From Spirochaetota bacterium (GTDB lineage Bacteria > Spirochaetota > UBA4802 > JAGODF01): a DNA stretch of 64,000 bases. Below the pieces are notes generated by a model. That model was not told the DNA's origin. It did not search any database and worked only from the letters and a program-made list of their open reading frames with translations. Positions 1 through 64,000 of the stretch are shown in pieces. Position 1 is the stretch's first letter, and each line of letters begins with the position of its first letter. Location: assembly GCA_029974015.1 (NCBI GenBank), contig JARKUF010000020.1:1-64000 (forward strand). Reading direction: 5' to 3'. A program made the translations under genes and the position numbers.

Positions 1-106
1 CAATCACGCTCGATGGCGTCGGCGTGAAGGTTTTACACGGAGTGATAATCCCTAATATTGGCCTCATGTAGCGTTTTGCGGCCGCTACAAGGACGGACTG
101 TCACCG
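1..106. other. left-edge stretch, no assignable gene
   Basis: A plus-strand frame is open from position 3 to a TAG at 69-71. It could be the last 22 codons of a gene that starts outside the window, but the piece is too short to recognise. Nothing else is seen before the first complete gene. Confidence 0.2.
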
Positions 107-619
107 TCACTTAAGGCTATGCGACTGCGAGTCGCCCCTAAATACTTCATCCAGATAAAAAGCCCCATTTTCATAGTATTTATATTCCCATAATTCAATA
201 TTTGCCCCCATCATTTGTACGGCATGAAGATCATATTTTTTATATCCCGGAGCTATGCAAATCACTCGTATATCTGACCAATCAACTTCAATTTTACTCC
301 CCAGGGCTTTCTCTACTGCAATTTGAAAATCTCCTTTATGGTCTTTTATCCATGATAGATAAAACAAACTCTGGTTAATCAGCTCAGATGATTCTACATT
401 TTTATACTCAATAATAACAGGGTTTCCGTCCTCCGATAATCCAAGCGTATCTATTCTGCCAGCATGGACAGGGCCTGTAGCAAATTCGGACGCAATAAAT
501 CTGCAATTAAAAATTGCACCCAGGTTTTTTTCAACAAGTGATTGCAGTTCCTTCTCATTCTTAAATCTAATCTGTTTGATAAGGGTTAATTTTTCTTTTT
601 CTCTATGGAAAAGAGCCAT
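107..619 (-). CDS. PD-(D/E)XK nuclease-like protein, N-terminal half of DUF5655-type proteins
   Basis: A 170-residue protein. It resembles the N-terminal nuclease-like domain usually followed by a DUF5655 domain in proteins of about 300 residues. The core motif is visible mid-protein: GRIDTLGL, then VIIEYK, matching the D...E-x-K pattern of PD-(D/E)XK enzymes. The C-terminal DUF5655 part is absent, so the gene is either a short form or truncated. I start at the second ATG (617-619) because GGAGGT lies just upstream of it, inside the longer frame that begins at 631. DNA cleavage is inferred from the motif only; the function of the family is not established. The gene is followed upstream by a palindromic repeat. 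Confidence 0.7.
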   Translation of the reverse strand: MALFHREKEKLTLIKQIRFKNEKELQSLVEKNLGAIFNCRFIASEFATGPVHAGRIDTLGLSEDGNPVIIEYKNVESSELINQSLFYLSWIKDHKGDFQIAVEKALGSKIEVDWSDIRVICIAPGYKKYDLHAVQMMGANIELWEYKYYENGAFYLDEVFRGDSQSHSLK

Positions 620-639
620 GGCTACCTCCATATAATAAA

Positions 640-753
640 GGGCCTATTAAAACTTTGAAATTCCCTTAAGTTGTAATTGCTTACTTACTCAGATCTTCAC
701 TTTTTCCGCCCTTCTAAGGCGGGCGGAAAAAAACAGATTATTCGAGATTTGCC
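640..753 (+). repeat. composite palindromic repeat, degenerate copy
   Basis: A diverged full-length copy of the repeat whose best copy is at 55995-56114. The linker with TTGTAATTGCTTACTTACTCAG and the GC-rich hairpin TTCCGCCC...GGGCGGAA are recognisable, and the copy ends with GATTTGCC. Confidence 0.6.
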
Positions 754-1301
754 GCATTTAATACTATTTTCTTAAAAAATCAATATTAAATCCGACTGTA
801 GAATAATTTAAGTATTCTGATTCATTAAATGGATCATTCGTTTTTAAAAGAACAGAAATATGATAATCATATTGTATATTTTTATAATATTTTGATGTGA
901 AATAATTATATATTCTTGATTACGAAGCAGAGGATGACCGGTTTCGGTGGGCCTGTAAACGGACAAATTCATGGATTATTAGAAGTTGCCGTATTAAATA
1001 CCATAGAATGGCTTAATTTTCTGCAATTTTGTACACTGCTTTCATACATAAGCTTTCGACTCAAGCCGATAGTTTTTCTTCCCGGAAATGATAATAATAA
1101 TTGACTCCAAAAACAAGATGCATACAAATGATTAGTAACAGTGGAACCTCTTAAGTTTTAGGTTCCCTATGATTTATAATTGCTGATACACTCAAGACTT
1201 GGATTATTCCGCCCGCCGAAGGCGGGCGGGAAAACCTGATTATTAATTGCAACTGCCGTTATACTCAAGAATTAGATTTTGCGACTGCCCGATACGATGA
1301 T
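754..1301. other. AT-rich gap with a possible gene remnant and one repeat copy
   Basis: No intact gene is supported. On the minus strand a frame without a start codon runs from about 919 to a TAG at 764-766. It reads like a genuine protein end (YDYHISVLLKTNDPF, then STVGFNIDFLRK), so it may be the 3' remnant of a lost gene. A 62-codon plus ORF at 916-1104 has no ribosome binding site and no recognisable product. A palindromic repeat fills 1142-1288. Confidence 0.35.
1142..1288 (+). repeat. composite palindromic repeat with a duplicated linker
   Basis: The AT-rich hairpin (GGAACCT...AGGTTCC), the linker and the GC-rich hairpin (CCGCCCGCC GAA GGCGGGCGG) occur in the standard order. A second partial linker follows (ACTGCCGTTATACTCAAGAA). 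The copy ends 13 bases before the mrfA start codon, so it forms the leader of that gene. Confidence 0.75.
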
Positions 1302-3551
1302 ATGAACATCCGACAGCTCATAGATTATCTCCAGAACGACGCCGAATTCAAGGAGAATGTGCGCCTCTGGATCAGAACCGATGCAGTGAAAGGGACTTAC
1401 GCTCCCTGGCCGGGGTCCGTCGATCCCCGCCTCATGGAAGCCTATAAAAAGCGGGGCGTCGCGGAGCTCTATTCGCACCAGCGCTCCTCCTTCGACGCGG
1501 CGGAAAAGGGCGATGACATCGTTGTGGTTACTCCCACGGCTTCCGGAAAAACCCTCTGCTACAATCTTCCGGTACTCAATGCCATGATGGCGGACCCGGA
1601 GGCGCGGGCCCTGTATCTTTTCCCCACCAAGGCCCTTTCCCAGGACCAGTTGAACGAGCTGAAGGAAGTTATAGACGAAACCAAAATATCGGTGAAGACC
1701 TACACCTTCGACGGCGACACCCCCGCGACCGCACGCAAGGCCGTCCGCGCGGCGGGAAACATCGTCATCACCAATCCGGACATGCTCCACTCGGGGATAC
1801 TGCCCCATCACACCATCTGGATAAAGCTCTTCGAAAACTTAAAATTTATTGTAATCGACGAAATCCACAGCTACCGCGGCGTTTTCGGGAGTCATTTCGC
1901 CAACCTCCTCCGCCGCCTTAACCGGATTTGCCGCTTCTACGGCGCGAGGCCACGATACATCTGTTGCTCGGCCACCATCAAAAACCCGGGGGAGCATGCC
2001 GAAGCGCTCGTCGGCCGCGCCTTCACGCTGGTAGACAACAATGGCGCGCCCCGCGGGGAAAGGCATTACGTCATCTACAATCCTCCCGTTGTGAACGAGG
2101 AGCTTGGAATTCGCGCGTCGGCAGTAAAAGAAGCCGCAAAAATCGGCGCGGCCATCATTCGCAATAAAATCCCCACCATCATCTTCGCCCGAAGCCGCCT
2201 CCGTGTGGAAATCATATCCACATACTTACGAAAGCAGTGCGGGCAAATCCCGGTACGGGCATACCGCGGTGGATATCTCCCCAATGAAAGGCGCGATATT
2301 GAACGGGGGCTGCGCGAAGGCCGCATCACCGGGGTCGTTTCAACAAACGCGCTGGAGCTCGGAATCGACATCGGAATGTTGGACGCGGTGATCAGCGTCG
2401 GCTATCCGGGTTCCATCTCGTCCATGCACCAGCAGTTCGGCCGCGCCGGGCGGCGCGGGGAGCCGTCGCTTTCGGTGATGGTGGCCACAAGCTCGCCGCT
2501 TGACCAGTACATCTGCAACAACACCGACTTCTTCGTGAAATCGAACCCGGAGTCGGCCACCATCAACCCGGACAATCTGCTGGTGCTCATGGACCACCTG
2601 AAATGCGCCGCCTTCGAGCTCCCCTTCCACAAGGACGAACGTTTTTCGGCGCACCTGGGCACCACGAGGGAGATGCTGGAGTATCTTGAAAGCGAGGGCG
2701 TCCTCAAAAAAAGCGAGGGGAAATTCCACTGGATGAGCGCCATCTACCCCGCGAACGAAATCAGCCTGCGCACGGCTTCGCAGGAAAATTTTGTCATCGT
2801 CGACACGAAGGACGAAAACAGGGTGATAGGCGAGGTGGACTATTACTCGGCGCCAACCGACATCCACGACGACGCCATCTACATCCACCAGGGGCGCCAG
2901 CACTACATCGACAGGCTCGACTGGGAGCGCCGCACCGCCTACTGCCACGAGGTGGAGTCGGATTACTACACCGACGCCGAAACCAAAACTGACCTTAACG
3001 TCCTTGAGCGTTTCGAGGGGCGGCCCCTTCGCCTTGCGGCGCTCTCCCTGGGCGAGGTGAATGTGCGGAACATGGCGGTGATGTTTAAAAAAATAAAGTT
3101 CAACACCCACGAAAACCTCGGCTGGGGAAAGATCCACCTCCCGGAGATAGAGATGCACACCGACGCCGCCTGGATTGACTTCGACGAGGAGGCGCTGGAG
3201 CGTTCGTACGGGAAGCCGATGATAGGGCGCCTCCTCTATTCCGCGGCTTACATACTGCGCACCATCTCCCCGGTCTTCACCCTCTCCGACAGCCGCGACA
3301 TCCGGGTACACCACGAAAACCGCTCCACTTACAGCGGCAGGCCCTCCGTCTTTCTCTACGACGCCATGCCCGGCGGCGTGGGAATCGCCCGGCGGGTCTA
3401 CCACATCATGGAGCTCATCATCGAGGAGGCGGTGAAGTCCGTGGAAGGATGCGCCTGCAGGTTCGGCTGTCCCGGATGCATCGGGCCGCTTCCCGAAAGC
3501 GATGGCGGCGCAAAGAAGGCCGTCGTAACACTCTTAAAAAGCCTCCTGTGA
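1302..3551 (+). CDS. mrfA: DEAD/DEAH-type DNA helicase MrfA (YprA family)
   Basis: A superfamily 2 helicase of 749 residues, the same length as I recall for Bacillus subtilis YprA/MrfA, with close similarity along the whole chain. Motif I is TPTASGKT (77-84), motif II is DEIH (186-189), and motif III CCSATI follows. The helicase C-terminal domain has STNALELGID and QFGRAGRRG. A DUF1998-type end carries the four-cysteine cluster CACRFGCPGC near 722-731. In B. subtilis this helicase acts with the exonuclease MrfB in excision repair of mitomycin C damage; the same role is inferred here because mrfB follows with one base between stop and start. No clear Shine-Dalgarno is seen; a palindromic repeat ends just upstream. 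Confidence 0.93.
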   Translation: MNIRQLIDYLQNDAEFKENVRLWIRTDAVKGTYAPWPGSVDPRLMEAYKKRGVAELYSHQRSSFDAAEKGDDIVVVTPTASGKTLCYNLPVLNAMMADPEARALYLFPTKALSQDQLNELKEVIDETKISVKTYTFDGDTPATARKAVRAAGNIVITNPDMLHSGILPHHTIWIKLFENLKFIVIDEIHSYRGVFGSHFANLLRRLNRICRFYGARPRYICCSATIKNPGEHAEALVGRAFTLVDNNGAPRGERHYVIYNPPVVNEELGIRASAVKEAAKIGAAIIRNKIPTIIFARSRLRVEIISTYLRKQCGQIPVRAYRGGYLPNERRDIERGLREGRITGVVSTNALELGIDIGMLDAVISVGYPGSISSMHQQFGRAGRRGEPSLSVMVATSSPLDQYICNNTDFFVKSNPESATINPDNLLVLMDHLKCAAFELPFHKDERFSAHLGTTREMLEYLESEGVLKKSEGKFHWMSAIYPANEISLRTASQENFVIVDTKDENRVIGEVDYYSAPTDIHDDAIYIHQGRQHYIDRLDWERRTAYCHEVESDYYTDAETKTDLNVLERFEGRPLRLAALSLGEVNVRNMAVMFKKIKFNTHENLGWGKIHLPEIEMHTDAAWIDFDEEALERSYGKPMIGRLLYSAAYILRTISPVFTLSDSRDIRVHHENRSTYSGRPSVFLYDAMPGGVGIARRVYHIMELIIEEAVKSVEGCACRFGCPGCIGPLPESDGGAKKAVVTLLKSLL

Positions 3552-3552
3552 C

Positions 3553-4746
3553 ATGGCCTCTCTCAGGGACAGGCTAAATATCTACAAACACAAAAAGGAG
3601 GATCGGGAAGATACTCCCCGCCCCTCCCCCGCCGGCTTCGGCGCGGAAAAGATAAATGAAGGCGAAGCGGCGCTCTGGCGCATCGCTTCGACGTACGATC
3701 TTTCAGGGCCCGCGGAACGCCTTGGCATCCTCTCCACGTCCGACATCGCGGCCTTCGCGCGGCACAATGGCATGGGGCCCGGGGTCGGCTTCGACGACCT
3801 CCTTTTTGTAGACCTCGAAACCACCTCACTTTCCACAGCCGCCGGAAGCTATGCCTTCCTCTTTGGAGTCGGGACCGCCCGGGGAAAGGACCTTTTTATC
3901 GAACAATACTTCATGTCCGATTACGCCGAAGAGGCGGAAATTTTACGGAAGCTCGCGCCGCTCTTCCAAAAGCGGACTGCCGTCACCTACAATGGAAAAA
4001 GTTTCGACATCCCCCTCCTTAAGACGCGCTACCGGATAAACCGCGTGCCGGGCTTCCCCGTGGACAAAAAGACCATCGACCTCCTCCATCCCACGAGGGC
4101 CATATTTAAAAGCATCTATGAAAACTGCGCCCTCGGAACAATAGAGCAAAATGTGCTGGGCCTGGAGCGCGAAAAGGACATCCCTTCCTGGCTCATCCCC
4201 GAGGTCTACTTCTCCTACCAGAAGCACGGAGAGACGGCACGCATGGGCCCTGTGATTGAGCACCACCGTCAGGACATCGCGACCCTGGCGCTCCTCATCC
4301 TTTTTCTGAACCGGCTATATGAACAGATTGAATCGCGGCGCTTCGACGCCCTCCACCGCCAATCCATAGTAAACATAGCCAGGGGGCTCTATCGGCGCGA
4401 CCCGGCCCTCTTCATCGATATGGCGCGCTTTTTGGGCGATGACATGTTCCACGAGAGGCGCATATTCAAACGCTTCGGCGCCGCCATGAAGCGCCTCGGC
4501 CGCCGCGATGAAGTGTTGGCATTATGGAAGAAGGACGGGTCGGTGTACTCCCTTGAGGAGCTGGCGAAGCACAGTGAGCACATCGACAAAGATTTCCGAA
4601 GCGCGCTCATGCACTGCGAGGCGGCCATGGCCATGCTTGAAAGCGGCCTTATTGCGCAAAATGGTAAACTTCAGGATGCCGACACCATTGCCGCCCAGAT
4701 AAGGCGCTTCGAGGCGAGGATGGCGCGTCTGCGAAGGAGGATGTGA
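3553..4746 (+). CDS. mrfB: RNase H-fold 3'-5' exonuclease MrfB (YprB family)
   Basis: A 397-residue protein of the YprB/MrfB family. The RNase H-like exonuclease core shows the DEDD-type motifs: FVDLETTSL near residue 85, TYNGKSFDIPLL near 155, and a later HHRQDIATL block near 235 with the final acidic residue. The C-terminal third is helical and rich in Arg and Leu. It starts one base after the mrfA stop, so translation is probably coupled. In B. subtilis MrfB is the nuclease partner of the MrfA helicase in a nucleotide excision pathway for mitomycin C adducts. Function here is inferred from both proteins and their gene order. Confidence 0.9.
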   Translation: MASLRDRLNIYKHKKEDREDTPRPSPAGFGAEKINEGEAALWRIASTYDLSGPAERLGILSTSDIAAFARHNGMGPGVGFDDLLFVDLETTSLSTAAGSYAFLFGVGTARGKDLFIEQYFMSDYAEEAEILRKLAPLFQKRTAVTYNGKSFDIPLLKTRYRINRVPGFPVDKKTIDLLHPTRAIFKSIYENCALGTIEQNVLGLEREKDIPSWLIPEVYFSYQKHGETARMGPVIEHHRQDIATLALLILFLNRLYEQIESRRFDALHRQSIVNIARGLYRRDPALFIDMARFLGDDMFHERRIFKRFGAAMKRLGRRDEVLALWKKDGSVYSLEELAKHSEHIDKDFRSALMHCEAAMAMLESGLIAQNGKLQDADTIAAQIRRFEARMARLRRRM

Positions 4747-4793
4747 AGCCCTCTCCATTAAGGCGGGTTAACTCTTTCCGGGGGGACCGCCTC

Positions 4794-6603
4794 CTAAACT
4801 CGCTTCTTACCCTCTTCGAGCCTGAAAAAACCTATCGCGCTCCTTAAGTTCTCCACCATGGCGGCGGTGTTTTCCGCCGTGGCAAGCATCTGTTCGGCCC
4901 CGCTGGCGTAAGACTGGGCCAGGTTATTTACGCTCGCAATCGATTTGACGATCTCGTCTGTGGCCACCCTCTGCTCATCAGTTGAATTTTTTATCTCCTC
5001 CGAGCGCTTGCCAACATCTTCCGCCGACCTGTTTATCTCTTCATTCAGCTTAAACTGCTCGCTCATCACAGCGCTTAGCTCGCCCATCCCGTCGCCTATG
5101 GCGCGCACTCCGGCAAGTATGCCCTCGAGGATCGAAATCGTGTGCTTGATGCCGTCCATCCCCCCCTCGATCTCTTCATTGTTCTTCCTGATAAAGCGGT
5201 CTATCTCCCCTATGCTTGAAGATGTCTGGTCGGCCAGCTTGGAAATCTCGTCCGAGACCACGGCAAAACCCCTCCCCGCGTCGCCCGCGCGGGCGGCCTC
5301 AATAGCGGCATTTAATGAAAGCAGGTTTATCCTGTCGGAAATATCATTGATTATGCCCGTAACGGAAATCATCTCCTTCGACCTTTCGTTAATCGCGGAC
5401 ATGTTCTCGCGCATTTTGCCAAGCGATTCTTCGCCCGTCTTTCCGCTGGACGTTATGGACCCCGACATGCTCAGGTATTCCTCAAGCTTCTTTCGGACCC
5501 GCACCATCCCTTCGGAAAGCTCTTTTATCAGACCGCGCAGCGCTTCCAAACGCTCGCTCTGGCCGGCGGAATTGTCCGCGATATTTTCTATACCGGCGCT
5601 CACTTCTTCAAGCGTGCCGCTTATCTCCTCGGCCGATGCCGCCTGCGTCTGTGCATTATCGGAAAACGAGGCCGTCGTGGCCGACACCTCGGTCGTGGCG
5701 GCCGTTATCTCGTCCGCGTATTCCTGTATCTGCCGTACCACACCATAGAGCTTCAACTGAAGGCTGTTGATGTCTACCGTCATTTCACCGGCCTCGTCGG
5801 TCGAGATCATCGGAACATAGCGGACGCTGAGCTCGCCGTCGGCAATCCTGTTGAGGGCCGCCTTCAGGCCGATAATATTTGCCTTCGTGGACTTCGCAAA
5901 AAAATATGAGATTATCACTATCGTCCCTATTATAAAGAGGCTCAAAAATCCAACATGAAGGAAAAAATTATTGAGCACGATCATCCTGTTCATCACCATA
6001 TAAAGGAAGGTGCTGAATATTACCGCGGGGATCAGCACTGCGGCCCCTAACACCCATAAAATTCGGGCAAAGGTGCCAAGCCGCAAATAAGAACCTTCCG
6101 GGGCGGAGACGGCGGACAGGCGCTCATCTTGAAGATAAACAGCAACGCTTGCCTCTGCCTGAAAATAGAACAGGCTCATGTTTATTGGAATCACCATGAC
6201 TGAGGCCATGGGCATTATATAGAGAGTGTACTGGTTCAATACTCCGAGCAGCTTCATACACAGCATCGCAGCCCCCACCCCCACGATGTAGCGCATCAAA
6301 ACTGCCTGGGCCTCCCTCGCGGGCCTGCGTATAAGCCGTTTTTTTATTCCACCAGCACCTCTTCGGAAAGTTCCTCCGAACCATTGAGGCCTTGAAAAAC
6401 AGGCCGGAGTTCGTACCAGCGCAGTGCGATAAAGGGGGCAAAGGACAGAAACGATCCGAGCGCGGAGCACATCATGAATTCCACCAGGGTTTCCATATTG
6501 TTCCCGCTAATAATACAAAGTAAAGAAGCACTACTACCGGGAAGGTACATGCGAACAAATCCAGAGAAAGAGACAGTTTTAAAAACGGCGATCGATATTT
6601 CAT
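4794..6603 (-). CDS. methyl-accepting chemotaxis protein with two N-terminal frameshifts
   Basis: The C-terminal two thirds is an intact receptor: a HAMP-like stretch ([13 protein letters not shown]), then a long coiled coil with the conserved signalling tip [25 protein letters not shown] written across residues near 395-420 of the long frame. The N-terminal membrane part is spread over three frames. A good start is at 6603 (AGAGGT then ATGAAATATCG), giving a first membrane helix ending FVLLAG. The sense then continues in a second frame (METLVEF to EEVLVE, around 6496-6344) and in a third from IKKRLIRR. Each junction lacks one base. The longest single frame, 4794-6470, begins with meaningless sequence. 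Either the gene is decaying or the assembly has two errors. Confidence 0.8.
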
Positions 6604-6665
6604 AAGAAACCTCTTTTCCGCGAATTTTTTGCGAATCGCAAAAATTATTGACAGCTTCAATAAAA

Positions 6666-6702
6666 AAGTTTTTCATCCCGTAGAAGGCGGACGGAAAAAC
6701 TT
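6666..6702. repeat. isolated GC-hairpin module of the palindromic repeat
   Basis: AAGTTTTTC and GAAAAACTT flank a degenerate GC-rich core, matching the second hairpin of the repeat family. It lies upstream of the chemotaxis receptor start. Confidence 0.4.
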
Positions 6703-6820
6703 AACTGCTGAATTTTCCCGGGGTTGCGGTAAATCATCCCGGGGAACAGGCCCTCGTGGAAATCACAACAATCTTTTATATATCACATTCTTTTCTTTTC
6801 ATACAATTTTTTTATTGTAA
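6703..6820. other. intergenic gap
   Basis: About 120 bases between the receptor start and the end of the CsgG-like gene. I see no gene and no clear terminator. Confidence 0.3.
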
Positions 6821-7219
6821 CTATGGCTTCTGTATCTTAGTAGTCTCCACGTTAGCGAGTCTGGCTATCACCCAGACCGACCTGCCGGTGACGGTATAGC
6901 TCCCGGTGAATATGAGGTTGGCGCCCATAATCCTGCCCACCCCGGGGACGTCGCTTTCCTTCACAAGGCCCGCCGTTCCGGGTTCTATCTCCTGTATGGC
7001 CTTTTTTCTGTCATCATCCGAAAAGACATTGACGCTGTTAAGGCGCATAAGGTCGGCAATTTCCGTGCCTGTCATGCCGCAGGACATCCATGAAAACCGC
7101 CGCGGGCCTTCGTTCTTGAATGGATAGACGGGAATATTCAGGCGGCGTTCAAACGGCGAGGGAGCGAGGAGCGCTCCCGTTAAGAGCATGGCTAAAACGA
7201 AAAGCGCCATACGCTTCAT
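6821..7219 (-). CDS. CsgG/FlgO-like secreted protein, short
   Basis: The start chosen is MKRMALFV at 7219, which gives a signal peptide (hydrophobic ALFVLAMLLTGALLA); the longer frame to 7285 only adds unlikely residues. The mature part looks like the core of CsgG-like envelope proteins: SVNVFSDDDRKKAIQEIE, then GANLIFTGSYTVTGRSVWVIARLANVET split over residues 100-130. Such domains assemble in or near the outer membrane. The protein stops soon after the last conserved strand, so it is shorter than CsgG itself. It may be cotranscribed with the upstream thioesterase gene, 93 bases away. Confidence 0.65.
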   Translation of the reverse strand: MKRMALFVLAMLLTGALLAPSPFERRLNIPVYPFKNEGPRRFSWMSCGMTGTEIADLMRLNSVNVFSDDDRKKAIQEIEPGTAGLVKESDVPGVGRIMGANLIFTGSYTVTGRSVWVIARLANVETTKIQKP

Positions 7220-7312
7220 GGTTTTTCCCGGCCGTGACCTGCCCGACAAGTAAATTATCCACGCAACATTGAAGTGCAGCCACAAAAAACAGGAATTACG
7301 ATTTCCCCGGGG

Positions 7313-8140
7313 TCATTCCTTATAATAGCATACCTGGCTGGATGTGGCTATCAGCATTCCTTCAGGGGTCCAGAGTTCCGCGGTCTGGTCAAAATAGTTA
7401 TTGTAAAACCTGTTGGCCCTGGCCTCGCCTATCACTTCCCTGTCTCCGATAGTTCTAAGCGTATCGGTATCGGCATGATAATAAACCGTAAAGGAGACAG
7501 TGCCCGCGGGAACGATCCTATCGCGCCTGATGTAGATCCTCGGGAAAAAGCTGTCGCAGATGGCCGTAAGTGACGGATAATCCATGGGCCGGCGGGGCTC
7601 ATCGCGGACCCACTGGAGTGTAATGGAAGAGGTATACGCCTCCTCGTTTTCGATAGTTATATACAGAGGGAGCCCTCCTCGGGCCAGTCGGATATCATAT
7701 TGTTTTACCCAGGACGGGAAACCCTCAATTGAAACCCTGACTGCTTCGTTTATATTTGGGATTTCAGGCAAAGGCAATTCCGTCGCAGTCCAGGTTTCGC
7801 GCCTTGTGGCAAGAACCGCTGTTGCGGTAGCGCAAATCTGCCCCTGCTGTAAAAGCTCGACGCTCCAATGCTGTGTGGAACGATTGTTCCTCACAAGCCT
7901 GGTGGCTATTTCGAAAGCGCCGTTAGAGATGGGTGCCGCATAGTTCACGGTAAAGGAAACCGGGTCGCCCTGCCTGTCAGCATGGCCCAATATGGCCTTG
8001 AGCATTACAGCGGCGATTATGCCCCCAAATGGGCCGATCATATTGGCGTAGTGTTCCGTCGTCTGCCCCAGAAAACGATCGCCTTCACCCGTAAGGCGAA
8101 TTGCCATATCAAAAGGATGCGGGTCTTCGTTTTGGAGCAT
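7313..8140 (-). CDS. acyl-CoA thioesterase, double hot-dog family
   Basis: A 275-residue protein of the thioesterase-like (TesB/PF13622-type) superfamily. The first hot-dog has FGGIIAAVMLKAIL (near 39-52), DPVSFTVNYAAPI and the strand STQHWSVELLQQGQICATATAVLA. The second half ends with QTAELWTPEGMLIATSSQVCYY, the usual close of these enzymes. It is expected to hydrolyse acyl-CoA thioesters in the cytoplasm; chain-length preference cannot be read. GAGG stands eight bases before the ATG. The N-terminal residues HPFDMAIRL are also typical. Confidence 0.85.
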   Translation of the reverse strand: MLQNEDPHPFDMAIRLTGEGDRFLGQTTEHYANMIGPFGGIIAAVMLKAILGHADRQGDPVSFTVNYAAPISNGAFEIATRLVRNNRSTQHWSVELLQQGQICATATAVLATRRETWTATELPLPEIPNINEAVRVSIEGFPSWVKQYDIRLARGGLPLYITIENEEAYTSSITLQWVRDEPRRPMDYPSLTAICDSFFPRIYIRRDRIVPAGTVSFTVYYHADTDTLRTIGDREVIGEARANRFYNNYFDQTAELWTPEGMLIATSSQVCYYKE

Positions 8141-8172
8141 CTTTAATCCTCACTTTAATAATCTTGACAAAA

Positions 8173-8303
8173 GGGAAGCTATAAAAATTAACTTTTTGAA
8201 AATCCCATGATTCGCAATTACTGGCATACTCAGGGATTATGTTTTCCAGCCCGCCAAAGGCGGGCGGGAAAACATAGCTAATATGACTGCCCTTAGAAGT
8301 TGC
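8173..8303 (+). repeat. composite palindromic repeat
   Basis: Full-length copy. The GC hairpin here is bounded by TATGTTTTCC and GGGAAAACATA; compared with the best copy at 55995 both arms changed together, so pairing is kept. It ends with an extra TGACTGCCCTTA segment before AGTTGCC. It lies between the divergently transcribed thioesterase and secreted-protein genes. Confidence 0.8.
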
Positions 8304-8400
8304 CTCTATATATTTAAGCCTGTCAATTTATTTTTAAGGCCGTCACAAAAACTCAAATGGAAAACTAAAAATTTTAATTTCAACAGATGGAGGGATTGCA

Positions 8401-8967
8401 ATGTGGAATATTCGCAGTATTGGGTTGTTTCCTGGAATTTTCTTATTGGCGGCTGTAATTTCTCAAGGGGCCGTCAAGAAGGCCTCGGCGGAGACAGCAG
8501 CGTTGAGCGAGAATGATCTTAAGCTCTTTTACAATGGAGTTAAAACCATGGAGCTACTGGTGACCCCTTATGATAGTTTCACAAAACTTGCAGGGAATGA
8601 AGGAAGATGGGAGGACGATAACAGATTTCATTACACATGGGAAGAGGGGCAGGCAGGGTTTATTATGATCGAAGGAATGGAAAAACCCCAGTTAGCGCAG
8701 CTCGTGCTGAACGAAGGCTTCAGGACCCCCAGGGGAATAGCGAAGGGCTCCACGCTCGATAAACTTTTAAGGGCCTACCCCGAAGGGTACACAATAACGG
8801 AAGTAATTGGCGGAAGATGGTATGAGTACAGATGGATAATCGTCAGCAGACGGCGGCAGGTGAATGGAAAATCCTTTCTGCTTTCCTTTTACGTTGAGAA
8901 CGGACGGGTTTCATCCATCATGTTGAAACTCGAAGAGAAGGAGACCGAAACAATACCGGTCGGTTAG
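8401..8967 (+). CDS. secreted protein of unknown function
   Basis: A 188-residue protein with a signal peptide (hydrophobic IGLFPGIFLLAAVIS, then a likely cut near KKASAETA). GGAGGG precedes the ATG. A central segment, GFRTPRGIAKGSTLDKLL and AYPEG, resembles the short repeat seen in Gram-positive and spirochaete lipoproteins in which a strand is followed by a GxTxxxVxxxYG turn. I do not recognise a family. Predicted periplasmic or outer-membrane associated. A strong hairpin follows. Confidence 0.7.
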   Translation: MWNIRSIGLFPGIFLLAAVISQGAVKKASAETAALSENDLKLFYNGVKTMELLVTPYDSFTKLAGNEGRWEDDNRFHYTWEEGQAGFIMIEGMEKPQLAQLVLNEGFRTPRGIAKGSTLDKLLRAYPEGYTITEVIGGRWYEYRWIIVSRRRQVNGKSFLLSFYVENGRVSSIMLKLEEKETETIPVG

Positions 8968-9054
8968 GATTGAATTTGCGCTTGCTTTGCACGTAAGACG
9001 GCATTACCATTCGAAACACATCATCGGGATTGAAATGTTAAACACCCGCGCCAC

Positions 9055-9090
9055 TAAAAACGCCCGGGGGCCTGCCCCGGGCGCTTAAAG
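9055..9090. terminator. hairpin terminator between convergent genes
   Basis: CGCCCGGGG (9061-9069) pairs with CCCCGGGCG (9075-9083) around a five-base loop, with A-rich and CTTAAAG flanks. It lies between two converging genes, so it may serve both. Confidence 0.6.
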
Positions 9091-9126
9091 AATCCGTTAT
9101 TCGATTAATTGCCCTTATTCCCGCAA

Positions 9127-11043
9127 TCAATCGAGCTCGTATGCTCCCATGGACCAGGGGGCCGTTCTGGGATTGCCCATCTTATCGACTATCTCACCAT
9201 CATATCCCGCATCGCTTAAATCACCTGTAAGATCCATGCCGCCCTGCGTTACCGATACCGGGCTTTCAGCCGTAAAGTAATAATCCGGGCTCGCTGAGAG
9301 CTTTGGATCGTCATCGACGTTCCCGGAGGCATTGCCGACATTCCCGAAAGCATCTGTGAGGTTATTTACTTCGGTAATGTTATCGTAACCCGTGCCGCCT
9401 CGCTTGACGATATATTTAAAACCAAAAAAATCGTTATTCTCTAATTTTGAAAAAAATGATCTTGCACCGTGCTCATAAAGACCTATTCTATCCTCAATAT
9501 CAGAACTGCAAATAATTATATTGTTGCGAATATCAGCGTTGGTTTTGGAAATATCAGCATTTGCTACCGCATAAATGCCATAGAATTGCGAGATGCCGGC
9601 AACAACAATGGTATTGTTATACACCTTTGGAGAGCCTCCTACCTCATTGAAATAAACACCGTATCCAAAATTATTATCAGTGATTGCCTGTATGGTGTTA
9701 TTGAAGATCATCGGTTCCATTTTCGGAGAGCCACCCTGTCCCGAAACATAAATACCCCAAACAGATTGCGAGTTTGAAGTACCAACATAGTTAATCGCCC
9801 TGACGTCGTTTTCGTAGATTAATACATCACTTGGGCCCCCATTAAACAGAGAAATGCCATAAACTCTTTTATCAGAAGTACCACCAAAAATATCATTGCG
9901 AACAATCCGGGAAGTGCGTGTCAGCAATCCAAGTATTTCTATTCCATAAGAGTTGAAGCTACTATAACCGCCGTCGATTTTATTCCCGGCAATATCAAAA
10001 CTGCTTGAATCAGTTATAGTTGAAAAAATATAAATACCATTGGATTCCCAACATAATTTATCATCGCTGCCGCTGATATCATTGGAAGATATGTTCAACT
10101 TACCGTTAAAACGGTTAATCCTGATTCCAGATGATACACCAGAATTCGCGTTTCCAGAAGAACTACTTTTAATTGTATTCCATCTAATATATCCGGTATA
10201 TCCGGCCTCATTTTCGGCAACATCTACAAAGACGCCATTGGACTGATTATCATTGTACTTACCTGCAATCCAAAAACCTTCGAGTGTTACAGGGCGCTCC
10301 AGACGGACACCATAATTAGAGGATGCTATCCCGCTTATGAAGGTTTTATAATTAACATTGCCTCGGGCATTGGGATCACGGTCGCTCCAATCCGTCGCGG
10401 AAAACCCGCCTAAAAGATTTACGGTTTTGTTTATCAGCACGGACTCATTATAAGTGCCGGCGGAGACCCATATCTCGCGAATATGCTCGGTCGCGGCTCC
10501 CAACGCGTCGGTGATAGTTTTTTTAGGATTTTCACTAGAGCCGTTATTGGCATCATCGCCACTTATTGCCACAAAAAGGGTATCCATGTATACGGCTGGA
10601 ACCGCCACATCTTCCACAGTTTCCTGAAGGGCAGATGCGGTGTTCTCCGCCACAAAATAGGCTTTATAAGCCGTGGTAGGAACGCGGCCTGTGACCTTTA
10701 TTATATAAGGAGTTTTGCCTTCCACCGCGCGAGACGCACTAAAGGGAGCAGCATCTCCCGAAGCTTTCTCCCCTGCTTTTACCTGCTCGGGAGAGGGGGC
10801 CGCGTCCGCTTCTGGAAGAATAACGCAGTACACCCTGCCTTTTACTTCTATACTTACTTTCAAATAGAAATTAGTATCGCTAATATTGACTGAAGGATAT
10901 CCGGAACTCCAGGATGGTGGCGTCTGGTCTTGCGGGTCCGAACCCCCGCCGCCTCCGGAGCCTCCGCAGGAAATCAGGGTGGAAATTATAAATATGGCTA
11001 ACGGAATAAAGCATAATAGAGATACCGGTTTTTTTGATCGCAT
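9127..11043 (-). CDS. DUF1565-type right-handed beta-helix lipoprotein
   Basis: A 638-residue lipoprotein. A signal peptide ends in the lipobox STLISC (Cys26) followed by a Gly-rich linker. Residues 60-150 look like a beta-sandwich. From LFVAISGDDANNGSSENP the protein has the DUF1565 signature (VxxxGxDxNxGxxxxP), then REIWVSAGTYNESV and a long run of Asn-rich parallel-helix coils (repeated N-D-I, N-N-T-I motifs) up to about residue 560. Such proteins are exported and often bind polysaccharide; no lyase catalytic set is obvious. GGAG lies seven bases before the start. Confidence 0.85.
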   Translation of the reverse strand: MRSKKPVSLLCFIPLAIFIISTLISCGGSGGGGGSDPQDQTPPSWSSGYPSVNISDTNFYLKVSIEVKGRVYCVILPEADAAPSPEQVKAGEKASGDAAPFSASRAVEGKTPYIIKVTGRVPTTAYKAYFVAENTASALQETVEDVAVPAVYMDTLFVAISGDDANNGSSENPKKTITDALGAATEHIREIWVSAGTYNESVLINKTVNLLGGFSATDWSDRDPNARGNVNYKTFISGIASSNYGVRLERPVTLEGFWIAGKYNDNQSNGVFVDVAENEAGYTGYIRWNTIKSSSSGNANSGVSSGIRINRFNGKLNISSNDISGSDDKLCWESNGIYIFSTITDSSSFDIAGNKIDGGYSSFNSYGIEILGLLTRTSRIVRNDIFGGTSDKRVYGISLFNGGPSDVLIYENDVRAINYVGTSNSQSVWGIYVSGQGGSPKMEPMIFNNTIQAITDNNFGYGVYFNEVGGSPKVYNNTIVVAGISQFYGIYAVANADISKTNADIRNNIIICSSDIEDRIGLYEHGARSFFSKLENNDFFGFKYIVKRGGTGYDNITEVNNLTDAFGNVGNASGNVDDDPKLSASPDYYFTAESPVSVTQGGMDLTGDLSDAGYDGEIVDKMGNPRTAPWSMGAYELD

Positions 11044-11206
11044 AAAATGGCTCCATAACCAACGAATTGTGTTTTTATTTAACTGGCAAGAAAGACGATA
11101 GACGACATCCTGGAAGAGTCAACCCAAAATCAATATTTTCCCAAAAATTCGCGTAGAAAATCCAAAGTAGAAAAATAAAAAAAACCAGCAACTTCAAGGA
11201 CGAAAC

Positions 11207-13990
11207 CTACCTGAGCCCCTGCTCCACCATCAGTTCAAAGCGGTTTTTCTCAGTGAAGGCTATGGACGTATAGTCCCTATACATTTTCAGGTCGATGTGG
11301 TCCAGGTTCACGTCCGTGGGATGATAGGAGTATCCTTTCACGCTGGAGCTCAAGGTCCTGAGCTCATGGCTTATGGTGTGCAGATTGTCCTTCGTGAACA
11401 CTTCCGAGTAAGCACCGTCTGGGAGGGTAAAACGGTAACCAGTTTCGCCGTTCTCAAGAATATGAAGGGACAGCACAAAGGGGACAATCCCCTTCTCCAT
11501 CCCCATGATGTTCCTGTCCCGGTCGGGATCGAGCTCTGTGATGGAACAGTGGTTGTTCGCTTCGCGCTTCAGGTGGTATATTTCCAGGGGCTTTTTCGAG
11601 GCCGCCAGGGGGGAACGCGGGTTAGACGCTGAAACCCGCTTCACGACATTTTTCCCATAGACATAGAGCCGCGTCAGGTATTCCATGAGGCCTTCGGAAT
11701 TTTTCCGGTAAAACATCAACGCGCCGCGTTCATCGGACACGAAGAAGTAACAGTACTTCGTTTCGCTCTGGAAATAGATCTGGATGCAGTCCTCCCGGTA
11801 GTTCTCTTCCATTATCCGCAGATAGGTGAGTTCCGGGACGGTCCTGTCGATATGCAGAAGGTTTTCCACTCCGGTATTGTACGAAAGGCTGTAAAGGAGC
11901 TTTATCTCGGAATCGAAGGGCCTGCACTGCACCTCTTCACCGTCGGGCCCTTTACGGGATGCGTACATATAGAAGGTGTTCTGCATCATCGTAATGTAGC
12001 GTTTCCTTTTCTGCGGCACCCCTTCAATGAAAAAATCGTACACGTCCCGGGCCACGGCCTGGATGCGGTCAAACTCAGTACTGGCCCTGTACGGATACGA
12101 CGATGTGAGGCGCACGGCGCTCTCGAAGGGCTTCTCCGTGGCCAGGGCCCCGGTAAGAATGCGCCCCAAAAGCGGGGCAATGTCGTTGAAGGACGTAAAG
12201 CTTTCGAATCGCGTCTCCCCCCAACTGTTGTGATACAGGAAGATAATTTCCTCCACGCGCTTGGCGTACTTGGCGTAGGGATTGATGATGATGTAGCTTA
12301 TGGCCGGAAACGGATTATGGAGAAAATAGCCGCTGTGGATATCGAGTTTCTTGATTGAAAAATGCGTGGATATATCATAGACTAAATCGCGGAGAAAATT
12401 TGGGTCCACCTGGTGGAGGCCCGTGGCGATATCCAGGCGCGTGTAGTCCTTCTGGTAGAGCCTGTTTAATCCTATCCAAACCACCATGCCGATGAGGCTC
12501 CGCTCGCTATGGATGACAATCTTCATCGGAGTATCGCGGACAATGGTCCTCTTCGCCAGTATCCAAATCTCCCGGCCATCTTTGGTGCGGTTGAACTCGA
12601 TGGTCAGAAGCTTCTCGGGCGGATAGGTCTTGAAAGCCAGGGAATTGTCAATCTTGTTGTCCGACACCGCGAAGTGGGAGTATATTTTCCTGCTTATCCC
12701 TTTGAGCTCTTCGTCGGTAAAGCGGTGCGCTATCTTCCTCGACTCAATGTTCCCCAGGATGTCCCTGTAACCCTTGAGTATGAATTTTTTCGTATTTGTC
12801 CACAGGGTGTTGACCGCGTTAATGTCCCAGTTTTCGAAGTTGTCCATGCGCTCCACGCCGGAGGCAAGCCAGTTCCACTTCTTCACATAGTCCCGCATCT
12901 TTAAGGTTTTTTCGGAAGCCGTGGCGTCGCCGTTTTTCCCCTCAAGGGCGGAGAGTTTGGGGTCCACTTTCAGGTAAAAACAGGTTTTTAAAATTTCAGT
13001 TGCGTGGAGGTCCTTCACCATTGCGTTGTAATAATCGTACACATCGTTAAACATAATAATATAAGAATCGATGCTGTCGATGTCCAGCTTTCCGGCGTGG
13101 ACGTTTTTCTTTATCATGTTGCTTATGAAGGGATTCGATCCGCCGCCGCGGAGATACCTCTCCAGGAGTCCGAGCTTGATGATAGACTTGAAGGGATTGC
13201 CCAGGGACTTCAGGATCTGGAAGATTGCCCCTCCGATGAACTCCTCGCTGTCAATATGGTAAAGGTTCCCAAGGTCTATAAAATCGTCCATTAGGCCTTC
13301 CTTTTCCGCAAGGGCAAGCCATTTAGCGTAAGCCCCGTCGGTGGTGCCGCCGGGAACGGCCCACCAGAAGGGAATTTTCCCCGCCACCACGATGGAGCTT
13401 CGCAGAAACTCCTCTTTTAGAAGCACCCCGAGGGAGGAGCCGGCAAAACCCTCCTCCTCGTCCTCGTCGAAGATGTTCTGCCGCACCTTGGCGATGTCGT
13501 TAAGGAAAAAGTGGATCTCCATGTTGAACGCTTCATCGGCCCACTGCTCAATGGCATGGCACTTATGGCGGAAATCCGCTATGATTCCGGGGTCGTACCG
13601 GTCCTCATGGACACAGACCCAGAAATCCAGGTCGGACTGGCTGTTGAAAGCGATAGTGCCGCCGCTCCCCATGATGGCGAGCATCTGGACGAAGGGCTCC
13701 CCTCTCCGGGGAATTCCCACATTGGCCTGGGAAAATTTGCTTCTGATAAGGTTGAGCCCCCTTCCGGAAGGCGTATAGTTATGTATACCCGTCACCATTT
13801 TATCCGAGGCGACATACCCTGGAAGGGATGGCTGGTTCGCCGCCAGAAGAAAGGGAAGCGCCTCGAAAAGGTCCACAAGCTTGGGATTGGTGAAAGACGC
13901 GTAAAGCTTTTCCCGGCGCACGCGGTTATAGTCCTCAAACCGCGCCTTGAATGTTTTAATCTGGTTTATAAGCGCTTCTCTTCTATCCAT
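11207..13990 (-). CDS. cyaA: class I adenylate cyclase
   Basis: A 927-residue protein whose first 300 residues align well with the catalytic half of enterobacterial CyaA (848 residues). The nucleotidyltransferase-type motif is MGSGGTIAFNSQSDLDFWV, with the metal-binding pair D120 and D122. KCHAIEQWADEAFNMEIHFF and DLGNLYHIDSEEFIGG follow, as in CyaA. It should make cyclic AMP from ATP. The C-terminal 500 residues are less like the enterobacterial regulatory half. It is 76 bases downstream of an HD-GYP gene on the same strand, which suggests one operon handling two cyclic nucleotides. No cAMP receptor gene lies in the window. Confidence 0.88.
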   Translation of the reverse strand: MDRREALINQIKTFKARFEDYNRVRREKLYASFTNPKLVDLFEALPFLLAANQPSLPGYVASDKMVTGIHNYTPSGRGLNLIRSKFSQANVGIPRRGEPFVQMLAIMGSGGTIAFNSQSDLDFWVCVHEDRYDPGIIADFRHKCHAIEQWADEAFNMEIHFFLNDIAKVRQNIFDEDEEEGFAGSSLGVLLKEEFLRSSIVVAGKIPFWWAVPGGTTDGAYAKWLALAEKEGLMDDFIDLGNLYHIDSEEFIGGAIFQILKSLGNPFKSIIKLGLLERYLRGGGSNPFISNMIKKNVHAGKLDIDSIDSYIIMFNDVYDYYNAMVKDLHATEILKTCFYLKVDPKLSALEGKNGDATASEKTLKMRDYVKKWNWLASGVERMDNFENWDINAVNTLWTNTKKFILKGYRDILGNIESRKIAHRFTDEELKGISRKIYSHFAVSDNKIDNSLAFKTYPPEKLLTIEFNRTKDGREIWILAKRTIVRDTPMKIVIHSERSLIGMVVWIGLNRLYQKDYTRLDIATGLHQVDPNFLRDLVYDISTHFSIKKLDIHSGYFLHNPFPAISYIIINPYAKYAKRVEEIIFLYHNSWGETRFESFTSFNDIAPLLGRILTGALATEKPFESAVRLTSSYPYRASTEFDRIQAVARDVYDFFIEGVPQKRKRYITMMQNTFYMYASRKGPDGEEVQCRPFDSEIKLLYSLSYNTGVENLLHIDRTVPELTYLRIMEENYREDCIQIYFQSETKYCYFFVSDERGALMFYRKNSEGLMEYLTRLYVYGKNVVKRVSASNPRSPLAASKKPLEIYHLKREANNHCSITELDPDRDRNIMGMEKGIVPFVLSLHILENGETGYRFTLPDGAYSEVFTKDNLHTISHELRTLSSSVKGYSYHPTDVNLDHIDLKMYRDYTSIAFTEKNRFELMVEQGLR

Positions 13991-14066
13991 CTATCATCTA
14001 TCATCTTTTATATATCATCCAACGGCAGGGCCTCTCCATGTCGCGGAACGCTGGCAAATCATTGCA

Positions 14067-15272
14067 TCAGGCGCCGTTTTCCTTCTTCTGAAATACATTG
14101 GCGATATAGCTGGAATAGTTTTGCAGCATATCCACCGGCACCTGCCGTTTCAAGGGCTGTTTCTCTTTGTTGGTGATGACGCGTATTTTCGGATTGAGCG
14201 GATAAAGCCTGTTCATCTCTTCGATGATCGCCACCTCCCCGGAATCAAGGCGCACCAGGTCGCCGGGCTGGAGAAAGAAATTTCCCGCATTTAAGGTCAT
14301 CCCCAGGGCCCGGATGAAGTCCCTGAAATCTCCTGGAAAGAAAAAATACGTCTGTTTGAAAGGAGCGTACACCAGGTTGATCATCATCCTGAGGGCCTCC
14401 ATACTTGTATGGACGCGTCCGTAGGGCCGCTCGGAAACAAGGGCTGAGTAGATGTCGCAGAGGGACATGAGGCGCACTTCCCGGGGGGTTTTCTGGGCCA
14501 TGTGATCGTAGTCGAACCCAAAAGGATATCCGTTGCCGTCGGCCCGTTCATGGTGCAGGAGAACAATCCGCTTTTCCAGCTCTAAAATGTGGAGATTGTT
14601 CTCGATGTACTTGTATCCTACATGTGGATGCTCTTTGACAATGTCGAACTCCGCATCGTTGAGCTTCGCCTTATTGAGAATGTCCTTAGCTATGGAGGAC
14701 TTGCCGATGTCGTGGAAAAGCCCGCCGAGGCCCATGGCGGCGCGTATCTCCCTGCTGAATTCGAGCTTTGACGCAAGCAGGGCGCCCAGGATCGATACAT
14801 TAGTGGAATGGACGTAATCGTACTCATCCAGGCTTTTCAACTTCACGAGGGGATCGAACACTCCGTCCTTCCTGTCTTCTATCTCCTCCAGGAGACTGCT
14901 TACAAGGGACCTGGACTTGTCGATCCTGCTTTTCGTGAGCTTGCTTTCCAGGGAAAAGTTGTAGTTCTCCCTGATGAAATCGAGGAGGTCTCTGGAGTTT
15001 TCAAGCACGCCTTTGCGAAGCGAGTCAGAGACGACGCTCTCGCGTCGGCGTTTCAGGGCCTCCTCTTTGGACTTCTTCATGGCAGGATTGTAATAAAGAT
15101 GGGTGATGGAATCGGCCAGGAGGCGCTTTTTCAGGCCGTCGGAAAATTCCGTGTAAGCCTCGAGGACCACGTTTCCATACTCGTCCATGAGGTCGTAGGC
15201 GTACTGCGCCCCGGACTTTATGATCCGTATGTCTATATGAACGTTTCCAGTCTGTCCCGAGGGGATATCCAT
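14067..15272 (-). CDS. HD-GYP domain phosphodiesterase
   Basis: A 401-residue protein. The N-terminal 130 residues form an uncharacterised alpha/beta and helical region. The HD-GYP domain shows HDIGKSSIAKDI (H187, D188), HPHVGYKY near 216, LLHHERADGNGYPFG (the HHE and GYP signatures, GYP at 248-250) and MSLCDIYSALVSERPY. All metal and signature residues are present, so hydrolysis of cyclic di-GMP is expected. About 60 residues after the HD-GYP core form a small domain (LQPGDLVRLDSGEVAIIEE) often found at the end of such proteins. The class I adenylate cyclase gene follows. Confidence 0.9.
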   Translation of the reverse strand: MDIPSGQTGNVHIDIRIIKSGAQYAYDLMDEYGNVVLEAYTEFSDGLKKRLLADSITHLYYNPAMKKSKEEALKRRRESVVSDSLRKGVLENSRDLLDFIRENYNFSLESKLTKSRIDKSRSLVSSLLEEIEDRKDGVFDPLVKLKSLDEYDYVHSTNVSILGALLASKLEFSREIRAAMGLGGLFHDIGKSSIAKDILNKAKLNDAEFDIVKEHPHVGYKYIENNLHILELEKRIVLLHHERADGNGYPFGFDYDHMAQKTPREVRLMSLCDIYSALVSERPYGRVHTSMEALRMMINLVYAPFKQTYFFFPGDFRDFIRALGMTLNAGNFFLQPGDLVRLDSGEVAIIEEMNRLYPLNPKIRVITNKEKQPLKRQVPVDMLQNYSSYIANVFQKKENGA

Positions 15273-15652
15273 GTTCTGTCCAATCTATTCATCTGCCATC
15301 TTGATCAGTGTGACGGCACAAAATGTCCCATCGTTCCTTCCGGCCGCGGGACCGGGAGGAACTTCATCGAAACCAGTGTGACAATTGCTCCGGTAAAAAA
15401 ATTTGCCGCCCAATGGCCCAATAAGGCTAACAACGCAACTTTCACGATAATCGTTAAAATTCTTCCGGATTCCAGAGCCGTTACGTACCCCATATATTGG
15501 ACGGGAAATTTAAACCCTATAATACAAGGGTAGTTTGGGAAGGCATTTTTGCAAGTTAAAATAATGCCCACGATGTGAATCCGGGACAAATTTTCCCCCG
15601 CAATGCGGGCTTCAAAGGCCAAAGGGGACCGACGGGACGAACCCCAATAATA
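15273..15652. other. 380-base intergenic gap
   Basis: A minus-strand ORF of 105 codons (15305-15622) has some hydrophobic stretches but no ribosome binding site, no recognisable domain and no conserved feel, so I do not call it. No repeat copy or clear terminator is seen. Confidence 0.3.
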
Positions 15653-15994
15653 TCAGCGCCCCAGGTAATCCCTTTCGAAGTCCTCTTTGCTGGTGATGGA
15701 AAAAAAATTATTCAGTCGTGCGGTCTTGAAAATTTGCTGAATGGAGGGATTGAGATCAAAAAAGACAAGTGCGATGTTCCTGTTCATGGCGCTATTGAGG
15801 AATTTTACAAGGGTCCCTATGGCGGATGAATCGATATACAGAAGATCGGCGCAATTTATGGCAATGGTTTTTGGCGATTTCATCACCTGCTCGTTCCACT
15901 CGTTTTCAACTTTCTGGATATTTTCAATGTAGAATTCCCCGGAGATGCTGATTATTATAAGACCATCCTTCTCTGCGCTTTTCAGGTTAATCAT
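15653..15994 (-). CDS. STAS domain anti-sigma factor antagonist
   Basis: A single STAS domain of 113 residues (GLIIISISGEFYIENIQKVE, then the phosphoacceptor loop YIDSSAIGTLVKFL). The serine pair in DSSAIG matches the site that a RsbW-type kinase phosphorylates and a PP2C phosphatase frees. It should act as a switch protein in a partner-switching pathway. The start at 15994 is preceded by GGAG; the longer frame to 16027 is unlikely. No RsbW kinase is adjacent; a SpoIIE-type phosphatase lies 30 kb away at 46056. Confidence 0.85.
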   Translation of the reverse strand: MINLKSAEKDGLIIISISGEFYIENIQKVENEWNEQVMKSPKTIAINCADLLYIDSSAIGTLVKFLNSAMNRNIALVFFDLNPSIQQIFKTARLNNFFSITSKEDFERDYLGR

Positions 15995-16186
15995 TTCCAC
16001 ACTCCGAGATAATGGCGTCCTCGGCACGACGCCCCTGGAAAATTATGCCCTAAGGTTGGGTATATTTCAATAATTTTTTAAAGTCCTCCGCGACTCCGGG
16101 TACAACTTTTGCCAAGTGACATCTTCACCCCTCATGCCGGCTTTCCAGCGCGCAGATGTCCCGGGAGGAGTACGTAAAAACGGATA

Positions 16187-19100
16187 TCACTTTTTCCGTT
16201 CCAAACTGAAGCCCACCGGTATCACGCCGGCGAGTCCGGCGTTCCTGTGTACCGAATCGAGGCGGCCGTCCTTCAGGGCCCCCACGAGCTTCACAACCTC
16301 ATCATCCCGGAGGTGGTTGTACACCGCCATCCCCTTCATCCCCGAGTAAAGAGACGATTCCGCAAGCATGTAGATCTGGTTGAGGTCTGAAGACGGCATG
16401 CGGCCCACAAAGATGCCCGGCGCGGATTTTCTTCCCAAAAGTGCCGGGGCACCCAGGGGATGTCCGGAGACACCGGTATCGATTATCAGGGAAAACTTCG
16501 AAAGGTCCGAGCCGGCCTTCTCCTCCACCGGTACTCCCGCGAAAGAGCGGTCGTTCCGCAGGCGGCGGGCCAGGTCTTTGGAGGAAGTGTAGATGCCGGT
16601 GATGCCGGAGCCGGGACCGGCGTAATGCCTTACCCTCTCAAAGGAGGGGACAAAGGTGAAGGGAGGATAATCCTTTAAATCCCGGGGAAGTATCATTTTT
16701 TCCGCGGTTTCGTTCAGAACCACACAGCACTCCTTGGGGCCGCCGGAACAGCGCCCCAGAAGGAATTCCCTGATGGACCCTTCCGCGGTCTTCCCTTCTT
16801 TTACAGTAATTTCCTCGAATCCGAGTTTTTCGCCGAGGCTCCACGCGAAAATCCGCCCGTTGATCTCCTTGAATGAAAAGACCGCCGTCCCCGGTACGGG
16901 TCTCGGGGCGACATCGGGAACAACGAGAAACGAGGCAATGAAGGAATCTTCCTTCTTTAGTTGGGAGGCAAAAGCGCGGAGGGACACAGCCCTTTCTTCG
17001 AGGACGCCGCGGGCGGATTTCACGCTTTCAGAATCTGACGGTTCCCCTGCCTCAAGAAGGGAGGATATTTTTTTTCCCGCTTCCATGACCCGGCGCACTT
17101 CTCCATTGAATTTCAAAAACCGGTCCCGGTCCGCCGCACCGCTGAAATCAGGGGCAGTAAAGGCCATCATCATGGTCCTGTTCACGGCATACCGCTTTTC
17201 GGCGGCGGCGAACGCGCCCCGCCAGTCCCCCCTTTCAATGAGGAAGCGCGAATAATCGTCATACAGGTTCGAGGCCAGATGAGCGCTACCGGCAAAACAC
17301 TGGGGACATTTTTCTACAATAGTGACGGCCTTCTCATAGTATTCCGCGGCGAGGCGGAGGTGCCCCGCTCCCTCCACCGCGGCGCCATGCTCATGGAGAA
17401 ACCCGGCGGTTTTGTAAAACACCACCCACGCCACATCGTCGTACGCGTAATCGACCGCAAAATCTTCCGCGGCGGAAAGGGTTTCGTAAGCGTCATCGAG
17501 GGCCCCCATCCTCATCTGGCACGAGGCGACATTGAGAAGAAGCTTCGCGGTAACTCTCTTGTTCCCGGTCCTGTCGGCATATTCGAGGGCGTCACGGAAC
17601 CGATCAATGGCTCCGGCGTACGTATCATACACTTTTTTATTATACCGATAAACCTCAAAAGCCCGGTCCCCGGGGTCCCTTCCCTGGGTAGGCCCTCCAT
17701 GCTTCAGGAGGCGCTCCGCCTGGAAAAACCTCAGGGTCCCCACGGCGATATCGATATGGTGGTACACATTACGGGCCTCTTCCGCCACTTCGTCCTTCAG
17801 CGCCTCGATCTCTTCGGGCTTTACCTCCCTCTTCCTGGCTTCGGCATCTTTTTTTAGGTCCGCCAGGTCCTGCTCAAATTTGCTTTTTTCATAGCTGTCT
17901 TTATAGTGTGCGATTCTCCGAGTAAGGGAATCCATTTCCTCTTCGGGGTTTTCCAGGGCACCGCTCCTCCTTTCCTGGAGAAGGGCATAGAGATTGGTAT
18001 AGTTTAGAATCGCGTTAAAAACGCCTTCAAGATCGTTCACCCCTGAGTCGGCGGCATAATCCCAGGCCCTCTTAAAATAGCCCAGGGCCTCATTGAACTG
18101 CCCCATCCTATAGTAGCAATATCCAATGTTGTTCAGGGCACGGGTCGTGGCGATCTGATTAATCCGGTTATCGCGCTTCTTCCAAATATTTAGCTTCTTC
18201 TCCAGATATTTGACCGCTCCTCCATAATCGCCTTTGTCGAAGTGGATGTCCTCGAGCATGGAATAATTCAAGACCTTCTTGCTCGACGTGGTGAGTTCTG
18301 TGAAGAGCCTATTGTCCCCGATGACCGCAGTGTCGGGGCCGAGGTCCCAGAAACTCACGGGCCCCATTCCAAAAACCTTGAACCTCAGCTTGTACTTTTT
18401 CTCCTCATCGGAGCTACCCTCAAGCTCTTTGTCGGCCTTTGCGATATAGTCCAGGGCACGGTCCCTTTCGCCAAGTTCGCGATAACAGTGGGCGATTTCT
18501 TGATAGTACCGCGCCTTATCTATGCGGATCCTGTTTTTCCCGGTATAGTCGAGGATCCTGTCGTACCATGTGATTGCCTCGTTCCAGTTACCCTCCATCC
18601 TGTCGAAGAGGGCGAAATACCTGTAGATGGTGTAAATCTGTTCGCGGTATCGGATCGCCCCGTCCTTCTGCCCCAGGGCATCGTAAACCAGGAGGGTTTT
18701 CCGCATCTCTTCCCGGGCATCAGAAAGTCTGTCATCCTGCCAGTAGCAGAATCCCAGATGAAATCGGAACAGCGCCTCCTGTACGGGAGAATCAAAGCCA
18801 CGCTTGTAGTGAAGGGCCTTCTCGTACTGGCGAAGCGCCGCGGGGTAATTGCTCAGGAGGAAGTAGGTATTGGCAAGATTGAGGTGGATATTCCCCTCCC
18901 CTTCCGGGTTTTTGGCTTCATCATTGGCCGCAAGGGCTTTTTCGTAGAGCGGCACGTTCGATTCCCACAGAAGCCTTGGAAAGAATTGCCCGATCAGGTT
19001 TTCATTTTCTCCGCCGAGCTCCCGTCTGCGCATGTCCACATACTGGCTTATCCATCCCCGCAGGACGAACGGCTCCACGTATGTGTCGTCCATGAAGAGC

Positions 19101-21535
19101 GCCCAGTCGATCTGGTCCGCGGAGCTGCGTAAAAATCCGAGGGACTCCTTGAGGCCGCTTCCATCGGGCGTATCGGCGGCGACCCCCAGTTTCGCATACA
19201 CATAAGCCAGGCCATAGAGGTAGGCCTTGTCGTAATTCAGGCGGGCGATGGCGATCCTCTCCTGGTATTTTTTCTCAAGGGCCTCGAGTTTTTTTCTGTT
19301 GGCGCCCGAGTCGGATGATGCGTCAATATACAGCACGTGGGCCCGGGAACCGAAGGAGTTATAGATGTCCTCGAACTTCCGCAGAAGATGCGCGGTGGTT
19401 ACCACATTGATGTACTTGTCGTAGGCGGCCGTTGCCTGGGGTTTTTTCTTCTCCCTTTCGAGGCGCCCGCCAATGTCCTCATAGTGATATATGAGCTTAG
19501 TGAGGATATCCCGGAAGTCGTCCTGTTTCCATCTTAGAAGGTAGTTCTTCACATTATCATAGTAGTACTTCTCCATCCCCTCCCGGTTGCCCTGCCGTTC
19601 CGCGATGGTCCCCAGGAGCATGTTAGACTTGTAAAACAGGAAGTTCGTTTTGCCCACCTCGGCGAGGGTCTTCTCGGCATATTGACGGGCCCGGACGTAA
19701 TTGCCTTCGGCATAGTACGCCTCGCCAAGGACATACTGCATTAAAGCAGAGACTTCCTTGTCCGATTTCTCCCCGGCACGGGAGAGTATCTCCCCGGCGG
19801 ACTTGATCTTTTTAGGGGAACTCTTCTCGTCCCCAAAAATCTTGATGATGTTTTTTGCCGCGTCAATTTTTAAGTACACATTGTTAGAGTTGATGACCCG
19901 GATATAAGACTCCGGCAGTACGGGTCCCACGGCCCTGTAGAGTATCGTGGCGATCTTGAAATCCACGTAATCGGACCTCTTGTACTTTGGAAACTTCTCA
20001 CGCAATTTCTCGTACACTTCCACCGCGGGGCCGGAACGTCCAAGCCGCTTCTCCTCGTCCCCCAGGTCCTCCATCAGGAAGGGAAGATACTCCTGTTTGT
20101 TCCCGTCTTTCTCCATCTGTCCCAGGGCGCCCCTGAGCACGGAATCGCCGGCCCTGCCCGAATAAACATTGTGCAGGTACTCGGCCAGGACGTTCCCATA
20201 ATCGTTTTTGCCCTTCGAAACGGACGACAGAATACCGCGGACCCTTTCCGCGTCGCGGAGATTGCCCGCCTCATAATAGCTACGTCCCGCCTCGGCCAGG
20301 GATTTCCCCACGTAGATGACGGAGCCGCTGTCCTTTTTATCGCCGAAAAAATGGTACACCTGCTCCAGTCCCAGGAGATAGCGTTCCCTGTCGTCGTATT
20401 CCGAGAGGTAGGTCTGTGCAAGGCCATGCTGGTATTCAGCGGTGTTTTTGAGGGGAATGACGCCTTCCTCGGGGATGACATTGATGTTGATATTTTCCCC
20501 GATCTGGTCGGAAAAGATAATTACGTTATGAAACCTTTCGTTTACTTTCCTGAGCGCTCCGGACCATCGCGGCGCGAAAGAAGATTGGGACCTCAGAGTC
20601 AGGGGATACTCCAGATTTGTCACCAGGTCCTTTCGCATAATAACGGAAGCGTCTTTAAGGTTGATTTTCCCGTCCCCATTGGTATCCCTGTCGATCAGGG
20701 TGTACACAATTACATTGTCCTGTCCGGTGAATGAAGGATACAGCTCAATATGCGGGGTGGTAGTGACGCGCGTTTCGCGCCCTGAAAGAATATCGAGGAT
20801 GTAGATGTCGCCATTGCTTCCCTCGTCTCGATAGGATACGAAGACAGCCTTCTTCCCATCAGTGGAAAAACGTGGGTACACTCCCCCCTTCGTTGTAAGC
20901 TGACGGAGGTTCCGTCCGTCGCGGTCTATCATCCAGATATTGTCCGTCCCGTCCCTGTTGGAGGAAAAGACCACCTGCCGGCTGTCAGGAGACCAGGAGG
21001 GTGAGGCGTCGCGGATGATCTTGATGTCCTTCGTTACCGGGTCCTGATACTGGGTGAGGTTTTTCGCCGCCGCATCAAGCGGAGGTATTCCCGCCGGGGA
21101 AGCAACTGCCTTCTCGATGATTTCCCCGGGTGATACGTCCATGACATAGATATCGCCCTCCGGGTCTTCCCGGCGGCTCACAAAGGCCAGGCGCCTCCCG
21201 TCCGGCGATATGGCGGGAGAAGTGTCCTTTGCCGGGTGCCCCGTGATTCGCACTGTGGTTATGTCGGAGAGGGACCTCAGATAGATATCGAAATTGCCCC
21301 GTTCGCGATCCGATGAGTAATACAGATAGAGGCCGTCCTCGGAGAAAACACCGTCGAATTCCGTGGTCTGTTCAATAGTGACGGGAACCACCTTCCCTAC
21401 ATTATAAATGAATTCATTCCTGAGGATTGTCCCATAGCTGAAGAGCACTTCCCTTCTGCTCCTGCTGCCGCATCCGGGGAGAAGGGACACTGCCAGGGCA
21501 AAAAGGAGGAGCCACGCGTATCGTTTAACCGTCAT
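16187..21535 (-). CDS. giant lipoprotein: TolB-like propeller, TPR array, degenerate CHAT-like end
   Basis: A 1,782-residue lipoprotein (lipobox SLLPGC, Cys22). Residues 50-330 form a WD40-like/TolB beta-propeller with repeated blades of the type SPDGRRLAFVS, SPSWSPDSRQVVFSSNRDG and YPRFSTDGKKAVFVS. Residues 400-1400 are a long array of TPR-like helices (for example GNIHLNLANTYFLLSNYPAALRQYEKAL and ALNNIGYCYYRMGQFNEALGYF). The last 350 residues resemble a CHAT/caspase-like fold: a strand LIIDTG followed by GHPLGAPALL, without a clear His-Cys pair, so probably not a protease. The start at 21535 overlaps the preceding stop (ATGA) and has GAGGAG upstream. It ends an envelope operon. Confidence 0.8.
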   Translation of the reverse strand: MTVKRYAWLLLFALAVSLLPGCGSRSRREVLFSYGTILRNEFIYNVGKVVPVTIEQTTEFDGVFSEDGLYLYYSSDRERGNFDIYLRSLSDITTVRITGHPAKDTSPAISPDGRRLAFVSRREDPEGDIYVMDVSPGEIIEKAVASPAGIPPLDAAAKNLTQYQDPVTKDIKIIRDASPSWSPDSRQVVFSSNRDGTDNIWMIDRDGRNLRQLTTKGGVYPRFSTDGKKAVFVSYRDEGSNGDIYILDILSGRETRVTTTPHIELYPSFTGQDNVIVYTLIDRDTNGDGKINLKDASVIMRKDLVTNLEYPLTLRSQSSFAPRWSGALRKVNERFHNVIIFSDQIGENININVIPEEGVIPLKNTAEYQHGLAQTYLSEYDDRERYLLGLEQVYHFFGDKKDSGSVIYVGKSLAEAGRSYYEAGNLRDAERVRGILSSVSKGKNDYGNVLAEYLHNVYSGRAGDSVLRGALGQMEKDGNKQEYLPFLMEDLGDEEKRLGRSGPAVEVYEKLREKFPKYKRSDYVDFKIATILYRAVGPVLPESYIRVINSNNVYLKIDAAKNIIKIFGDEKSSPKKIKSAGEILSRAGEKSDKEVSALMQYVLGEAYYAEGNYVRARQYAEKTLAEVGKTNFLFYKSNMLLGTIAERQGNREGMEKYYYDNVKNYLLRWKQDDFRDILTKLIYHYEDIGGRLEREKKKPQATAAYDKYINVVTTAHLLRKFEDIYNSFGSRAHVLYIDASSDSGANRKKLEALEKKYQERIAIARLNYDKAYLYGLAYVYAKLGVAADTPDGSGLKESLGFLRSSADQIDWALFMDDTYVEPFVLRGWISQYVDMRRRELGGENENLIGQFFPRLLWESNVPLYEKALAANDEAKNPEGEGNIHLNLANTYFLLSNYPAALRQYEKALHYKRGFDSPVQEALFRFHLGFCYWQDDRLSDAREEMRKTLLVYDALGQKDGAIRYREQIYTIYRYFALFDRMEGNWNEAITWYDRILDYTGKNRIRIDKARYYQEIAHCYRELGERDRALDYIAKADKELEGSSDEEKKYKLRFKVFGMGPVSFWDLGPDTAVIGDNRLFTELTTSSKKVLNYSMLEDIHFDKGDYGGAVKYLEKKLNIWKKRDNRINQIATTRALNNIGYCYYRMGQFNEALGYFKRAWDYAADSGVNDLEGVFNAILNYTNLYALLQERRSGALENPEEEMDSLTRRIAHYKDSYEKSKFEQDLADLKKDAEARKREVKPEEIEALKDEVAEEARNVYHHIDIAVGTLRFFQAERLLKHGGPTQGRDPGDRAFEVYRYNKKVYDTYAGAIDRFRDALEYADRTGNKRVTAKLLLNVASCQMRMGALDDAYETLSAAEDFAVDYAYDDVAWVVFYKTAGFLHEHGAAVEGAGHLRLAAEYYEKAVTIVEKCPQCFAGSAHLASNLYDDYSRFLIERGDWRGAFAAAEKRYAVNRTMMMAFTAPDFSGAADRDRFLKFNGEVRRVMEAGKKISSLLEAGEPSDSESVKSARGVLEERAVSLRAFASQLKKEDSFIASFLVVPDVAPRPVPGTAVFSFKEINGRIFAWSLGEKLGFEEITVKEGKTAEGSIREFLLGRCSGGPKECCVVLNETAEKMILPRDLKDYPPFTFVPSFERVRHYAGPGSGITGIYTSSKDLARRLRNDRSFAGVPVEEKAGSDLSKFSLIIDTGVSGHPLGAPALLGRKSAPGIFVGRMPSSDLNQIYMLAESSLYSGMKGMAVYNHLRDDEVVKLVGALKDGRLDSVHRNAGLAGVIPVGFSLERKK

Positions 21536-22119
21536 TTTCTCCTCACCCACGTTCCACCGGCTTCCTGGATCCAGTCGTTCACCTTCGCGAAGGCCCGCTG
21601 TTCCTCCGCAAACTTCCTGCCCAGGGCCGCCGTCTGTTCCGCCGTGGGATTTTCCACTCCGGCCTTCACGAGGGTGCGCCTGAAGATGGTCCGCCTGGCC
21701 CCGTTTTCCTTTTCCATGACAGACAGCAGGGCCTTCTTCTTGCCGGGGTCCCTGTTGTACTCCGAAGTTCCTATGTATCCCAGAAGTCCCGTGTTCGCTT
21801 CACCCACGGCGCCTTCGTCCTTAAATTTTCTCACCTGGTCGCGGGCCTCATCCCTGGTCCTGAAGGCCTGGAATATCTCCTCGTCCCTGGCCCCTCCCTT
21901 TGAAGATATCCCGGTCTTCACCGATGAAACCACCCAGGCCTCCTTCTCAAGTTCGCGGTACTCTCCCACGATCTGGCGTTCGATAACGGTCTTCTGGCCG
22001 GTGAGGTTGATGTCCGGAGGCGCTATCCAGCAGCAGCTTGGGATCTCGCTCGTGGACGAGCACCCTGCCAGGAGGGCAAGGAACATTCCCGGGACGATGA
22101 TAAAGAGCGCTCTGTACAT
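21532..22119 (-). CDS. YnbE-YdbL (DUF1318) fusion-like lipoprotein
   Basis: A 195-residue lipoprotein (LALLAGC, Cys20). Residues 30-60, APPDINLTGQKTVIERQIVG, match the pattern of the tiny Escherichia coli lipoprotein YnbE. The remainder matches DUF1318/YdbL: DEGAVGEANTGLLGYI, RRTIFRRTLVKAG and the closing IQEAGGTWVRR. In E. coli ydbH, ynbE and ydbL form one operon, and YdbH-YnbE bridges the two membranes for lipid homeostasis with YdbL as helper. Here the two small parts appear joined in one chain directly after an AsmA/YdbH-like gene. AGGAGG precedes the ATG, and the stop overlaps the next start. Function is inferred. Confidence 0.75.
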   Translation of the reverse strand: MYRALFIIVPGMFLALLAGCSSTSEIPSCCWIAPPDINLTGQKTVIERQIVGEYRELEKEAWVVSSVKTGISSKGGARDEEIFQAFRTRDEARDQVRKFKDEGAVGEANTGLLGYIGTSEYNRDPGKKKALLSVMEKENGARRTIFRRTLVKAGVENPTAEQTAALGRKFAEEQRAFAKVNDWIQEAGGTWVRRK

Positions 22120-22120
22120 T

Positions 22121-25069
22121 CTAGCTCCCTCCTAAGATATTACGCAGGTATTCCTGCAGAGTGATACGGTCGAACTGGACCTTGTCCTGCTCAATTCCGA
22201 CGAATAGCCCAAAAAGTTTCCTCCTGAATGTGACAGTGGTGTAGACGAGGCCCTTGTCCAGGTTGAAATTGAAGCTGTCGACCATGAGGGAATTGTCCAC
22301 CGGAAACTGGGCGAGTCCAAGCTTCGATTTACCCTTCTCCGTGCTGAGGCCCTTGAGAAGGCGGTTGGCGAATTTGTCCCCGATTTTGTGGATGTTGATG
22401 TATCCCGCCGGCGTAAATTCTTTTTTAACATTGAGCCCTTTACCTTTGAACTGGGCGTTGAGCGAAAGCTCCGCATCGCGCTTCCTGAACTTCGGGTCCG
22501 GGTCGTCCAGAAGGCCGATGTCGATGTTCGTCACGTCCATGGTGAAATTATATTCCATGTTGTCGGTTTTAAGGTCCGCCAGGGAGAAGAGGATGTTCCT
22601 TCCGTAAAGGGCGCCCCCCATCACATAGGCCTTCATGGTCTGTATCTCGAAGGTGTTGTTCTTGAAAAACATCGTCGCGGAGAAATCTTTCAGAAACTCA
22701 AATGGGATATCACGGCTGGGGTGCTTTGCCTTGAGGGAGCGGATGGTAAAATTTTCCTTTTCCCTGAAAAAGGAATTATCGATGACACTGCTCTTGTCCA
22801 CTGCAATCCTGGACTCCCCTACCTTCACGAGATGGTTGAATTCAAAGGGAAAATTCAGGTTGAAGTCCGCCAGGTCGGTCTTCGCCTCGGGATTTTTCAC
22901 GTTGAACCGGGCGATTTTCACCGATCCGGAAGCCCTGCCGTCTTTCAGGTCGCCCTTCTGCCGCGCCGATAGCTCCAGAAGCCCGGAGAGGGACCATTTC
23001 TGGTATATCTCCCTTGGCTCAGGAATATTGAGGCTCAGCTTCAAGGAAACATCGGTGTTTTTTCCTGGGGCATTGTCGAGGTCCACAACCCCGTTAACAT
23101 CGAAGTTCAGGTTCCAGGAACGGCTCGCCAGGTTTACGCGGTTTATCTGTATCGTCTTACGTGGATTGTTGACGATGACCCCGGCGTTTAAGGTGAGGTC
23201 ATTAAGTTTGAAATCCGGGACTTTCACCAAAAGCCCCAGCCCCGCGGTGATGATTTCCTTTCCTATGTTGAAGGACGCGTCGAGGTTCAGGTCCACGGGG
23301 TTTTCGAGCGGCTTCAGGGAAGCGCCTAATTTCCTGGCCATCGCCTTCGGGAGCATTCCGAGAAGGGGGTCCTTCTTGAAGCGCAGTTTCGTCACGCGGA
23401 CAGTCCCCGACGGCACGGGCGCTGTCGCAACATCCCCTGTCATGGCCAGGCGGAGGGCGTCATCTCCCGAGGCAGGGTTATAGAAGCGCATCGACACGTC
23501 CTTGATTTTTGCGCGCCCGTTTTTCAGGTTGTAGGCGGCGCTGATTCCCAGGGAAAGTCCGTTGTCGCCGGACTTGCCGCGATTGAGGACATAATCGAAA
23601 CGGGGAATGCTCAGATTTGAAAGGAAGCCGATATCGTCCCCCCATACACGCACCCCGTACCCCAGAGCAAGCCAGGGAACGCGCGCTTCAATGGCGGGGT
23701 TTCTGAAATAGAAGTTCTTCAAGCTAACCCGGCCGTCAATGTCGATGTCGCCCGAATGGCCCTTAACAGTGAGGGGATAGAGGGAGAGGTCTCCGGCAAA
23801 ACGCATGGAACGGTCGCCGGTAATGCTGCGGTAGTAGGGATAAAGCTCCGTGAGGGAAATGGAGCTTTTTATCATGCGAATGTCGAAGCGCTGTTTCTTC
23901 GTGACATCCCGCACCTCCCCCCCTATGCTGAGGAGGGTGCGCCCCGCAAAGTCCACGCCAAGATTGTTGATCCGAAGATAATCGGCCGTTGGTTCATAGA
24001 AAAGATCGTACGATACCATGAAGGTAAGGGGCGCCAGGTGGACCCGTTGGAACCTCACGGGGGTCCGGTAAGTGCCGAGCTTGAGGCGGCTTTCAAACCG
24101 GGGCCTTCCATCAGCCTCCTCCTTCTTTTTATACAGGAGCTTCCATGTGAGTATCAGGGGGGGCTTCACTTCCGCCACGGCGGATGTGAAGGTGACGTTC
24201 ATCTCCTCGCGGGGATTGAGTTCCAATTTCATTCTTTCAAGGAGAGTCACCGCCTCCACCGACAGGGGTATTCTCTTGAAGGGTGGGACCCACATGTCGA
24301 TGCCGAAAGAGAGCCCCTCGATGGAGGATTTCATGGAGCTTCCGTCGGCGTAAACTCGAAGGTCGTCGAGAATAAACTTAAACAAAAATTCCGCCGACAC
24401 AGGCAGGTTGATCTCCCGCGGCGAGGGGCCCTTCGGCTCTTCAGGTCCTTCTTCTTCAGGCTCTTCCTTCTTCTCGCCGGGCTTCATGAGCTTCTCGGCA
24501 TTCCACACTCCGCCCCGCTCCTTCAGGTAAATCCTTGGCTGATATATGCCTATCTCATTGAAGCGGACATTCCCGATGAGCATCCCCGGAAGGCCGTAAT
24601 CGAGGACCATCTTTTTGATTTCTACGAAGGTGGTGCGGTCGAACTCTTCGCCGTTTCGGATGCGGATGTCCTCGAATACGAAGCCGCTCCAGAGGCCGAA
24701 CTTGCTCACCTTCAGGGTCATATCGCCGTTAGACATGCTGTTGAATTTTTCGACGATGAGCTTCTCCACGCGTGCCGGTGTGAGATATAATGTTAAGATA
24801 ATGAGAGCCAGGGCCACAATGGTGATGAGGGCGATGGGGACCCAGAGGAAGATAATCTTCGCAGTCCTGATAAGAATCCTCACTCCGAGGCTGCGCCCGG
24901 GAGCGCCGGTTTTTTTCGGGCCGCCCTCAGGGACAGCTTCCGGCGTTTCGGGGCCGTCCGCAGATGTAGATTCCGAGAAAGTCCCGACGTGTTCCCCGGG
25001 AATGCTTCGAATCGTGGATATATCCGATTCCTTGTTTTTGCCGGACTTCTGTTTTTTCTTTTCCGCCAT
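22121..25069 (-). CDS. AsmA/YdbH-like intermembrane protein
   Basis: A 982-residue protein. After a charged cytoplasmic tail and a Pro/Gly-rich stretch there is one membrane helix (FLWVPIALITIVALALIILT, near 75-95), then some 880 residues of beta-rich repeats typical of the AsmA/TamB/YdbH superfamily: an N-terminal chorein-like start (LTPARVEKLIVEKFN), blocks such as DFNLNFPFEFNHLV and a C-terminal amphipathic end (QFDRITLQEYLRNILGG). An acidic run EKKEEPEEEGPEEPKG lies near 200-215. These proteins form hydrophobic grooves that carry phospholipids across the periplasm. The start may be the GTG at 25075 or the ATG at 25069. It heads a three-gene operon. Confidence 0.78.
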   Translation of the reverse strand: MAEKKKQKSGKNKESDISTIRSIPGEHVGTFSESTSADGPETPEAVPEGGPKKTGAPGRSLGVRILIRTAKIIFLWVPIALITIVALALIILTLYLTPARVEKLIVEKFNSMSNGDMTLKVSKFGLWSGFVFEDIRIRNGEEFDRTTFVEIKKMVLDYGLPGMLIGNVRFNEIGIYQPRIYLKERGGVWNAEKLMKPGEKKEEPEEEGPEEPKGPSPREINLPVSAEFLFKFILDDLRVYADGSSMKSSIEGLSFGIDMWVPPFKRIPLSVEAVTLLERMKLELNPREEMNVTFTSAVAEVKPPLILTWKLLYKKKEEADGRPRFESRLKLGTYRTPVRFQRVHLAPLTFMVSYDLFYEPTADYLRINNLGVDFAGRTLLSIGGEVRDVTKKQRFDIRMIKSSISLTELYPYYRSITGDRSMRFAGDLSLYPLTVKGHSGDIDIDGRVSLKNFYFRNPAIEARVPWLALGYGVRVWGDDIGFLSNLSIPRFDYVLNRGKSGDNGLSLGISAAYNLKNGRAKIKDVSMRFYNPASGDDALRLAMTGDVATAPVPSGTVRVTKLRFKKDPLLGMLPKAMARKLGASLKPLENPVDLNLDASFNIGKEIITAGLGLLVKVPDFKLNDLTLNAGVIVNNPRKTIQINRVNLASRSWNLNFDVNGVVDLDNAPGKNTDVSLKLSLNIPEPREIYQKWSLSGLLELSARQKGDLKDGRASGSVKIARFNVKNPEAKTDLADFNLNFPFEFNHLVKVGESRIAVDKSSVIDNSFFREKENFTIRSLKAKHPSRDIPFEFLKDFSATMFFKNNTFEIQTMKAYVMGGALYGRNILFSLADLKTDNMEYNFTMDVTNIDIGLLDDPDPKFRKRDAELSLNAQFKGKGLNVKKEFTPAGYINIHKIGDKFANRLLKGLSTEKGKSKLGLAQFPVDNSLMVDSFNFNLDKGLVYTTVTFRRKLFGLFVGIEQDKVQFDRITLQEYLRNILGGS

Positions 25070-25083
25070 AATCACCGGACCGT

Positions 25084-25140
25084 GTAAAAAATGAGAATAC
25101 GAGTTTATTCGTACTCAACAATAATACAAGCATTTTTTAC
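25084..25140. promoter_or_regulatory. nested inverted repeats upstream of the ydbH-like operon
   Basis: GTAAAAAATG (25084-25093) is a perfect inverted match to CATTTTTTAC (25131-25140). Inside it, GAATACGA (25095-25102) mirrors TCGTACTC (25109-25116) with one mismatch. The pair lies just upstream of the operon start. It could be an operator, a leader stem-loop or both. Confidence 0.4.
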
Positions 25141-25210
25141 GCACCTCAGGCGATGATAGGCGCGAATTCCTGTTGGGAAAGGAGGGTATGCTGCGCCGCA
25201 AAGATATGGA

Positions 25211-25876
25211 TTAATCCCGATTTTTACGACCGTCACCGTTAACGGGAGGGAAATCACCAGTTAAGTTTGGATGCCTGCCGAAGAGCAGATCGGCGGCCGA
25301 CTTCACCCTGGCAAACCATTCTCGAATTCGATAATATCGGGCGTTCACATAAGTGCGCCTGTCGGCGGGGACTCCCCGGGCCTCAATCCCCATTGAGCGC
25401 GCCATATACACCGAGCGGTGGAGGTGGAATTTCTGGGTGATCACAAGAGCTTCGCGGACGCCGAAAACCTTCGAGGCGCGGGACATGGAACTGTAAGTGT
25501 CAAATCCCTCGGGGTCGAGTAAGAGGTCCCGGAGGGCCACCCCGCGGGCTAAGAAAAATTTTTTCATCGCGCCTACTTCATCGTACTGCGGCGAGTTGCG
25601 GGCACCGGTGGCGAGAATTTTTTTCACAGCCCCGTGGCGGTATAGTTCAAGGGCAGTGATGGCCCGGTCCTCCAGTACATGCGAAAGCCTCCCTCCCCGC
25701 CACACCGCGGCGCCCGGAACAATGGCCGCTGATGCCGCAGGAGGCGCTTCTCCATCCCGCACAATGAAAGGCCCTGACATCGATACGACATAGAGGTTCA
25801 CAGCGGCTACGGCGCAGATCAAGGCCAAAGTGAAGGACGGAAACGCAATCAGAAGTATCTTTCTTATTTTTTTCAT
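25211..25876 (-). CDS. sanA: SanA/YdcF family (DUF218) membrane protein
   Basis: A 221-residue protein with one N-terminal membrane helix (ILLIAFPSFTLALICAVAAV) and a DUF218 domain. Recognisable pieces are AAIVPGAAVWRGGRLSHVLEDR, KKILATGAR, FDTYSSMSRASKVFGVREALVITQKFHL and the closing VNARYYRIREWFARVKSAADL. This is the SanA pattern; in E. coli SanA helps keep the envelope impermeable to vancomycin at high temperature. The biochemical activity is unknown. The catalytic-looking residues of DUF218 (early acidic/His, GxxSxxT) are conserved here as FDTYSS. Confidence 0.85.
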   Translation of the reverse strand: MKKIRKILLIAFPSFTLALICAVAAVNLYVVSMSGPFIVRDGEAPPAASAAIVPGAAVWRGGRLSHVLEDRAITALELYRHGAVKKILATGARNSPQYDEVGAMKKFFLARGVALRDLLLDPEGFDTYSSMSRASKVFGVREALVITQKFHLHRSVYMARSMGIEARGVPADRRTYVNARYYRIREWFARVKSAADLLFGRHPNLTGDFPPVNGDGRKNRD

Positions 25877-26020
25877 CTTTCATCGGGCAAAAGTCCGTAT
25901 ATGACTTGAAGGGACGGGAATCACTCGCAAAAGAGTAAAGCACCCCCATCGCCAATTAGATATATCGAAATCCCCAGCTCTCCCCTCCAGAAAGTTCCGC
26001 AGAAAGGGGGGGGCAACTTT

Positions 26021-27607
26021 TCAACACGAACGGCCTGTTCCGGCAATTTCCGAAACCGCCTTCGGAATGTATGCGATTATGTCCGAGGCCTTCATAGCGG
26101 CATAACCCGTTTCGGCGACAAAGAGGTCCGCGGCGCGCCCGTGAAGCCAGGCGCCAAGGGCTGCGGCATCGAGGGACGGAAGGCCCCGGCAAGCCAGGGA
26201 GGAAATAATACCCGCCAGGACGTCGCCGGAGCCCGCCGTGGCGAGCGCCGGGTTCCCCGTGGTATTGATGCGCGTATTCTCACCGTCGGAAACCAGGGTG
26301 GCCGGCCCCTTCAAAAGCGACACTGCGGAGCTTTTTTTCGCCAGGGATTTCACGGCGGCGAAGCGGTTTCCCTTCATTTCCTCCACGTGAACGGATGTGA
26401 TGCGCGAAGCTTCGAGAAAGTGGGGGGTGATGATAAGGTCCCCATCGGCGGCACCCCCCTCGGCCAACCACTCGGCGAAATGGAAAAGCCCATCGCCATC
26501 GATGATAATGCGCTCCAGGCCGTAGAGGCGCCGGTTTTCAATAATCGCCCGAAAGACCGCCCTGGAGAGGGGGCCTCGCCCCATCCCCGGGCCGATGAGG
26601 GTGACGGCGGCGGGCCGTCCCTCGCCGAAGAAGGCGCCGAGCCCCCGGGAAACGCTGTCGGCGACGCTTTCCGCGGGGATGTCCTCGGACCCCGTGCCGG
26701 GAATGGCGGCGGTCATAAGCTCGGGCAGTTTTCCGGCTATGACGGATCGCGACCCATGGGTGGTGAGGGCCGACACCAGGCCAATCCCGGCCTGGAAGCA
26801 TGCGGACGCCGCGAGGAGGAGCGCCCCCTCCATACCCTCAAACCCGCCTATCATCAGCGCATGGCCGACGCTCCCCTTGTGGGCGTCGGCGTCCCCGGGT
26901 CCGGGAAAGCGGGACGAAGCGTATTCGAGGTCAATCATTTCAGTGGTCAATTCCGGCGATGCCGTGAGCTCCAGAGGAAAGCCGATATCGGCAAGGACCA
27001 GTTTCCCGGTCCATCGCTTTCCCGGATAGGTCACCAGGGATATTTTGGGAAGGCCCATGGTGACCGTCACATCGGCCCTGACGGCTTCGCCGTCGGGGCC
27101 CGCACCGTCTGAGGGGAGTCCGCTGGGAACATCCACGGATATAACGGTCTTCCCCGAACGATTGATGAGGGCCACGGCGTCCGCGGCGGGGCCGCGGAGA
27201 GCGCCGACAAACCCCGTCCCGAGGAGGGCATCGACGATAATATCGGCGCTGGCGATATCGATCGAGGATACTCCCTCCCCATTGGAGGGGACAATCTCTA
27301 TGCGGGACTTAACGCACATCTCAAAGTAGGTCCTTGCGGTTTCGGATATTTTCCCCGCATCACCCGCAAGATACACGGACACGCGCCACCCCCGATTATG
27401 GAGAAGATAGGCGATGGCGAAACCGTCACCGCCATTGTTGCCGCATCCGCAGAATACCGCCGCACTACCGGGGCCGGGAAAGTTATCGAGGACGTAGTTC
27501 GCGGCCACCCTCGCCGCCCAGCCCATGAGGACCGCGCCGGGAACGCCGTATTGTTCTATTGCGCCGCCGTCAATCCGGCGCATTTCCTCCGCCGTGACAG
27601 CCTTCAT
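26021..27607 (-). CDS. nnr: bifunctional NAD(P)H-hydrate epimerase/dehydratase
   Basis: A 528-residue fusion that repairs damaged NAD(P)H hydrates. The N-terminal YjeF_N epimerase part has AEEMRRIDGGAI, the nucleotide loop CGCGNNGGDGFAIAYLL and DALLGTGFVGALRG. The C-terminal carbohydrate-kinase-like dehydratase part has GHALMIGGFEGMEGALLLAAS, LIGPGMGRG, a KGP motif (SLLKGPATLVSDG) and NPALATAGSGDVLAGIISSLA, the ADP-dependent active site. The dehydratase uses ADP to remove water from S-hydrates; the epimerase interconverts R and S forms. I prefer the ATG at 27607, which has GGAG upstream and overlaps the previous stop by one base, over the GTG at 27616. Confidence 0.95.
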   Translation of the reverse strand: MKAVTAEEMRRIDGGAIEQYGVPGAVLMGWAARVAANYVLDNFPGPGSAAVFCGCGNNGGDGFAIAYLLHNRGWRVSVYLAGDAGKISETARTYFEMCVKSRIEIVPSNGEGVSSIDIASADIIVDALLGTGFVGALRGPAADAVALINRSGKTVISVDVPSGLPSDGAGPDGEAVRADVTVTMGLPKISLVTYPGKRWTGKLVLADIGFPLELTASPELTTEMIDLEYASSRFPGPGDADAHKGSVGHALMIGGFEGMEGALLLAASACFQAGIGLVSALTTHGSRSVIAGKLPELMTAAIPGTGSEDIPAESVADSVSRGLGAFFGEGRPAAVTLIGPGMGRGPLSRAVFRAIIENRRLYGLERIIIDGDGLFHFAEWLAEGGAADGDLIITPHFLEASRITSVHVEEMKGNRFAAVKSLAKKSSAVSLLKGPATLVSDGENTRINTTGNPALATAGSGDVLAGIISSLACRGLPSLDAAALGAWLHGRAADLFVAETGYAAMKASDIIAYIPKAVSEIAGTGRSC

Positions 27608-28671
27608 CACTTCCACTCCAGAATGTCGACGCTGTTGCGGTTGACACGGTACGAGTAGAAAGAGCCCGTCTCGTCCACCATGACGTCCTGAAAATAATAC
27701 CGCTTTTCATCAAAATTCAAAAGAACGTTATTAATGATGTTTCCTTCAAAATTCGTCACGACAAATCTGGTGCGCTTCTCCTCAATGTTCCAGAGGTAAA
27801 GCTGGGTGTCGTCCATCACGGCAAAGAGCTCGTTTTTCGGGTCCGGAATGTTTATAATGGCTTTCACTATCCGGCCCTCCTTGAGCGAGTAATTAAATAT
27901 CTTCCGGTACTTAAAGCGGAGCCCCTGATAATAGGCCACTGAAACAAGAAGGTCCTCACCCTCCCGGAGGGTCCGGATACAGTCGATCTTGCCCTCGAAG
28001 GCGGCGCCTCCCTCCTTCTCGGTAAATTCGGGATTGCTGAAATTGGATGAGAATGTGAGCTTCCGGTCCTGGAAGCGGCTCACGTTCCAGGTGTTGAACT
28101 TGCGGGACACCACGAAAAGGCGGTCCCTGCGGTCCACCTCCATGCTTTCTATAAAATCGAAGGGGATATTGGGGGCCCCCTGCCTTCCGAGAGTGTACTG
28201 AAGAGTGCCTCCTTTGTTGAACATCAGAACGTACGACGGCGAGAAGTCCAGATCATCGGAGTAACCCCTTCCCTCACCGGCAATCAACCTGTTTTGCACG
28301 TATATGTTCCCTTCCGAATCGGCCGTGAGAAGACCCATTACGCTGAAGTTAAACCCGGCGGTTTTTACTTCTCCCGATTTCCCAGGAGACGCCCCCCTGG
28401 GGCCGATGACCAATTCCGGTGAACCGTCCCGCTCCAAGACCTGAAGGCGCTTAAGACCGTTGTCGGTCACGTAGATTCGTCCTCCGAATATCCGGATTCC
28501 GAAAGTGAGGTCGAAGATACCGTCATCGCCGAATGTAAGCTGGATTTTCCCCGGTTCCTGTCCGTTTTCCAGGGTGCAGAGTTTCGACGAATTATAGGCG
28601 CTCACTTTCCAGTGGCCGCAGGCGACCAGCGATAAAAACAATAAAAGCGATAAAAGAAGAAAACGTTTCAT
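27607..28671 (-). CDS. beta-propeller lipoprotein, Leptospira-type
   Basis: A 354-residue lipoprotein (LSLVAC, Cys18; GAGG just upstream of the ATG). The mature protein has strand-rich repeats with NHL-like turns: GGRIYVTDNGLKRLQVLERDG, TADSEGNIYVQNRL, EVDRRDRLFVVSRKF. It resembles a family of Leptospira lipoproteins of unknown function predicted to form six-bladed propellers. It probably sits on an envelope face. It is translationally coupled to nnr by a one-base overlap, though no functional link is evident. Confidence 0.7.
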   Translation of the reverse strand: MKRFLLLSLLLFLSLVACGHWKVSAYNSSKLCTLENGQEPGKIQLTFGDDGIFDLTFGIRIFGGRIYVTDNGLKRLQVLERDGSPELVIGPRGASPGKSGEVKTAGFNFSVMGLLTADSEGNIYVQNRLIAGEGRGYSDDLDFSPSYVLMFNKGGTLQYTLGRQGAPNIPFDFIESMEVDRRDRLFVVSRKFNTWNVSRFQDRKLTFSSNFSNPEFTEKEGGAAFEGKIDCIRTLREGEDLLVSVAYYQGLRFKYRKIFNYSLKEGRIVKAIINIPDPKNELFAVMDDTQLYLWNIEEKRTRFVVTNFEGNIINNVLLNFDEKRYYFQDVMVDETGSFYSYRVNRNSVDILEWK

Positions 28672-29042
28672 TTAACCTCACGATATAGCCGTAACCCTTT
28701 TGGGGGTTTTTTGTAGTGGATATGAAACCATATCATCCAATCCTGAGGCCAGCAAGGCAAGTAATATTTTCATGCGAATTGCCTTGACAAAAAGAGTCGG
28801 ATTTTTTCGTAATAAGCAGTGCCGCATTGCATTGGTCCATCAACAAGCCCCCGCCGGCCCGCGAGAATCGGCGTCAGGAAGGAGGATGTGGAGATATTTA
28901 AGATAAAGGGATGCAATCACCGAAACATCCCCTCTCTTGCCCATCTCCCCTTCTCCACCTTAAACACATCCGCGGACTTTCCGGCACCATGCGGGGACAC
29001 CGCCTGCGGCGCCAAGGATAACAACCGAAAAGGAGCCCTATT
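28672..29042. other. 371-base region between divergent genes
   Basis: No gene. GATATG (28719-28724) and CATATC (28729-28734) form a perfect short inverted repeat, a candidate operator for either neighbour. A TTGACA box lies at 28784-28789 and a weak CGTAAT 18 bases further; this may be a promoter of the acyl-CoA dehydrogenase gene, but the match is poor. Confidence 0.35.
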
Positions 29043-30191
29043 ATGAATTTTTCACTGACCGACGAACAGCAGATGTTGAGGGATATGGTCCGTACTTTCG
29101 CGGATAACGAGCTGAAACCCAGGGCGGAACATTATGACCGGACCCACGAGTTCCCCTGGGACCACACCAAAAAGATGGGAGAGATGGGGCTACTCGGAGT
29201 CGTCTACCCCGAAAAGTACAACGGCGCCGGCATGGACTACCTCTCTTACGCCATTGCCGTCGAGGAGCTGTCCAGGGGATGCGCCTCCACGGGCGTCATT
29301 TGCTCGGCCCACAATTCCCTCTGCCTCTCCCCCATTTACTATTTTGGCACGGAAGGGCAGAAGATGAAATATCTCTCCAAGCTCTGCACCGGCGAATGGA
29401 TCGGCTGTTTCGGCATTACGGAGCCCGAAGCCGGATCCGACGCCGCCGGAACCAGGACCACTGCGGAGTTCAGGAACGGCAAGTGGGTCCTCAACGGCAC
29501 GAAGAACTTCATCACCAATGGCGGCGTTGCGAACGTTGCCGTGGTGACGGCGGTCACGGAGAAGGGGATAGGCCACAAGGGCCTCTCCTTTTTCATCGTA
29601 GAGAAGGGAACGCCGGGCTTCAGCGTAGGAAAGACCGAGGACAAACTCGGGATATGCGCCTCATCAACCACGGAGCTCGTCTTTGACAACTGTGAAATAC
29701 CCGAGGAAAACCTCCTGGGCAAAAAAGGGGACGGCTTCAAAATCGCCATGCACACACTCGACGGCGGCCGCGTAGGCATAGCGGCCCAGGCCCTGGGCAT
29801 AGCCAGAGCGGCGTTCGAAGACGCAAAGGCCTATGCCGTGGAGCGCAAGCAATTCGGCAAGTCGATCGCGGGCTTCCAGGCCATACAGTGGATGATTGCC
29901 GATATGGCCACCGAAATCGAGGCGGCACGCCTCCTGGTCTACCAGGCCGCCAACTATATGAGCACCGGAGAGCGCCAGCGCTACTCAAAATACTCCGCTA
30001 TGGCAAAGCTTTTCGCATCGGAAACCTCGCACCGCGTGACCCACAAGGCAATCCAGATATTCGGAGGGTACGGATACACGAAGGACTATCCCGCAGAACG
30101 GTACTATCGCGACGCCCGCATCACCGAAATTTACGAAGGCACCTCGGAGATCCAGCGCCTCGTAATCGCATCGAACGAGCTGAAGGTCTGA
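29043..30191 (+). CDS. short-chain acyl-CoA dehydrogenase
   Basis: A 382-residue FAD enzyme of the butyryl/short-chain acyl-CoA dehydrogenase type. Visible are the N-terminal helical domain (SLTDEQQMLRDMVRTFA), the flavin-binding GCFGITEPEAGSDAAG and WVLNGTKNFITNGG, the R-K-Q-F-G motif (VERKQFGKSIAGFQAI), QIFGGYGYTKDYPAERYYRD and the catalytic glutamate in ITEIYEGTSEIQR. It introduces a trans double bond in acyl-CoA and passes electrons to ETF. Length and motifs are standard. AAGGAG precedes the ATG. It is a single-gene unit closed by a hairpin terminator. Confidence 0.95.
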   Translation: MNFSLTDEQQMLRDMVRTFADNELKPRAEHYDRTHEFPWDHTKKMGEMGLLGVVYPEKYNGAGMDYLSYAIAVEELSRGCASTGVICSAHNSLCLSPIYYFGTEGQKMKYLSKLCTGEWIGCFGITEPEAGSDAAGTRTTAEFRNGKWVLNGTKNFITNGGVANVAVVTAVTEKGIGHKGLSFFIVEKGTPGFSVGKTEDKLGICASSTTELVFDNCEIPEENLLGKKGDGFKIAMHTLDGGRVGIAAQALGIARAAFEDAKAYAVERKQFGKSIAGFQAIQWMIADMATEIEAARLLVYQAANYMSTGERQRYSKYSAMAKLFASETSHRVTHKAIQIFGGYGYTKDYPAERYYRDARITEIYEGTSEIQRLVIASNELKV

Positions 30192-30211
30192 CAAATAACG
30201 GTACTCACGTC

Positions 30212-30244
30212 AGAAAAGGCCGTCCCCGCGGGGCGGCCTTTTCT
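30212..30244 (+). terminator. intrinsic terminator after the acyl-CoA dehydrogenase gene
   Basis: AGAAAAGGCCG (30212-30222) pairs with CGGCCTTTTCT (30234-30244), with a CCCC/GGGG extension inside and a U-rich 3' arm. Confidence 0.85.
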
Positions 30245-30309
30245 GCAGCACGGCAATCCCCTAAGGACGCCGAAGATTAAGGTTCCGGGAAGGCCCTGCG
30301 CCTTCTTTT

Positions 30310-31899
30310 TTAGGAAAACACAATCTCAATACTCGTACCGCCGTTACCCGAGACACTGATGCGCCCCCGAAGCTGGGTCGCGAGTGCGTTCACTATCCGC
30401 AGGCCTAAAGTTTCAGTTTTCAGCGGATCGACGCCCGCGGGAAGACCAATTCCGTTATCGGATACGGCAAGGCGGAATAATTCATCCTGCCGCGCGCATT
30501 CAATCCGTATCGTCCCGCTTCTTCCGTCCTTGAAGGCGTACTTTATGGCATTTGTCAAAAGCTCGTTTACAATAAGGCCCACGGGTATCGCCCGATCGAT
30601 ATCGATGAAAACGTCCTGGACCTCATAGAGAATCTCCACCGGGCCGCCGACCGGAAAGTAGGTGTTTTTAAGATGCTCTGTGAGGGAAGATAGATAGCTA
30701 CCGAGGTTGATGTGCGCCAGATTGTCGGACTTGTACAATGTTTCATGAGCTAAGGACATGGCGCGAATTCTGTTTTTGATGTCATCGAAAACACCTCTCT
30801 GGCGTTCCGAGTCCGACTGCATGCTCTGGAGTGATATGAGGCTCAGTATCACCTGAAGATTGTTCTTCACTCGATGATGGATTTCCCTGAGGAGCACCTC
30901 TTTTTCCCTCAGCGACTCACGTACTTCTTCCTCTCTCCGTTTTCTCTCGGTGATATCACGCATCAGGGCAAGCACTTCGCCATCGCCGCATTTGACCATT
31001 CTCGATTCAAAGTTCCGCGTCCCTTTTTGCGGGATATCAAGTTCATATTCAAAAGTCTGTATCTCCTCAGTTTCCAGGGCTCTGGTGATTATTCCAAATG
31101 TCTGTTCGGCAATCGCTGTGGGTAGAAGCGTTTCAAGGCGCTCACCGACAATCCGGACGCCTGGATCCGTGTAAAGATCAGCAGGATCGGCTTGATACCC
31201 TAGGACGGTCCCGTTTTGGTCTAAGGTAAACATTATGTCGGGAATCGCATCCAGAAAAGCATTGGCCCTCTCCTCGCTCTTCCGCAAAGCCACTTCAGTG
31301 GCAATGCGGGCGGCGAGCTCCTCGTGGGCCTCGGACAGTGAGTCAGAAATCAACCTCTGGGCTAAAATTAGGCTGCTTCCGGCAAGATGCAGGGCCAGGC
31401 ATAGGTTTATCCATCCCGCCCAGGGAGGCACGGGAAAGTGGACCGGAAGGGCCACGCCCCGGATTTCCATGAGCACCATGGCCGCGCCTGCAGCGGCGCT
31501 CAGGATAGCGGAGAGCACCGAACCGCGCGACCCGAGAAGGATCCCCGCCAGAACCGTGATCGCTATGTAATAAACAGCATCGACACTCCGCATGCCCCCG
31601 GCAAAAAAAATAAGGGCCGTCGTGAGCAACCAGAGGCCTACAAGAAGTACAACACTGGCTGTGCGAACATGGCCGGTGTGCATAATCCACTTGCTGAGGA
31701 CCACCATCATCGCGACCCCACCCACTATGGCCAGGGAAGCCTCCGGGCGGGCGAAGAAAAAGGCAGAGGCAAAAGCCGCCATCACCAGCATGACCGAAAT
31801 ATTTTTCAATATAGAATTGAGGATCGCGGAGGTGCGGGTCCTTTCTTCATCGAGCGGAAAAACGGGGTGGGTAATGATTTTTCGCAGTATTGAAGGCAT
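30310..31899 (-). CDS. membrane sensor histidine kinase, PAS plus HisKA_2
   Basis: A 529-residue kinase. Residues 30-195 hold about six membrane helices. A PAS domain follows (NAFLDAIPDIMFTLDQNGTVLGY to VLALMRDITERKR, about 225-330). The kinase core is of the HisKA_2 type: the phosphorylated His lies in LLREIHHRVKNNLQVILSLISLQS, and the ATPase part has VGLIVNELLTNAIKYAF, SDNGIGLP and LGLRIVNALATQL. GAGGT precedes the start. No response regulator gene is adjacent, so its partner is unknown. Confidence 0.93.
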   Translation of the reverse strand: MPSILRKIITHPVFPLDEERTRTSAILNSILKNISVMLVMAAFASAFFFARPEASLAIVGGVAMMVVLSKWIMHTGHVRTASVVLLVGLWLLTTALIFFAGGMRSVDAVYYIAITVLAGILLGSRGSVLSAILSAAAGAAMVLMEIRGVALPVHFPVPPWAGWINLCLALHLAGSSLILAQRLISDSLSEAHEELAARIATEVALRKSEERANAFLDAIPDIMFTLDQNGTVLGYQADPADLYTDPGVRIVGERLETLLPTAIAEQTFGIITRALETEEIQTFEYELDIPQKGTRNFESRMVKCGDGEVLALMRDITERKRREEEVRESLREKEVLLREIHHRVKNNLQVILSLISLQSMQSDSERQRGVFDDIKNRIRAMSLAHETLYKSDNLAHINLGSYLSSLTEHLKNTYFPVGGPVEILYEVQDVFIDIDRAIPVGLIVNELLTNAIKYAFKDGRSGTIRIECARQDELFRLAVSDNGIGLPAGVDPLKTETLGLRIVNALATQLRGRISVSGNGGTSIEIVFS

Positions 31900-32097
31900 A
31901 GCACCTCGACGCCGATTACTTGGAATCGCATGTTATACAGATAATATTGCACATAAGGAATATCCTGTCAAGCAGTGGAATTTTTTTCAGGACGTACCCG
32001 GTCATGAAACATAAGGGCGCCTAAAAAATTAAGCAAATTCGGCAGCCAGGTTTTTATTAATGCACTTCATTTTTTTTAAGGTTTCCATAATTATTTA

Positions 32098-32126
32098 TTG
32101 ACCACTACTTTGATGAGCAATATACT
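32098..32126 (+). promoter_or_regulatory. sigma70-like promoter of the small lipoprotein gene
   Basis: TTGACC (32098-32103), a 17-base spacer and TATACT (32121-32126). Transcription would start about 100 bases before the lipoprotein start codon, so the hairpin at 32168 lies in the leader. Confidence 0.6.
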
Positions 32127-32167
32127 GCAAAAAATTTCGGGCAGGATTACCCGAAACCATTTATTAT

Positions 32168-32199
32168 GGGAACCTCAGGTTTTCTTTTTTGAGGTTCCC
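32168..32199. repeat. AT-hairpin module of the palindromic repeat
   Basis: GGGAACCTCA and TGAGGTTCCC form a perfect ten-pair stem around a T-rich loop. This is the first module of the repeat family, standing alone in the leader of the downstream gene. Confidence 0.7.
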
Positions 32200-32230
32200 C
32201 CAAAATAAACTAAAAATTCAGGAGGATTTT

Positions 32231-32455
32231 ATGAAAAAGTACATCATAATTGCAGGCATCGTCTTTGCGACCGGCGTTCTACTTCAAAACTGCTCCAGCA
32301 TCTCTCTTAACCCGAAAAGGATCGCCTGCGAAGAAGTCTGCGCCCAGGCGAAGCAAAAATGCATTGACGAAGGGAAGGCCGGCGAGGGGAAAGCAGCGGC
32401 CTGTAATGTGGCCCACGACCAATGCATCCAGAAATGCGCCAGTGAATTTCCCTGA
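32231..32455 (+). CDS. small cysteine-rich lipoprotein
   Basis: A 74-residue lipoprotein: signal peptide MKKYIIIAGIVFATGVLLQN before Cys21, a spirochaete-like lipobox. The mature part has six further cysteines in a regular pattern (CEEVC, KCID, ACN, QCIQKC), suggesting two or three disulfides in a helical hairpin. GGAGG precedes the ATG at 32231; the frame is open further upstream, but that start has no support. No known family. Its own promoter and terminator suggest an independent, perhaps abundant, transcript. Confidence 0.75.
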   Translation: MKKYIIIAGIVFATGVLLQNCSSISLNPKRIACEEVCAQAKQKCIDEGKAGEGKAAACNVAHDQCIQKCASEFP

Positions 32456-32512
32456 TCCTGGCGCAGTGTAGCCAATATATCAGGGCCGGATGGCGTCCCG
32501 GAAATATGGAGA

Positions 32513-32538
32513 GGGAGCGGGAATTTTTTCCCGCTCCC
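32513..32538. terminator. hairpin terminator between convergent genes
   Basis: GGGAGCGGGAA (32513-32523) pairs with TTCCCGCTCCC (32528-32538) across a four-T loop; A and T runs on both sides would let it work in either direction. Confidence 0.75.
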
Positions 32539-32554
32539 GTATTAGTAAGCGATG

Positions 32555-33394
32555 CTACTCTCCGGGCTCCTTCACGTAAAGGCCCCGGGCAATGGAATGC
32601 ATAGGCATGCCACGCCTGAAGAGAAGAAACCAGTAGACTATCAGGCACAGCGGAAGACCCGCCAGATAGCCCCAGCCAATGCCGCCGAAGAGTCCCCCGA
32701 GGTTGATAACCACGACAGCCGCTATGATCGCCAGGCCAAGACACACTATCCACTGGGCAGAGAAAAAGAGGATGAGTATTTTCACCGGACCAGGCAAATT
32801 CCCTTCAATGGAGGGATCGACAGCCGCTCCTCCGCGGACCCCCTGTATCATCCCCATGATCAACATGGGGGCAAAAAAGACAGCCATTACTACCAGGGTC
32901 CACCATACCCGGCTGGCATAGAAAAATGAAAAGCCCATGTGCTTCCCGGGTTCCCACAGGGCGCCGCCATGGACGCTTGCATCGTAAAGAAAACGCTGGT
33001 AGCCCGTGCCGTCCCAGCCGCAGGCTAAGATGAACCAGAAGATGATCCATGCCACCATCCAATTGACATGGGCAGCGTAATATTTTCTCCGGCGCGCCAG
33101 TTTCCAGGTGGTCCAGTACCCGAGGATCCCCTGGGTGATATTTGTCACGCCGAAGATCACGACAAGCCAGGCGGGTATGTCCCCCTTGCTCGTCGCCACC
33201 TGCATGGTCTCCCACTGGGGAAACTCCCACAGGAGATACAATCCCGAAGGTGCGAAGAATACAGCAAGGAAAAGCAGGAGAAACGCATAGCATTTGTTGT
33301 TAAACGGTTTCTCTTCTTTCTCAAGCTGCCGCGCCGATGCGGCGGCGAATGTGGCGCCAAAGGCGTACGCCCACACTACATCGACCTGTACCAT
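32555..33394 (-). CDS. polytopic membrane protein of unknown function
   Basis: A 279-residue protein with about seven hydrophobic segments (for example AFLLLFLAVFFAPSGLYLLW, WMVAWIIFWFILACGW, ILILFFSAQWIVCLGLAIIAAVVVI). AAGGAGG stands before the ATG at 33394, so the extra N-terminal residues of the longer frame are not used. Short loops are rich in Trp and Gly. I cannot place it in a characterised family; related proteins of unknown role seem to occur in other environmental bacteria. It stands alone, with a terminator downstream. Confidence 0.7.
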   Translation of the reverse strand: MVQVDVVWAYAFGATFAAASARQLEKEEKPFNNKCYAFLLLFLAVFFAPSGLYLLWEFPQWETMQVATSKGDIPAWLVVIFGVTNITQGILGYWTTWKLARRRKYYAAHVNWMVAWIIFWFILACGWDGTGYQRFLYDASVHGGALWEPGKHMGFSFFYASRVWWTLVVMAVFFAPMLIMGMIQGVRGGAAVDPSIEGNLPGPVKILILFFSAQWIVCLGLAIIAAVVVINLGGLFGGIGWGYLAGLPLCLIVYWFLLFRRGMPMHSIARGLYVKEPGE

Positions 33395-33558
33395 ACTAAC
33401 CTCCTTGAGAAGAAAATTGTCGGGATTGCAAGTATATACATTATTTAGGAAAACATGTCTGGCCAAAAACAGTGCGTTCCAAATATGACCGCTAAGGAGG
33501 ACCAATGTTATGTGAAAATACCTCTAAGAGAGAATTTTTAAACCAGGTGGTTTATATC

Positions 33559-33629
33559 TAAGGGCAGTCACAAAAACCATGATTTCCCGTTTACCTTTGG
33601 CAGGCGAAAAATCCTTAGTCCTGAGTATG
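33559..33629 (+). repeat. degenerate variant of the palindromic repeat
   Basis: AAGGGCAGTCAC, the variant left part also present at 48466-48581, is followed by a broken GC hairpin and a reversed linker (TAGTCCTGAGTATG). It overlaps the end of the ribbon-helix-helix-like gene region. Confidence 0.35.
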
Positions 33630-33635
33630 GGGGAA

Positions 33636-34115
33636 TCATTTTTTGAAGGTGATTCGGATGATTTTTGCGTTTTTTCGTTTTTTTTGGCGTTTTGGCATGG
33701 GGCCCCAGTAGAATTCCCAACATATAACCCCATCAACAGCACTCTGTCCGATAGCATACTGGTCTATATCTACATAGTTATGGCTTTCCCCTTTAGCATG
33801 GAGCAGTTCGTCCAAATATTTCTCTACAGCCTTGCTCACAAAAAAAGAAACAGACAACTTACCCAACCTCCGAAAATCAGAAAAAAGCTCATTCTCCTTT
33901 TCCCTGAAGGTAATAGTAAAACGATGCCACCGTTTGAGCGGGTCCCGGGCCTGGTATTTGACCAGAGAAAAGCCCCCCTGGTGCCAGGAAAAGTCTTTTC
34001 GTACCCGCATAAGAAGCAAAATAACAACCCCGCGTTTGGAAATACCAAGATGATTTGCTGCAAGTTCAATTTTAACAAACACCGCGCTCTTCATATTAAT
34101 GGTTGTTCTCAGCAT
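33636..34115 (-). CDS. putative ribbon-helix-helix DNA-binding protein
   Basis: A 159-residue basic protein. The first 35 residues (MLRTTINMKSAVFVKIELAA then LGISKRGVVILLLMRV) look like a strand-helix-helix DNA-binding unit of the CopG/MetJ kind. A second block, RWHRFTITFREKENELFSDFRRLGK followed by SVSFFVSKAVEKYLDELL, also fits a strand-helix-helix repeat. GGGAGGATACGG stands before the ATG. Similar proteins of unknown role appear in spirochaetes, to my recollection. The C-terminus is Lys/Arg-rich. Function as a regulator is inferred only from the predicted fold. Confidence 0.55.
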   Translation of the reverse strand: MLRTTINMKSAVFVKIELAANHLGISKRGVVILLLMRVRKDFSWHQGGFSLVKYQARDPLKRWHRFTITFREKENELFSDFRRLGKLSVSFFVSKAVEKYLDELLHAKGESHNYVDIDQYAIGQSAVDGVICWEFYWGPMPKRQKKRKNAKIIRITFKK

Positions 34116-34255
34116 CCGTATCCTCCCGGGGATGCATAAATAACTTCTCCCAAAAATACATACGAAAGCTGTTCAAAAATTGTTAAAAAATTTTTCACTC
34201 CAACGCAAAAAACCGAAAACCTTGAAAACCGCATGAAGATTACGGCGGTTCAAAA

Positions 34256-35956
34256 TCATTCGATTTTTTTTCGGTACTCCTTCGGAGAAATGCTCATAAG
34301 GCGGGTGAAAGCCCTGTTGAAAGTGCGCAAACTCTCGAAACCGGACTCGAATGCGATATCGATAATTTTCCTTTCCTTGTCCCGGAGCATCACGGCGGCG
34401 CTGCGGACCCGAAGATCGTTTATATAGTTCTGAATTTTTTTCCCCGTGTAGATACGGAACGCCTTCCCCAAATGATCGCAGTTAAGCCCCACGAGGGACG
34501 CCAGCCCTTCCCGTGAAATATCGTGCATGAAATTCTCATGGAGAAACACTACGGCCTTCTTCACCTTTTCTTCCGTGGCGGGCGATATCGACTTTCGCCT
34601 TTCGTTGACCCCAATGGCGCGCGCCTCCAGGTGCAGAGCTTCCACCATGACTGAAAGCTCCCTCAGGCTCCGTGAGAGGTCCTCCGTGCGCTCTTCCACA
34701 CGCTTTTCAAGGTTGCGGTTAAGGTCCTCGGATTCGCCAAGGGCGTTCATAAAGCGGTGCACAAGAATAAGGGCCGCTCCGAGAAACATCATGGCGGCGC
34801 AGTAACCGAAAATGAGGACGTCAAACCGGTAGCCTCCGGCGGATATTCCGCTCCCCAGGGCCAGGGAGAGATATACGATGCCGTCATGGGCGGCCCCCAG
34901 AGAGAGGACCACACCGGGAAGGAAAAGCATCCTCGCCTGCGCGTTTTGCCGCCTCAGGGCCGTCATATGGACCGACAGATTGTAAAGCGCCAGGGGCGTA
35001 ATCGACATGATGACGAAAACGGCGATCCATCGGTGCCGCGTAACGTCATATCCAAAGGCCATGAGAATAGTATTTAGCGCCAGAAGTCCCCAGAGGGACA
35101 CCTCTATCTTTTTCCTAGAAAACCCATACAGGCGGTGCAAAAAACCAAGGTGGAACACCACGAGGGCGGTCCACATGAATCCAAGAAACTTCAACCTGAA
35201 AAGCGTATCACTCCACAGAGGCACCACGGCGCAGGTTTCATAGACCACAAAAAAACCCGGCACAAGCTGGAGAAGAAAATATGGATACTCTGTCCATCTG
35301 GGCCTTCGCACGTATATAAGGAGGATGATGAGGCCGACTGCGCCGCATACGGCCATGACCGCGTAGTTCAAAGTATGCAATATGAGGGAGGTATCTCGCC
35401 GAAGGCGCCAGGTCCCGATATCGTCCACGGTGATGTCCCCACGGGCCTGTCCGAAAAACGAGTAGGCGATCTCCACGGCAACGACATTCTCCCCGGGGGT
35501 AATGGTGCCCGGAGGGACAAAGTAATGGCGGGCCTGGTTCCACATTGCCCTTCCTTTCGGGGGTATGCCTCCCGTGGAACCCACGAGGACCCCGTTTACA
35601 AAGGTACGGTCCGCATTGCCAATTTTGCCCAGTGATAAACCGGCGCCTTCCCGTGCCCATTTTTCCGGGGCGATGAAGCGCTTCCGCACCCACACTGTTC
35701 CCGCCGCGCCCCCGCCCTTTCGCTCCACGTATGCGATGACGCTCCCGGGAAGGACAATATCGTCCCACTCCCGGTCCCGGTACTCCGCTTGCGCTTGCTC
35801 TTCTCCGCCTCCGAGGGAAATTTTCCACAGGCCGTTGAGAGAAATACTTTCCGCGTCCGGGGCCGGGCCGCAAAAAAGTGACGTCACGCCGAAAAAAAGA
35901 ACCAGACAAAGAACCGGGAGCTTAGCTTTTAAGGTACTGGTCATAGGGAAAGGCAT
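34256..35956 (-). CDS. membrane-bound AraC-family regulator with a 7TMR-DISM sensor
   Basis: A 566-residue protein. It has a signal peptide, then a beta-sandwich periplasmic sensor (SLNGLWKISLG to DDIGTWRLRRD, about 40-190), seven membrane helices (200-410), a coiled coil (LNRNLEKRVEERTEDLSRSLREL) and a C-terminal AraC DNA-binding domain. The two helix-turn-helix units are ISREGLASLVGLNCDHLGKAF and IIDIAFESGFESLRTFNRAF, closed by ISPKEYRKKI. It would sense a ligand outside and bind DNA from the membrane as a one-component regulator. The sensor fold resembles glycoside-binding sandwiches, so a sugar ligand is possible. Confidence 0.85.
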   Translation of the reverse strand: MPFPMTSTLKAKLPVLCLVLFFGVTSLFCGPAPDAESISLNGLWKISLGGGEEQAQAEYRDREWDDIVLPGSVIAYVERKGGGAAGTVWVRKRFIAPEKWAREGAGLSLGKIGNADRTFVNGVLVGSTGGIPPKGRAMWNQARHYFVPPGTITPGENVVAVEIAYSFFGQARGDITVDDIGTWRLRRDTSLILHTLNYAVMAVCGAVGLIILLIYVRRPRWTEYPYFLLQLVPGFFVVYETCAVVPLWSDTLFRLKFLGFMWTALVVFHLGFLHRLYGFSRKKIEVSLWGLLALNTILMAFGYDVTRHRWIAVFVIMSITPLALYNLSVHMTALRRQNAQARMLFLPGVVLSLGAAHDGIVYLSLALGSGISAGGYRFDVLIFGYCAAMMFLGAALILVHRFMNALGESEDLNRNLEKRVEERTEDLSRSLRELSVMVEALHLEARAIGVNERRKSISPATEEKVKKAVVFLHENFMHDISREGLASLVGLNCDHLGKAFRIYTGKKIQNYINDLRVRSAAVMLRDKERKIIDIAFESGFESLRTFNRAFTRLMSISPKEYRKKIE

Positions 35957-35993
35957 TTGGAATGAGTATTCCTGGTGCCGATAAAAATTTCAA

Positions 35994-36533
35994 TCACTCT
36001 TCGCCGCGCCGCACACCCTTCCCTGAAAGGAAAACGGCGGCAATAACGATAATAGAAAAGACAACAAGAAACCATTTAATCACGGAGGAAAGTCCGGCCA
36101 GTAAGGCCGTCGTTTGTGTGATGTTTCCGCCGTCGATTACAAATGATACATGTAAAATATTTTCCACAAGGTCCATCAGGGCGGCAGAAACGGGGGCCAA
36201 AAACATGATATTCCACCGGCTTTGAAGTGACGCTCTGTTAAAAACCCCTGCCATAAGCGACACGAGAAGCGCCCCATAGAGGAATGGATGTAAAAAATCC
36301 AAATAAAAATGGTTGATGAAATTTTGTGTGAGTCCTTCTGCTTGCCAGTGAGCAAGTATTGCCGCCATCACATCGGCGGAGAATGTGGATTGCATTTCCA
36401 TAAACTCGCCCATGTCCAGCGGATACAGCAACGCCGCGATGCTTACCTGGGAAATGACATATATCGCCGCCGTCCATCCCAGGACCTTCCCCGAATCCAT
36501 ACGCCTTCGTAAGTTCTCAAATATTTGCGCCAT
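35994..36533 (-). CDS. four-helix membrane protein of unknown function
   Basis: A 179-residue protein with four hydrophobic segments (VLGWTAAIYVISQVSIAALLY, FLYGALLVSLMAGVF, WNIMFLAPVSAALMDLVENIL, IKWFLVVFSIIVIAAVFL). GGAGGTGATA precedes the ATG at 36533, so the longer frame to 36557 is not used. No family recognised. It lies 37 bases upstream of the AraC-type regulator gene on the same strand, so the two may be cotranscribed. Confidence 0.65.
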   Translation of the reverse strand: MAQIFENLRRRMDSGKVLGWTAAIYVISQVSIAALLYPLDMGEFMEMQSTFSADVMAAILAHWQAEGLTQNFINHFYLDFLHPFLYGALLVSLMAGVFNRASLQSRWNIMFLAPVSAALMDLVENILHVSFVIDGGNITQTTALLAGLSSVIKWFLVVFSIIVIAAVFLSGKGVRRGEE

Positions 36534-36656
36534 TATCACCTCCCGTATCCAACACATGATGTGTTTCGGAATGCGGTGCGCATTTCCCTTCGGCCTTTAC
36601 GCAATCTCAATTCAGCACGACTGCATCAACCAGCCTGATTCAACTCCCGCGGATTA

Positions 36657-37541
36657 TCACAGCGCCACATGGCGCTTCAGAAAATCAATCTGGTCCCCCA
36701 CTGACTTTTCGAAGTTGGGCGCCACATAGACGTCGAAGTGATCGAGATCGTATGTGATAAGCTCGCAACGTGCCGCCTTTTTTGACGCCTTCACCGCAGC
36801 CTTCGATGGGGTGGTGAGGTCCCTGAGGGCCACCTGGATAAGCCAGGGGCACGCAATTTTCGAAGCTTTCCTGGAAGGAGAATAATTCGCGACGGAGAGA
36901 AAGATGCGCGCCGCCACCACCTTTTCATACTCAAAGCCCCTGGGGATGAGCCGCAGCACTCCTTCCAGTGCGCCCGGAGCGGTCATTGCTCCGAGCTCCC
37001 CCGGCGCGGCGACGATGTCAACGTAATAAGGTTTTCTGCCCGTCATCATCCTCAGGAGGTCGCGGAACGCGGCGAAGCCCAGGCGCAGATTCTGCTTAAA
37101 GCCCGCCGCCATGGCCGTGGCTGCGCCGTCAAGGTGCGGCACCTGGGAAATTACCGCGGCAATGCCCTGTACTTCCGGGGCGATTGCCGCTACATGCCCT
37201 CCGCTGAAGGAAGTACCCCAGAGCACCATGCGCGCCCCGTCGACGCCGGCAAGCGTGCGAACGTATTCGATGGCGGCCCGCCAATCCTGATGCTGCCGGC
37301 GGATACTCAGCAACTGGCGGGGCTCCCCATCGCTATCGCCGAAATGCCGGTAATCGAATACCATGACATGGTAGCCGGCGGATGAAAACCGCTCTGCATA
37401 GGCGTCGAGGCGCATCTCCTTCACCCCGCCAAAACCATGGGCCATAACAATGCATGGGCGCACCCCTTCGCCTCCGGAATAAAACCATCCCCGGCAGGTT
37501 AGACCTTTAGACTGGAATTGAATATCGGACCTTGACGGCAT
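36657..37541 (-). CDS. alpha/beta hydrolase, dienelactone hydrolase-like
   Basis: A 294-residue hydrolase with the full catalytic set: the oxyanion motif VMAHGFGG, the nucleophile elbow LWGTSFSGGH (serine near 111), an acid in the loop QVALRDLTTP and the histidine in YDLDHFDVY. VMVFDYRHFGDSDGEPRQL is typical of esterase/acyltransferase-like members of this group. The substrate cannot be told. AGGAGGTCGAA precedes the ATG. Confidence 0.88.
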   Translation of the reverse strand: MPSRSDIQFQSKGLTCRGWFYSGGEGVRPCIVMAHGFGGVKEMRLDAYAERFSSAGYHVMVFDYRHFGDSDGEPRQLLSIRRQHQDWRAAIEYVRTLAGVDGARMVLWGTSFSGGHVAAIAPEVQGIAAVISQVPHLDGAATAMAAGFKQNLRLGFAAFRDLLRMMTGRKPYYVDIVAAPGELGAMTAPGALEGVLRLIPRGFEYEKVVAARIFLSVANYSPSRKASKIACPWLIQVALRDLTTPSKAAVKASKKAARCELITYDLDHFDVYVAPNFEKSVGDQIDFLKRHVAL

Positions 37542-37615
37542 TTCGACCTCCTGTATCGCGCAATAAGTTTGTCCGGCATGTCCAATTTTCTTGATACTGG
37601 CAAAATTTATTTTAT

Positions 37616-37793
37616 GTGAACCTCTAAAAATTAAATTTTTAGAGGTTCACATAAATTGTAACTGCCGTCATACTCAGGGCTTAGCCTTTTCCGCACGCCG
37701 TAGGCTGGCGGAAAAGGCTACATATTAGAGGTTACCATATCAGGATTTCCACCTGCCAGAGGCGGACGGAAAATCAGAGCTACCACCCTTAAT
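37616..37793 (+). repeat. composite palindromic repeat plus a partial second copy
   Basis: The AT hairpin is GTGAACCTC...GAGGTTCAC, changed in both arms compared with the GGGAACC form. The GC hairpin is TAGCCTTTTCCGC...GCGGAAAAGGCTA, again altered on both sides with pairing kept. A second GC hairpin (GATTTCCACCTGCC...GGCGGACGGAAAATC) follows from 37741. Confidence 0.8.
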
Positions 37794-37889
37794 CCTCTTT
37801 TCCCAATTTATTAAAGTATAATTACATCCATGATGTCAAGCAGTAGATGCCTATCATCTTTAATTATTTCTTGACATATATGCTTTTAT

Positions 37890-37974
37890 GGTTGCTTCTA
37901 ATATTTTGTTTTTCCGCCCCCTGAAGAAGGGCAGGAAACCAAAATCCTGAGCGTGCTGGCAATTACCATTTATA
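37890..37974 (-). repeat. composite palindromic repeat, reverse orientation
   Basis: Read on the minus strand: linker ATGGTAATTGCCAGCACGCTC, GC hairpin and the closing TTAGAAGCAACC. The AT hairpin is missing. Confidence 0.65.
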
Positions 37975-38041
37975 CGAGTAGCTTTTTGCTTTTTCATAAA
38001 AGAGTGAGCAATCACTTTACATTCCCCTCCCGGAGGACAAC

Positions 38042-39334
38042 ATGAATGCTTCAGGAATAAAACTTTACGGCTACAGATGGGTCGTTCTTGCGGTTTTCGC
38101 GCTCCTCAACGCCGTTGTCCAACTAAATTGGATCGCCTTCGCCCCCATCACCGTGGACTGCATGGCCCTCTACAACACCTCGGCCTTCTGGATTGTCCTC
38201 CTGTCCATGGTGTACATGGTGGTGTATCTTTTTATGAGCGTGCCGGCATCCTATATCATCGACCGCTTCGGCATTCATGTGGGCGTGGGAATCGGGGCCG
38301 TACTCACCGCCGTTTTCGGACTCCTCCGGGGAATCTACGGCTCCGACTACACCATGGTGGCCCTCTCCCAGTTCGCCCTCGCCGTCGCCCAGCCCTTTAT
38401 ACTGAATGCCGTCACGAAAGTGGCTGCGGAATGGTTCCCCATCAACGAACGCGCCACGGCCACGGGAGTCACCATGCTCGCACAGTTCCTGGGAATCATC
38501 GTCGCCATGGCCCTCACAAAAGTCATAGCCCACTCGTACATGGCGGGCGACGGGTCCGCCCGCCTCTCCATGGAAGCCGTACGCGGGGTCCTCATGCTTT
38601 ACGGCTACGCCTCAATCGCCTCTGGTGCCCTTTTTATCATCTTCGGGCGAAGCAAACCGGCCACTCCGCCCTGCCGAGATGACGAGGTGGAACGCTTCGG
38701 CGTCTTCGAGGGATTGGGCCATATCTTCCGCCACCGGGACATGATACTCCTGCTTGCCATCTTTTTCATTGGCATGGGAATGTTCAACGCCATCTCCACC
38801 TTTATTGACCTCATCCTGGCATCGAAGGGGTACGTCGCGGGAGGAAACGAAGCAGGGAACGTCGGGGCCGCGATGATGGTGGCCGGCGTCCTCGGCGCCG
38901 CCGTCATTCCGCCCATCTCCGATAAACTTCGGAAACGAAAGCTGTTTTTTCTCATCTGCATGTTCGGCACCATGCCTGGGCTTATCGGCCTCACCTTCGC
39001 TGAGGCATACGAGCCGCTCCTTATTTCGAGCGCCATCTTCGGATTTTTCTTTATGGCCGCGGCCCCCATGGGATACCAGTACGCTGCCGAAGTGGGCCAC
39101 CCCGCCCCGGAGTCCACCTCTCAGGGGATGATAGTCCTGGCCGGCCAGATTTCAGGTTCTATCTTCATCGTCCTCATGGCTCTCCTGGGAAACATCACCG
39201 TCGAGGCCCTGGCGGACGCCGCCCGGGCCTCGGATATCACCCTCAAGCCTTTTATGATCATGTTCATCGTCCTTTCTGTGATCAATATTGCCATGGGCCT
39301 CATGGTAAAGGAGTCGGACATGATCCGTAAATAA
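38042..39334 (+). CDS. MFS transporter, FLVCR-like
   Basis: A 430-residue major facilitator with twelve predicted helices. The first helix begins YGYRWVVLAVFALLNAV, and the loop between helices 2 and 3 holds YIIDRFG, the usual A-motif position. The general layout matches the DIRC2/FLVCR group (FLALAVAQPFILNAVTKVAAEWFP is the characteristic stretch, spread over 118-143). Members move haem or organic cations in animals; in bacteria the substrate is unknown. CCCGGAGGACAAC precedes the ATG. It is followed by tRNA genes on the same strand. Confidence 0.88.
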   Translation: MNASGIKLYGYRWVVLAVFALLNAVVQLNWIAFAPITVDCMALYNTSAFWIVLLSMVYMVVYLFMSVPASYIIDRFGIHVGVGIGAVLTAVFGLLRGIYGSDYTMVALSQFALAVAQPFILNAVTKVAAEWFPINERATATGVTMLAQFLGIIVAMALTKVIAHSYMAGDGSARLSMEAVRGVLMLYGYASIASGALFIIFGRSKPATPPCRDDEVERFGVFEGLGHIFRHRDMILLLAIFFIGMGMFNAISTFIDLILASKGYVAGGNEAGNVGAAMMVAGVLGAAVIPPISDKLRKRKLFFLICMFGTMPGLIGLTFAEAYEPLLISSAIFGFFFMAAAPMGYQYAAEVGHPAPESTSQGMIVLAGQISGSIFIVLMALLGNITVEALADAARASDITLKPFMIMFIVLSVINIAMGLMVKESDMIRK

Positions 39335-39395
39335 CAGCGCAATTTGGAGGATGATATTATCGGCTGGAACGCCGGAGGGGCCTGCAAATTTTTAT

Positions 39396-39423
39396 TTGAC
39401 ATATACGCCCGCTCCCTTAGAGT
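39396..39423 (+). promoter_or_regulatory. candidate promoter of the tRNA-Ser gene
   Basis: TTGACA (39396-39401), a 16-base spacer and TAGAGT (39418-39423), seven bases before the tRNA. Confidence 0.45.
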
Positions 39424-39429
39424 GACTTC

Positions 39430-39513
39430 GGAGGATTGTCTGAGTGGTCGATAGAGGCGGTCTTGAAAACCGTTGGGTTAACAGCCCCGGGGGTTCGAAT
39501 CCCTCATCCTCCG
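39430..39513 (+). tRNA. tRNA-Ser (anticodon TGA)
   Basis: The acceptor stem GGAGGAT pairs with ATCCTCC. The anticodon loop is CTTGAAA within CGGT...ACCG, giving TGA. A long variable arm (class II) and GGGTTCGAATCCC complete the cloverleaf. CCA is not encoded. Confidence 0.96.
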
Positions 39514-39522
39514 AACAATGTT

Positions 39523-39551
39523 GCCCAACCTCGGCGGGTTGGGCGCATTTT
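39523..39551 (+). terminator. hairpin between the two tRNA-Ser genes
   Basis: GCCCAACC (39523-39530) pairs with GGTTGGGC (39537-39544), followed by GCATTTTA. A perfect TATAAT (39559-39564) just after it may drive the next tRNA, though no matching -35 box is seen. Confidence 0.5.
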
Positions 39552-39568
39552 ACAGGAGTATAATTCCG

Positions 39569-39656
39569 GGAGAGGTGACCGAGAGGCCTAAGGTAACGGT
39601 TTGCTAAACCGTCGCACCTCAAAAGGGTGCCGGGAGTTCGAATCTCCCCCTCTCCG
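39569..39656 (+). tRNA. tRNA-Ser (anticodon GCT)
   Basis: The acceptor stem GGAGAGG pairs with CCTCTCC. The anticodon loop is TTGCTAA (GCT), with a long variable arm and a T-arm GGGAGTTCGAATCTCCC. It is a class II tRNA; CCA is not encoded. Confidence 0.96.
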
Positions 39657-39661
39657 AAGGT

Positions 39662-40141
39662 ATGATGAAGTTCATTACAAACACGAAGGCAAAAATCAGA
39701 GAAAAGCGCCTTGCAATCCTGGCCCGGGTAAGCAAACAGTACGGGAAGATAAAAACCGGGGCCCTGAGGCTTAAAGACCTGGCGTTCAGCGAGCGCTACA
39801 ATAACTATTTCGCTGCTGTCGCCTTTGTGCCCTTCGTGGGATGGCTTATACCGCTGTATCTTAAAAAGGAAAATCCTTTCTGCCAGCAACAGGGAAAGTC
39901 GGGATTTTACCTAAGTTTTATTTTTACGTCCCTGGTGCTTTTATCTGTTTTCGTCAGCATTTTTTTGTCACGGGACTGGCGTATAGCCCGTTTCGTTAAT
40001 GCCGTCCTGGTATACATGGAGTACGCTTTGTACTTCGGGCTTTGCGTTTACGGCATCCGGGAATCTGTCCATAATCGGAACGCCAGTCTGATAGACCGCA
40101 TTCCCCTTATGTCGAAGCTGCGCGCCGCCATAGAGTTATAA
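39662..40141 (+). CDS. small membrane protein between tRNA genes
   Basis: A 159-residue protein with a basic N-terminus and three hydrophobic segments (YFAAVAFVPFVGWLIPLYL, FYLSFIFTSLVLLSVFVSIFL, FVNAVLVYMEYALYFGLCVYGI). The pattern FVPFVGWLIPLYLKKENPFCQQQGKSG recalls DUF4870/TIC20-like proteins, in which a helix is followed by xxFxxxQGxxG. It starts five bases after tRNA-Ser(GCT), with GAAGG as ribosome binding site, so the tRNA and mRNA are probably made as one transcript. No function is known. Confidence 0.75.
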   Translation: MMKFITNTKAKIREKRLAILARVSKQYGKIKTGALRLKDLAFSERYNNYFAAVAFVPFVGWLIPLYLKKENPFCQQQGKSGFYLSFIFTSLVLLSVFVSIFLSRDWRIARFVNAVLVYMEYALYFGLCVYGIRESVHNRNASLIDRIPLMSKLRAAIEL

Positions 40142-40192
40142 GAGCTTCCTGCCGGCAAAGTCCGGCATCGCGGCATATAAAAGTTTCAACAC

Positions 40193-40266
40193 GCGTCCAT
40201 AGCTCAGCTGGATAGAGTGACGGACTACGAATCCGTAGGTCGGAGGTTCGAATCCTCCTGGACGCG
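40193..40266 (+). tRNA. tRNA-Arg (anticodon ACG)
   Basis: The acceptor stem GCGTCCA pairs with TGGACGC. The D-loop is AGCTCAGCTGGATAGAGT, the anticodon loop CTACGAA (ACG) and the T-arm GGAGGTTCGAATCCTCC. CCA is not encoded. Confidence 0.97.
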
Positions 40267-40421
40267 CAGTAAATTTTTTTCTTCCAATATCTTTACAGGC
40301 AAAAAGCCAAGTGAAAGTTGACGCGACTGAGTTTTATTTTGGATTACCTATGCCAAAAAAGTCGTGTCTTCTTTTTTTTAAGTGGGTTAATCCCGGGACG
40401 GCAAGAATTGACACTTTCCTT

Positions 40422-41036
40422 TCAGTGATGCGAGGGGACCAGCGGCAGCGCCGCGAATTTCGGGTACCGCACTCTGAATTTCGCGGCAACCTCCACTATT
40501 CCTTCCTCCACGGGAGTTACTTCCCAGACGATATCCCTTCCGCCTTCCTTCGCGTACGACAGACCGCTGAAGTGCCCCGCGAAATACGCGGTGCCCTTTG
40601 CCACGGTGAAGGGAGCAGTCTGCCTGCAGCGGGTTCCGCAGTCGAATGGGCGGCGCGCCGTGCAGTCCATCTTCTCCAGCGTGAAGAGCGAGCGCACCGC
40701 CGGGCACGCGAGCATCTCTTCGAAGACGTACCTGCCGGGCTCCAGGGCAAAGGCCGCGATCTCCCCGTATTGCGCGCGGTCCGCGTCGCCGCGCAGTTTT
40801 ATCATCCTCGCCTTTCCCGTGTCCATGTTGCGCAGTGACAGCACCACGTCCTTCCTGAAGTAGTTCGACATTGTGAAGCTCCCCACCAGGTACGCCATCC
40901 CGGGTTCCGGCGCGTCGCCGGGGCCGACGGGCTCGGTAAAAGAGAGGCATCCGGCGGACAGTGAGACGGCAATTGCGGCGATGACGACTCGGCAGTATGC
41001 GCTGAGGCGGCGCTGAGTCAGGTTGCGTTCTTTCAC
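40422..41036 (-). CDS. lipoprotein of unknown function
   Basis: A 204-residue lipoprotein (VSLSAGC, Cys30) that starts with GTG after AAGGGGGACC. The mature part is beta-rich with an Ig-like feel: AYLVGSFTMSNYFRKDVVLSL, FALEPGRYVFEEM, FTVAKGTAYFAGHFSG. The phrase AYFAGHFSGL and the closing VRYPKFAALP resemble lipoproteins with a DUF2846-like fold that hold surface ornaments in place, but I would not assign it. Four mature cysteines (ACPAV, MDCTARRPFDCGTRC) could make disulfides. GC content is higher than in the neighbours on its left. Confidence 0.65.
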   Translation of the reverse strand: MKERNLTQRRLSAYCRVVIAAIAVSLSAGCLSFTEPVGPGDAPEPGMAYLVGSFTMSNYFRKDVVLSLRNMDTGKARMIKLRGDADRAQYGEIAAFALEPGRYVFEEMLACPAVRSLFTLEKMDCTARRPFDCGTRCRQTAPFTVAKGTAYFAGHFSGLSYAKEGGRDIVWEVTPVEEGIVEVAAKFRVRYPKFAALPLVPSHH

Positions 41037-41230
41037 GGTTGGTCCCCCTTGAACAGGTCAGGCCCGCGGCAGCGGGAGAATTCACCCATCCCGCCGCTGG
41101 AGGAAAAAGTCAAATCGAAAATCTAATCCGCCGGACAATGCGTTTCACGGTATGCCGGATCTTGTTTGCCGGGCCGGAAAGTCCTTGACCGTGCGCGTTG
41201 GTTTCCCCAGTCTGTGCGGAACCCAAACCT

Positions 41231-42196
41231 ATGGTAAAAAGCATGATACATTCGGGCCCCTCACGTCGCTACCGCACGCTCGCCGTTCTCGCTCTGGCTG
41301 CAATGCTGGCGGCTTCGTTTAACGCGCAAGGAAGAGAAAACTCAGCCGGCGGCGGCGCCGCGGGTGCGGCTCCCCTGAGAGGGCTTTATCTCCCGAATAA
41401 AAAGGGCAGGGACCTGGACTTCGTGAAAGACCTCGTTGCGAGGGGAAAGCCCCTGGGCGTTAACATGCTGGTCATCGACGTACATCCCTACGGCCGACGG
41501 CAGTTCGTTATCAACCCCATCGTCATCGATTACCTGAAAAGCGAAAACTTCTATCTTGCGGGAAGGGTGGTCTGCTTCCAGGACGGTATCGACCGCTATC
41601 CCGTCCCGGACGCGGAGCTTTCCCTGATACGGTCCCTGGTCGAGGAGGCGTCTAAGGCCGGGTTCCGTGAAGTTCAGCTTGACTACATCCGTTTCAAGGA
41701 CGGCGGATACCCGTATCCGCTCGCGAAGAAATACGCATTCATCGAAGAGCTTTTAAAAGACTTCCGTAGCGTAACCGACAGGCAGGGCGTGAAGCTTTCG
41801 GCGGACATCTTCGGCAGGATAGTCTTCAACCGGGACGATTACGTGGGCCAGAAGCTCGAGGTCTTCGCGAAGCACGTGGAGATCATCTATCCCATGCTCT
41901 ACCCCAGCCACTTCACCGGCGACTATAACCGCATGGCGAAACCCGGCGAAACGGTGCGTGAGGGTCTGGCGAAGGGAAACCCGCGCATCGCCGGGACCGG
42001 TGCGGTGCTCCAGCCCTATATCCAGGCATTCCCCTATTACATAGGGCGCTCCGGCACCGACCTTGCGGGTTACGTGGCGCTCCAGGTTAAGGCCGCCGAG
42101 GAATCGAAATCCAGGGGCTGGGTCGCGTGGAACGCCGCTGGCAGATACGGGCCGGTCTTCGAGGCGCTCAGGCGGATCCAGGACGGCAACCGATAG
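41231..42196 (+). CDS. putative glycoside hydrolase, DUF4015 family
   Basis: About 321 residues from the ATG at 41231; the frame is open to a TTG at 41198. A signal peptide (LAVLALAAMLAASFNAQG) precedes a TIM-barrel-like domain: RGLYLPNKKGRDLDFVKDL, MLVIDVHPYGRRQFV, EVQLDYIRFKDGGYPYP, KLSADIFGRIVF, IIYPMLYPSHF, ARWGWVAWNA-like end at 310. The LDYIRFP-type and MxYPSHF motifs are the marks of DUF4015, related to GH13-like barrels. A polysaccharide-degrading or modifying role outside the cytoplasm is inferred; no substrate is known. Confidence 0.85.
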   Translation: MVKSMIHSGPSRRYRTLAVLALAAMLAASFNAQGRENSAGGGAAGAAPLRGLYLPNKKGRDLDFVKDLVARGKPLGVNMLVIDVHPYGRRQFVINPIVIDYLKSENFYLAGRVVCFQDGIDRYPVPDAELSLIRSLVEEASKAGFREVQLDYIRFKDGGYPYPLAKKYAFIEELLKDFRSVTDRQGVKLSADIFGRIVFNRDDYVGQKLEVFAKHVEIIYPMLYPSHFTGDYNRMAKPGETVREGLAKGNPRIAGTGAVLQPYIQAFPYYIGRSGTDLAGYVALQVKAAEESKSRGWVAWNAAGRYGPVFEALRRIQDGNR

Positions 42197-42312
42197 AGCG
42201 AATTCACATAGATTCTTGCCTTTTCGTGGAGTTCCTCAATCTCGCCGAGCGTTTCCTTTCCGCGTGACGTGAAATCGTGGAAGAACCATTGCGCTCACTG
42301 CGCTTCGGTGTA

Positions 42313-43266
42313 TTAGCGCGGCGCCTGACTGAAGCCTTCCGGGAGCTTAAGCCGGGTCCCCGGGATGAGCATCCTGGTGTCCTTCACCACGTCGCGGTTC
42401 AGGTTGTAGAGCTTCTCCCAGTTCCTCCAGTCGCCGGAAAGCCTTTCGCTCAGGTTGATGAAGGTGTCGCGCCACTTCACGGTGTAGCAGTTGTCGCATG
42501 GCCGGACCGCTTTGACGGTGTCCGACGTCGGGGCCTTTATCCCGGCTTCGGGCGCCTTGGCCGCGGGTCCTTCCGCTTGCGTTACCGCCTTGCCCGCGTC
42601 GGCGGCAGGCTCGACAGCCTTCTGCGCCGTCTCGGGCGCCTTCTGCGCGTCTACCAGCGTTTCGCCTGTGTAGGGCGGTATATCCCTCTGCGGCGCCTGG
42701 CATCCCGTGCCTGAGAAGAGTCCCCGTATCCTGGGCCAGAGGAGGATGGCGAGGATTAGGAGTATGATAAGCAGTATCAGCCAGGAGAGCCGCTTCATCG
42801 GTTTGCGGGTTTCGTCGACCGGCCTGTCCGCGATGGTCTCGGGGAGGGCCATGTCCACCACTTCCTGCGCCCACCTGATGAACTTGAGCTCGGCGAGGTC
42901 GCGGACGGTCTTAATGTTGAAGGCCTTTTTCAGGAGCTGGGCGTCCTTCTTGCTCACACCCTGGATCGCGTCGACTGGCGCCTTGGCCAGGGCGCCGGCT
43001 TTCTTCTTCTCGTATTTCTTGTCGAGCTTGTCCTTGAACGCCGCCATGTTCGCCGAGGGATCGCTGTCGGCGAGCTCGCAGATTTCCCGCGCCCATTTCC
43101 CGTATTTCAGATTGGCCAGGTCGGCCACGGTCTTGATGTAGAACGCCTTGTAGAGGAGTTCCCCATCATCCTCGCTCACCCCCTGGAGCGCGTGTACCGG
43201 CGCGGCGGCCAGGTCGGTGAAGCTCATCTGCTCGTACTTTTTATCGAATCTGTTCTTGATGTCCAT
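42313..43266 (-). CDS. tandem HhH-like (DUF4332) domains, membrane helix and LysM domain
   Basis: A 317-residue protein with an unusual layout. Two similar helix-hairpin-helix-like units lie at 15-66 and 92-140 (ALQGVSEDDGELLYKAF and AIQGVSKKDAQLLKKAF, each followed by IKTVADLANLK or IKTVRDLAELK). A membrane helix is at 161-178, an Ala/Pro/Lys-rich linker at 190-250, and a LysM peptidoglycan-binding domain at 261-308 (YTVKWRDTFINLSERLSG to MLIPGTRLKLP). The predicted arrangement is cytoplasmic HhH pair, inner membrane helix, periplasmic LysM. A gene for a small zinc ribbon lies 25 bases upstream. GGAGGT precedes the ATG. Confidence 0.8.
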   Translation of the reverse strand: MDIKNRFDKKYEQMSFTDLAAAPVHALQGVSEDDGELLYKAFYIKTVADLANLKYGKWAREICELADSDPSANMAAFKDKLDKKYEKKKAGALAKAPVDAIQGVSKKDAQLLKKAFNIKTVRDLAELKFIRWAQEVVDMALPETIADRPVDETRKPMKRLSWLILLIILLILAILLWPRIRGLFSGTGCQAPQRDIPPYTGETLVDAQKAPETAQKAVEPAADAGKAVTQAEGPAAKAPEAGIKAPTSDTVKAVRPCDNCYTVKWRDTFINLSERLSGDWRNWEKLYNLNRDVVKDTRMLIPGTRLKLPEGFSQAPR

Positions 43267-43291
43267 GCGTAAGGACCTCCATTGTATGATA

Positions 43292-43435
43292 TTACCTCAT
43301 CCCGCCGCAGAGGCCGCATTTCACCGTTTCCCCCTCGATGCAGATACTGTCAAGGGGCGAAGCGCACCGGGGACAGAACTTGAATTCGAGCATCTGTACC
43401 CTGTTTTTGATTTTTCCTATAATCTTTCCGACCAT
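43292..43435 (-). CDS. 47-residue zinc-ribbon protein
   Basis: A short frame upstream of the HhH-LysM gene and on the same strand. It reads MVGKIIGKIKNRVQ, then MLEFKFCPRCASPLD, then KCGLCGGMR. The spacing CPRC-(18)-CGLC is that of a zinc ribbon. Translation may start at 43435 or at the internal Met15 (MLEFKF), giving 47 or 33 residues. Neither start has a strong ribosome binding site. The four cysteines and linkage to the next gene make it credible. It might be a partner in nucleic-acid or protein binding; the role is unknown. Confidence 0.65.
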   Translation of the reverse strand: MVGKIIGKIKNRVQMLEFKFCPRCASPLDSICIEGETVKCGLCGGMR

Positions 43436-43709
43436 AATACAAATTTACACGGCCGTCGTGGAAAAAAGCAAGTAAAAATCGTCCATAAAGTCCATTATGC
43501 GCGCATTCAATGCGGGATAATCACACATGATGATAAGTTTCCGTAAGTTGCCCGATCTGACCCGCGGAACTATAATTGAAGAACCATGGAACAAGAGCTA
43601 TGCTGAAAAAAAGTACTTGATAAAAACCCATGAAAATATATACAAACATGAGCGGCTGCCAGGCTTAAACGATGTGCGTAAGGGGCCTTCCGGCTAATGG
43701 TTTTCCTTA
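43436..43709. other. intergenic gap before the GTPase cassette
   Basis: About 270 bases between divergent genes. The promoter listed at 43617-43644 is the only feature I can support. Confidence 0.4.
43617..43644 (+). promoter_or_regulatory. candidate promoter of the GTPase cassette
   Basis: TTGATA (43617-43622), a 16-base spacer and TATACA (43639-43644), 65 bases upstream of the first gene of the cassette. Confidence 0.5.
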
Positions 43710-45458
43710 ATGAAGAAAGACATCGATACCAGAACGCTCATCCGAATCGACGAGCTTGACAATCCTTACCTGCGCCATTTTGTTCGAAAGCACAACCTCG
43801 ACGACAGGGAAGCCCTTGCCCTTGGCGTGCTGATGGAGCAGACAAACCAGATGCAGTTGGCCATAAAAACGAGTTATCCTATACTTGCCCGCGATATCGG
43901 CGTATCCACTAACGAAGCTTACCGCCTTGTACAGGCCCTGCACCGGCACCGTATTCTCGAATCTACCCCCGACGGCGAACTGATCAGAATTGCCTTTTAC
44001 CCCCTTAAAGAAACAGTGGATGAAATACGTCTGTCCTATAAAAACGCCCGCAGGCTCGATATTATAGAAAGCTACCTGAACTCAATAAAGGGAAAGGATT
44101 ATCTGGCCAAAAACGACCTTTTCGACGAAGTCTATCCCATAATAGGGGCCCTCATCACAAAAAAAATGGCGGAAGCGCTCCGCTCCCTTGCCCAATACAT
44201 AGACAGGAGGCTGGAATCGGCAACCAGTCTGCGCCTGTGGCGCTATCGAGTTCGTTCGTGGATAAGCGGCGTACCGGCCGGTGAACTGATGCTCAGGGAC
44301 AGCCTCCCCTTCATCGTCGAAGAACTTTTTATTATCGAAAACAAGAGCGGTCTCCTCCTGGCCCATCACTCTCGCAAGGCGGAGGGCGAGGTCGACCGCG
44401 ACCTCGTAAGCGGCATGTTGACCGCCATCAAGGACTTCATCAAGACCTCGTTCAAAGAGAAGCGTGACGAAGAGGTGGGCGAGATATCCTATGGCGATGC
44501 CCGCATCCTGATCCGCTCCGAGCCGCATTTTTACGCGGCATTCGTGGTTAACGGAAACCCGGATATCGAGTTTAACCTCGAAATGGGACGCTTCACCGTG
44601 GAGCTCCACCGCGCCAACCGTCAGCTTTTGCGCTCGTTTAAAGGCGACATGAAGTCTCTCGGACCTCTGCAACCCCCCGTAAGAGAGTTCGTCCAACGCT
44701 ACAGTACGCTCCCAACCGAAGAAAAGGCCTCCAAATCCCCTATGAAAAGGCTGAAATTCGCCGGGGCAATATTGGGGATGATATGCCTCTATCTTGCGGG
44801 AACAGCCGTGTATCATGCCTGGAACGACTCCCGCCTGGAGAAAGCTGTAATGGACCGGCTGGCCGGAAAAATGCCGGCGCACATGTACGACATCAGCATT
44901 GATGTCGGGCGCGGCACAGCAAAAGCCAGGGGCATAGCCTCATCCGAAGAAATAATCCGGCGCCTCGGCGAAGTGATCGCATCCACTCCGGGGATTAAAG
45001 GCGTTGACAACCGTGTCCTGGTCGCGGACATAGAGCGGATAAGCAAATACCGGGAAGAGATGAACACCATCAGGAAGCGCATGGACGCGATCTTGTTGGC
45101 CCAGACCAGGGAGGAACTCGAAAAGATCGTCATACGCTTTCCCATCAACGTGGCGCAAATTGGAAAAGAGCAGGACTTCCTGATAAAGCGCATCTATGAA
45201 ATAGTTAAACACCATCCTGGTGCGCACCTGGATGTCGTGGCCTTCGCTGACAAAACAGGAAGTTACGAAATCAACAAGTCGCTTGCCGAAAGGAGGGTCG
45301 CGGCCGTACGCGCCGGCCTTATTGCGAGGGGAATATCCCCATCGAGAATAACCCCCTTCCCCTTCGATCAGGCTTTGATAGAATCGGACCCTCGTATGGC
45401 GGCGCACCGCGACGAGAGAGGCATAATAATATTCGCTCGAATGAAGGAGGAAAAATAA
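43710..45458 (+). CDS. HTH / longin-like / membrane / BON / OmpA adaptor protein
   Basis: A 582-residue mosaic. Residues 45-90 form a helix-turn-helix (YPILARDIGVSTNEAYRLVQAL). Residues 198-312 show strand-strand-helix-three strands-helix (ELFIIENKSGLLLAHHS, DRDLVSGMLTAIKDFIKTSF, ARILIRSEPHFYAAFVVNG), which fits a longin or roadblock-like fold, the kind that docks small GTPases. A membrane helix lies at 347-366, a BON-like domain at about 372-438 and an OmpA C-terminal-like peptidoglycan domain at 475-578 (HLDVVAFADKTGSYEINKSLAERRVAAVRAGL). It would tie the cell wall outside to a GTPase inside. The Ras-like GTPase gene follows 44 bases later. Domain calls for the middle part are inferred. Confidence 0.75.
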   Translation: MKKDIDTRTLIRIDELDNPYLRHFVRKHNLDDREALALGVLMEQTNQMQLAIKTSYPILARDIGVSTNEAYRLVQALHRHRILESTPDGELIRIAFYPLKETVDEIRLSYKNARRLDIIESYLNSIKGKDYLAKNDLFDEVYPIIGALITKKMAEALRSLAQYIDRRLESATSLRLWRYRVRSWISGVPAGELMLRDSLPFIVEELFIIENKSGLLLAHHSRKAEGEVDRDLVSGMLTAIKDFIKTSFKEKRDEEVGEISYGDARILIRSEPHFYAAFVVNGNPDIEFNLEMGRFTVELHRANRQLLRSFKGDMKSLGPLQPPVREFVQRYSTLPTEEKASKSPMKRLKFAGAILGMICLYLAGTAVYHAWNDSRLEKAVMDRLAGKMPAHMYDISIDVGRGTAKARGIASSEEIIRRLGEVIASTPGIKGVDNRVLVADIERISKYREEMNTIRKRMDAILLAQTREELEKIVIRFPINVAQIGKEQDFLIKRIYEIVKHHPGAHLDVVAFADKTGSYEINKSLAERRVAAVRAGLIARGISPSRITPFPFDQALIESDPRMAAHRDERGIIIFARMKEEK

Positions 45459-45502
45459 ATCATGTTCGCATACCCCCGGTTTCGGCATAAAACGGCATCT
45501 CT

Positions 45503-46006
45503 ATGATAATTCAAAAGAAAATATGCCTTCTGGGCGATTTTGCCGTAGGGAAGACGAGCCTTATTCGAAGGTTTGTGCACAATGAATTCAGCGAAAACTA
45601 TCTCACCACAATTGGCGTCCACATCAGCAAAAAGGAGATTTCCCTGGAAAGCGGCAGTCTTGTGCTGATAATCTGGGACCTCGCGGGCAATGACGGCTTT
45701 CAAAGGACCGCAGCCTCCTATATGGTAGGCGCCGCGGGGGCCATCTTTGTGGGCGACCTCAGCCGCTCCGAAACCATTAATAGCCTCCCTTCGCAGATTA
45801 GCTCTTTTAAAAGCGCCAACCCCGATGCTTCATTTGTTGTCGCTCTCAACAAAACAGACCTGATGCCTCATCCGGTGGACGCAAACGAAATAGCAAGCAA
45901 AGCCGGCCTTCCCGACGGCCTGTCGATTTTTCTGACGAGCTGTAAAATAGGCGAAAATGTGGAAGACGTTTTTTCCTCTCTCGCCGGCCTTATAATGGAA
46001 CGGTAA
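45503..46006 (+). CDS. Ras-like small GTPase with an altered switch II
   Basis: A 167-residue single-domain GTPase of the Rab/Ras-like bacterial group. G1 is GDFAVGKTS (11-19), G2 the threonine in YLTTIGV, G3 is WDLAGND (58-64), G4 is NKTD (116-119) and G5 is TSCK (145-148). In the usual DxAGQ(E/D) motif the catalytic glutamine is replaced by asparagine (N63), which predicts slow intrinsic hydrolysis and dependence on a partner. Bacterial relatives such as MglA set polarity together with longin/roadblock proteins; here the upstream gene encodes a longin-like region. A SpoIIE phosphatase gene follows 49 bases later. Confidence 0.88.
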   Translation: MIIQKKICLLGDFAVGKTSLIRRFVHNEFSENYLTTIGVHISKKEISLESGSLVLIIWDLAGNDGFQRTAASYMVGAAGAIFVGDLSRSETINSLPSQISSFKSANPDASFVVALNKTDLMPHPVDANEIASKAGLPDGLSIFLTSCKIGENVEDVFSSLAGLIMER

Positions 46007-46055
46007 TGGGCAGGCCGATCGTCATTTACGCCTTCCGGCGGTCGGCGGCCCTGAT

Positions 46056-47321
46056 ATGATGCTTCCGGGCCCGGAAACCCTCATAAGGCTCTGCGACCGC
46101 TATGGGGTTTATTTTGTTTATTTTAATGACAGCCTTACACTCGAAGGCCGCGCCGAAAACCTTTCTAAACTCCTGGACAGGGATATTTCCGAAGGGGCGC
46201 GTCTTCTGGAAGTCTTTCCTGAACTCGTCGGCCGTGAAAATGTGCTGGATGATATAATCGACGGACGGGGCGAGTTATCAATTTTTAATATCATCGCCGC
46301 TAACGGGGCGGTCTATTACAACCTGCTCGTAATTCCCGATCCCTCCAGGCAGCGAAGCGCCCTCCTGATTATTCATGACGTAACGGCCGAACTAAAGGCC
46401 AGGCAGCTTCTGCAGCAAAGCAGAAACGAGGTGTCGCTACTCAGCGAAACGCTGCGCCACAGGGACGACAACCTCAAAGCGCTCAATGAGACGACCCTCC
46501 TTTATATCAACAAACTGCATGCCACGGAAGAATCATTGAAGAAAAGCCGGGAAGAGTTAAGGCAGAGCAACGAGAGGATGTCCCGCGAGCTCCTCATGGC
46601 GGAAAAAGTGCAACGCCAGCTCGTGGAATTTGATCCGCCCGATGTGCCATGGCTACGCACTGAGTACACATATCGGCCTCTCGAGGAGGTGGGAGGGGAT
46701 TTTATGGGGCTTATGAAAAGGCCGGGGGAAGAGTTCGCGGTTTTTATCGGCGATGTGACCGGCCATGGCGTCGCAGCGGCGCTTTTTATTGCCCTGCTGA
46801 AATCCACCTTCCGACAGGTCTTCATGAAGCACGGTGGAACGCCGGACGTGATGCTCGAAAAGATCAACAGCATGCTGCTGAACAATCTTAACGGCAATTT
46901 TGTCACATGCGTTTACGGACTGCTTTCGAAGAAGGACGATGGGAGCGCCGACTTTGTGTTCGCGTCCGGAGGCCATACCGAGCCGGTGATTGTCCGAGCG
47001 AATGGCCCTGTTGAGTTTTTGCAATCCAGAGGCACAATGCTGGGCTACATGTCTCCGATGGGGAGCAGTTTGGAAACAGCAAATCTAAGGCCCGGCGACA
47101 GATTGTTCCTCTATACCGACGGCCTTCCGGAAACAGAAAACCCCCGGGGTAAAATTATCGGTTTCGAGGAGGGACTCGAGGAGTTGTTCGAGTTTTCCAG
47201 GTCGGACACGCTGAAAGAGGCGCACGGCAGGATCATAGAATACTGCGACCGTTTTCGAGAAGGCGAGCCACTGCACGACGATTTGACCATCCTTTCATTC
47301 GAAATAGTCAATACCCCCTAA
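46056..47321 (+). CDS. PAS-coiled coil-SpoIIE (PP2C) phosphatase
   Basis: A 421-residue protein. Residues 10-112 are a PAS-like sensor (LEVFPELVGRENVLDDIIDG, ALLIIHDVTAEL), 113-190 a coiled coil, and 195-418 a SpoIIE-type PP2C phosphatase with GGDFMGL (213-219), IGDVTGHGVAAALF (D233) and LFLYTDGLPETENPRG, plus the closing LHDDLTILSFE. All metal-binding aspartates are present. It should dephosphorylate a STAS-type partner; a STAS gene lies at 15653. The sensor and coiled coil are clearly homologous to the N-terminus of the neighbouring convergent HD-GYP protein, so both probably respond to the same upstream partner, perhaps the GTPase. Confidence 0.9.
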   Translation: MMLPGPETLIRLCDRYGVYFVYFNDSLTLEGRAENLSKLLDRDISEGARLLEVFPELVGRENVLDDIIDGRGELSIFNIIAANGAVYYNLLVIPDPSRQRSALLIIHDVTAELKARQLLQQSRNEVSLLSETLRHRDDNLKALNETTLLYINKLHATEESLKKSREELRQSNERMSRELLMAEKVQRQLVEFDPPDVPWLRTEYTYRPLEEVGGDFMGLMKRPGEEFAVFIGDVTGHGVAAALFIALLKSTFRQVFMKHGGTPDVMLEKINSMLLNNLNGNFVTCVYGLLSKKDDGSADFVFASGGHTEPVIVRANGPVEFLQSRGTMLGYMSPMGSSLETANLRPGDRLFLYTDGLPETENPRGKIIGFEEGLEELFEFSRSDTLKEAHGRIIEYCDRFREGEPLHDDLTILSFEIVNTP

Positions 47322-48418
47322 GCATTCCACTTAAACCCCTTTTTTCTAAAAAGGCTGATACAGGTTTTTACCACGTTCTCGCCATAAAGTATTCCGGAGT
47401 TCATTTCTATTTCCTCCAGCGCGCTTTCGATGCTGGAAGAAAAACGGTACGGGCGATAAGTAGCCATTGCCTCGACCACATCCGCCACTGTTACGATCTT
47501 CGATTCAAGCAGAATCTCTTCCCCCTTCAGCCCGAAGGGATATCCCGATCCGTCGCATTTTTCATGGTGCTGAAGGATGATTGTCGCAACCGGCCAGGGG
47601 AACTCGATGTCCCGAAGGATATCAAATCCGACGCTCGAGTGTGTCTTTATGACAGTGAATTCTGCCTCTGAAAGGCCGAGTGGTTTGGTCAGGAATTCGC
47701 TGGGAACGTAAATCTTTCCAATATCGTGGAGGCGGCTGGCGACACTAATGCCTTCGATGGCATGTTCGGAAAGGCCAAGCTCTCGGCCTATGGCCTCGGC
47801 CAGCAAAGCCACCCTCTGCTGGTGGCCGGCCGTGTAGGGGTCCCGCTTTTCCAGCGCGGACATGAGGGAGTTAACGGTTTGGCTGAACAGCCTTCGGGAA
47901 AATTCTATGCTTTCCTTTAATTCGCGGGTACGGTTGTCCACGGCCTTTTCGAGGCCCTTGTTCAGCTCTCTAAGCTCTTTCTGGCTTTTCATGAGCTGGA
48001 TGTTTTTTTCGGAAAGGTCCTGCTGCAGCAAATGTATCTCGTTGCGCCGTTGCTGAAGGGATTGCCGTATGAGGGTTTCGCCGGTTACGTCCCTTATTAC
48101 AAGGGCGGCAGTGTCGTCTCCTCTATCGTCGTTGATGATAAACAGGTCGAAAAAAACCTCTGCCGGGAGTGGGCCGTCAACGATCCTGTTAATTCGTTTG
48201 ATCGAGGTTTCGCGGGACCCACCGTCTATTATTGTGTTGATAATCCGTTCGATTCCAACTATCTCCGGGAGGACGTCGGACGATTTGGCGGTATTGATAT
48301 CGGCGTCGATACCAAGAAATTTTTGGAGCGAAGATCCGTAGAAATGAATGACGAAGTCGCGGCCTATGCGCGCCTGATGGATGCCGAACCTTTGTGATAT
48401 AAGTGAGCCTTCCGACAT
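47318..48418 (-). CDS. PAS-coiled coil-HD-GYP phosphodiesterase
   Basis: A 366-residue protein. Residues 20-112 match the sensor of the facing phosphatase (DVLPEIVGIERIINTIIDGG, ALVIRDVTGETLIRQSLQQRRNEI). A coiled coil runs 113-185, and the HD-GYP domain shows KRDPYTAGHQQRVALL, RLHDIGKIYVPSE (H231, D232), IKTHSSVGFDIL, HHEKCDGSGYPFGLKGE (GYP 293-295) and IVTVADVVEAMATYRPYR. It is complete, so cyclic di-GMP breakdown is expected. Its stop overlaps the phosphatase stop by four bases on the opposite strand (CTAA), so the two genes converge with no gap. Confidence 0.92.
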   Translation of the reverse strand: MSEGSLISQRFGIHQARIGRDFVIHFYGSSLQKFLGIDADINTAKSSDVLPEIVGIERIINTIIDGGSRETSIKRINRIVDGPLPAEVFFDLFIINDDRGDDTAALVIRDVTGETLIRQSLQQRRNEIHLLQQDLSEKNIQLMKSQKELRELNKGLEKAVDNRTRELKESIEFSRRLFSQTVNSLMSALEKRDPYTAGHQQRVALLAEAIGRELGLSEHAIEGISVASRLHDIGKIYVPSEFLTKPLGLSEAEFTVIKTHSSVGFDILRDIEFPWPVATIILQHHEKCDGSGYPFGLKGEEILLESKIVTVADVVEAMATYRPYRFSSSIESALEEIEMNSGILYGENVVKTCISLFRKKGFKWNA

Positions 48419-48465
48419 GCAAAGCTACCCCAATAGTGTACTTACCAGGCAAAACATTGAATTAG

Positions 48466-48581
48466 CCAACTTCTAATAATCAGGTTTTTAATCAATTTTT
48501 TAACCATGTTTTCCCGCCCGCCTTCGGCGGGTGGGCAAACCTGGTTTTAGTGACTGCCCTTAATTTTTAAAGGCCTCCCTG
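48466..48581 (-). repeat. composite palindromic repeat, reverse orientation, variant
   Basis: GC hairpin GTTTTCCCGCCCGCC TTC GGCGGGTGGGCAAAC. The linker is replaced by the AAGGGCAGTCACTAAAACC variant (minus-strand reading), followed by a short AAAATTAAG tail. Confidence 0.7.
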
Positions 48582-48780
48582 TTTTAATTTCCAACAATTC
48601 TAACAAAATTTGTAAACCTGTTCAGATTAAATATTTCTTATACATATCATACATGTAACATATCAAATGTAAAGACATTAATGTCATGACCAGCGTAAGA
48701 ACTCCAGGGATGGAAAATGTATGATTTTTGTGGCCCCAAAATTTTTAAACGCTCTCTGTCGGAGTCCGCGTTAAACCGCA

Positions 48781-48900
48781 GGCAACCTCTAATAATAAGG
48801 TTTCCCCGCCCGCCTTCGGCAGGCGGAAAAAGCTTATTTCCTGAATATGCCATTAGTTAGAATTCAGAGGGATCTTAAAAAATTATTTTTAGAGGTTCCC
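48781..48900 (-). repeat. composite palindromic repeat, reverse orientation, full length
   Basis: 120 bases, the same length as the copy at 55995. It begins GGCAACCTCTAATAATAAGG, has the GC hairpin and linker, and ends in TTTTTAGAGGTTCCC. The left arm of the AT hairpin is degenerate (CAGAGGGATC). Confidence 0.8.
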
Positions 48901-49004
48901 TGGAGTTCTTCGTGAATAAAAAAACCAGGTGGAGTAATAAAATTTTTCGTTTGACAAAACCGATGAACAGCGATATTATTTTAAAAAAATTGGAGGACAA
49001 AAAT

Positions 49005-49574
49005 ATGGACAAATTTTTAGTTTTGAAGCCTTTCATCCGTATGATTTCCCAAGGAAAGTTTTTCGATCAGATTTTTGCTTGGATCCTAAGAATCCTTGCA
49101 GTTTTTGCTGTTTTGGGGTTCTTGTATTACTCTGTTAAATTGTGGTCGCTGCTATCCAATGGATTTCATTTTAAGGATTTTTTGGCTTTGTTTCTGATTC
49201 AGATTGTTTTTGCAGCACTGGCGTATGCCCTGGTTAATATCCTGCTAACTCGAGCCGATGACGTCAGCAACCTTCCTAAATCCACAGAATATTTCGCCAC
49301 ACCGATATTCGTAATATTTGTTAAAATGGTCGGTGAAATTCTCTGCGTTTTTTACGCACTTGTTGGAATAAGTGTCGGATTAGCAATATGGATAATCGGA
49401 GGATTGCCTATGCTCCAAGGCATGGGTATGTTTTCAGGTGGTAATGGATTCCTTGATGGCCTCCAGGCAATCATTGGAGGACCCCTTGTTGGTTTTTTAT
49501 TTTTAAGCCTGTTCTATTATATAGGGGAACAAGTTGGTGTTCTTGTCGATATTTGTAAAAACACAAAAAAGTAA
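49005..49574 (+). CDS. membrane protein of unknown function
   Basis: A 189-residue protein starting at 49005 after TTGGAGGACAAAAAT; the open frame further upstream to 48912 is not expected to be translated. Four hydrophobic segments are seen (ILAVFAVLGFLYYSV, ALFLIQIVFAALAYALVNILL, ILCVFYALVGISVGLAIWIIGGL, PLVGFLFLSLFYYIG). The N-terminal FIRMISQGKFFDQIFAWILRIL is basic and amphipathic. I recognise no family. The gene is AT-richer than its neighbours and sits between repeat copies. Confidence 0.65.
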   Translation: MDKFLVLKPFIRMISQGKFFDQIFAWILRILAVFAVLGFLYYSVKLWSLLSNGFHFKDFLALFLIQIVFAALAYALVNILLTRADDVSNLPKSTEYFATPIFVIFVKMVGEILCVFYALVGISVGLAIWIIGGLPMLQGMGMFSGGNGFLDGLQAIIGGPLVGFLFLSLFYYIGEQVGVLVDICKNTKK

Positions 49575-49666
49575 GGTGATACGCAATGACACCGAAGTAT
49601 AGAGTTTGATGTTTGGTGATATTCTCTTTTTTTACGATTAGCACCAAACTTGTTCTTAATTATAAC

Positions 49667-49797
49667 TTAAGGGCTATCATAAATATAATGTTTCCCCTCC
49701 CGCCGAAGGAAGGTGGGGAAACCCGTTTATTAGAAGTTACCCAAAGGGAAGTTATAAAAAAGTTGGTTTCCCTGCCCTGCTGCAACAGCAGGGCAAA
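49667..49797 (+). repeat. partial palindromic repeat plus an unrelated hairpin
   Basis: TAAGGGCTATCAT and the GC hairpin TTTCCCCTCCCGCC...GGTGGGGAAA, ending in TTATTAGAAGTTACC at 49742, are a shortened copy. After it, GCCCTGCTG (49774-49782) and CAGCAGGGC (49786-49794) make a nine-pair hairpin that may terminate the upstream transcript. Confidence 0.6.
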
Positions 49798-49834
49798 CAT
49801 AATTATTGAGTTTGCCTTCAGCGAGTGTTGAACT

Positions 49835-50695
49835 ATGGCAAGAATAATTACACTTACCGCTGTCATAATGGCATCTTTCATCTCGATACTCAACGCCGAG
49901 TATCGCCTCAACTTCTTCATCGGTGATGTGCGTGTTGAAACAAATGGAAAGGCTATTGAGCTTCGCCAGGGAATGATAATTCCGACAACCGCAGTCATCA
50001 TCACGGGAAAACGCTCACAGGCACATCTCTACGATACAGCGCACAATACCGTGGTGAGCATCCAAGCTGGCGAGAAAATCAGTATCGCATCCCTTTCTGG
50101 ATTAAAAAAAACAACCCCGCCTTCTGCGTGGCATTGGCTCCGGAAGGAAAACCGCTCCGCCAACCTTACCTTCCCGGCCGCGGTACGCGGCGCGGAGGAA
50201 GGCAAGGTTGAGCTGGAGTGGGATGACGGCTGTGGTTCCTCTGAGATAGCAAGCAATCGCGACTATGAATGGAAGCTCTTTAACGAAAAACAATACTCAA
50301 AAATCATCCCCATGACAAAAAATGCGACCGACACCGAAGGCATCTTCCTCCATGCGGCCGCGACCTATTATCTTAAGGGAAACAGCTCTGCTAAAAATGT
50401 GGCCCCGGTGCTCGAGAATCTCATCACCGGAGGAGCCGGAAGCAACATTAAAACGGAGAGCAGAAAAATACTTTCGGCAATAACCTTCGACCAGGCGCGC
50501 TTCGACCTCTCGTGGGAGCACATGAGCGCTGTTGCGAAAAACATTCCGGAATGCGAGATCAGCGAATCAGGATACTACATCCTCACCCAGAGCGCCTTTT
50601 ACACGAACCGTTCCGACAAAGGGCGCGAGTATCTACGAAAGATGAAAAAATGCCACAGCAGGTCACAACTGATTGAGAAAATCATTACAAGATAA
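49835..50695 (+). CDS. FecR-like secreted protein
   Basis: A 286-residue protein with a signal peptide (IITLTAVIMASFISILNA). Residues 25-95 resemble a FecR-type beta domain (LNFFIGDVRVETNGKAIEL, MIIPTTAVIITGKRSQAHLY, VSIQAGEKISI), as found in spirochaete envelope proteins. The remainder is mostly helical, with TPR-like pairs (IFLHAAATYYLKGN, SESGYYILTQSAFY). It starts a pair with the barrel-transglutaminase gene nine bases downstream, so the two products likely work in the same envelope complex. Confidence 0.7.
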   Translation: MARIITLTAVIMASFISILNAEYRLNFFIGDVRVETNGKAIELRQGMIIPTTAVIITGKRSQAHLYDTAHNTVVSIQAGEKISIASLSGLKKTTPPSAWHWLRKENRSANLTFPAAVRGAEEGKVELEWDDGCGSSEIASNRDYEWKLFNEKQYSKIIPMTKNATDTEGIFLHAAATYYLKGNSSAKNVAPVLENLITGGAGSNIKTESRKILSAITFDQARFDLSWEHMSAVAKNIPECEISESGYYILTQSAFYTNRSDKGREYLRKMKKCHSRSQLIEKIITR

Positions 50696-50704
50696 TCAAA
50701 TGCT

Positions 50705-52792
50705 ATGAAGAATTTAAGGATTGCAGTTATTATCGTCACTGCCGCGCTTATCTCCCCGCTTAACGCGAATAATTTAAATAGCGGATTCATTGCTGGTTTC
50801 ACGGGCGGCTACCTCTCACCAGCAGGCTTCTACTCCAATACTTTCAACCCCGGAATGGGTTTCGGAGCCACACTGCTCTATTATCCGGGCTGGGGAAGCT
50901 TCTTCCTTGAGGGGAATGCGAGCTTCGCGTACTTCTCTATACAGGCGAGCCCCAACTCCACCATGTCTCAATACAACATAACAGCAGGGCCGGGTTTCAC
51001 GTTCTCGCTCACACGCTGGTTCGAGCCGTTCATCAGTCTCCAGGGCGGCGCAAGTTACGTTCGCGTTGACTTCGAACAGAGCGGTCTCACATCATCGTCA
51101 ACCAAGCCGCTGGGCATCGCCACAGCGGGGGTCATGATATCGCCCTTCGAATACATCAGCCTGCGCCTCGCAGCAAGCTACGGCGTGAGCGAACTCTCCG
51201 ACAAAATGCTGTATACCGCGCAGTTCTCAGGTTCCGCTATGATGCGCCTGAACGTCTTCACCGGACGGAACATTCTGGACCGAAATGAATCGTTTTTACG
51301 GCTTTCGAAAATAAGCTTGAAGCCGATATTCGGCGCACGCTACATGAGCTATGGCGTCGATGGAATCGGCGTAGTGACAGTGACAAACGCGAGCAAGGAG
51401 ACGCTCAGGGATGTGCGGGTTGATACCGCCATCAACGAAATCAACAGCGGGCCCACTAAATCGCAATCGGTGAAGACCCTGGCGCCAGGGCAGAGCGTTG
51501 AGCTGGACCTTCCAATCATGATCGACCGGGCAATCCTAAAAATGGCCGACTCCCGAGAACTGCCGGTAAAGTTACGCGCCTACTACACGGTTGCAAAGGG
51601 GACCTTCTCGTACATTGAGACAAAGAACGCCACGGTACACTCGCGCAACACTATCACCTGGGACAATACCGCCCACATCGGGAATTTTATCACACCCTAC
51701 GAGGATATAGCTTTCGGCTTCGCTCGAAACGCCCTCTCACTCTTCAAGCAAAAGATGCTCCCCGGGTTCAACAAGAAGGTCCAGGAGGCGCTTATCCTCT
51801 TCGACACCCTTGGAGCGGCGGGAATTTCTTACGCCGCTGATCCAAACACCGGCTTCGAAAAGCTCGGCGCCGAGTCACTCGACTACGTGATGTTCGCTCG
51901 TGAAACGCTTCACAAGAAGGCCGGCGACTGCGACGATTTGACTGTTCTCTATTCCACGATGCTCGAATCGATCGGAATTAAGACCGCGGTTATTACCACA
52001 CCAGGCCATATCTTTCTTATGTTCGATACCGAAGTGCCTGATAACAGCTACACAGACATAACAAGCGACCCTTCTCTCATTCATGCAATGAACGGGACTG
52101 CCTGGGTGCCGATTGAGGTAACCATGGTGGGCAAGTCGTTCATCGAGGCGTGGAAGGAAGGAGCGCGGAGCGTAAACCGCTACAAGGGGATTAAAGGCAG
52201 TTTCGAGACGCTTGAGGTCAAGACAGCATGGGCGAAGTTCCCGCCAGCTGACATAGGCTCCGGGAGATCTGTACCCGTGCCAGACCGCGAAAAGACCAAC
52301 TTGCTTTACGCGCTCGATATGGACCAGCTAAAGACCACAGGCTTCGAAGAACAGGCGAGGAAGCTTCAGATAGAGCTCGATTCTGACCAGAACAACTACC
52401 AGGCGCTCATCTCCCTTGGCGTGCTCAACGCCAAGTTCGGAAAAATAGAAGAGGCCTTCTCATTTTTAAAAAAGGCGGCTAACAAATTCCCGAATCGCCC
52501 ACCAGCCTATGTCAACATCGGCAATATATACATGCTGAAGAAAAATTACGAACTGGCTTCTCAGATGTTTGAAAAAGCTTCAAGCTTAAATCCTGACAAT
52601 CACAAGTACCGCATAAACCTGGCAAGAGCTTACTATGAAGTAGGGAAACGTTATAAGGCAAAGGTTGAATACCGCGAGGCCCTCAAGGCTAATCCCGGCT
52701 ATGCCCGAAGGTACGACTATCTGGACAGCGACCCCGGGGTGCGGGCTGCCGACCCGGAGGAGAGGGCGGGGTATAATATGTGGGAGAAGTAG
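50705..52792 (+). CDS. outer-membrane barrel / transglutaminase-like / TPR protein
   Basis: A 695-residue protein with a signal peptide. Residues 25-190 are amphipathic strands typical of a small outer-membrane barrel (GFTGGYLSPAGFYSN, AGPGFTFSLTRWFEPFISLQGGASY). An Ig-like section follows (VVTVTNASKETLRDVRV). Residues 330-500 form a transglutaminase-like domain: the catalytic cysteine is in KKAGDCDDLTVLYSTML, the histidine in TPGHIFLMFD and an acidic residue follows in EVTMVG. The last 150 residues are three TPR units (SLGVLNAKFGKIEEAFSFLKKA and so on). It may cross-link or cleave envelope protein. The order of modules is unusual. Confidence 0.78.
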   Translation: MKNLRIAVIIVTAALISPLNANNLNSGFIAGFTGGYLSPAGFYSNTFNPGMGFGATLLYYPGWGSFFLEGNASFAYFSIQASPNSTMSQYNITAGPGFTFSLTRWFEPFISLQGGASYVRVDFEQSGLTSSSTKPLGIATAGVMISPFEYISLRLAASYGVSELSDKMLYTAQFSGSAMMRLNVFTGRNILDRNESFLRLSKISLKPIFGARYMSYGVDGIGVVTVTNASKETLRDVRVDTAINEINSGPTKSQSVKTLAPGQSVELDLPIMIDRAILKMADSRELPVKLRAYYTVAKGTFSYIETKNATVHSRNTITWDNTAHIGNFITPYEDIAFGFARNALSLFKQKMLPGFNKKVQEALILFDTLGAAGISYAADPNTGFEKLGAESLDYVMFARETLHKKAGDCDDLTVLYSTMLESIGIKTAVITTPGHIFLMFDTEVPDNSYTDITSDPSLIHAMNGTAWVPIEVTMVGKSFIEAWKEGARSVNRYKGIKGSFETLEVKTAWAKFPPADIGSGRSVPVPDREKTNLLYALDMDQLKTTGFEEQARKLQIELDSDQNNYQALISLGVLNAKFGKIEEAFSFLKKAANKFPNRPPAYVNIGNIYMLKKNYELASQMFEKASSLNPDNHKYRINLARAYYEVGKRYKAKVEYREALKANPGYARRYDYLDSDPGVRAADPEERAGYNMWEK

Positions 52793-52855
52793 AGGTTAAA
52801 GCATTAAACATCGATATGTAGAATTTATGGTCACATACTATTTTATACCAAAAAA

Positions 52856-53032
52856 ATGAATACATTCTTACAACCAATCTTTAAAAATCTTTTTGTAATC
52901 TTGATGCTGGCATTTGTTTCCTTGAATTCATGCTCAGATAATTATCTTGAGAATCTTGAAATTGAAAAAAAAGCCATACGAGACATGAATTCATCCAATT
53001 TGCACGCATCAAAAAAGTTTTTGTCGGTATAA
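52856..53032 (+). CDS. 58-residue lipoprotein
   Basis: A short frame between the barrel gene and the LamG gene. It reads MNTFLQPIFKNLFVILMLAF, then VSLNSCSDNYLENLEI, and ends KKFLSV. The signal peptide and lipobox SLNSC (Cys26) are spirochaete-like. The mature peptide of 33 residues is charged and helical. It ends four bases before the next gene. There is no clear ribosome binding site, so expression is uncertain; it could also be the remnant of a longer gene. Confidence 0.5.
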   Translation: MNTFLQPIFKNLFVILMLAFVSLNSCSDNYLENLEIEKKAIRDMNSSNLHASKKFLSV

Positions 53033-53036
53033 GTAA

Positions 53037-54098
53037 ATGAAAAGATATATTTTGTTTTCTTTAATCTATATAATGGTGTGCTCCTGCAACGACTCCTTCA
53101 AGGAGCAACTAAACCAAGAATATAACAGCCTCACTCCGCCGGCAGTTGTTTCTGTGAATCCGGTAGATGGAGCTACGGGCGTGGATACAAATGCTCCAAT
53201 CACCGTAAGCTTCAACATTCCCGTTAAACCCTCTTCGATTAACCCAACTTCCTTTATTGTGAGGGATAGCAAGAACAATACAGTAGACGGTAACATCACC
53301 GTAAGCGGAAACAATGTAACCTTCACCCATACAAATCCATTCCGAGTTCTTCGCAATTACACCGTCACTTTAGCCGCGTCCATTTCCAATATGAGCGATG
53401 TCATAATGGGTAATACTGTCTCCTTCGGTTTTACAGTGGGCCACCGCTTCGACGAAGCCCTTGAACTCTACCTGCCCTTTAATGGCAACTCTCTTGACGA
53501 AAGCGGAAATGAGTTCGATGGAATTCAATACGGTAATCCGACCCTCGCGGAAGACAGGTTCGGGAATCCCGATAGCGCGTATTACTTCGATGGGGTGGAC
53601 GATTACATAGAGATTAAAAACGGCATATACTTAAAGCCTGAACTTATTACGATTTCAATTTGGGTCCAAAATGACTACCCGGAAACTGGAAAATATGTTT
53701 GTATTCTTGCAAAACCACTGGGTATTACTCAATACACTTTCGGTTTTCATAATTGGAGTAATTATACAAGAATTCGGGGCATGGTTCATCCAGACTATAA
53801 CCCAGCAACTCTTATTGAATTTTACGTTGAACACTACAGCAGCACTAAGGAGTGGGTTCATCGCGTAGCAACCTATGATAAAAATACTGTTCGGTATTAC
53901 GTAAATGGGGTAGAAATAAATTCAAGAGAAATACCGGGTGAATTTCACTTTACTGAACGTCCCTGGATTATAGGTTGGTACGATAATAAAGAATTCGTTT
54001 ACTTCAGGGGGCGTATCGACGATGTGCGCATCTACAGTCGTGTCCTTAGTCCCGATGAAATCGAAGCCCTGTACCATGAAGGCGGATGGGGTGAGTAG
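53037..54098 (+). CDS. Ig-like plus LamG-type lipoprotein
   Basis: A 353-residue lipoprotein (signal peptide to IYIMVCSC, Cys17). Residues 35-135 are a Big_5/SbsA-type Ig domain (VVSVNPVDGATGVDTNAPITVSF, NVTFTH, NYTVTLAASI). Residues 140-350 are a LamG/concanavalin-like jelly roll: LELYLPFNGNSLDESGNEFDG, DSAYYFDGVDDYIEI, ITISIWVQND, and the closing FRGRIDDVRIYSRVLSPDEI. Such domains bind carbohydrate or surface polymers. The protein is exposed on an envelope surface. The gene is AT-richer than its left neighbours. Confidence 0.85.
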   Translation: MKRYILFSLIYIMVCSCNDSFKEQLNQEYNSLTPPAVVSVNPVDGATGVDTNAPITVSFNIPVKPSSINPTSFIVRDSKNNTVDGNITVSGNNVTFTHTNPFRVLRNYTVTLAASISNMSDVIMGNTVSFGFTVGHRFDEALELYLPFNGNSLDESGNEFDGIQYGNPTLAEDRFGNPDSAYYFDGVDDYIEIKNGIYLKPELITISIWVQNDYPETGKYVCILAKPLGITQYTFGFHNWSNYTRIRGMVHPDYNPATLIEFYVEHYSSTKEWVHRVATYDKNTVRYYVNGVEINSREIPGEFHFTERPWIIGWYDNKEFVYFRGRIDDVRIYSRVLSPDEIEALYHEGGWGE

Positions 54099-54162
54099 AG
54101 TTTATAGTTTGTCTCTTATCGCGTATTCCCAAAAGAGGGGCAACGAAACAGGGACACCCCCT

Positions 54163-54378
54163 ACCCATCATCCCTTCCAGCATCACAACCTCGATCCTCT
54201 CCGAAAGCGCGTATCCCTTCGCCCCGGGATACGCCACGCAGGGCCGCTCCAGTCCCGGATCCTCCACGACGGCGCGCATCGATTTCGTAATGAGGGGGGC
54301 GTCCGAGTACTTGAATTCCGCCACATGATTTTTCCCGTCCGCCCGCCGGAAGAGATCCGGCTCCGCGCCGCTTAACAA
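54163..54378 (-). pseudogene. C-terminal remnant of a second DUF4143 ATPase
   Basis: About 72 codons in one frame match the end of DUF4143 proteins: GAEPDLFRRADGKNHVAEFKYSDAP, then TKSMRAVVEDPGLERPCVAYPGAKG and ERIEVVML. The EFKYSDAP stretch is the C-terminal nuclease-like strand of that family. No N-terminal ATPase part precedes it; instead the intact DUF4143 gene begins upstream at 54385. It is the relic of a lost paralogue or of a recombination between two copies. The frame runs on to 54046 without meaning. Confidence 0.7.
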
Positions 54379-54384
54379 TCACTA

Positions 54385-55647
54385 TTACCCCAGCAGCAAC
54401 TCCTCCATCGGCACCGCCACTATCCTGGACGTAACAGCCCGTGGCGTATCACAGCGGCAGGCGATGACACCGAAGGGCGCGTCCCAGTATTCATCGAGAA
54501 ATGTCTCCAGGCCCGCGATGTCCCTGCGCATGGGGCTGGCCGTCGATTTGACTTCGATGGGAATGAGCTTCCTTCCGAGTTCAAGCACGAAATCGACCTC
54601 GTGCCCCCCCGATGTCCTCCAGTGGCAGAGCCCCGCCCCGGGGCGGCGGAGTGACGCGTACGCCCCGAGGTGAATGGCCACGTAGTTCTCGAGCCAGCAC
54701 CCCCACTCCCTTGCTTCATGCAGTTCGTCCTCACCCGCAAACCCGGCCAAGTGCGCGGCAAGCCCCGTGTCGGTCCAATACATCTTAGGCGACTTGACAA
54801 GCCTCTTCCCCCTGCTCCGCGCGAAGGCGGGGACGGCCATCACCTGGAAGGAGACTTGCAGAATTCCCAGGTATCTCCTGGCGGTAGTCTGGGAAATTCC
54901 CGCATCGGATGCAAGCGACGCAACGTTCACCAGCCCACCGTTGCGCACCGCGCATATTCGCATCATCCGCCTGAATTCAATCAGATTGTCGGTGGCCGTG
55001 AAATCCCGGAGGTCCCGCTCAAGGTAGGTCTGGACATAGCTTTCGAACCATTGCGATGCGAACAATACGTCCCCGGAAAGGGAGGGCACGGGATAACCGC
55101 CGCGAAAGACCGCCGTCACCAGGGGCCTCCGCGCTTTACGGGCCCCCCCGGCATGACTGCTGAGAAATTCATCGACCGATTTGCTTGCGCAAAGGAGGTC
55201 CAGGGTGCTTCCAAATTTTACCTGCTCGATCTCGGGCCACAGCAACGGTGGAAGGTTGAAATATATGGCGCGCCCCGCAAGCGACTCCGACACTTTCTTC
55301 ATGAGGAGCATGTTGGCCGATCCGGTGAGAAGGAACCTGCCCGCCTTCCTGTCCCTGTCGATGTCCATTTTTATTGAGAGCAGTATCTCCGGTTCACGCT
55401 GCACCTCGTCGATGGTGAGCTTCCCAATCCCCGCAAGCAGGGCGCCGGGATCGCTACGGGCCGTTTCCCTGATCCCGAGTTCATCAAGGGTGATATACGT
55501 TCGATTACCTCCTATCGAAGGCATCTTCGCAAGGGTGGTCTTTCCCGTCTGGCGTGCTCCGTGCAGTATCACGGCAGGAAATTTCGACAGGCTTTCAGCA
55601 AGGGCTTCTTCCTGAAGCCGGGATAATGAACTATGCAAATCATCCAT
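54385..55647 (-). CDS. AAA ATPase with DUF4143 domain
   Basis: A 420-residue protein. The P-loop is ILHGARQTGKTTLA (near 29-42), Walker B LTIDEVQREPEIL near 105, and sensor-1 RFLLTGSANMLLMKKV. The DUF4143 half has YVQTYLERDLRDF, LASDAGISQTTARRYLGIL and a nuclease-like end, HEVDFVLELGRKLIPIEVKST. This family is abundant in anaerobes and environmental bacteria, often in accessory regions, with no settled role; a toxin-antitoxin or defence link has been proposed. All ATPase motifs look intact. The gene lies beside a degraded copy of its own family and palindromic repeats. Confidence 0.9.
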   Translation of the reverse strand: MDDLHSSLSRLQEEALAESLSKFPAVILHGARQTGKTTLAKMPSIGGNRTYITLDELGIRETARSDPGALLAGIGKLTIDEVQREPEILLSIKMDIDRDRKAGRFLLTGSANMLLMKKVSESLAGRAIYFNLPPLLWPEIEQVKFGSTLDLLCASKSVDEFLSSHAGGARKARRPLVTAVFRGGYPVPSLSGDVLFASQWFESYVQTYLERDLRDFTATDNLIEFRRMMRICAVRNGGLVNVASLASDAGISQTTARRYLGILQVSFQVMAVPAFARSRGKRLVKSPKMYWTDTGLAAHLAGFAGEDELHEAREWGCWLENYVAIHLGAYASLRRPGAGLCHWRTSGGHEVDFVLELGRKLIPIEVKSTASPMRRDIAGLETFLDEYWDAPFGVIACRCDTPRAVTSRIVAVPMEELLLG

Positions 55648-55814
55648 GTGCTGGAGGATATTCCACCTTATATCGGTTTGTCAATGCAAATTTTTGATAT
55701 TGATGGATCAGAGCTCCCGGAATTCAGTAAATTTGAGACATAATCCGGCCTTATTAGCCATAAACCGGGCCAGAGCCCCTGATGATTCCATATTTCCCAG
55801 CATTTCCACAATGC

Positions 55815-55880
55815 TTAAGGGTAACCACAAAAACTCAGGTGGGACCTCAAAAAATAAGGCAACCTCTAAAAATTATTTGA
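55815..55880 (+). repeat. partial palindromic repeat
   Basis: TTAAGGGTAACCACAAAAAC followed by GGCAACCTCTAAAAATTATT, fragments of the outer parts of the repeat without the GC hairpin. Confidence 0.45.
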
Positions 55881-55994
55881 ATGTACTCCGGGCGAAGTAT
55901 CACTTGCACAGGCCGGGGTGGTGAGAATTAACGCAAACTATTGAAATGGAAGCTATTCTTCTTCAAAATAATCGCTATCGATTTTTTTAATATT

Positions 55995-56114
55995 GGGAAC
56001 CTCTAAAAATTAAATTTTAGAGGTTCCCATAAATTGTAACTACTGGCATACTCAGGAATTAGGTTTTCCCGCCCGCCGAAGGCGGGCGGGAAAACCTAAT
56101 TATTAGAGGCTGCC
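55995..56114 (+). repeat. composite palindromic repeat, best copy
   Basis: 120 bases with two perfect hairpins. Module A (55995-56028) has arms GGGAACCTCTAAAA and TTTTAGAGGTTCCC. The linker is ATAAATTGTAACTACTGGCA plus TACTCAGG. Module B (about 56058-56102) has arms of 20 or more pairs around GAA, with core TTTTCCCGCCCGCC and GGCGGGCGGGAAAA. It closes with TTATTAGAGGCTGCC. It ends at the edge of the mrr remnant. Confidence 0.9.
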
Positions 56115-56115
56115 T

Positions 56116-56331
56116 ATTGTATGTTACGGAAGTTGAAACGCCTAAATTATGGTCAATCATTAGTTCAGCTAACATTTTGCCATCAATTAGAATTACTTTT
56201 GGATCAATTGTATCGACATAAGTTAAAGCATAGATGACATCAAGCCCGAGTTTATCCTCTTTAATAATTCCGTCGATTCCTTCATCGCCGCTTTGACCAA
56301 TTGAACGGCCGGCATCAGTACGTGAGCCGTC
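56116..56331 (-). pseudogene. mrr: remnant of an Mrr-type restriction endonuclease
   Basis: 72 codons without a stop match the Mrr catalytic domain: DGSRTDAGRSIGQSGDEGIDG, then IIKEDKLGLDVIY, then IDPKVILIDGKMLAELMIDH and NLGVST. The central part that holds the QAKRW catalytic motif and about 40 further residues is missing between DVIY and IDPK, in frame. The N-terminal winged-helix part is also gone; the sequence starts two codons after the smc stop. So the remnant has the first catalytic Asp region but cannot cleave. A palindromic repeat borders its 3' end. Confidence 0.8.
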
Positions 56332-56334
56332 CCA

Positions 56335-59085
56335 CTACCCGGACTTTCGCTCCAGCCTCTCCATCTTCAGGGAGACTATGCGAGACACTCCCGGCTCCGA
56401 CATGGTAACGCCGTAGAGGGCCTCCCCGATGCTCATGGTCTTCTTGTTGTGGGTGACTATAATAAATTGCGTCTTTTTCGCGAACTCCCGGAGCATCTTC
56501 ACAAAGCGGCCGATGTTCTCCTCGTCCAGAGGGGCGTCTATCTCATCGAGAAAGCAGAAAGGGGAAGGCTTCTCCATATAAGTCGCGAAAAGGAGGGCGA
56601 TGGCCGTCAGGGCCCGTTCGCCCCCTGAGAGGAGGTTTATGTTCTTCGGCTTTTTCCCGGGGGGGCGGACCATGATCTCTATCCCGCTTTCCAGGACGTT
56701 TTCCGGGTCCTGAAGCTCGATGTTCGCGTCGCCCCCTTCGAAGAGCTGTTTAAATATATCGGAAAAGTTCTTCTGGATGGCCTTGAAAGTCTTCATGAAC
56801 ATCTCGATGGATGTGCTGTTGATGTCCTCGATAACGGAGAGGATGTCCTCCCTCGCCTTCTCGATGTCTTTCTTCTGGCCTATATAGTACTCGAAGCGCT
56901 TCTTTAAATCGCGGAATTCTTCTATGGCGAGATTGTTGATGGGACCGAGGTCCTGGATACGTTTTTTCACGTCCTGGATGTTTTTTACAAGCTCCGACTG
57001 TTCCAGCCTGTCCACGGCCAGGTTCTTCACTTCGGAAATCCGCTTTTCGTATTCCGTCCAGAGGTACTCCTCTATGCGGTCCACTCGGAAATTGAGCTCG
57101 ATGATATTTTTGTCGATGTCGCCTATTCGCTCCACGATCCTCTTTAAGTTTTCCATGTCCTTTTGCGACACGTCCTTGCGCCCTTCTATTTTGCTGTCGA
57201 TGCCGCTGCGTTTTTCGGTGAGCTCACGGATGCTTTTGTTCAGGGTTTCCGATTTCTCGCTGAACTGTACCAGGTTCGACTCCCATTCTCCAATTTCCTT
57301 TTCACAGGCGCTTACAATCGAATCACAGCGCCTTATTTCCTCGCGGTAATTTTCAATCTGGTTTTCCACGTCGGAAATCTGCCGGGTGAGGTTTTCCAGG
57401 TGCTTCTCGGTCCAGGCCTTTTCGGTTTCACTCCGCGCCAGGTCCTTCTCCACCCGAGCCATCATTTCCTTCACATCGTCAAGCTCCGCCTGCTCGTTGC
57501 GGATAAACTCCTCAAGCTCCAGGTTCTGTCGGCGCAGGTCCTCAATGTAACCCGTCTCGTACCTTATCTTCCCGTCGATAGTTTCTTTCTCGGCGTGGAT
57601 TCCCGTCCTGTCGAAGAGTATCGACCGGAAGCCGTCCTCGAACCCCTCGAAGGCCGCAAGGTCCGCCTCAAGGGCCGCAAGGTCGATGCCCCGGAGGAGC
57701 TCCGCCGCCCCGGCGGCGTCCCCGACGGCGCACTTTTCCAGGGCCCCGTCTATCTTCCCCCTCGCGGCCTCAAAGGCCGCGTTTATGCGCCCACGGACCT
57801 CCTGGCGCTCCGCCTCGGACCCGGCAAGCTCGGCTTTCCGCTTCTCAATGGCGTCCACTAACTTCTTTATTACCACTTCCAATTCTTCACGCAGGGCCGC
57901 GAGGCGCTCCTCAGCGGACGCGACGCCCGCGCGGTTTTCTTCGATTTTGGCCCGAGAATTTTTTATCGATTCGATTTTTCTTTTTTTCGTTTCAAGGAAA
58001 GCCGCGAGCCTGTCGCGGTCCTCCTGTATCCGCTTGCGGATCTCCACGCCCGACTCTTCGTTTTTCTTCTTCTCCTCCGTGAGGCGGGCGTGGTTTTCGG
58101 TCCGCCCCTGAATGGCCCGTTCAATCCCCTGTTTCCTGACGCGCTGGTTTTCAATTTCCTTCCTGTTTTTTTCCGTGCGGGAATCGATGTCCTCTATGCG
58201 AATGCGGTAGGTGTGGAGCTCCTTGTCGAGCTCAAAAAGTTTCAACTGTATGTCGTTCTTCTGTTTCTCGTCCTGGTCGTTTTCCGCGGAAATGCGGGAC
58301 ACTCTCGCCGAAATCTCCTCGCGCTGTTTTTTCAGGCGTTCCAGGTCCTCCCCGAGCTTTCCCCGGCGGTCCTGGTGCTCGCGGTATTTAATTAAATTGT
58401 ACTTTATGTCGTGGTCCCCCAGGGCCCCCTTCAGCGACAGGTACTGCTTCGTTTTCTCCGCCTGCTTCGCCTTAAGGTCTTTCTCGCGCTCAATTTCGCC
58501 GATAATATCGTTTATGCGCTCGAGGTTAACCCCCGTGTCCTGAAGCTTGCGAAGCGATTCTTTCTTCTGGAGCTTGTACTTGGAAACCCCCGCCGCCTCC
58601 TCGAAGATGTAGCGGCGGTCCTCTGCGCTTGAGGAGAGAATGAGGTCAATCTTCCCCTGCTCCATGACGGAGTAGTTCGCCTTCCCTATTCCGGTATCCA
58701 TGAAGAGCTGGTCGATATCTTTGAGGCGGACGGGCGACTTGTTGATGAGGTATTCCGATTCGCCGTCCCGGAAGAGCCGCCGGGTAACGGTGACGGATGG
58801 AGAGTCAAAGCTTAATATGCTCCCCGTGTTGTCGATGGTGATGGAGACCTCCGCGAGTGAAAGCCCCTTCCGGGAGTCGGTGCCGGAAAATATCACGTCC
58901 TCCATCTTCGAGCCCCGGATGGCCCTGGCCTGCTTCTCGCCGAGGACCCAGCGCATCGAGTCGACGATATTCGATTTTCCGCACCCATTGGGCCCCACGA
59001 TGACGGTGATACCCTGGCCAAACTCGACCCTGGTTTTTTCCGGGAACGATTTAAACCCGAAGAGGTCTATCGACTTCAGATACAT
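56335..59085 (-). CDS. smc: chromosome segregation protein SMC, short form
   Basis: A 916-residue SMC ATPase, much shorter than the common 1,150-1,200. The N-terminal head has ITVIVGPNGCGKSNIVD (Walker A) and VMEQGKIDLILSS; the C-terminal head has the signature LLSGGERALTAIALLFA and Walker B FCFLDEIDAPLDEENI. The two arms are long coiled coils. In the middle, where a hinge of some 150 residues with Gly-rich dimer interface is expected, only an Ala-rich stretch and a short segment (FEGFEDGFRSILFDRTGI, near 490-510) separate the arms. It compacts chromosomes, presumably with an ScpA/ScpB pair not in this window. Leptospira SMC is of similar length, to my recollection. Confidence 0.92.
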   Translation of the reverse strand: MYLKSIDLFGFKSFPEKTRVEFGQGITVIVGPNGCGKSNIVDSMRWVLGEKQARAIRGSKMEDVIFSGTDSRKGLSLAEVSITIDNTGSILSFDSPSVTVTRRLFRDGESEYLINKSPVRLKDIDQLFMDTGIGKANYSVMEQGKIDLILSSSAEDRRYIFEEAAGVSKYKLQKKESLRKLQDTGVNLERINDIIGEIEREKDLKAKQAEKTKQYLSLKGALGDHDIKYNLIKYREHQDRRGKLGEDLERLKKQREEISARVSRISAENDQDEKQKNDIQLKLFELDKELHTYRIRIEDIDSRTEKNRKEIENQRVRKQGIERAIQGRTENHARLTEEKKKNEESGVEIRKRIQEDRDRLAAFLETKKRKIESIKNSRAKIEENRAGVASAEERLAALREELEVVIKKLVDAIEKRKAELAGSEAERQEVRGRINAAFEAARGKIDGALEKCAVGDAAGAAELLRGIDLAALEADLAAFEGFEDGFRSILFDRTGIHAEKETIDGKIRYETGYIEDLRRQNLELEEFIRNEQAELDDVKEMMARVEKDLARSETEKAWTEKHLENLTRQISDVENQIENYREEIRRCDSIVSACEKEIGEWESNLVQFSEKSETLNKSIRELTEKRSGIDSKIEGRKDVSQKDMENLKRIVERIGDIDKNIIELNFRVDRIEEYLWTEYEKRISEVKNLAVDRLEQSELVKNIQDVKKRIQDLGPINNLAIEEFRDLKKRFEYYIGQKKDIEKAREDILSVIEDINSTSIEMFMKTFKAIQKNFSDIFKQLFEGGDANIELQDPENVLESGIEIMVRPPGKKPKNINLLSGGERALTAIALLFATYMEKPSPFCFLDEIDAPLDEENIGRFVKMLREFAKKTQFIIVTHNKKTMSIGEALYGVTMSEPGVSRIVSLKMERLERKSG

Positions 59086-59195
59086 GGAATTATCTCATTG
59101 ACATGCGCACATTATGATGGATATTGAGCGAAAACGTCCGCAAAGAAGCTATTAGCAGTCCCGACGCCTTTTGCGGCAAGAAAAATTTATACCCC

Positions 59196-59759
59196 ATGAT
59201 AAAAAGAAACGCACAAGAAGGGACGCCGTTTCCGCCCCCCTTTCTCCGGGGGGCCGTCGCAGCGGCCCTCATCGCCCTTTGCGCCTGTTCCACCCTCTCC
59301 CGACCGGGGGAGTATCGGCACAAAGTCGTGCGGTCGGGGTCCTCGGATGAATCCACGCTGGCGGAACAAAAAATCGCCGAAGGCGCAACCTACCAGGTTT
59401 TTTTCAGCCTCCGAAAGGAGGAAAAATGCCTCAAAATTGCCTTCAGCTCAAGAATCAGGGAAGCGACATTAAAGAAGACTTTCCAGAGCGATGTGAACAC
59501 CTATTTTATCATAGAGAAGAGCGTGGACATCGAACGCTTCAAAGACGAGAAGAAAACCATCTTCTACGAAATAGGACGCAATTTCGATCTCCGATGGAAC
59601 CTGAGCAACACCATGGTGACCTGCTCCGACAGCGCCGACCCTCTGCGAAAGCTCGACACCGGGCTTTACAGAATCAGGTTTTCAAGCCTCAAGGCACCCT
59701 CATTTGAGTACGTCCTCGAAATCTACAGCAATAATGGGCCCGTGTCCTTCGGTTTTTAA
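59196..59759 (+). CDS. lipoprotein of unknown function
   Basis: A 187-residue lipoprotein. I start at the ATG at 59196, which gives a signal peptide ending ALIALCAC (Cys31); the longer frame to 59124 adds residues that do not fit. The mature part is beta-rich (TYQVFFSLRKEEKCLKIAFSS, TYFIIEKSVDIERF, YRIRFSSLKAPSFEYVLEI) with an Ig/jelly-roll look. No family is recognised. It is divergent from smc. No ribosome binding site is clear. A truncated palindromic repeat follows it. Confidence 0.65.
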   Translation: MIKRNAQEGTPFPPPFLRGAVAAALIALCACSTLSRPGEYRHKVVRSGSSDESTLAEQKIAEGATYQVFFSLRKEEKCLKIAFSSRIREATLKKTFQSDVNTYFIIEKSVDIERFKDEKKTIFYEIGRNFDLRWNLSNTMVTCSDSADPLRKLDTGLYRIRFSSLKAPSFEYVLEIYSNNGPVSFGF

Positions 59760-59765
59760 CTTACA

Positions 59766-59850
59766 GATACCCCTAAAAATTAAAAATTTTTTAGGTTCCC
59801 ATGATTTGTGAATACTGGCATACTTAGAACTCAGATTTTCCCGGCCTTTA
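59766..59850 (+). repeat. truncated palindromic repeat
   Basis: The AT hairpin (ACCCCTAAAAATT...AATTTTTTAGGTTCCC), the linker GAATACTGGCATACTTAG and the start of the GC hairpin (GATTTTCCCGGCC) remain; the rest is lost. Confidence 0.65.
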
Positions 59851-59877
59851 CTTTTTTAGCTTTTCATAAAAAAAACC

Positions 59878-59906
59878 TTGACGTTTTGACTTTATCATAT
59901 TACAAT
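59878..59906 (+). promoter_or_regulatory. promoter of the sahR-ahcY operon
   Basis: TTGACG (59878-59883), a 17-base spacer and TACAAT (59901-59906). Transcription would begin near 59913, very close to the first start codon. Confidence 0.65.
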
Positions 59907-59925
59907 ATCTACATATCTTAATATG
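59896..59925. promoter_or_regulatory. candidate operator over the promoter
   Basis: CATATTA (59896-59902) and TAATATG (59919-59925) form an inverted repeat with a 16-base spacer; CATAT/ATATG (59912-59925) is a tighter second pair. The site covers the -10 box and the start point, a place typical of autorepression by ArsR-type proteins. Confidence 0.5.
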
Positions 59926-60840
59926 GTAATATTCGTGACGCTCCTCCATCAGTTGAAATCCCTCGCCGACGAAACCCGTCTCAGGATATTCAATCTCCTC
60001 CTGAAGCACGAGCTGAACGTGAACGATATCGTCGCCGCCCTGGACTTGGGCCAGCCACGGGTTTCCCGGCATTTGAAAATCCTCTCCGACGCAGGCCTCG
60101 TCATCTCCAGGCGTGACGGCTCATGGGTTTTTTACCGCGCCGCCGAGGGCCCCGGCATAAGAGGGGAGTACCGCGCCCTCATTGAGGGCGATGAAACAAT
60201 GGCCCGGGAGCTGGAGAAGCTCAAGGAGAAGCTCCACGAAAAAGGGCGGGAAAAAACCGTCTTCTACGACGCCATGGCCCCGGAGTGGGACTCCCTGAAG
60301 CGGGGTATTATCGGAAACGCCCATATCACCGGGGAGATAATTCGCCGCATGGGGCGCTGCGGGACCGCCGCGGACCTCGGCTGCGGCACCGGCGAGCTTC
60401 TCCCCCTTATGAAGGGTAAAGCCTCCAGGGTGATAGGCGTGGACCGCTCCCCCCGGATGTTAGATGAAGCGCGGAGGCGCATGGGCAGGAACGGAAAGAG
60501 CATCGAGCTTCGCATCGGGGAGCTGGAGCACCTGCCCATGCGGGACGGCGAGGCGGACCTCGCCGTGGTGAACATGGTGCTCCACCATCTCACGGCCCCC
60601 CCGGAGGGCATCCGGGAGGCGGCCCGGGTTCTCAAGAAGGGGAAACGCCTCATCATCGTTGACCTGGAAAAGCACGGCCGCGAAGAATTCAGGCAATCCT
60701 ATGGCCACCGCTGGCTCGGCTTCACCGGCGAGGAAATGTCCCGGTGGCTTAAGGACGCCGGCTTCGCCGTCGCGGAAACCAGGATGTTCGACACAGGGCG
60801 GGGACTTAATGTGGCGCTTTTCGCCGCCACGAAAAAATAA
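59923..60840 (+). CDS. sahR: ArsR-type regulator fused to a SAM methyltransferase-like domain (SahR-like)
   Basis: A 305-residue fusion. Residues 5-95 are an ArsR winged helix ([21 protein letters not shown], then [28 protein letters not shown]). Residues 115-300 are a class I methyltransferase fold with the SAM loop [14 protein letters not shown] and [33 protein letters not shown]. This architecture next to ahcY is that of SahR, which represses S-adenosylhomocysteine recycling genes and reads SAH through the methyltransferase-like domain. No metal-binding cysteine motif of arsenic sensors is present. The start may be the ATG at 59923 or the GTG at 59935. A promoter and operator lie directly upstream. 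Confidence 0.85.
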
Positions 60841-60883
60841 CAATCCACCAACTCTGGAACAAAACCTTAAACGGAGAAACGAA

Positions 60884-62323
60884 ATGAACGTGAAAGCATC
60901 GAAGTACATTGAAGTCGACAGGACCCTGCCCTACAGGGTGGCGGACCTTTCCCTGGCCGAATGGGGCCGCAAGGAGATAGAGCTCGCCGAAGCGGAAATG
61001 CCGGGCCTCATGGCATGCCGTGAGAAATACGGCCCCCGGAAGCCCCTTAAAGGATTTAAGGTGATGGGGAGCCTCCACATGACCATCCAGACGGCGGTCC
61101 TCATTGAAACGCTGAAGGCACTTGGCGCCGATCTGCGCTGGGCCTCCTGCAATATCTTCTCCACTCAGGACCACGCCGCCGCCGCCATCGCTAAAGCGGG
61201 AAGCGCCGCGGTCTTCGCCTGGAAGGGGGAAACCCTGGAGGAGTACTGGTGGTGCACGGAACAGGCCCTCACCTGGCCCGACGGTTCCGGCCCCAACCTC
61301 ATCGTGGACGATGGAGGCGACGCCACCCTCATGGTACACTGGGGCGTGAAAGCCGAGAAGGACCCCTCCTTCCTGGATAAAGACCCCGGAAACAAGGAGG
61401 CCCGCATCATCCTCGACCGCATTCGCGAAGGGCTCGCCAGGGACAGGACGCGCTGGGCGAAGGCAGCCGCCGAAATTCGCGGAGTCTCCGAGGAGACTAC
61501 CACGGGGGTGCACCGGCTTTACCACATGGCGAAAACCGGGGAGCTCCTCTTCCCCGCCATCAATGTGAACGACTCCGTCACCAAGTCGAAATTCGACAAC
61601 CTCTACGGATGCCGCGAGTCCCTTGCGGACGGCATCAAACGCGCCACGGACATCATGGTGGCGGGCAAAATAGTCGTGGTGGCGGGCTACGGGGACGTTG
61701 GAAAAGGCTGCTGCCAGTCCATGCGCGGGTTCGGCGCCCGGGTCCTCGTCACCGAAATCGACCCCATCTGCGCCCTTCAGGCCGCCATGGAAGGCTATGA
61801 GGTGACCACCATGGAAGATGCGGCCCCCATCGCCGACATCTTCGTCACCTCCACGGGCAATGTGGACGTCATCACCGGCGGGCACATGGAAAAAATGAAG
61901 GACGGCGCCATCGTCTGCAATATCGGCCACTTCGACAGTGAGATTGCCATGCACTATCTGGAAGAGAACACCCGGTGCCGAAAGGAGACCATCAAGCCCC
62001 AGGTGGACAAATGGACCCTGGAATCCGGGCGCTCCATTATCGTCCTGGCGGAGGGGCGCCTGGTGAACCTCGGCTGCGCCACGGGCCATCCCAGCTTCGT
62101 GATGTCCAACAGCTTCACAAACCAGACCCTGGCCCAGGTCCGCCTTGCCTCGGAGCAGCACGAAAAAAAAGTGTACACCCTCTCCAAGGAGCTCGACGAG
62201 GAAGTGGCGCGCCTCCATCTGGGAAAGTTAGGAGTAAAGCTCACGAAACTCAACCAGAAGCAGGCGGACTACATAGGGGTAAAGATAGAAGGGCCCTACA
62301 AACCCGAGCATTACAGATATTGA
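60884..62323 (+). CDS. ahcY: adenosylhomocysteinase
   Basis: A 479-residue S-adenosylhomocysteine hydrolase, which splits SAH into adenosine and homocysteine using bound NAD. Visible are [30 protein letters not shown], the active-site lysine block [21 protein letters not shown], the NAD loop [20 protein letters not shown], and the closing [21 protein letters not shown] start at the ATG at 60884, preceded by GGAG; the frame is open much further upstream inside sahR, but that part is not AhcY. It forms an operon with the SahR-like regulator 43 bases upstream. Confidence 0.97.
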
Positions 62324-62366
62324 TTTCCCGCGGCCGCGGGAGAGAATATATTACGCGCGGGCAAAA

Positions 62367-62753
62367 ATGATTTCCCTTTATGTTATGTACTTCGGGGTTG
62401 CCCTGGCATTGATGGGTTCCGTGGAGCTCACATTTCGTGAGAGGGCCTTCCGGTTCTGGCTGAAGTGGTTCCGCCACCGCTTCTTCTCCCTCCACGGGGT
62501 CCTCCTTATCGCGCTGGGGTTCCCCCTTACGTTCTACAAAGGAGCGTGGTCCACCTTCGTCTTCATCGTGGGGCTCGTCATGGTCCTCACGGGCCCCTTC
62601 ATCCTCATATACCCGGAGAAGATGCGGAAATCCTTCGACGATATTTCGCAGGAGGCGGGGGACGGAGCTCTGCGGGGGCTTGTGGCTTTCGACGCTTTTG
62701 CCCGTGTTGCCATCGGGGCGGCCTTCGCCTGGTGCGCCATGTTACCTGCCTGA
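62367..62753 (+). CDS. small membrane protein of unknown function
   Basis: A 128-residue protein with four hydrophobic segments (ISLYVMYFGVALALMGSVEL, LHGVLLIALGFPLTFY, FVFIVGLVMVLTGPFILIY, VAIGAAFAWCAML). A central loop KMRKSFDDISQEAGDGALRG is charged. The layout is like small DUF2065-type membrane proteins, but I would not assign it. It follows ahcY by 43 bases, so it may belong to the same transcript. Confidence 0.65.
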   Translation: MISLYVMYFGVALALMGSVELTFRERAFRFWLKWFRHRFFSLHGVLLIALGFPLTFYKGAWSTFVFIVGLVMVLTGPFILIYPEKMRKSFDDISQEAGDGALRGLVAFDAFARVAIGAAFAWCAMLPA

Positions 62754-62815
62754 GTCCCTTTTTTTATTTTTTACCTTTCCTTCTGATTTTATCGATAATC
62801 AACAAAAGAAAGAAT

Positions 62816-64000
62816 TTATTCCTCAGCCTCCCCGGCCCTTGTTTTAAGTTTTTCGTGATACGATTGCAGGCGGCCCTCGGCCGCGAGGTCGAAGCGCTCA
62901 AGCACCAGCTCCTCTATGAAGGGATGCTCATACTTCCTTTCCTCGATTCCCACCAGCATGTTCGCCAGATAAACCGTGAAAACGATATCGCGGAACTCTT
63001 CGCTGGCGTCCAGAGGTGAATGGTGATGCTGGATGGCCTCTATGAGGTAATCCGGGAAATTCCATCGCCTGGCTATGAGGCCTCCCAGGGCCGAGTGTCC
63101 TATGCCTATGGAGACCTCCTCGAGGACCGTGGAGTTGATGATTTTCCTGTCGCTGGTGATTGCCGCGATTTTCTGCATGAGGGCCAGGTCCGCGGATAGG
63201 AGCCCTATCATCCCCAGGTCGTGGAGGAGCCCCGCGGTGACAATATTCTCTACTCTCACCGAAAGCCTGTAGTCCTGGGAGATGAAGCGCGCATAGAGGG
63301 AGACATTGTTGCAGTGTTCCCATATTTCCTCGAACTTCTCATACCTGCTGTCCATGATGCTGCGGGCGCTGCTCACCATTAGGAGGGCGCGGACATTTTT
63401 AAGGCCGATAGTTTTCACCGCGTCGACCACATTGTAAACCCGCTTTCCGCTGATAAACCCCGCTGAGTTCGAAAGCCGCACCACATCGGAGGCCAGGGCG
63501 GGGTCCCGTTCAATTGTAGCGGCGATGGCCTCGATTGTGGAGTCGGGGTCGTCGCATAGTCCGATAAGCTTGACAATGGTTTTCGGAAAGGTGGGAATCC
63601 CGTTGATTTTGCCTAATATCTGCCGCTTTATCTCCGTGGTGATTTCCTGGGGCTTCAGGTTCACCGGAACACGCAGGGCCGCGACGGTCACGCCCCTTTC
63701 CGATTTCACCGTGAGGTTTTTAGGATCGACGCCCATGTTCTTCAGCATGAAGATCGCCAGGACCAGGCCCACCCCCCCGCCTTCCGAGGAGTCCTGTATC
63801 TCACCGAACACCTCCATGAAGTGGCCGGAGCGCATGCCCCGGTCCAACCTGAGTCGCACCCTTTCGAGCTCGTCCTCCATGGCGGGCACATTGTTCTCCA
63901 CCTCCACGATAAAGTCGTCCCCCTCGAACCGGAAATTGATCGTCACCTTCAGGTCTCCGGCAAGGAGCTCGCTCTCCATATTCTGTGCAAGGTCCTTTTT
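62816..64000 (-). CDS. HDOD domain signalling protein with a GHKL-like N-terminal part, cut by the window edge
   Basis: The frame is open to the right edge, so the 5' end lies outside the window; an internal ATG at 63979 is not preceded by a ribosome binding site. The visible 387 residues begin with a degenerate GHKL-ATPase-like region (FIVEVENNVPAMEDELERV, EGGGVGLVLAIFMLKNMG). An HDOD domain runs from about 125 to 350 (IPTFPKTIVKLIGL, DPALASDVVRLSNSAGF, AGLLHDLGMIGLL, ALGGLIARRWNFPDYLIEAIQHHH). HDOD proteins transmit signals without known hydrolysis. Leptospira-like bacteria have many such GHKL-HDOD proteins, to my recollection. Confidence 0.85.
   Translation of the reverse strand, partial: KKDLAQNMESELLAGDLKVTINFRFEGDDFIVEVENNVPAMEDELERVRLRLDRGMRSGHFMEVFGEIQDSSEGGGVGLVLAIFMLKNMGVDPKNLTVKSERGVTVAALRVPVNLKPQEITTEIKRQILGKINGIPTFPKTIVKLIGLCDDPDSTIEAIAATIERDPALASDVVRLSNSAGFISGKRVYNVVDAVKTIGLKNVRALLMVSSARSIMDSRYEKFEEIWEHCNNVSLYARFISQDYRLSVRVENIVTAGLLHDLGMIGLLSADLALMQKIAAITSDRKIINSTVLEEVSIGIGHSALGGLIARRWNFPDYLIEAIQHHHSPLDASEEFRDIVFTVYLANMLVGIEERKYEHPFIEELVLERFDLAAEGRLQSYHEKLKTRAGEAEE

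Follow-up and report, generated by a model that had tools for sequence, protein, structure and literature searches.

A candidate Group 1 Rup-type small-GTPase module with a predicted roadblock/longin platform in a Spirochaetota genome

The Rup GTPases and their Group 1 gene neighbourhoods were defined by Wuichet & Søgaard-Andersen in 2014 (PMC4316618). A Group 1 neighbourhood comprises a Rab-like GTPase without the G3 glutamine, a membrane protein in which a conserved unknown domain is often followed by a transmembrane (TM) segment and an OmpA domain, a coiled-coil protein, and an output protein, typically a DGC/PDE or an HK, that bears an invariant glutamine in its N-terminus (PMC4316618). 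The GTPases closely resemble the Rab/Ran/Ras/Rho group of eukaryotes; the domain of the membrane protein and the N-terminal region of the output were left without assignment, supply of the glutamine in trans was already a speculation, and it was stated that no Rup member had by then been studied experimentally (PMC4316618). A Mesorhizobium loti member is named in that work, and Spirochaetota are not in its taxon list (PMC4316618). Our literature search, with most subscription journals outside its reach, found no later experimental study of Rup GTPases, PMC7159879 being unrelated to them.

A sequence-only reading of the window (the whole 64,000-nucleotide stretch of Spirochaetota DNA analysed here) had picked out a four-gene signalling cassette around a Ras-like GTPase, and the list of open reading frames bears out all its coordinates, its gaps and the convergent fourth gene (Table 1); the SpoIIE and HD-GYP genes overlap by 4 bp at their convergent ends. 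Its domain calls were likewise upheld for Ras, SpoIIE, HD and OmpA, all strong in Pfam, and for the single membrane helix. Its suggestion that no described system has this set of genes fails: the core set had been published in 2014 as the neighbourhood of Group 1 Rup GTPases (PMC4316618), and the module is therefore not undescribed. Elsewhere on the reverse strand, the window encodes a class-I (CyaA-type) adenylate cyclase with its N-terminal domain (11207-13990; Pfam 5e-56 and 2e-45), a 1787-aa protein with a PD40 propeller and many TPR repeats (16187-21550) and, divergent from the cassette, a protein in which repeats resembling helix-hairpin-helix/DUF4332 are combined with a membrane helix and a LysM-like end (weak scores; 42313-43266).

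Table 1. Genes of the cassette and features of their products (positions in the window)
Feature	Position	Strand	Product or residues	Remarks and basis
Adaptor gene	43710..45458	+	582 aa	wHTH, long helix, roadblock/longin, TM, BON, OmpA
Winged-helix-like N-terminal domain	43710..44063	+	adaptor aa 1-118	conservation, weak Pfam HTH
Long helix leading into roadblock/longin domain	44109..44267	+	adaptor aa 134-186	AF2
Predicted roadblock/longin domain	44313..44615	+	adaptor aa 202-302	bb-a-bbb-a after short helix; AF2, Foldseek
Single membrane helix	44757..44813	+	adaptor aa ~350-368	
BON domain	44823..45026	+	adaptor aa 372-439	Pfam
OmpA peptidoglycan-binding domain	45138..45353	+	adaptor aa 477-548	Pfam
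GTPase gene	45503..46006	+	167 aa	44 bp gap after adaptor
Output 1 gene	46056..47321	+	421 aa	PAS, coiled coil, SpoIIE/PP2C phosphatase; 49 bp gap after GTPase
Invariant Gln121 codon	46416..46418	+	PAS signalling helix, output 1	alignment of 83 outputs
Output 2 gene	47318..48418	-	366 aa	PAS, coiled coil, HD-GYP phosphodiesterase; convergent
Invariant Gln123 codon	48050..48052	-	PAS signalling helix, output 2	alignment of outputs, AF2

Adaptor architecture and GTPase active site

An AF2 model of adaptor residues 120-330, built from 55 sequences, has a mean pLDDT of 83, with values of ~90-97 over the strands and the last helices and 70-81 around the middle helix. The predicted core runs in the order long helix, short helix, two strands, helix, three strands and helix, which contains the a-bb-a-bbb-a topology of the roadblock/longin fold; residues ~200-302 thus adopt in the model the fold that had been supposed for the middle of the adaptor and whose absence would have spoken against the earlier interpretation. 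The best PDB fold matches found by Foldseek are the roadblock domains of RagA/RagC, Ragulator subunits, the sigma/zeta chains of AP-2 and COPI, Ykt6, Mon1-Ccz1, MglB and an Asgard roadblock protein, and the great majority of the top matches belong to roadblock, longin, adaptor-sigma or TRAPP chains. Their E-values are modest, 1.8e-4 for the best and weaker for the others, and the top matches agree on the superfamily; a sequence profile of the core had no match among PDB chains. The roadblock/longin assignment is confirmed at the level of the predicted fold. Adaptor residues 229-246 make up a conserved helix. There is no Robl_LC7 match in the window genome, making the adaptor the obvious roadblock partner of the GTPase.

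The flanking domains of the adaptor differ in how clearly they are recognised. The OmpA domain scores E=1.2e-7, and the BON match (6.4e-5) is under the Pfam cut-off in the window protein and clear in relatives, being found in 12 of 63 related adaptors with a best E of 5e-14; the extracytoplasmic part carries OmpA in 22 of these 63 and a bacterial SH3 domain in 20. The HTH proposed for the N-terminus is similarly weak in the window protein (HTH_IclR, 0.012), and what supports a domain there is conservation of the N-terminal ~118 residues across all full-length adaptors of this spirochaete order. This conservation would suit a different role, in which the adaptor would act chiefly as a transcription regulator tethered to the membrane, with a winged helix, a TM segment and a periplasmic sensor, comparable to ToxR and CadC, and the GTPase would only modulate it. 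We consider this quite unlikely: besides the weak HTH scores, no winged-helix-like domain was found among adaptors outside the order, so that the domain is an add-on.

The GTPase is a single-domain member of the Ras superfamily with Rab/Ras-like G motifs (Pfam Ras, 2.8e-27), with Rab14 and Sec4 as its closest relatives in the PDB. It has Asn63 at the position of Ras Gln61 and Phe13 at that of Gly12. Among 90 GTPases, none has Gln at the G3 position equivalent to Gln61, and 85 have Phe at the Gly12 position. A change at either site impairs hydrolysis in eukaryotic Ras, and a GTPase with Phe at the latter and no catalytic Gln is therefore expected to hydrolyze GTP poorly alone.

Conservation of the gene set

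Of 59 related genomes, counting that of the window, 15 have both the adaptor core and the GTPase and the rest have neither, and the PAS-type outputs are found in these 15 genomes, in two further genomes of the same order with orphan PAS-HD-GYP genes, and as one weak match. Three other Spirochaetota genomes (G006, G016 and G027) share the order of all four genes, with the HD-GYP gene convergent, so the co-occurrence in relatives whose absence would have spoken against the earlier interpretation is borne out. In the other related genomes the core usually reads adaptor-GTPase-PAS-HD-GYP, a PAS-SpoIIE gene being optional, and adaptor, GTPase and HD-GYP genes are co-directional in some of them. That the four genes are chance neighbours or belong to separate systems might be argued from the opposite strand of the HD-GYP gene in the window; this is very improbable given the homologous PAS module with its invariant Gln in both outputs, and chance neighbourhood is refuted by the conservation of gene set and order. 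The two orphan PAS-HD-GYP genes (L093:5306-6412 in G020; L094:7470-8588 in G011) have the invariant Gln motif, and neither adaptor nor GTPase was detected in these two genomes of the window's order, which counts against the proposed module.

The publicly named relatives are uncultured Spirochaetota (L098, ADurb.BinA120; L099, UBA5368; L100; L101; L102). In a genome of the same genus, two Rup-type GTPase genes flank a long multi-PAS SpoIIE output (L080:9675-13999, G001:C250). In G046, from a more remote member of the phylum, the system is split over two contigs (L090:6337-9587 and L092:8224-9959), one holding a PAS kinase with an adaptor lacking the wHTH and the other a GTPase with an adenylate cyclase containing a QQRASE motif.

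Relatives were also found well beyond the phylum. In a tblastn search of plasmids with the window GTPase, matches were obtained in Nostoc, Mesorhizobium and Rhizobium, where an OmpA-type protein encoded directly upstream has a core homologous to window adaptor residues ~125-329 (E 8e-19 to 2e-24), the gene preceding it has a coiled-coil-type composition, and the gene after the GTPase encodes, in Nostoc, a hybrid histidine kinase and, in the rhizobia, an adenylate cyclase, each carrying the N-terminal module seen in the window outputs. The PAS region alone as query had no match in plasmids, and a single-protein scan of the genome contigs gave none either. A broad alignment of 16 rows proved too divergent for searching; a 7-row alignment of the adaptor core retrieved 271 relatives in GTDB genomes, of which the best 80 are mostly from Chloroflexota and also include KSB1, Calditrichota, Acidobacteriota, Gemmatimonadota, Gammaproteobacteria and Desulfosarcina. 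In 51 loci, drawn from many phyla and with enough flanking sequence, a GTPase lies within 3 kb of the adaptor in 49, a PAS output within 4 kb in 45, and a coiled-coil-like gene upstream in 41 by a crude composition test; the six full loci without a recognised PAS output count against the module as proposed. All 73 adaptor-GTPase pairs scored are co-directional, and the divergence of the two proteins correlates (Spearman 0.79 over the 73 pairs, species relatedness not being controlled).

Glutamine-bearing PAS modules and the proposed circuit

Both outputs retain intact motifs of their enzyme domains: output 1 matches SpoIIE at 7e-40 and has the GGDF, GDVTGHG and DDLTI motifs, and output 2 matches HD_5 at 1.8e-29 and has the HDIGK and GYP motifs. 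Their N-terminal regions, which had been called PAS domains, have no Pfam match, and the call stands on predicted fold and mutual homology. AF2 models residues 1-157 of output 2 as a PAS domain from which a long helix extends (pLDDT 95), with the N-terminal PAS of Rv1364c as the closest fold in Foldseek, and the corresponding regions of the SpoIIE and HD-GYP proteins are homologous (34% identity, E=8e-18), which supports a link between the two outputs. A Gln on the helix, ~13 residues beyond the first residue of the PAS Asp-x-Thr motif, is present in every one of 83 outputs, including both window proteins (Table 1), and we infer it to be the Gln of the 2014 logo. The enzyme parts of these 83 outputs are kinases (45), HD domains (14), cyclases (13), sigma-54 activators (5), SpoIIE phosphatases (5) and GGDEF/EAL (1). 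The window genome has 25 STAS and 21 GGDEF matches, and both window outputs thus have possible targets.

We regard it as probable, if far from certain, that the cassette works as a Group 1 Rup-type small-GTPase module with an adaptor platform, a GTPase and two switched outputs; the basis is the gene set, predicted folds, conservation, co-occurrence, the absence of Gln61 and the invariance of the output Gln. It is proposed that the adaptor crosses the inner membrane and grips the peptidoglycan via its OmpA (and BON) domain, and that its cytoplasmic long helix bears the roadblock/longin domain as a docking and regulatory platform, as a GEF, a GAP or a scaffold, for the GTPase. The GTP-bound GTPase would bind the PAS/helix module common to both outputs and thereby switch the SpoIIE-type phosphatase, acting in partner switching, and the HD-GYP phosphodiesterase, acting in cyclic di-GMP breakdown. 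The invariant Gln might act in trans to complete the active site of the GTPase, in which case each output would end its own signal; the residue could also just serve the coiled coil, which counts against the proposal. The favoured direction would lead from envelope state through adaptor and GTPase to the two outputs.

The signal might instead run the other way, with the PAS proteins as sensors and the GTPase, together with the adaptor, as the output. This is a real rival, if an unlikely one: PAS domains usually sense ligands, and there is a precedent in the conservons, for which such a role has been proposed for actinobacterial histidine kinases (PMC4316618; PMC13343842). Against it, the same PAS module recurs with six or more kinds of catalytic or regulatory effector domain, as expected of interchangeable outputs behind a fixed input, and the wall-binding domain is on the adaptor. 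For the envelope-to-output circuit, the roadblock/longin fold and the PAS helix with its invariant Gln provide concrete, testable interfaces.

Eukaryotic membrane traffic and the control of mTORC1 depend centrally on the pairing of Rab-like GTPases with roadblock/longin platforms, and these two assignments suggest that the pairing is also used at the bacterial envelope, where in this locus it would feed partner switching and cyclic di-GMP. More tentatively, and as a possibility we would not yet call probable, Rup could be a widespread bacterial counterpart of Rab/Rag, in which a roadblock/longin platform anchored in the wall would load a Rab-like GTPase, interchangeable PAS effectors would take up the signal and terminate it by supplying the absent catalytic Gln from their signalling helix, and the platform has gained a winged helix in this order.

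Relation to known systems

The MglA-MglB pair of Myxococcus and Thermus also combines a small Ras-like GTPase with a roadblock-fold partner. However, MglB is a free small Robl_LC7 protein, whereas the window domain sits in a wall-anchored membrane protein and has no Robl_LC7 match, and MglA has an intrinsic catalytic Gln that the Rab-like window GTPase is missing. Membership was rejected on two grounds, the lack of a Robl_LC7 match in the genome and Asn63 in place of the G3 Gln. The actinobacterial conservons (AGPS, CvnA-D) similarly are operons of a Ras-like GTPase, a roadblock protein and a signalling enzyme; the window cassette differs in having no CvnA kinase or CvnC, a roadblock domain fused to TM-OmpA and a different GTPase family, and was excluded from this class as its cluster contains no kinase or CvnB-type gene. 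In the eukaryotic Ragulator/Rag, TRAPP and Mon1-Ccz1 systems, roadblock/longin proteins are platforms or exchange factors for small GTPases, the role proposed here for the adaptor, which they resemble at the fold level only.

The closest described system is Group 1 Rup, an assignment made by gene set and by homology to loci of related genera. Shared with it are a Rab/Ras-like GTPase without the G3 Gln, a neighbouring protein composed of a conserved domain, a TM segment and OmpA, and an output enzyme with an invariant N-terminal Gln; of the Group 1 features examined, only the cytoplasmic coiled-coil neighbour is lacking. Because Group 1 Rup has a coiled-coil gene, while the window and its order-level relatives have none beside the cassette, we file the cassette as a Group 1 Rup variant rather than a strict member. 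The window adaptor differs further by an added N-terminal wHTH and BON domain, and the locus by its two outputs, SpoIIE and HD-GYP, and its Spirochaetota host. What appears to be new is the predicted roadblock/longin identity of the formerly unknown domain and the predicted PAS-helix location of the invariant glutamine, together with a Spirochaetota branch that has no coiled-coil gene and is marked by a clade-specific winged helix and paired SpoIIE and HD-GYP outputs.
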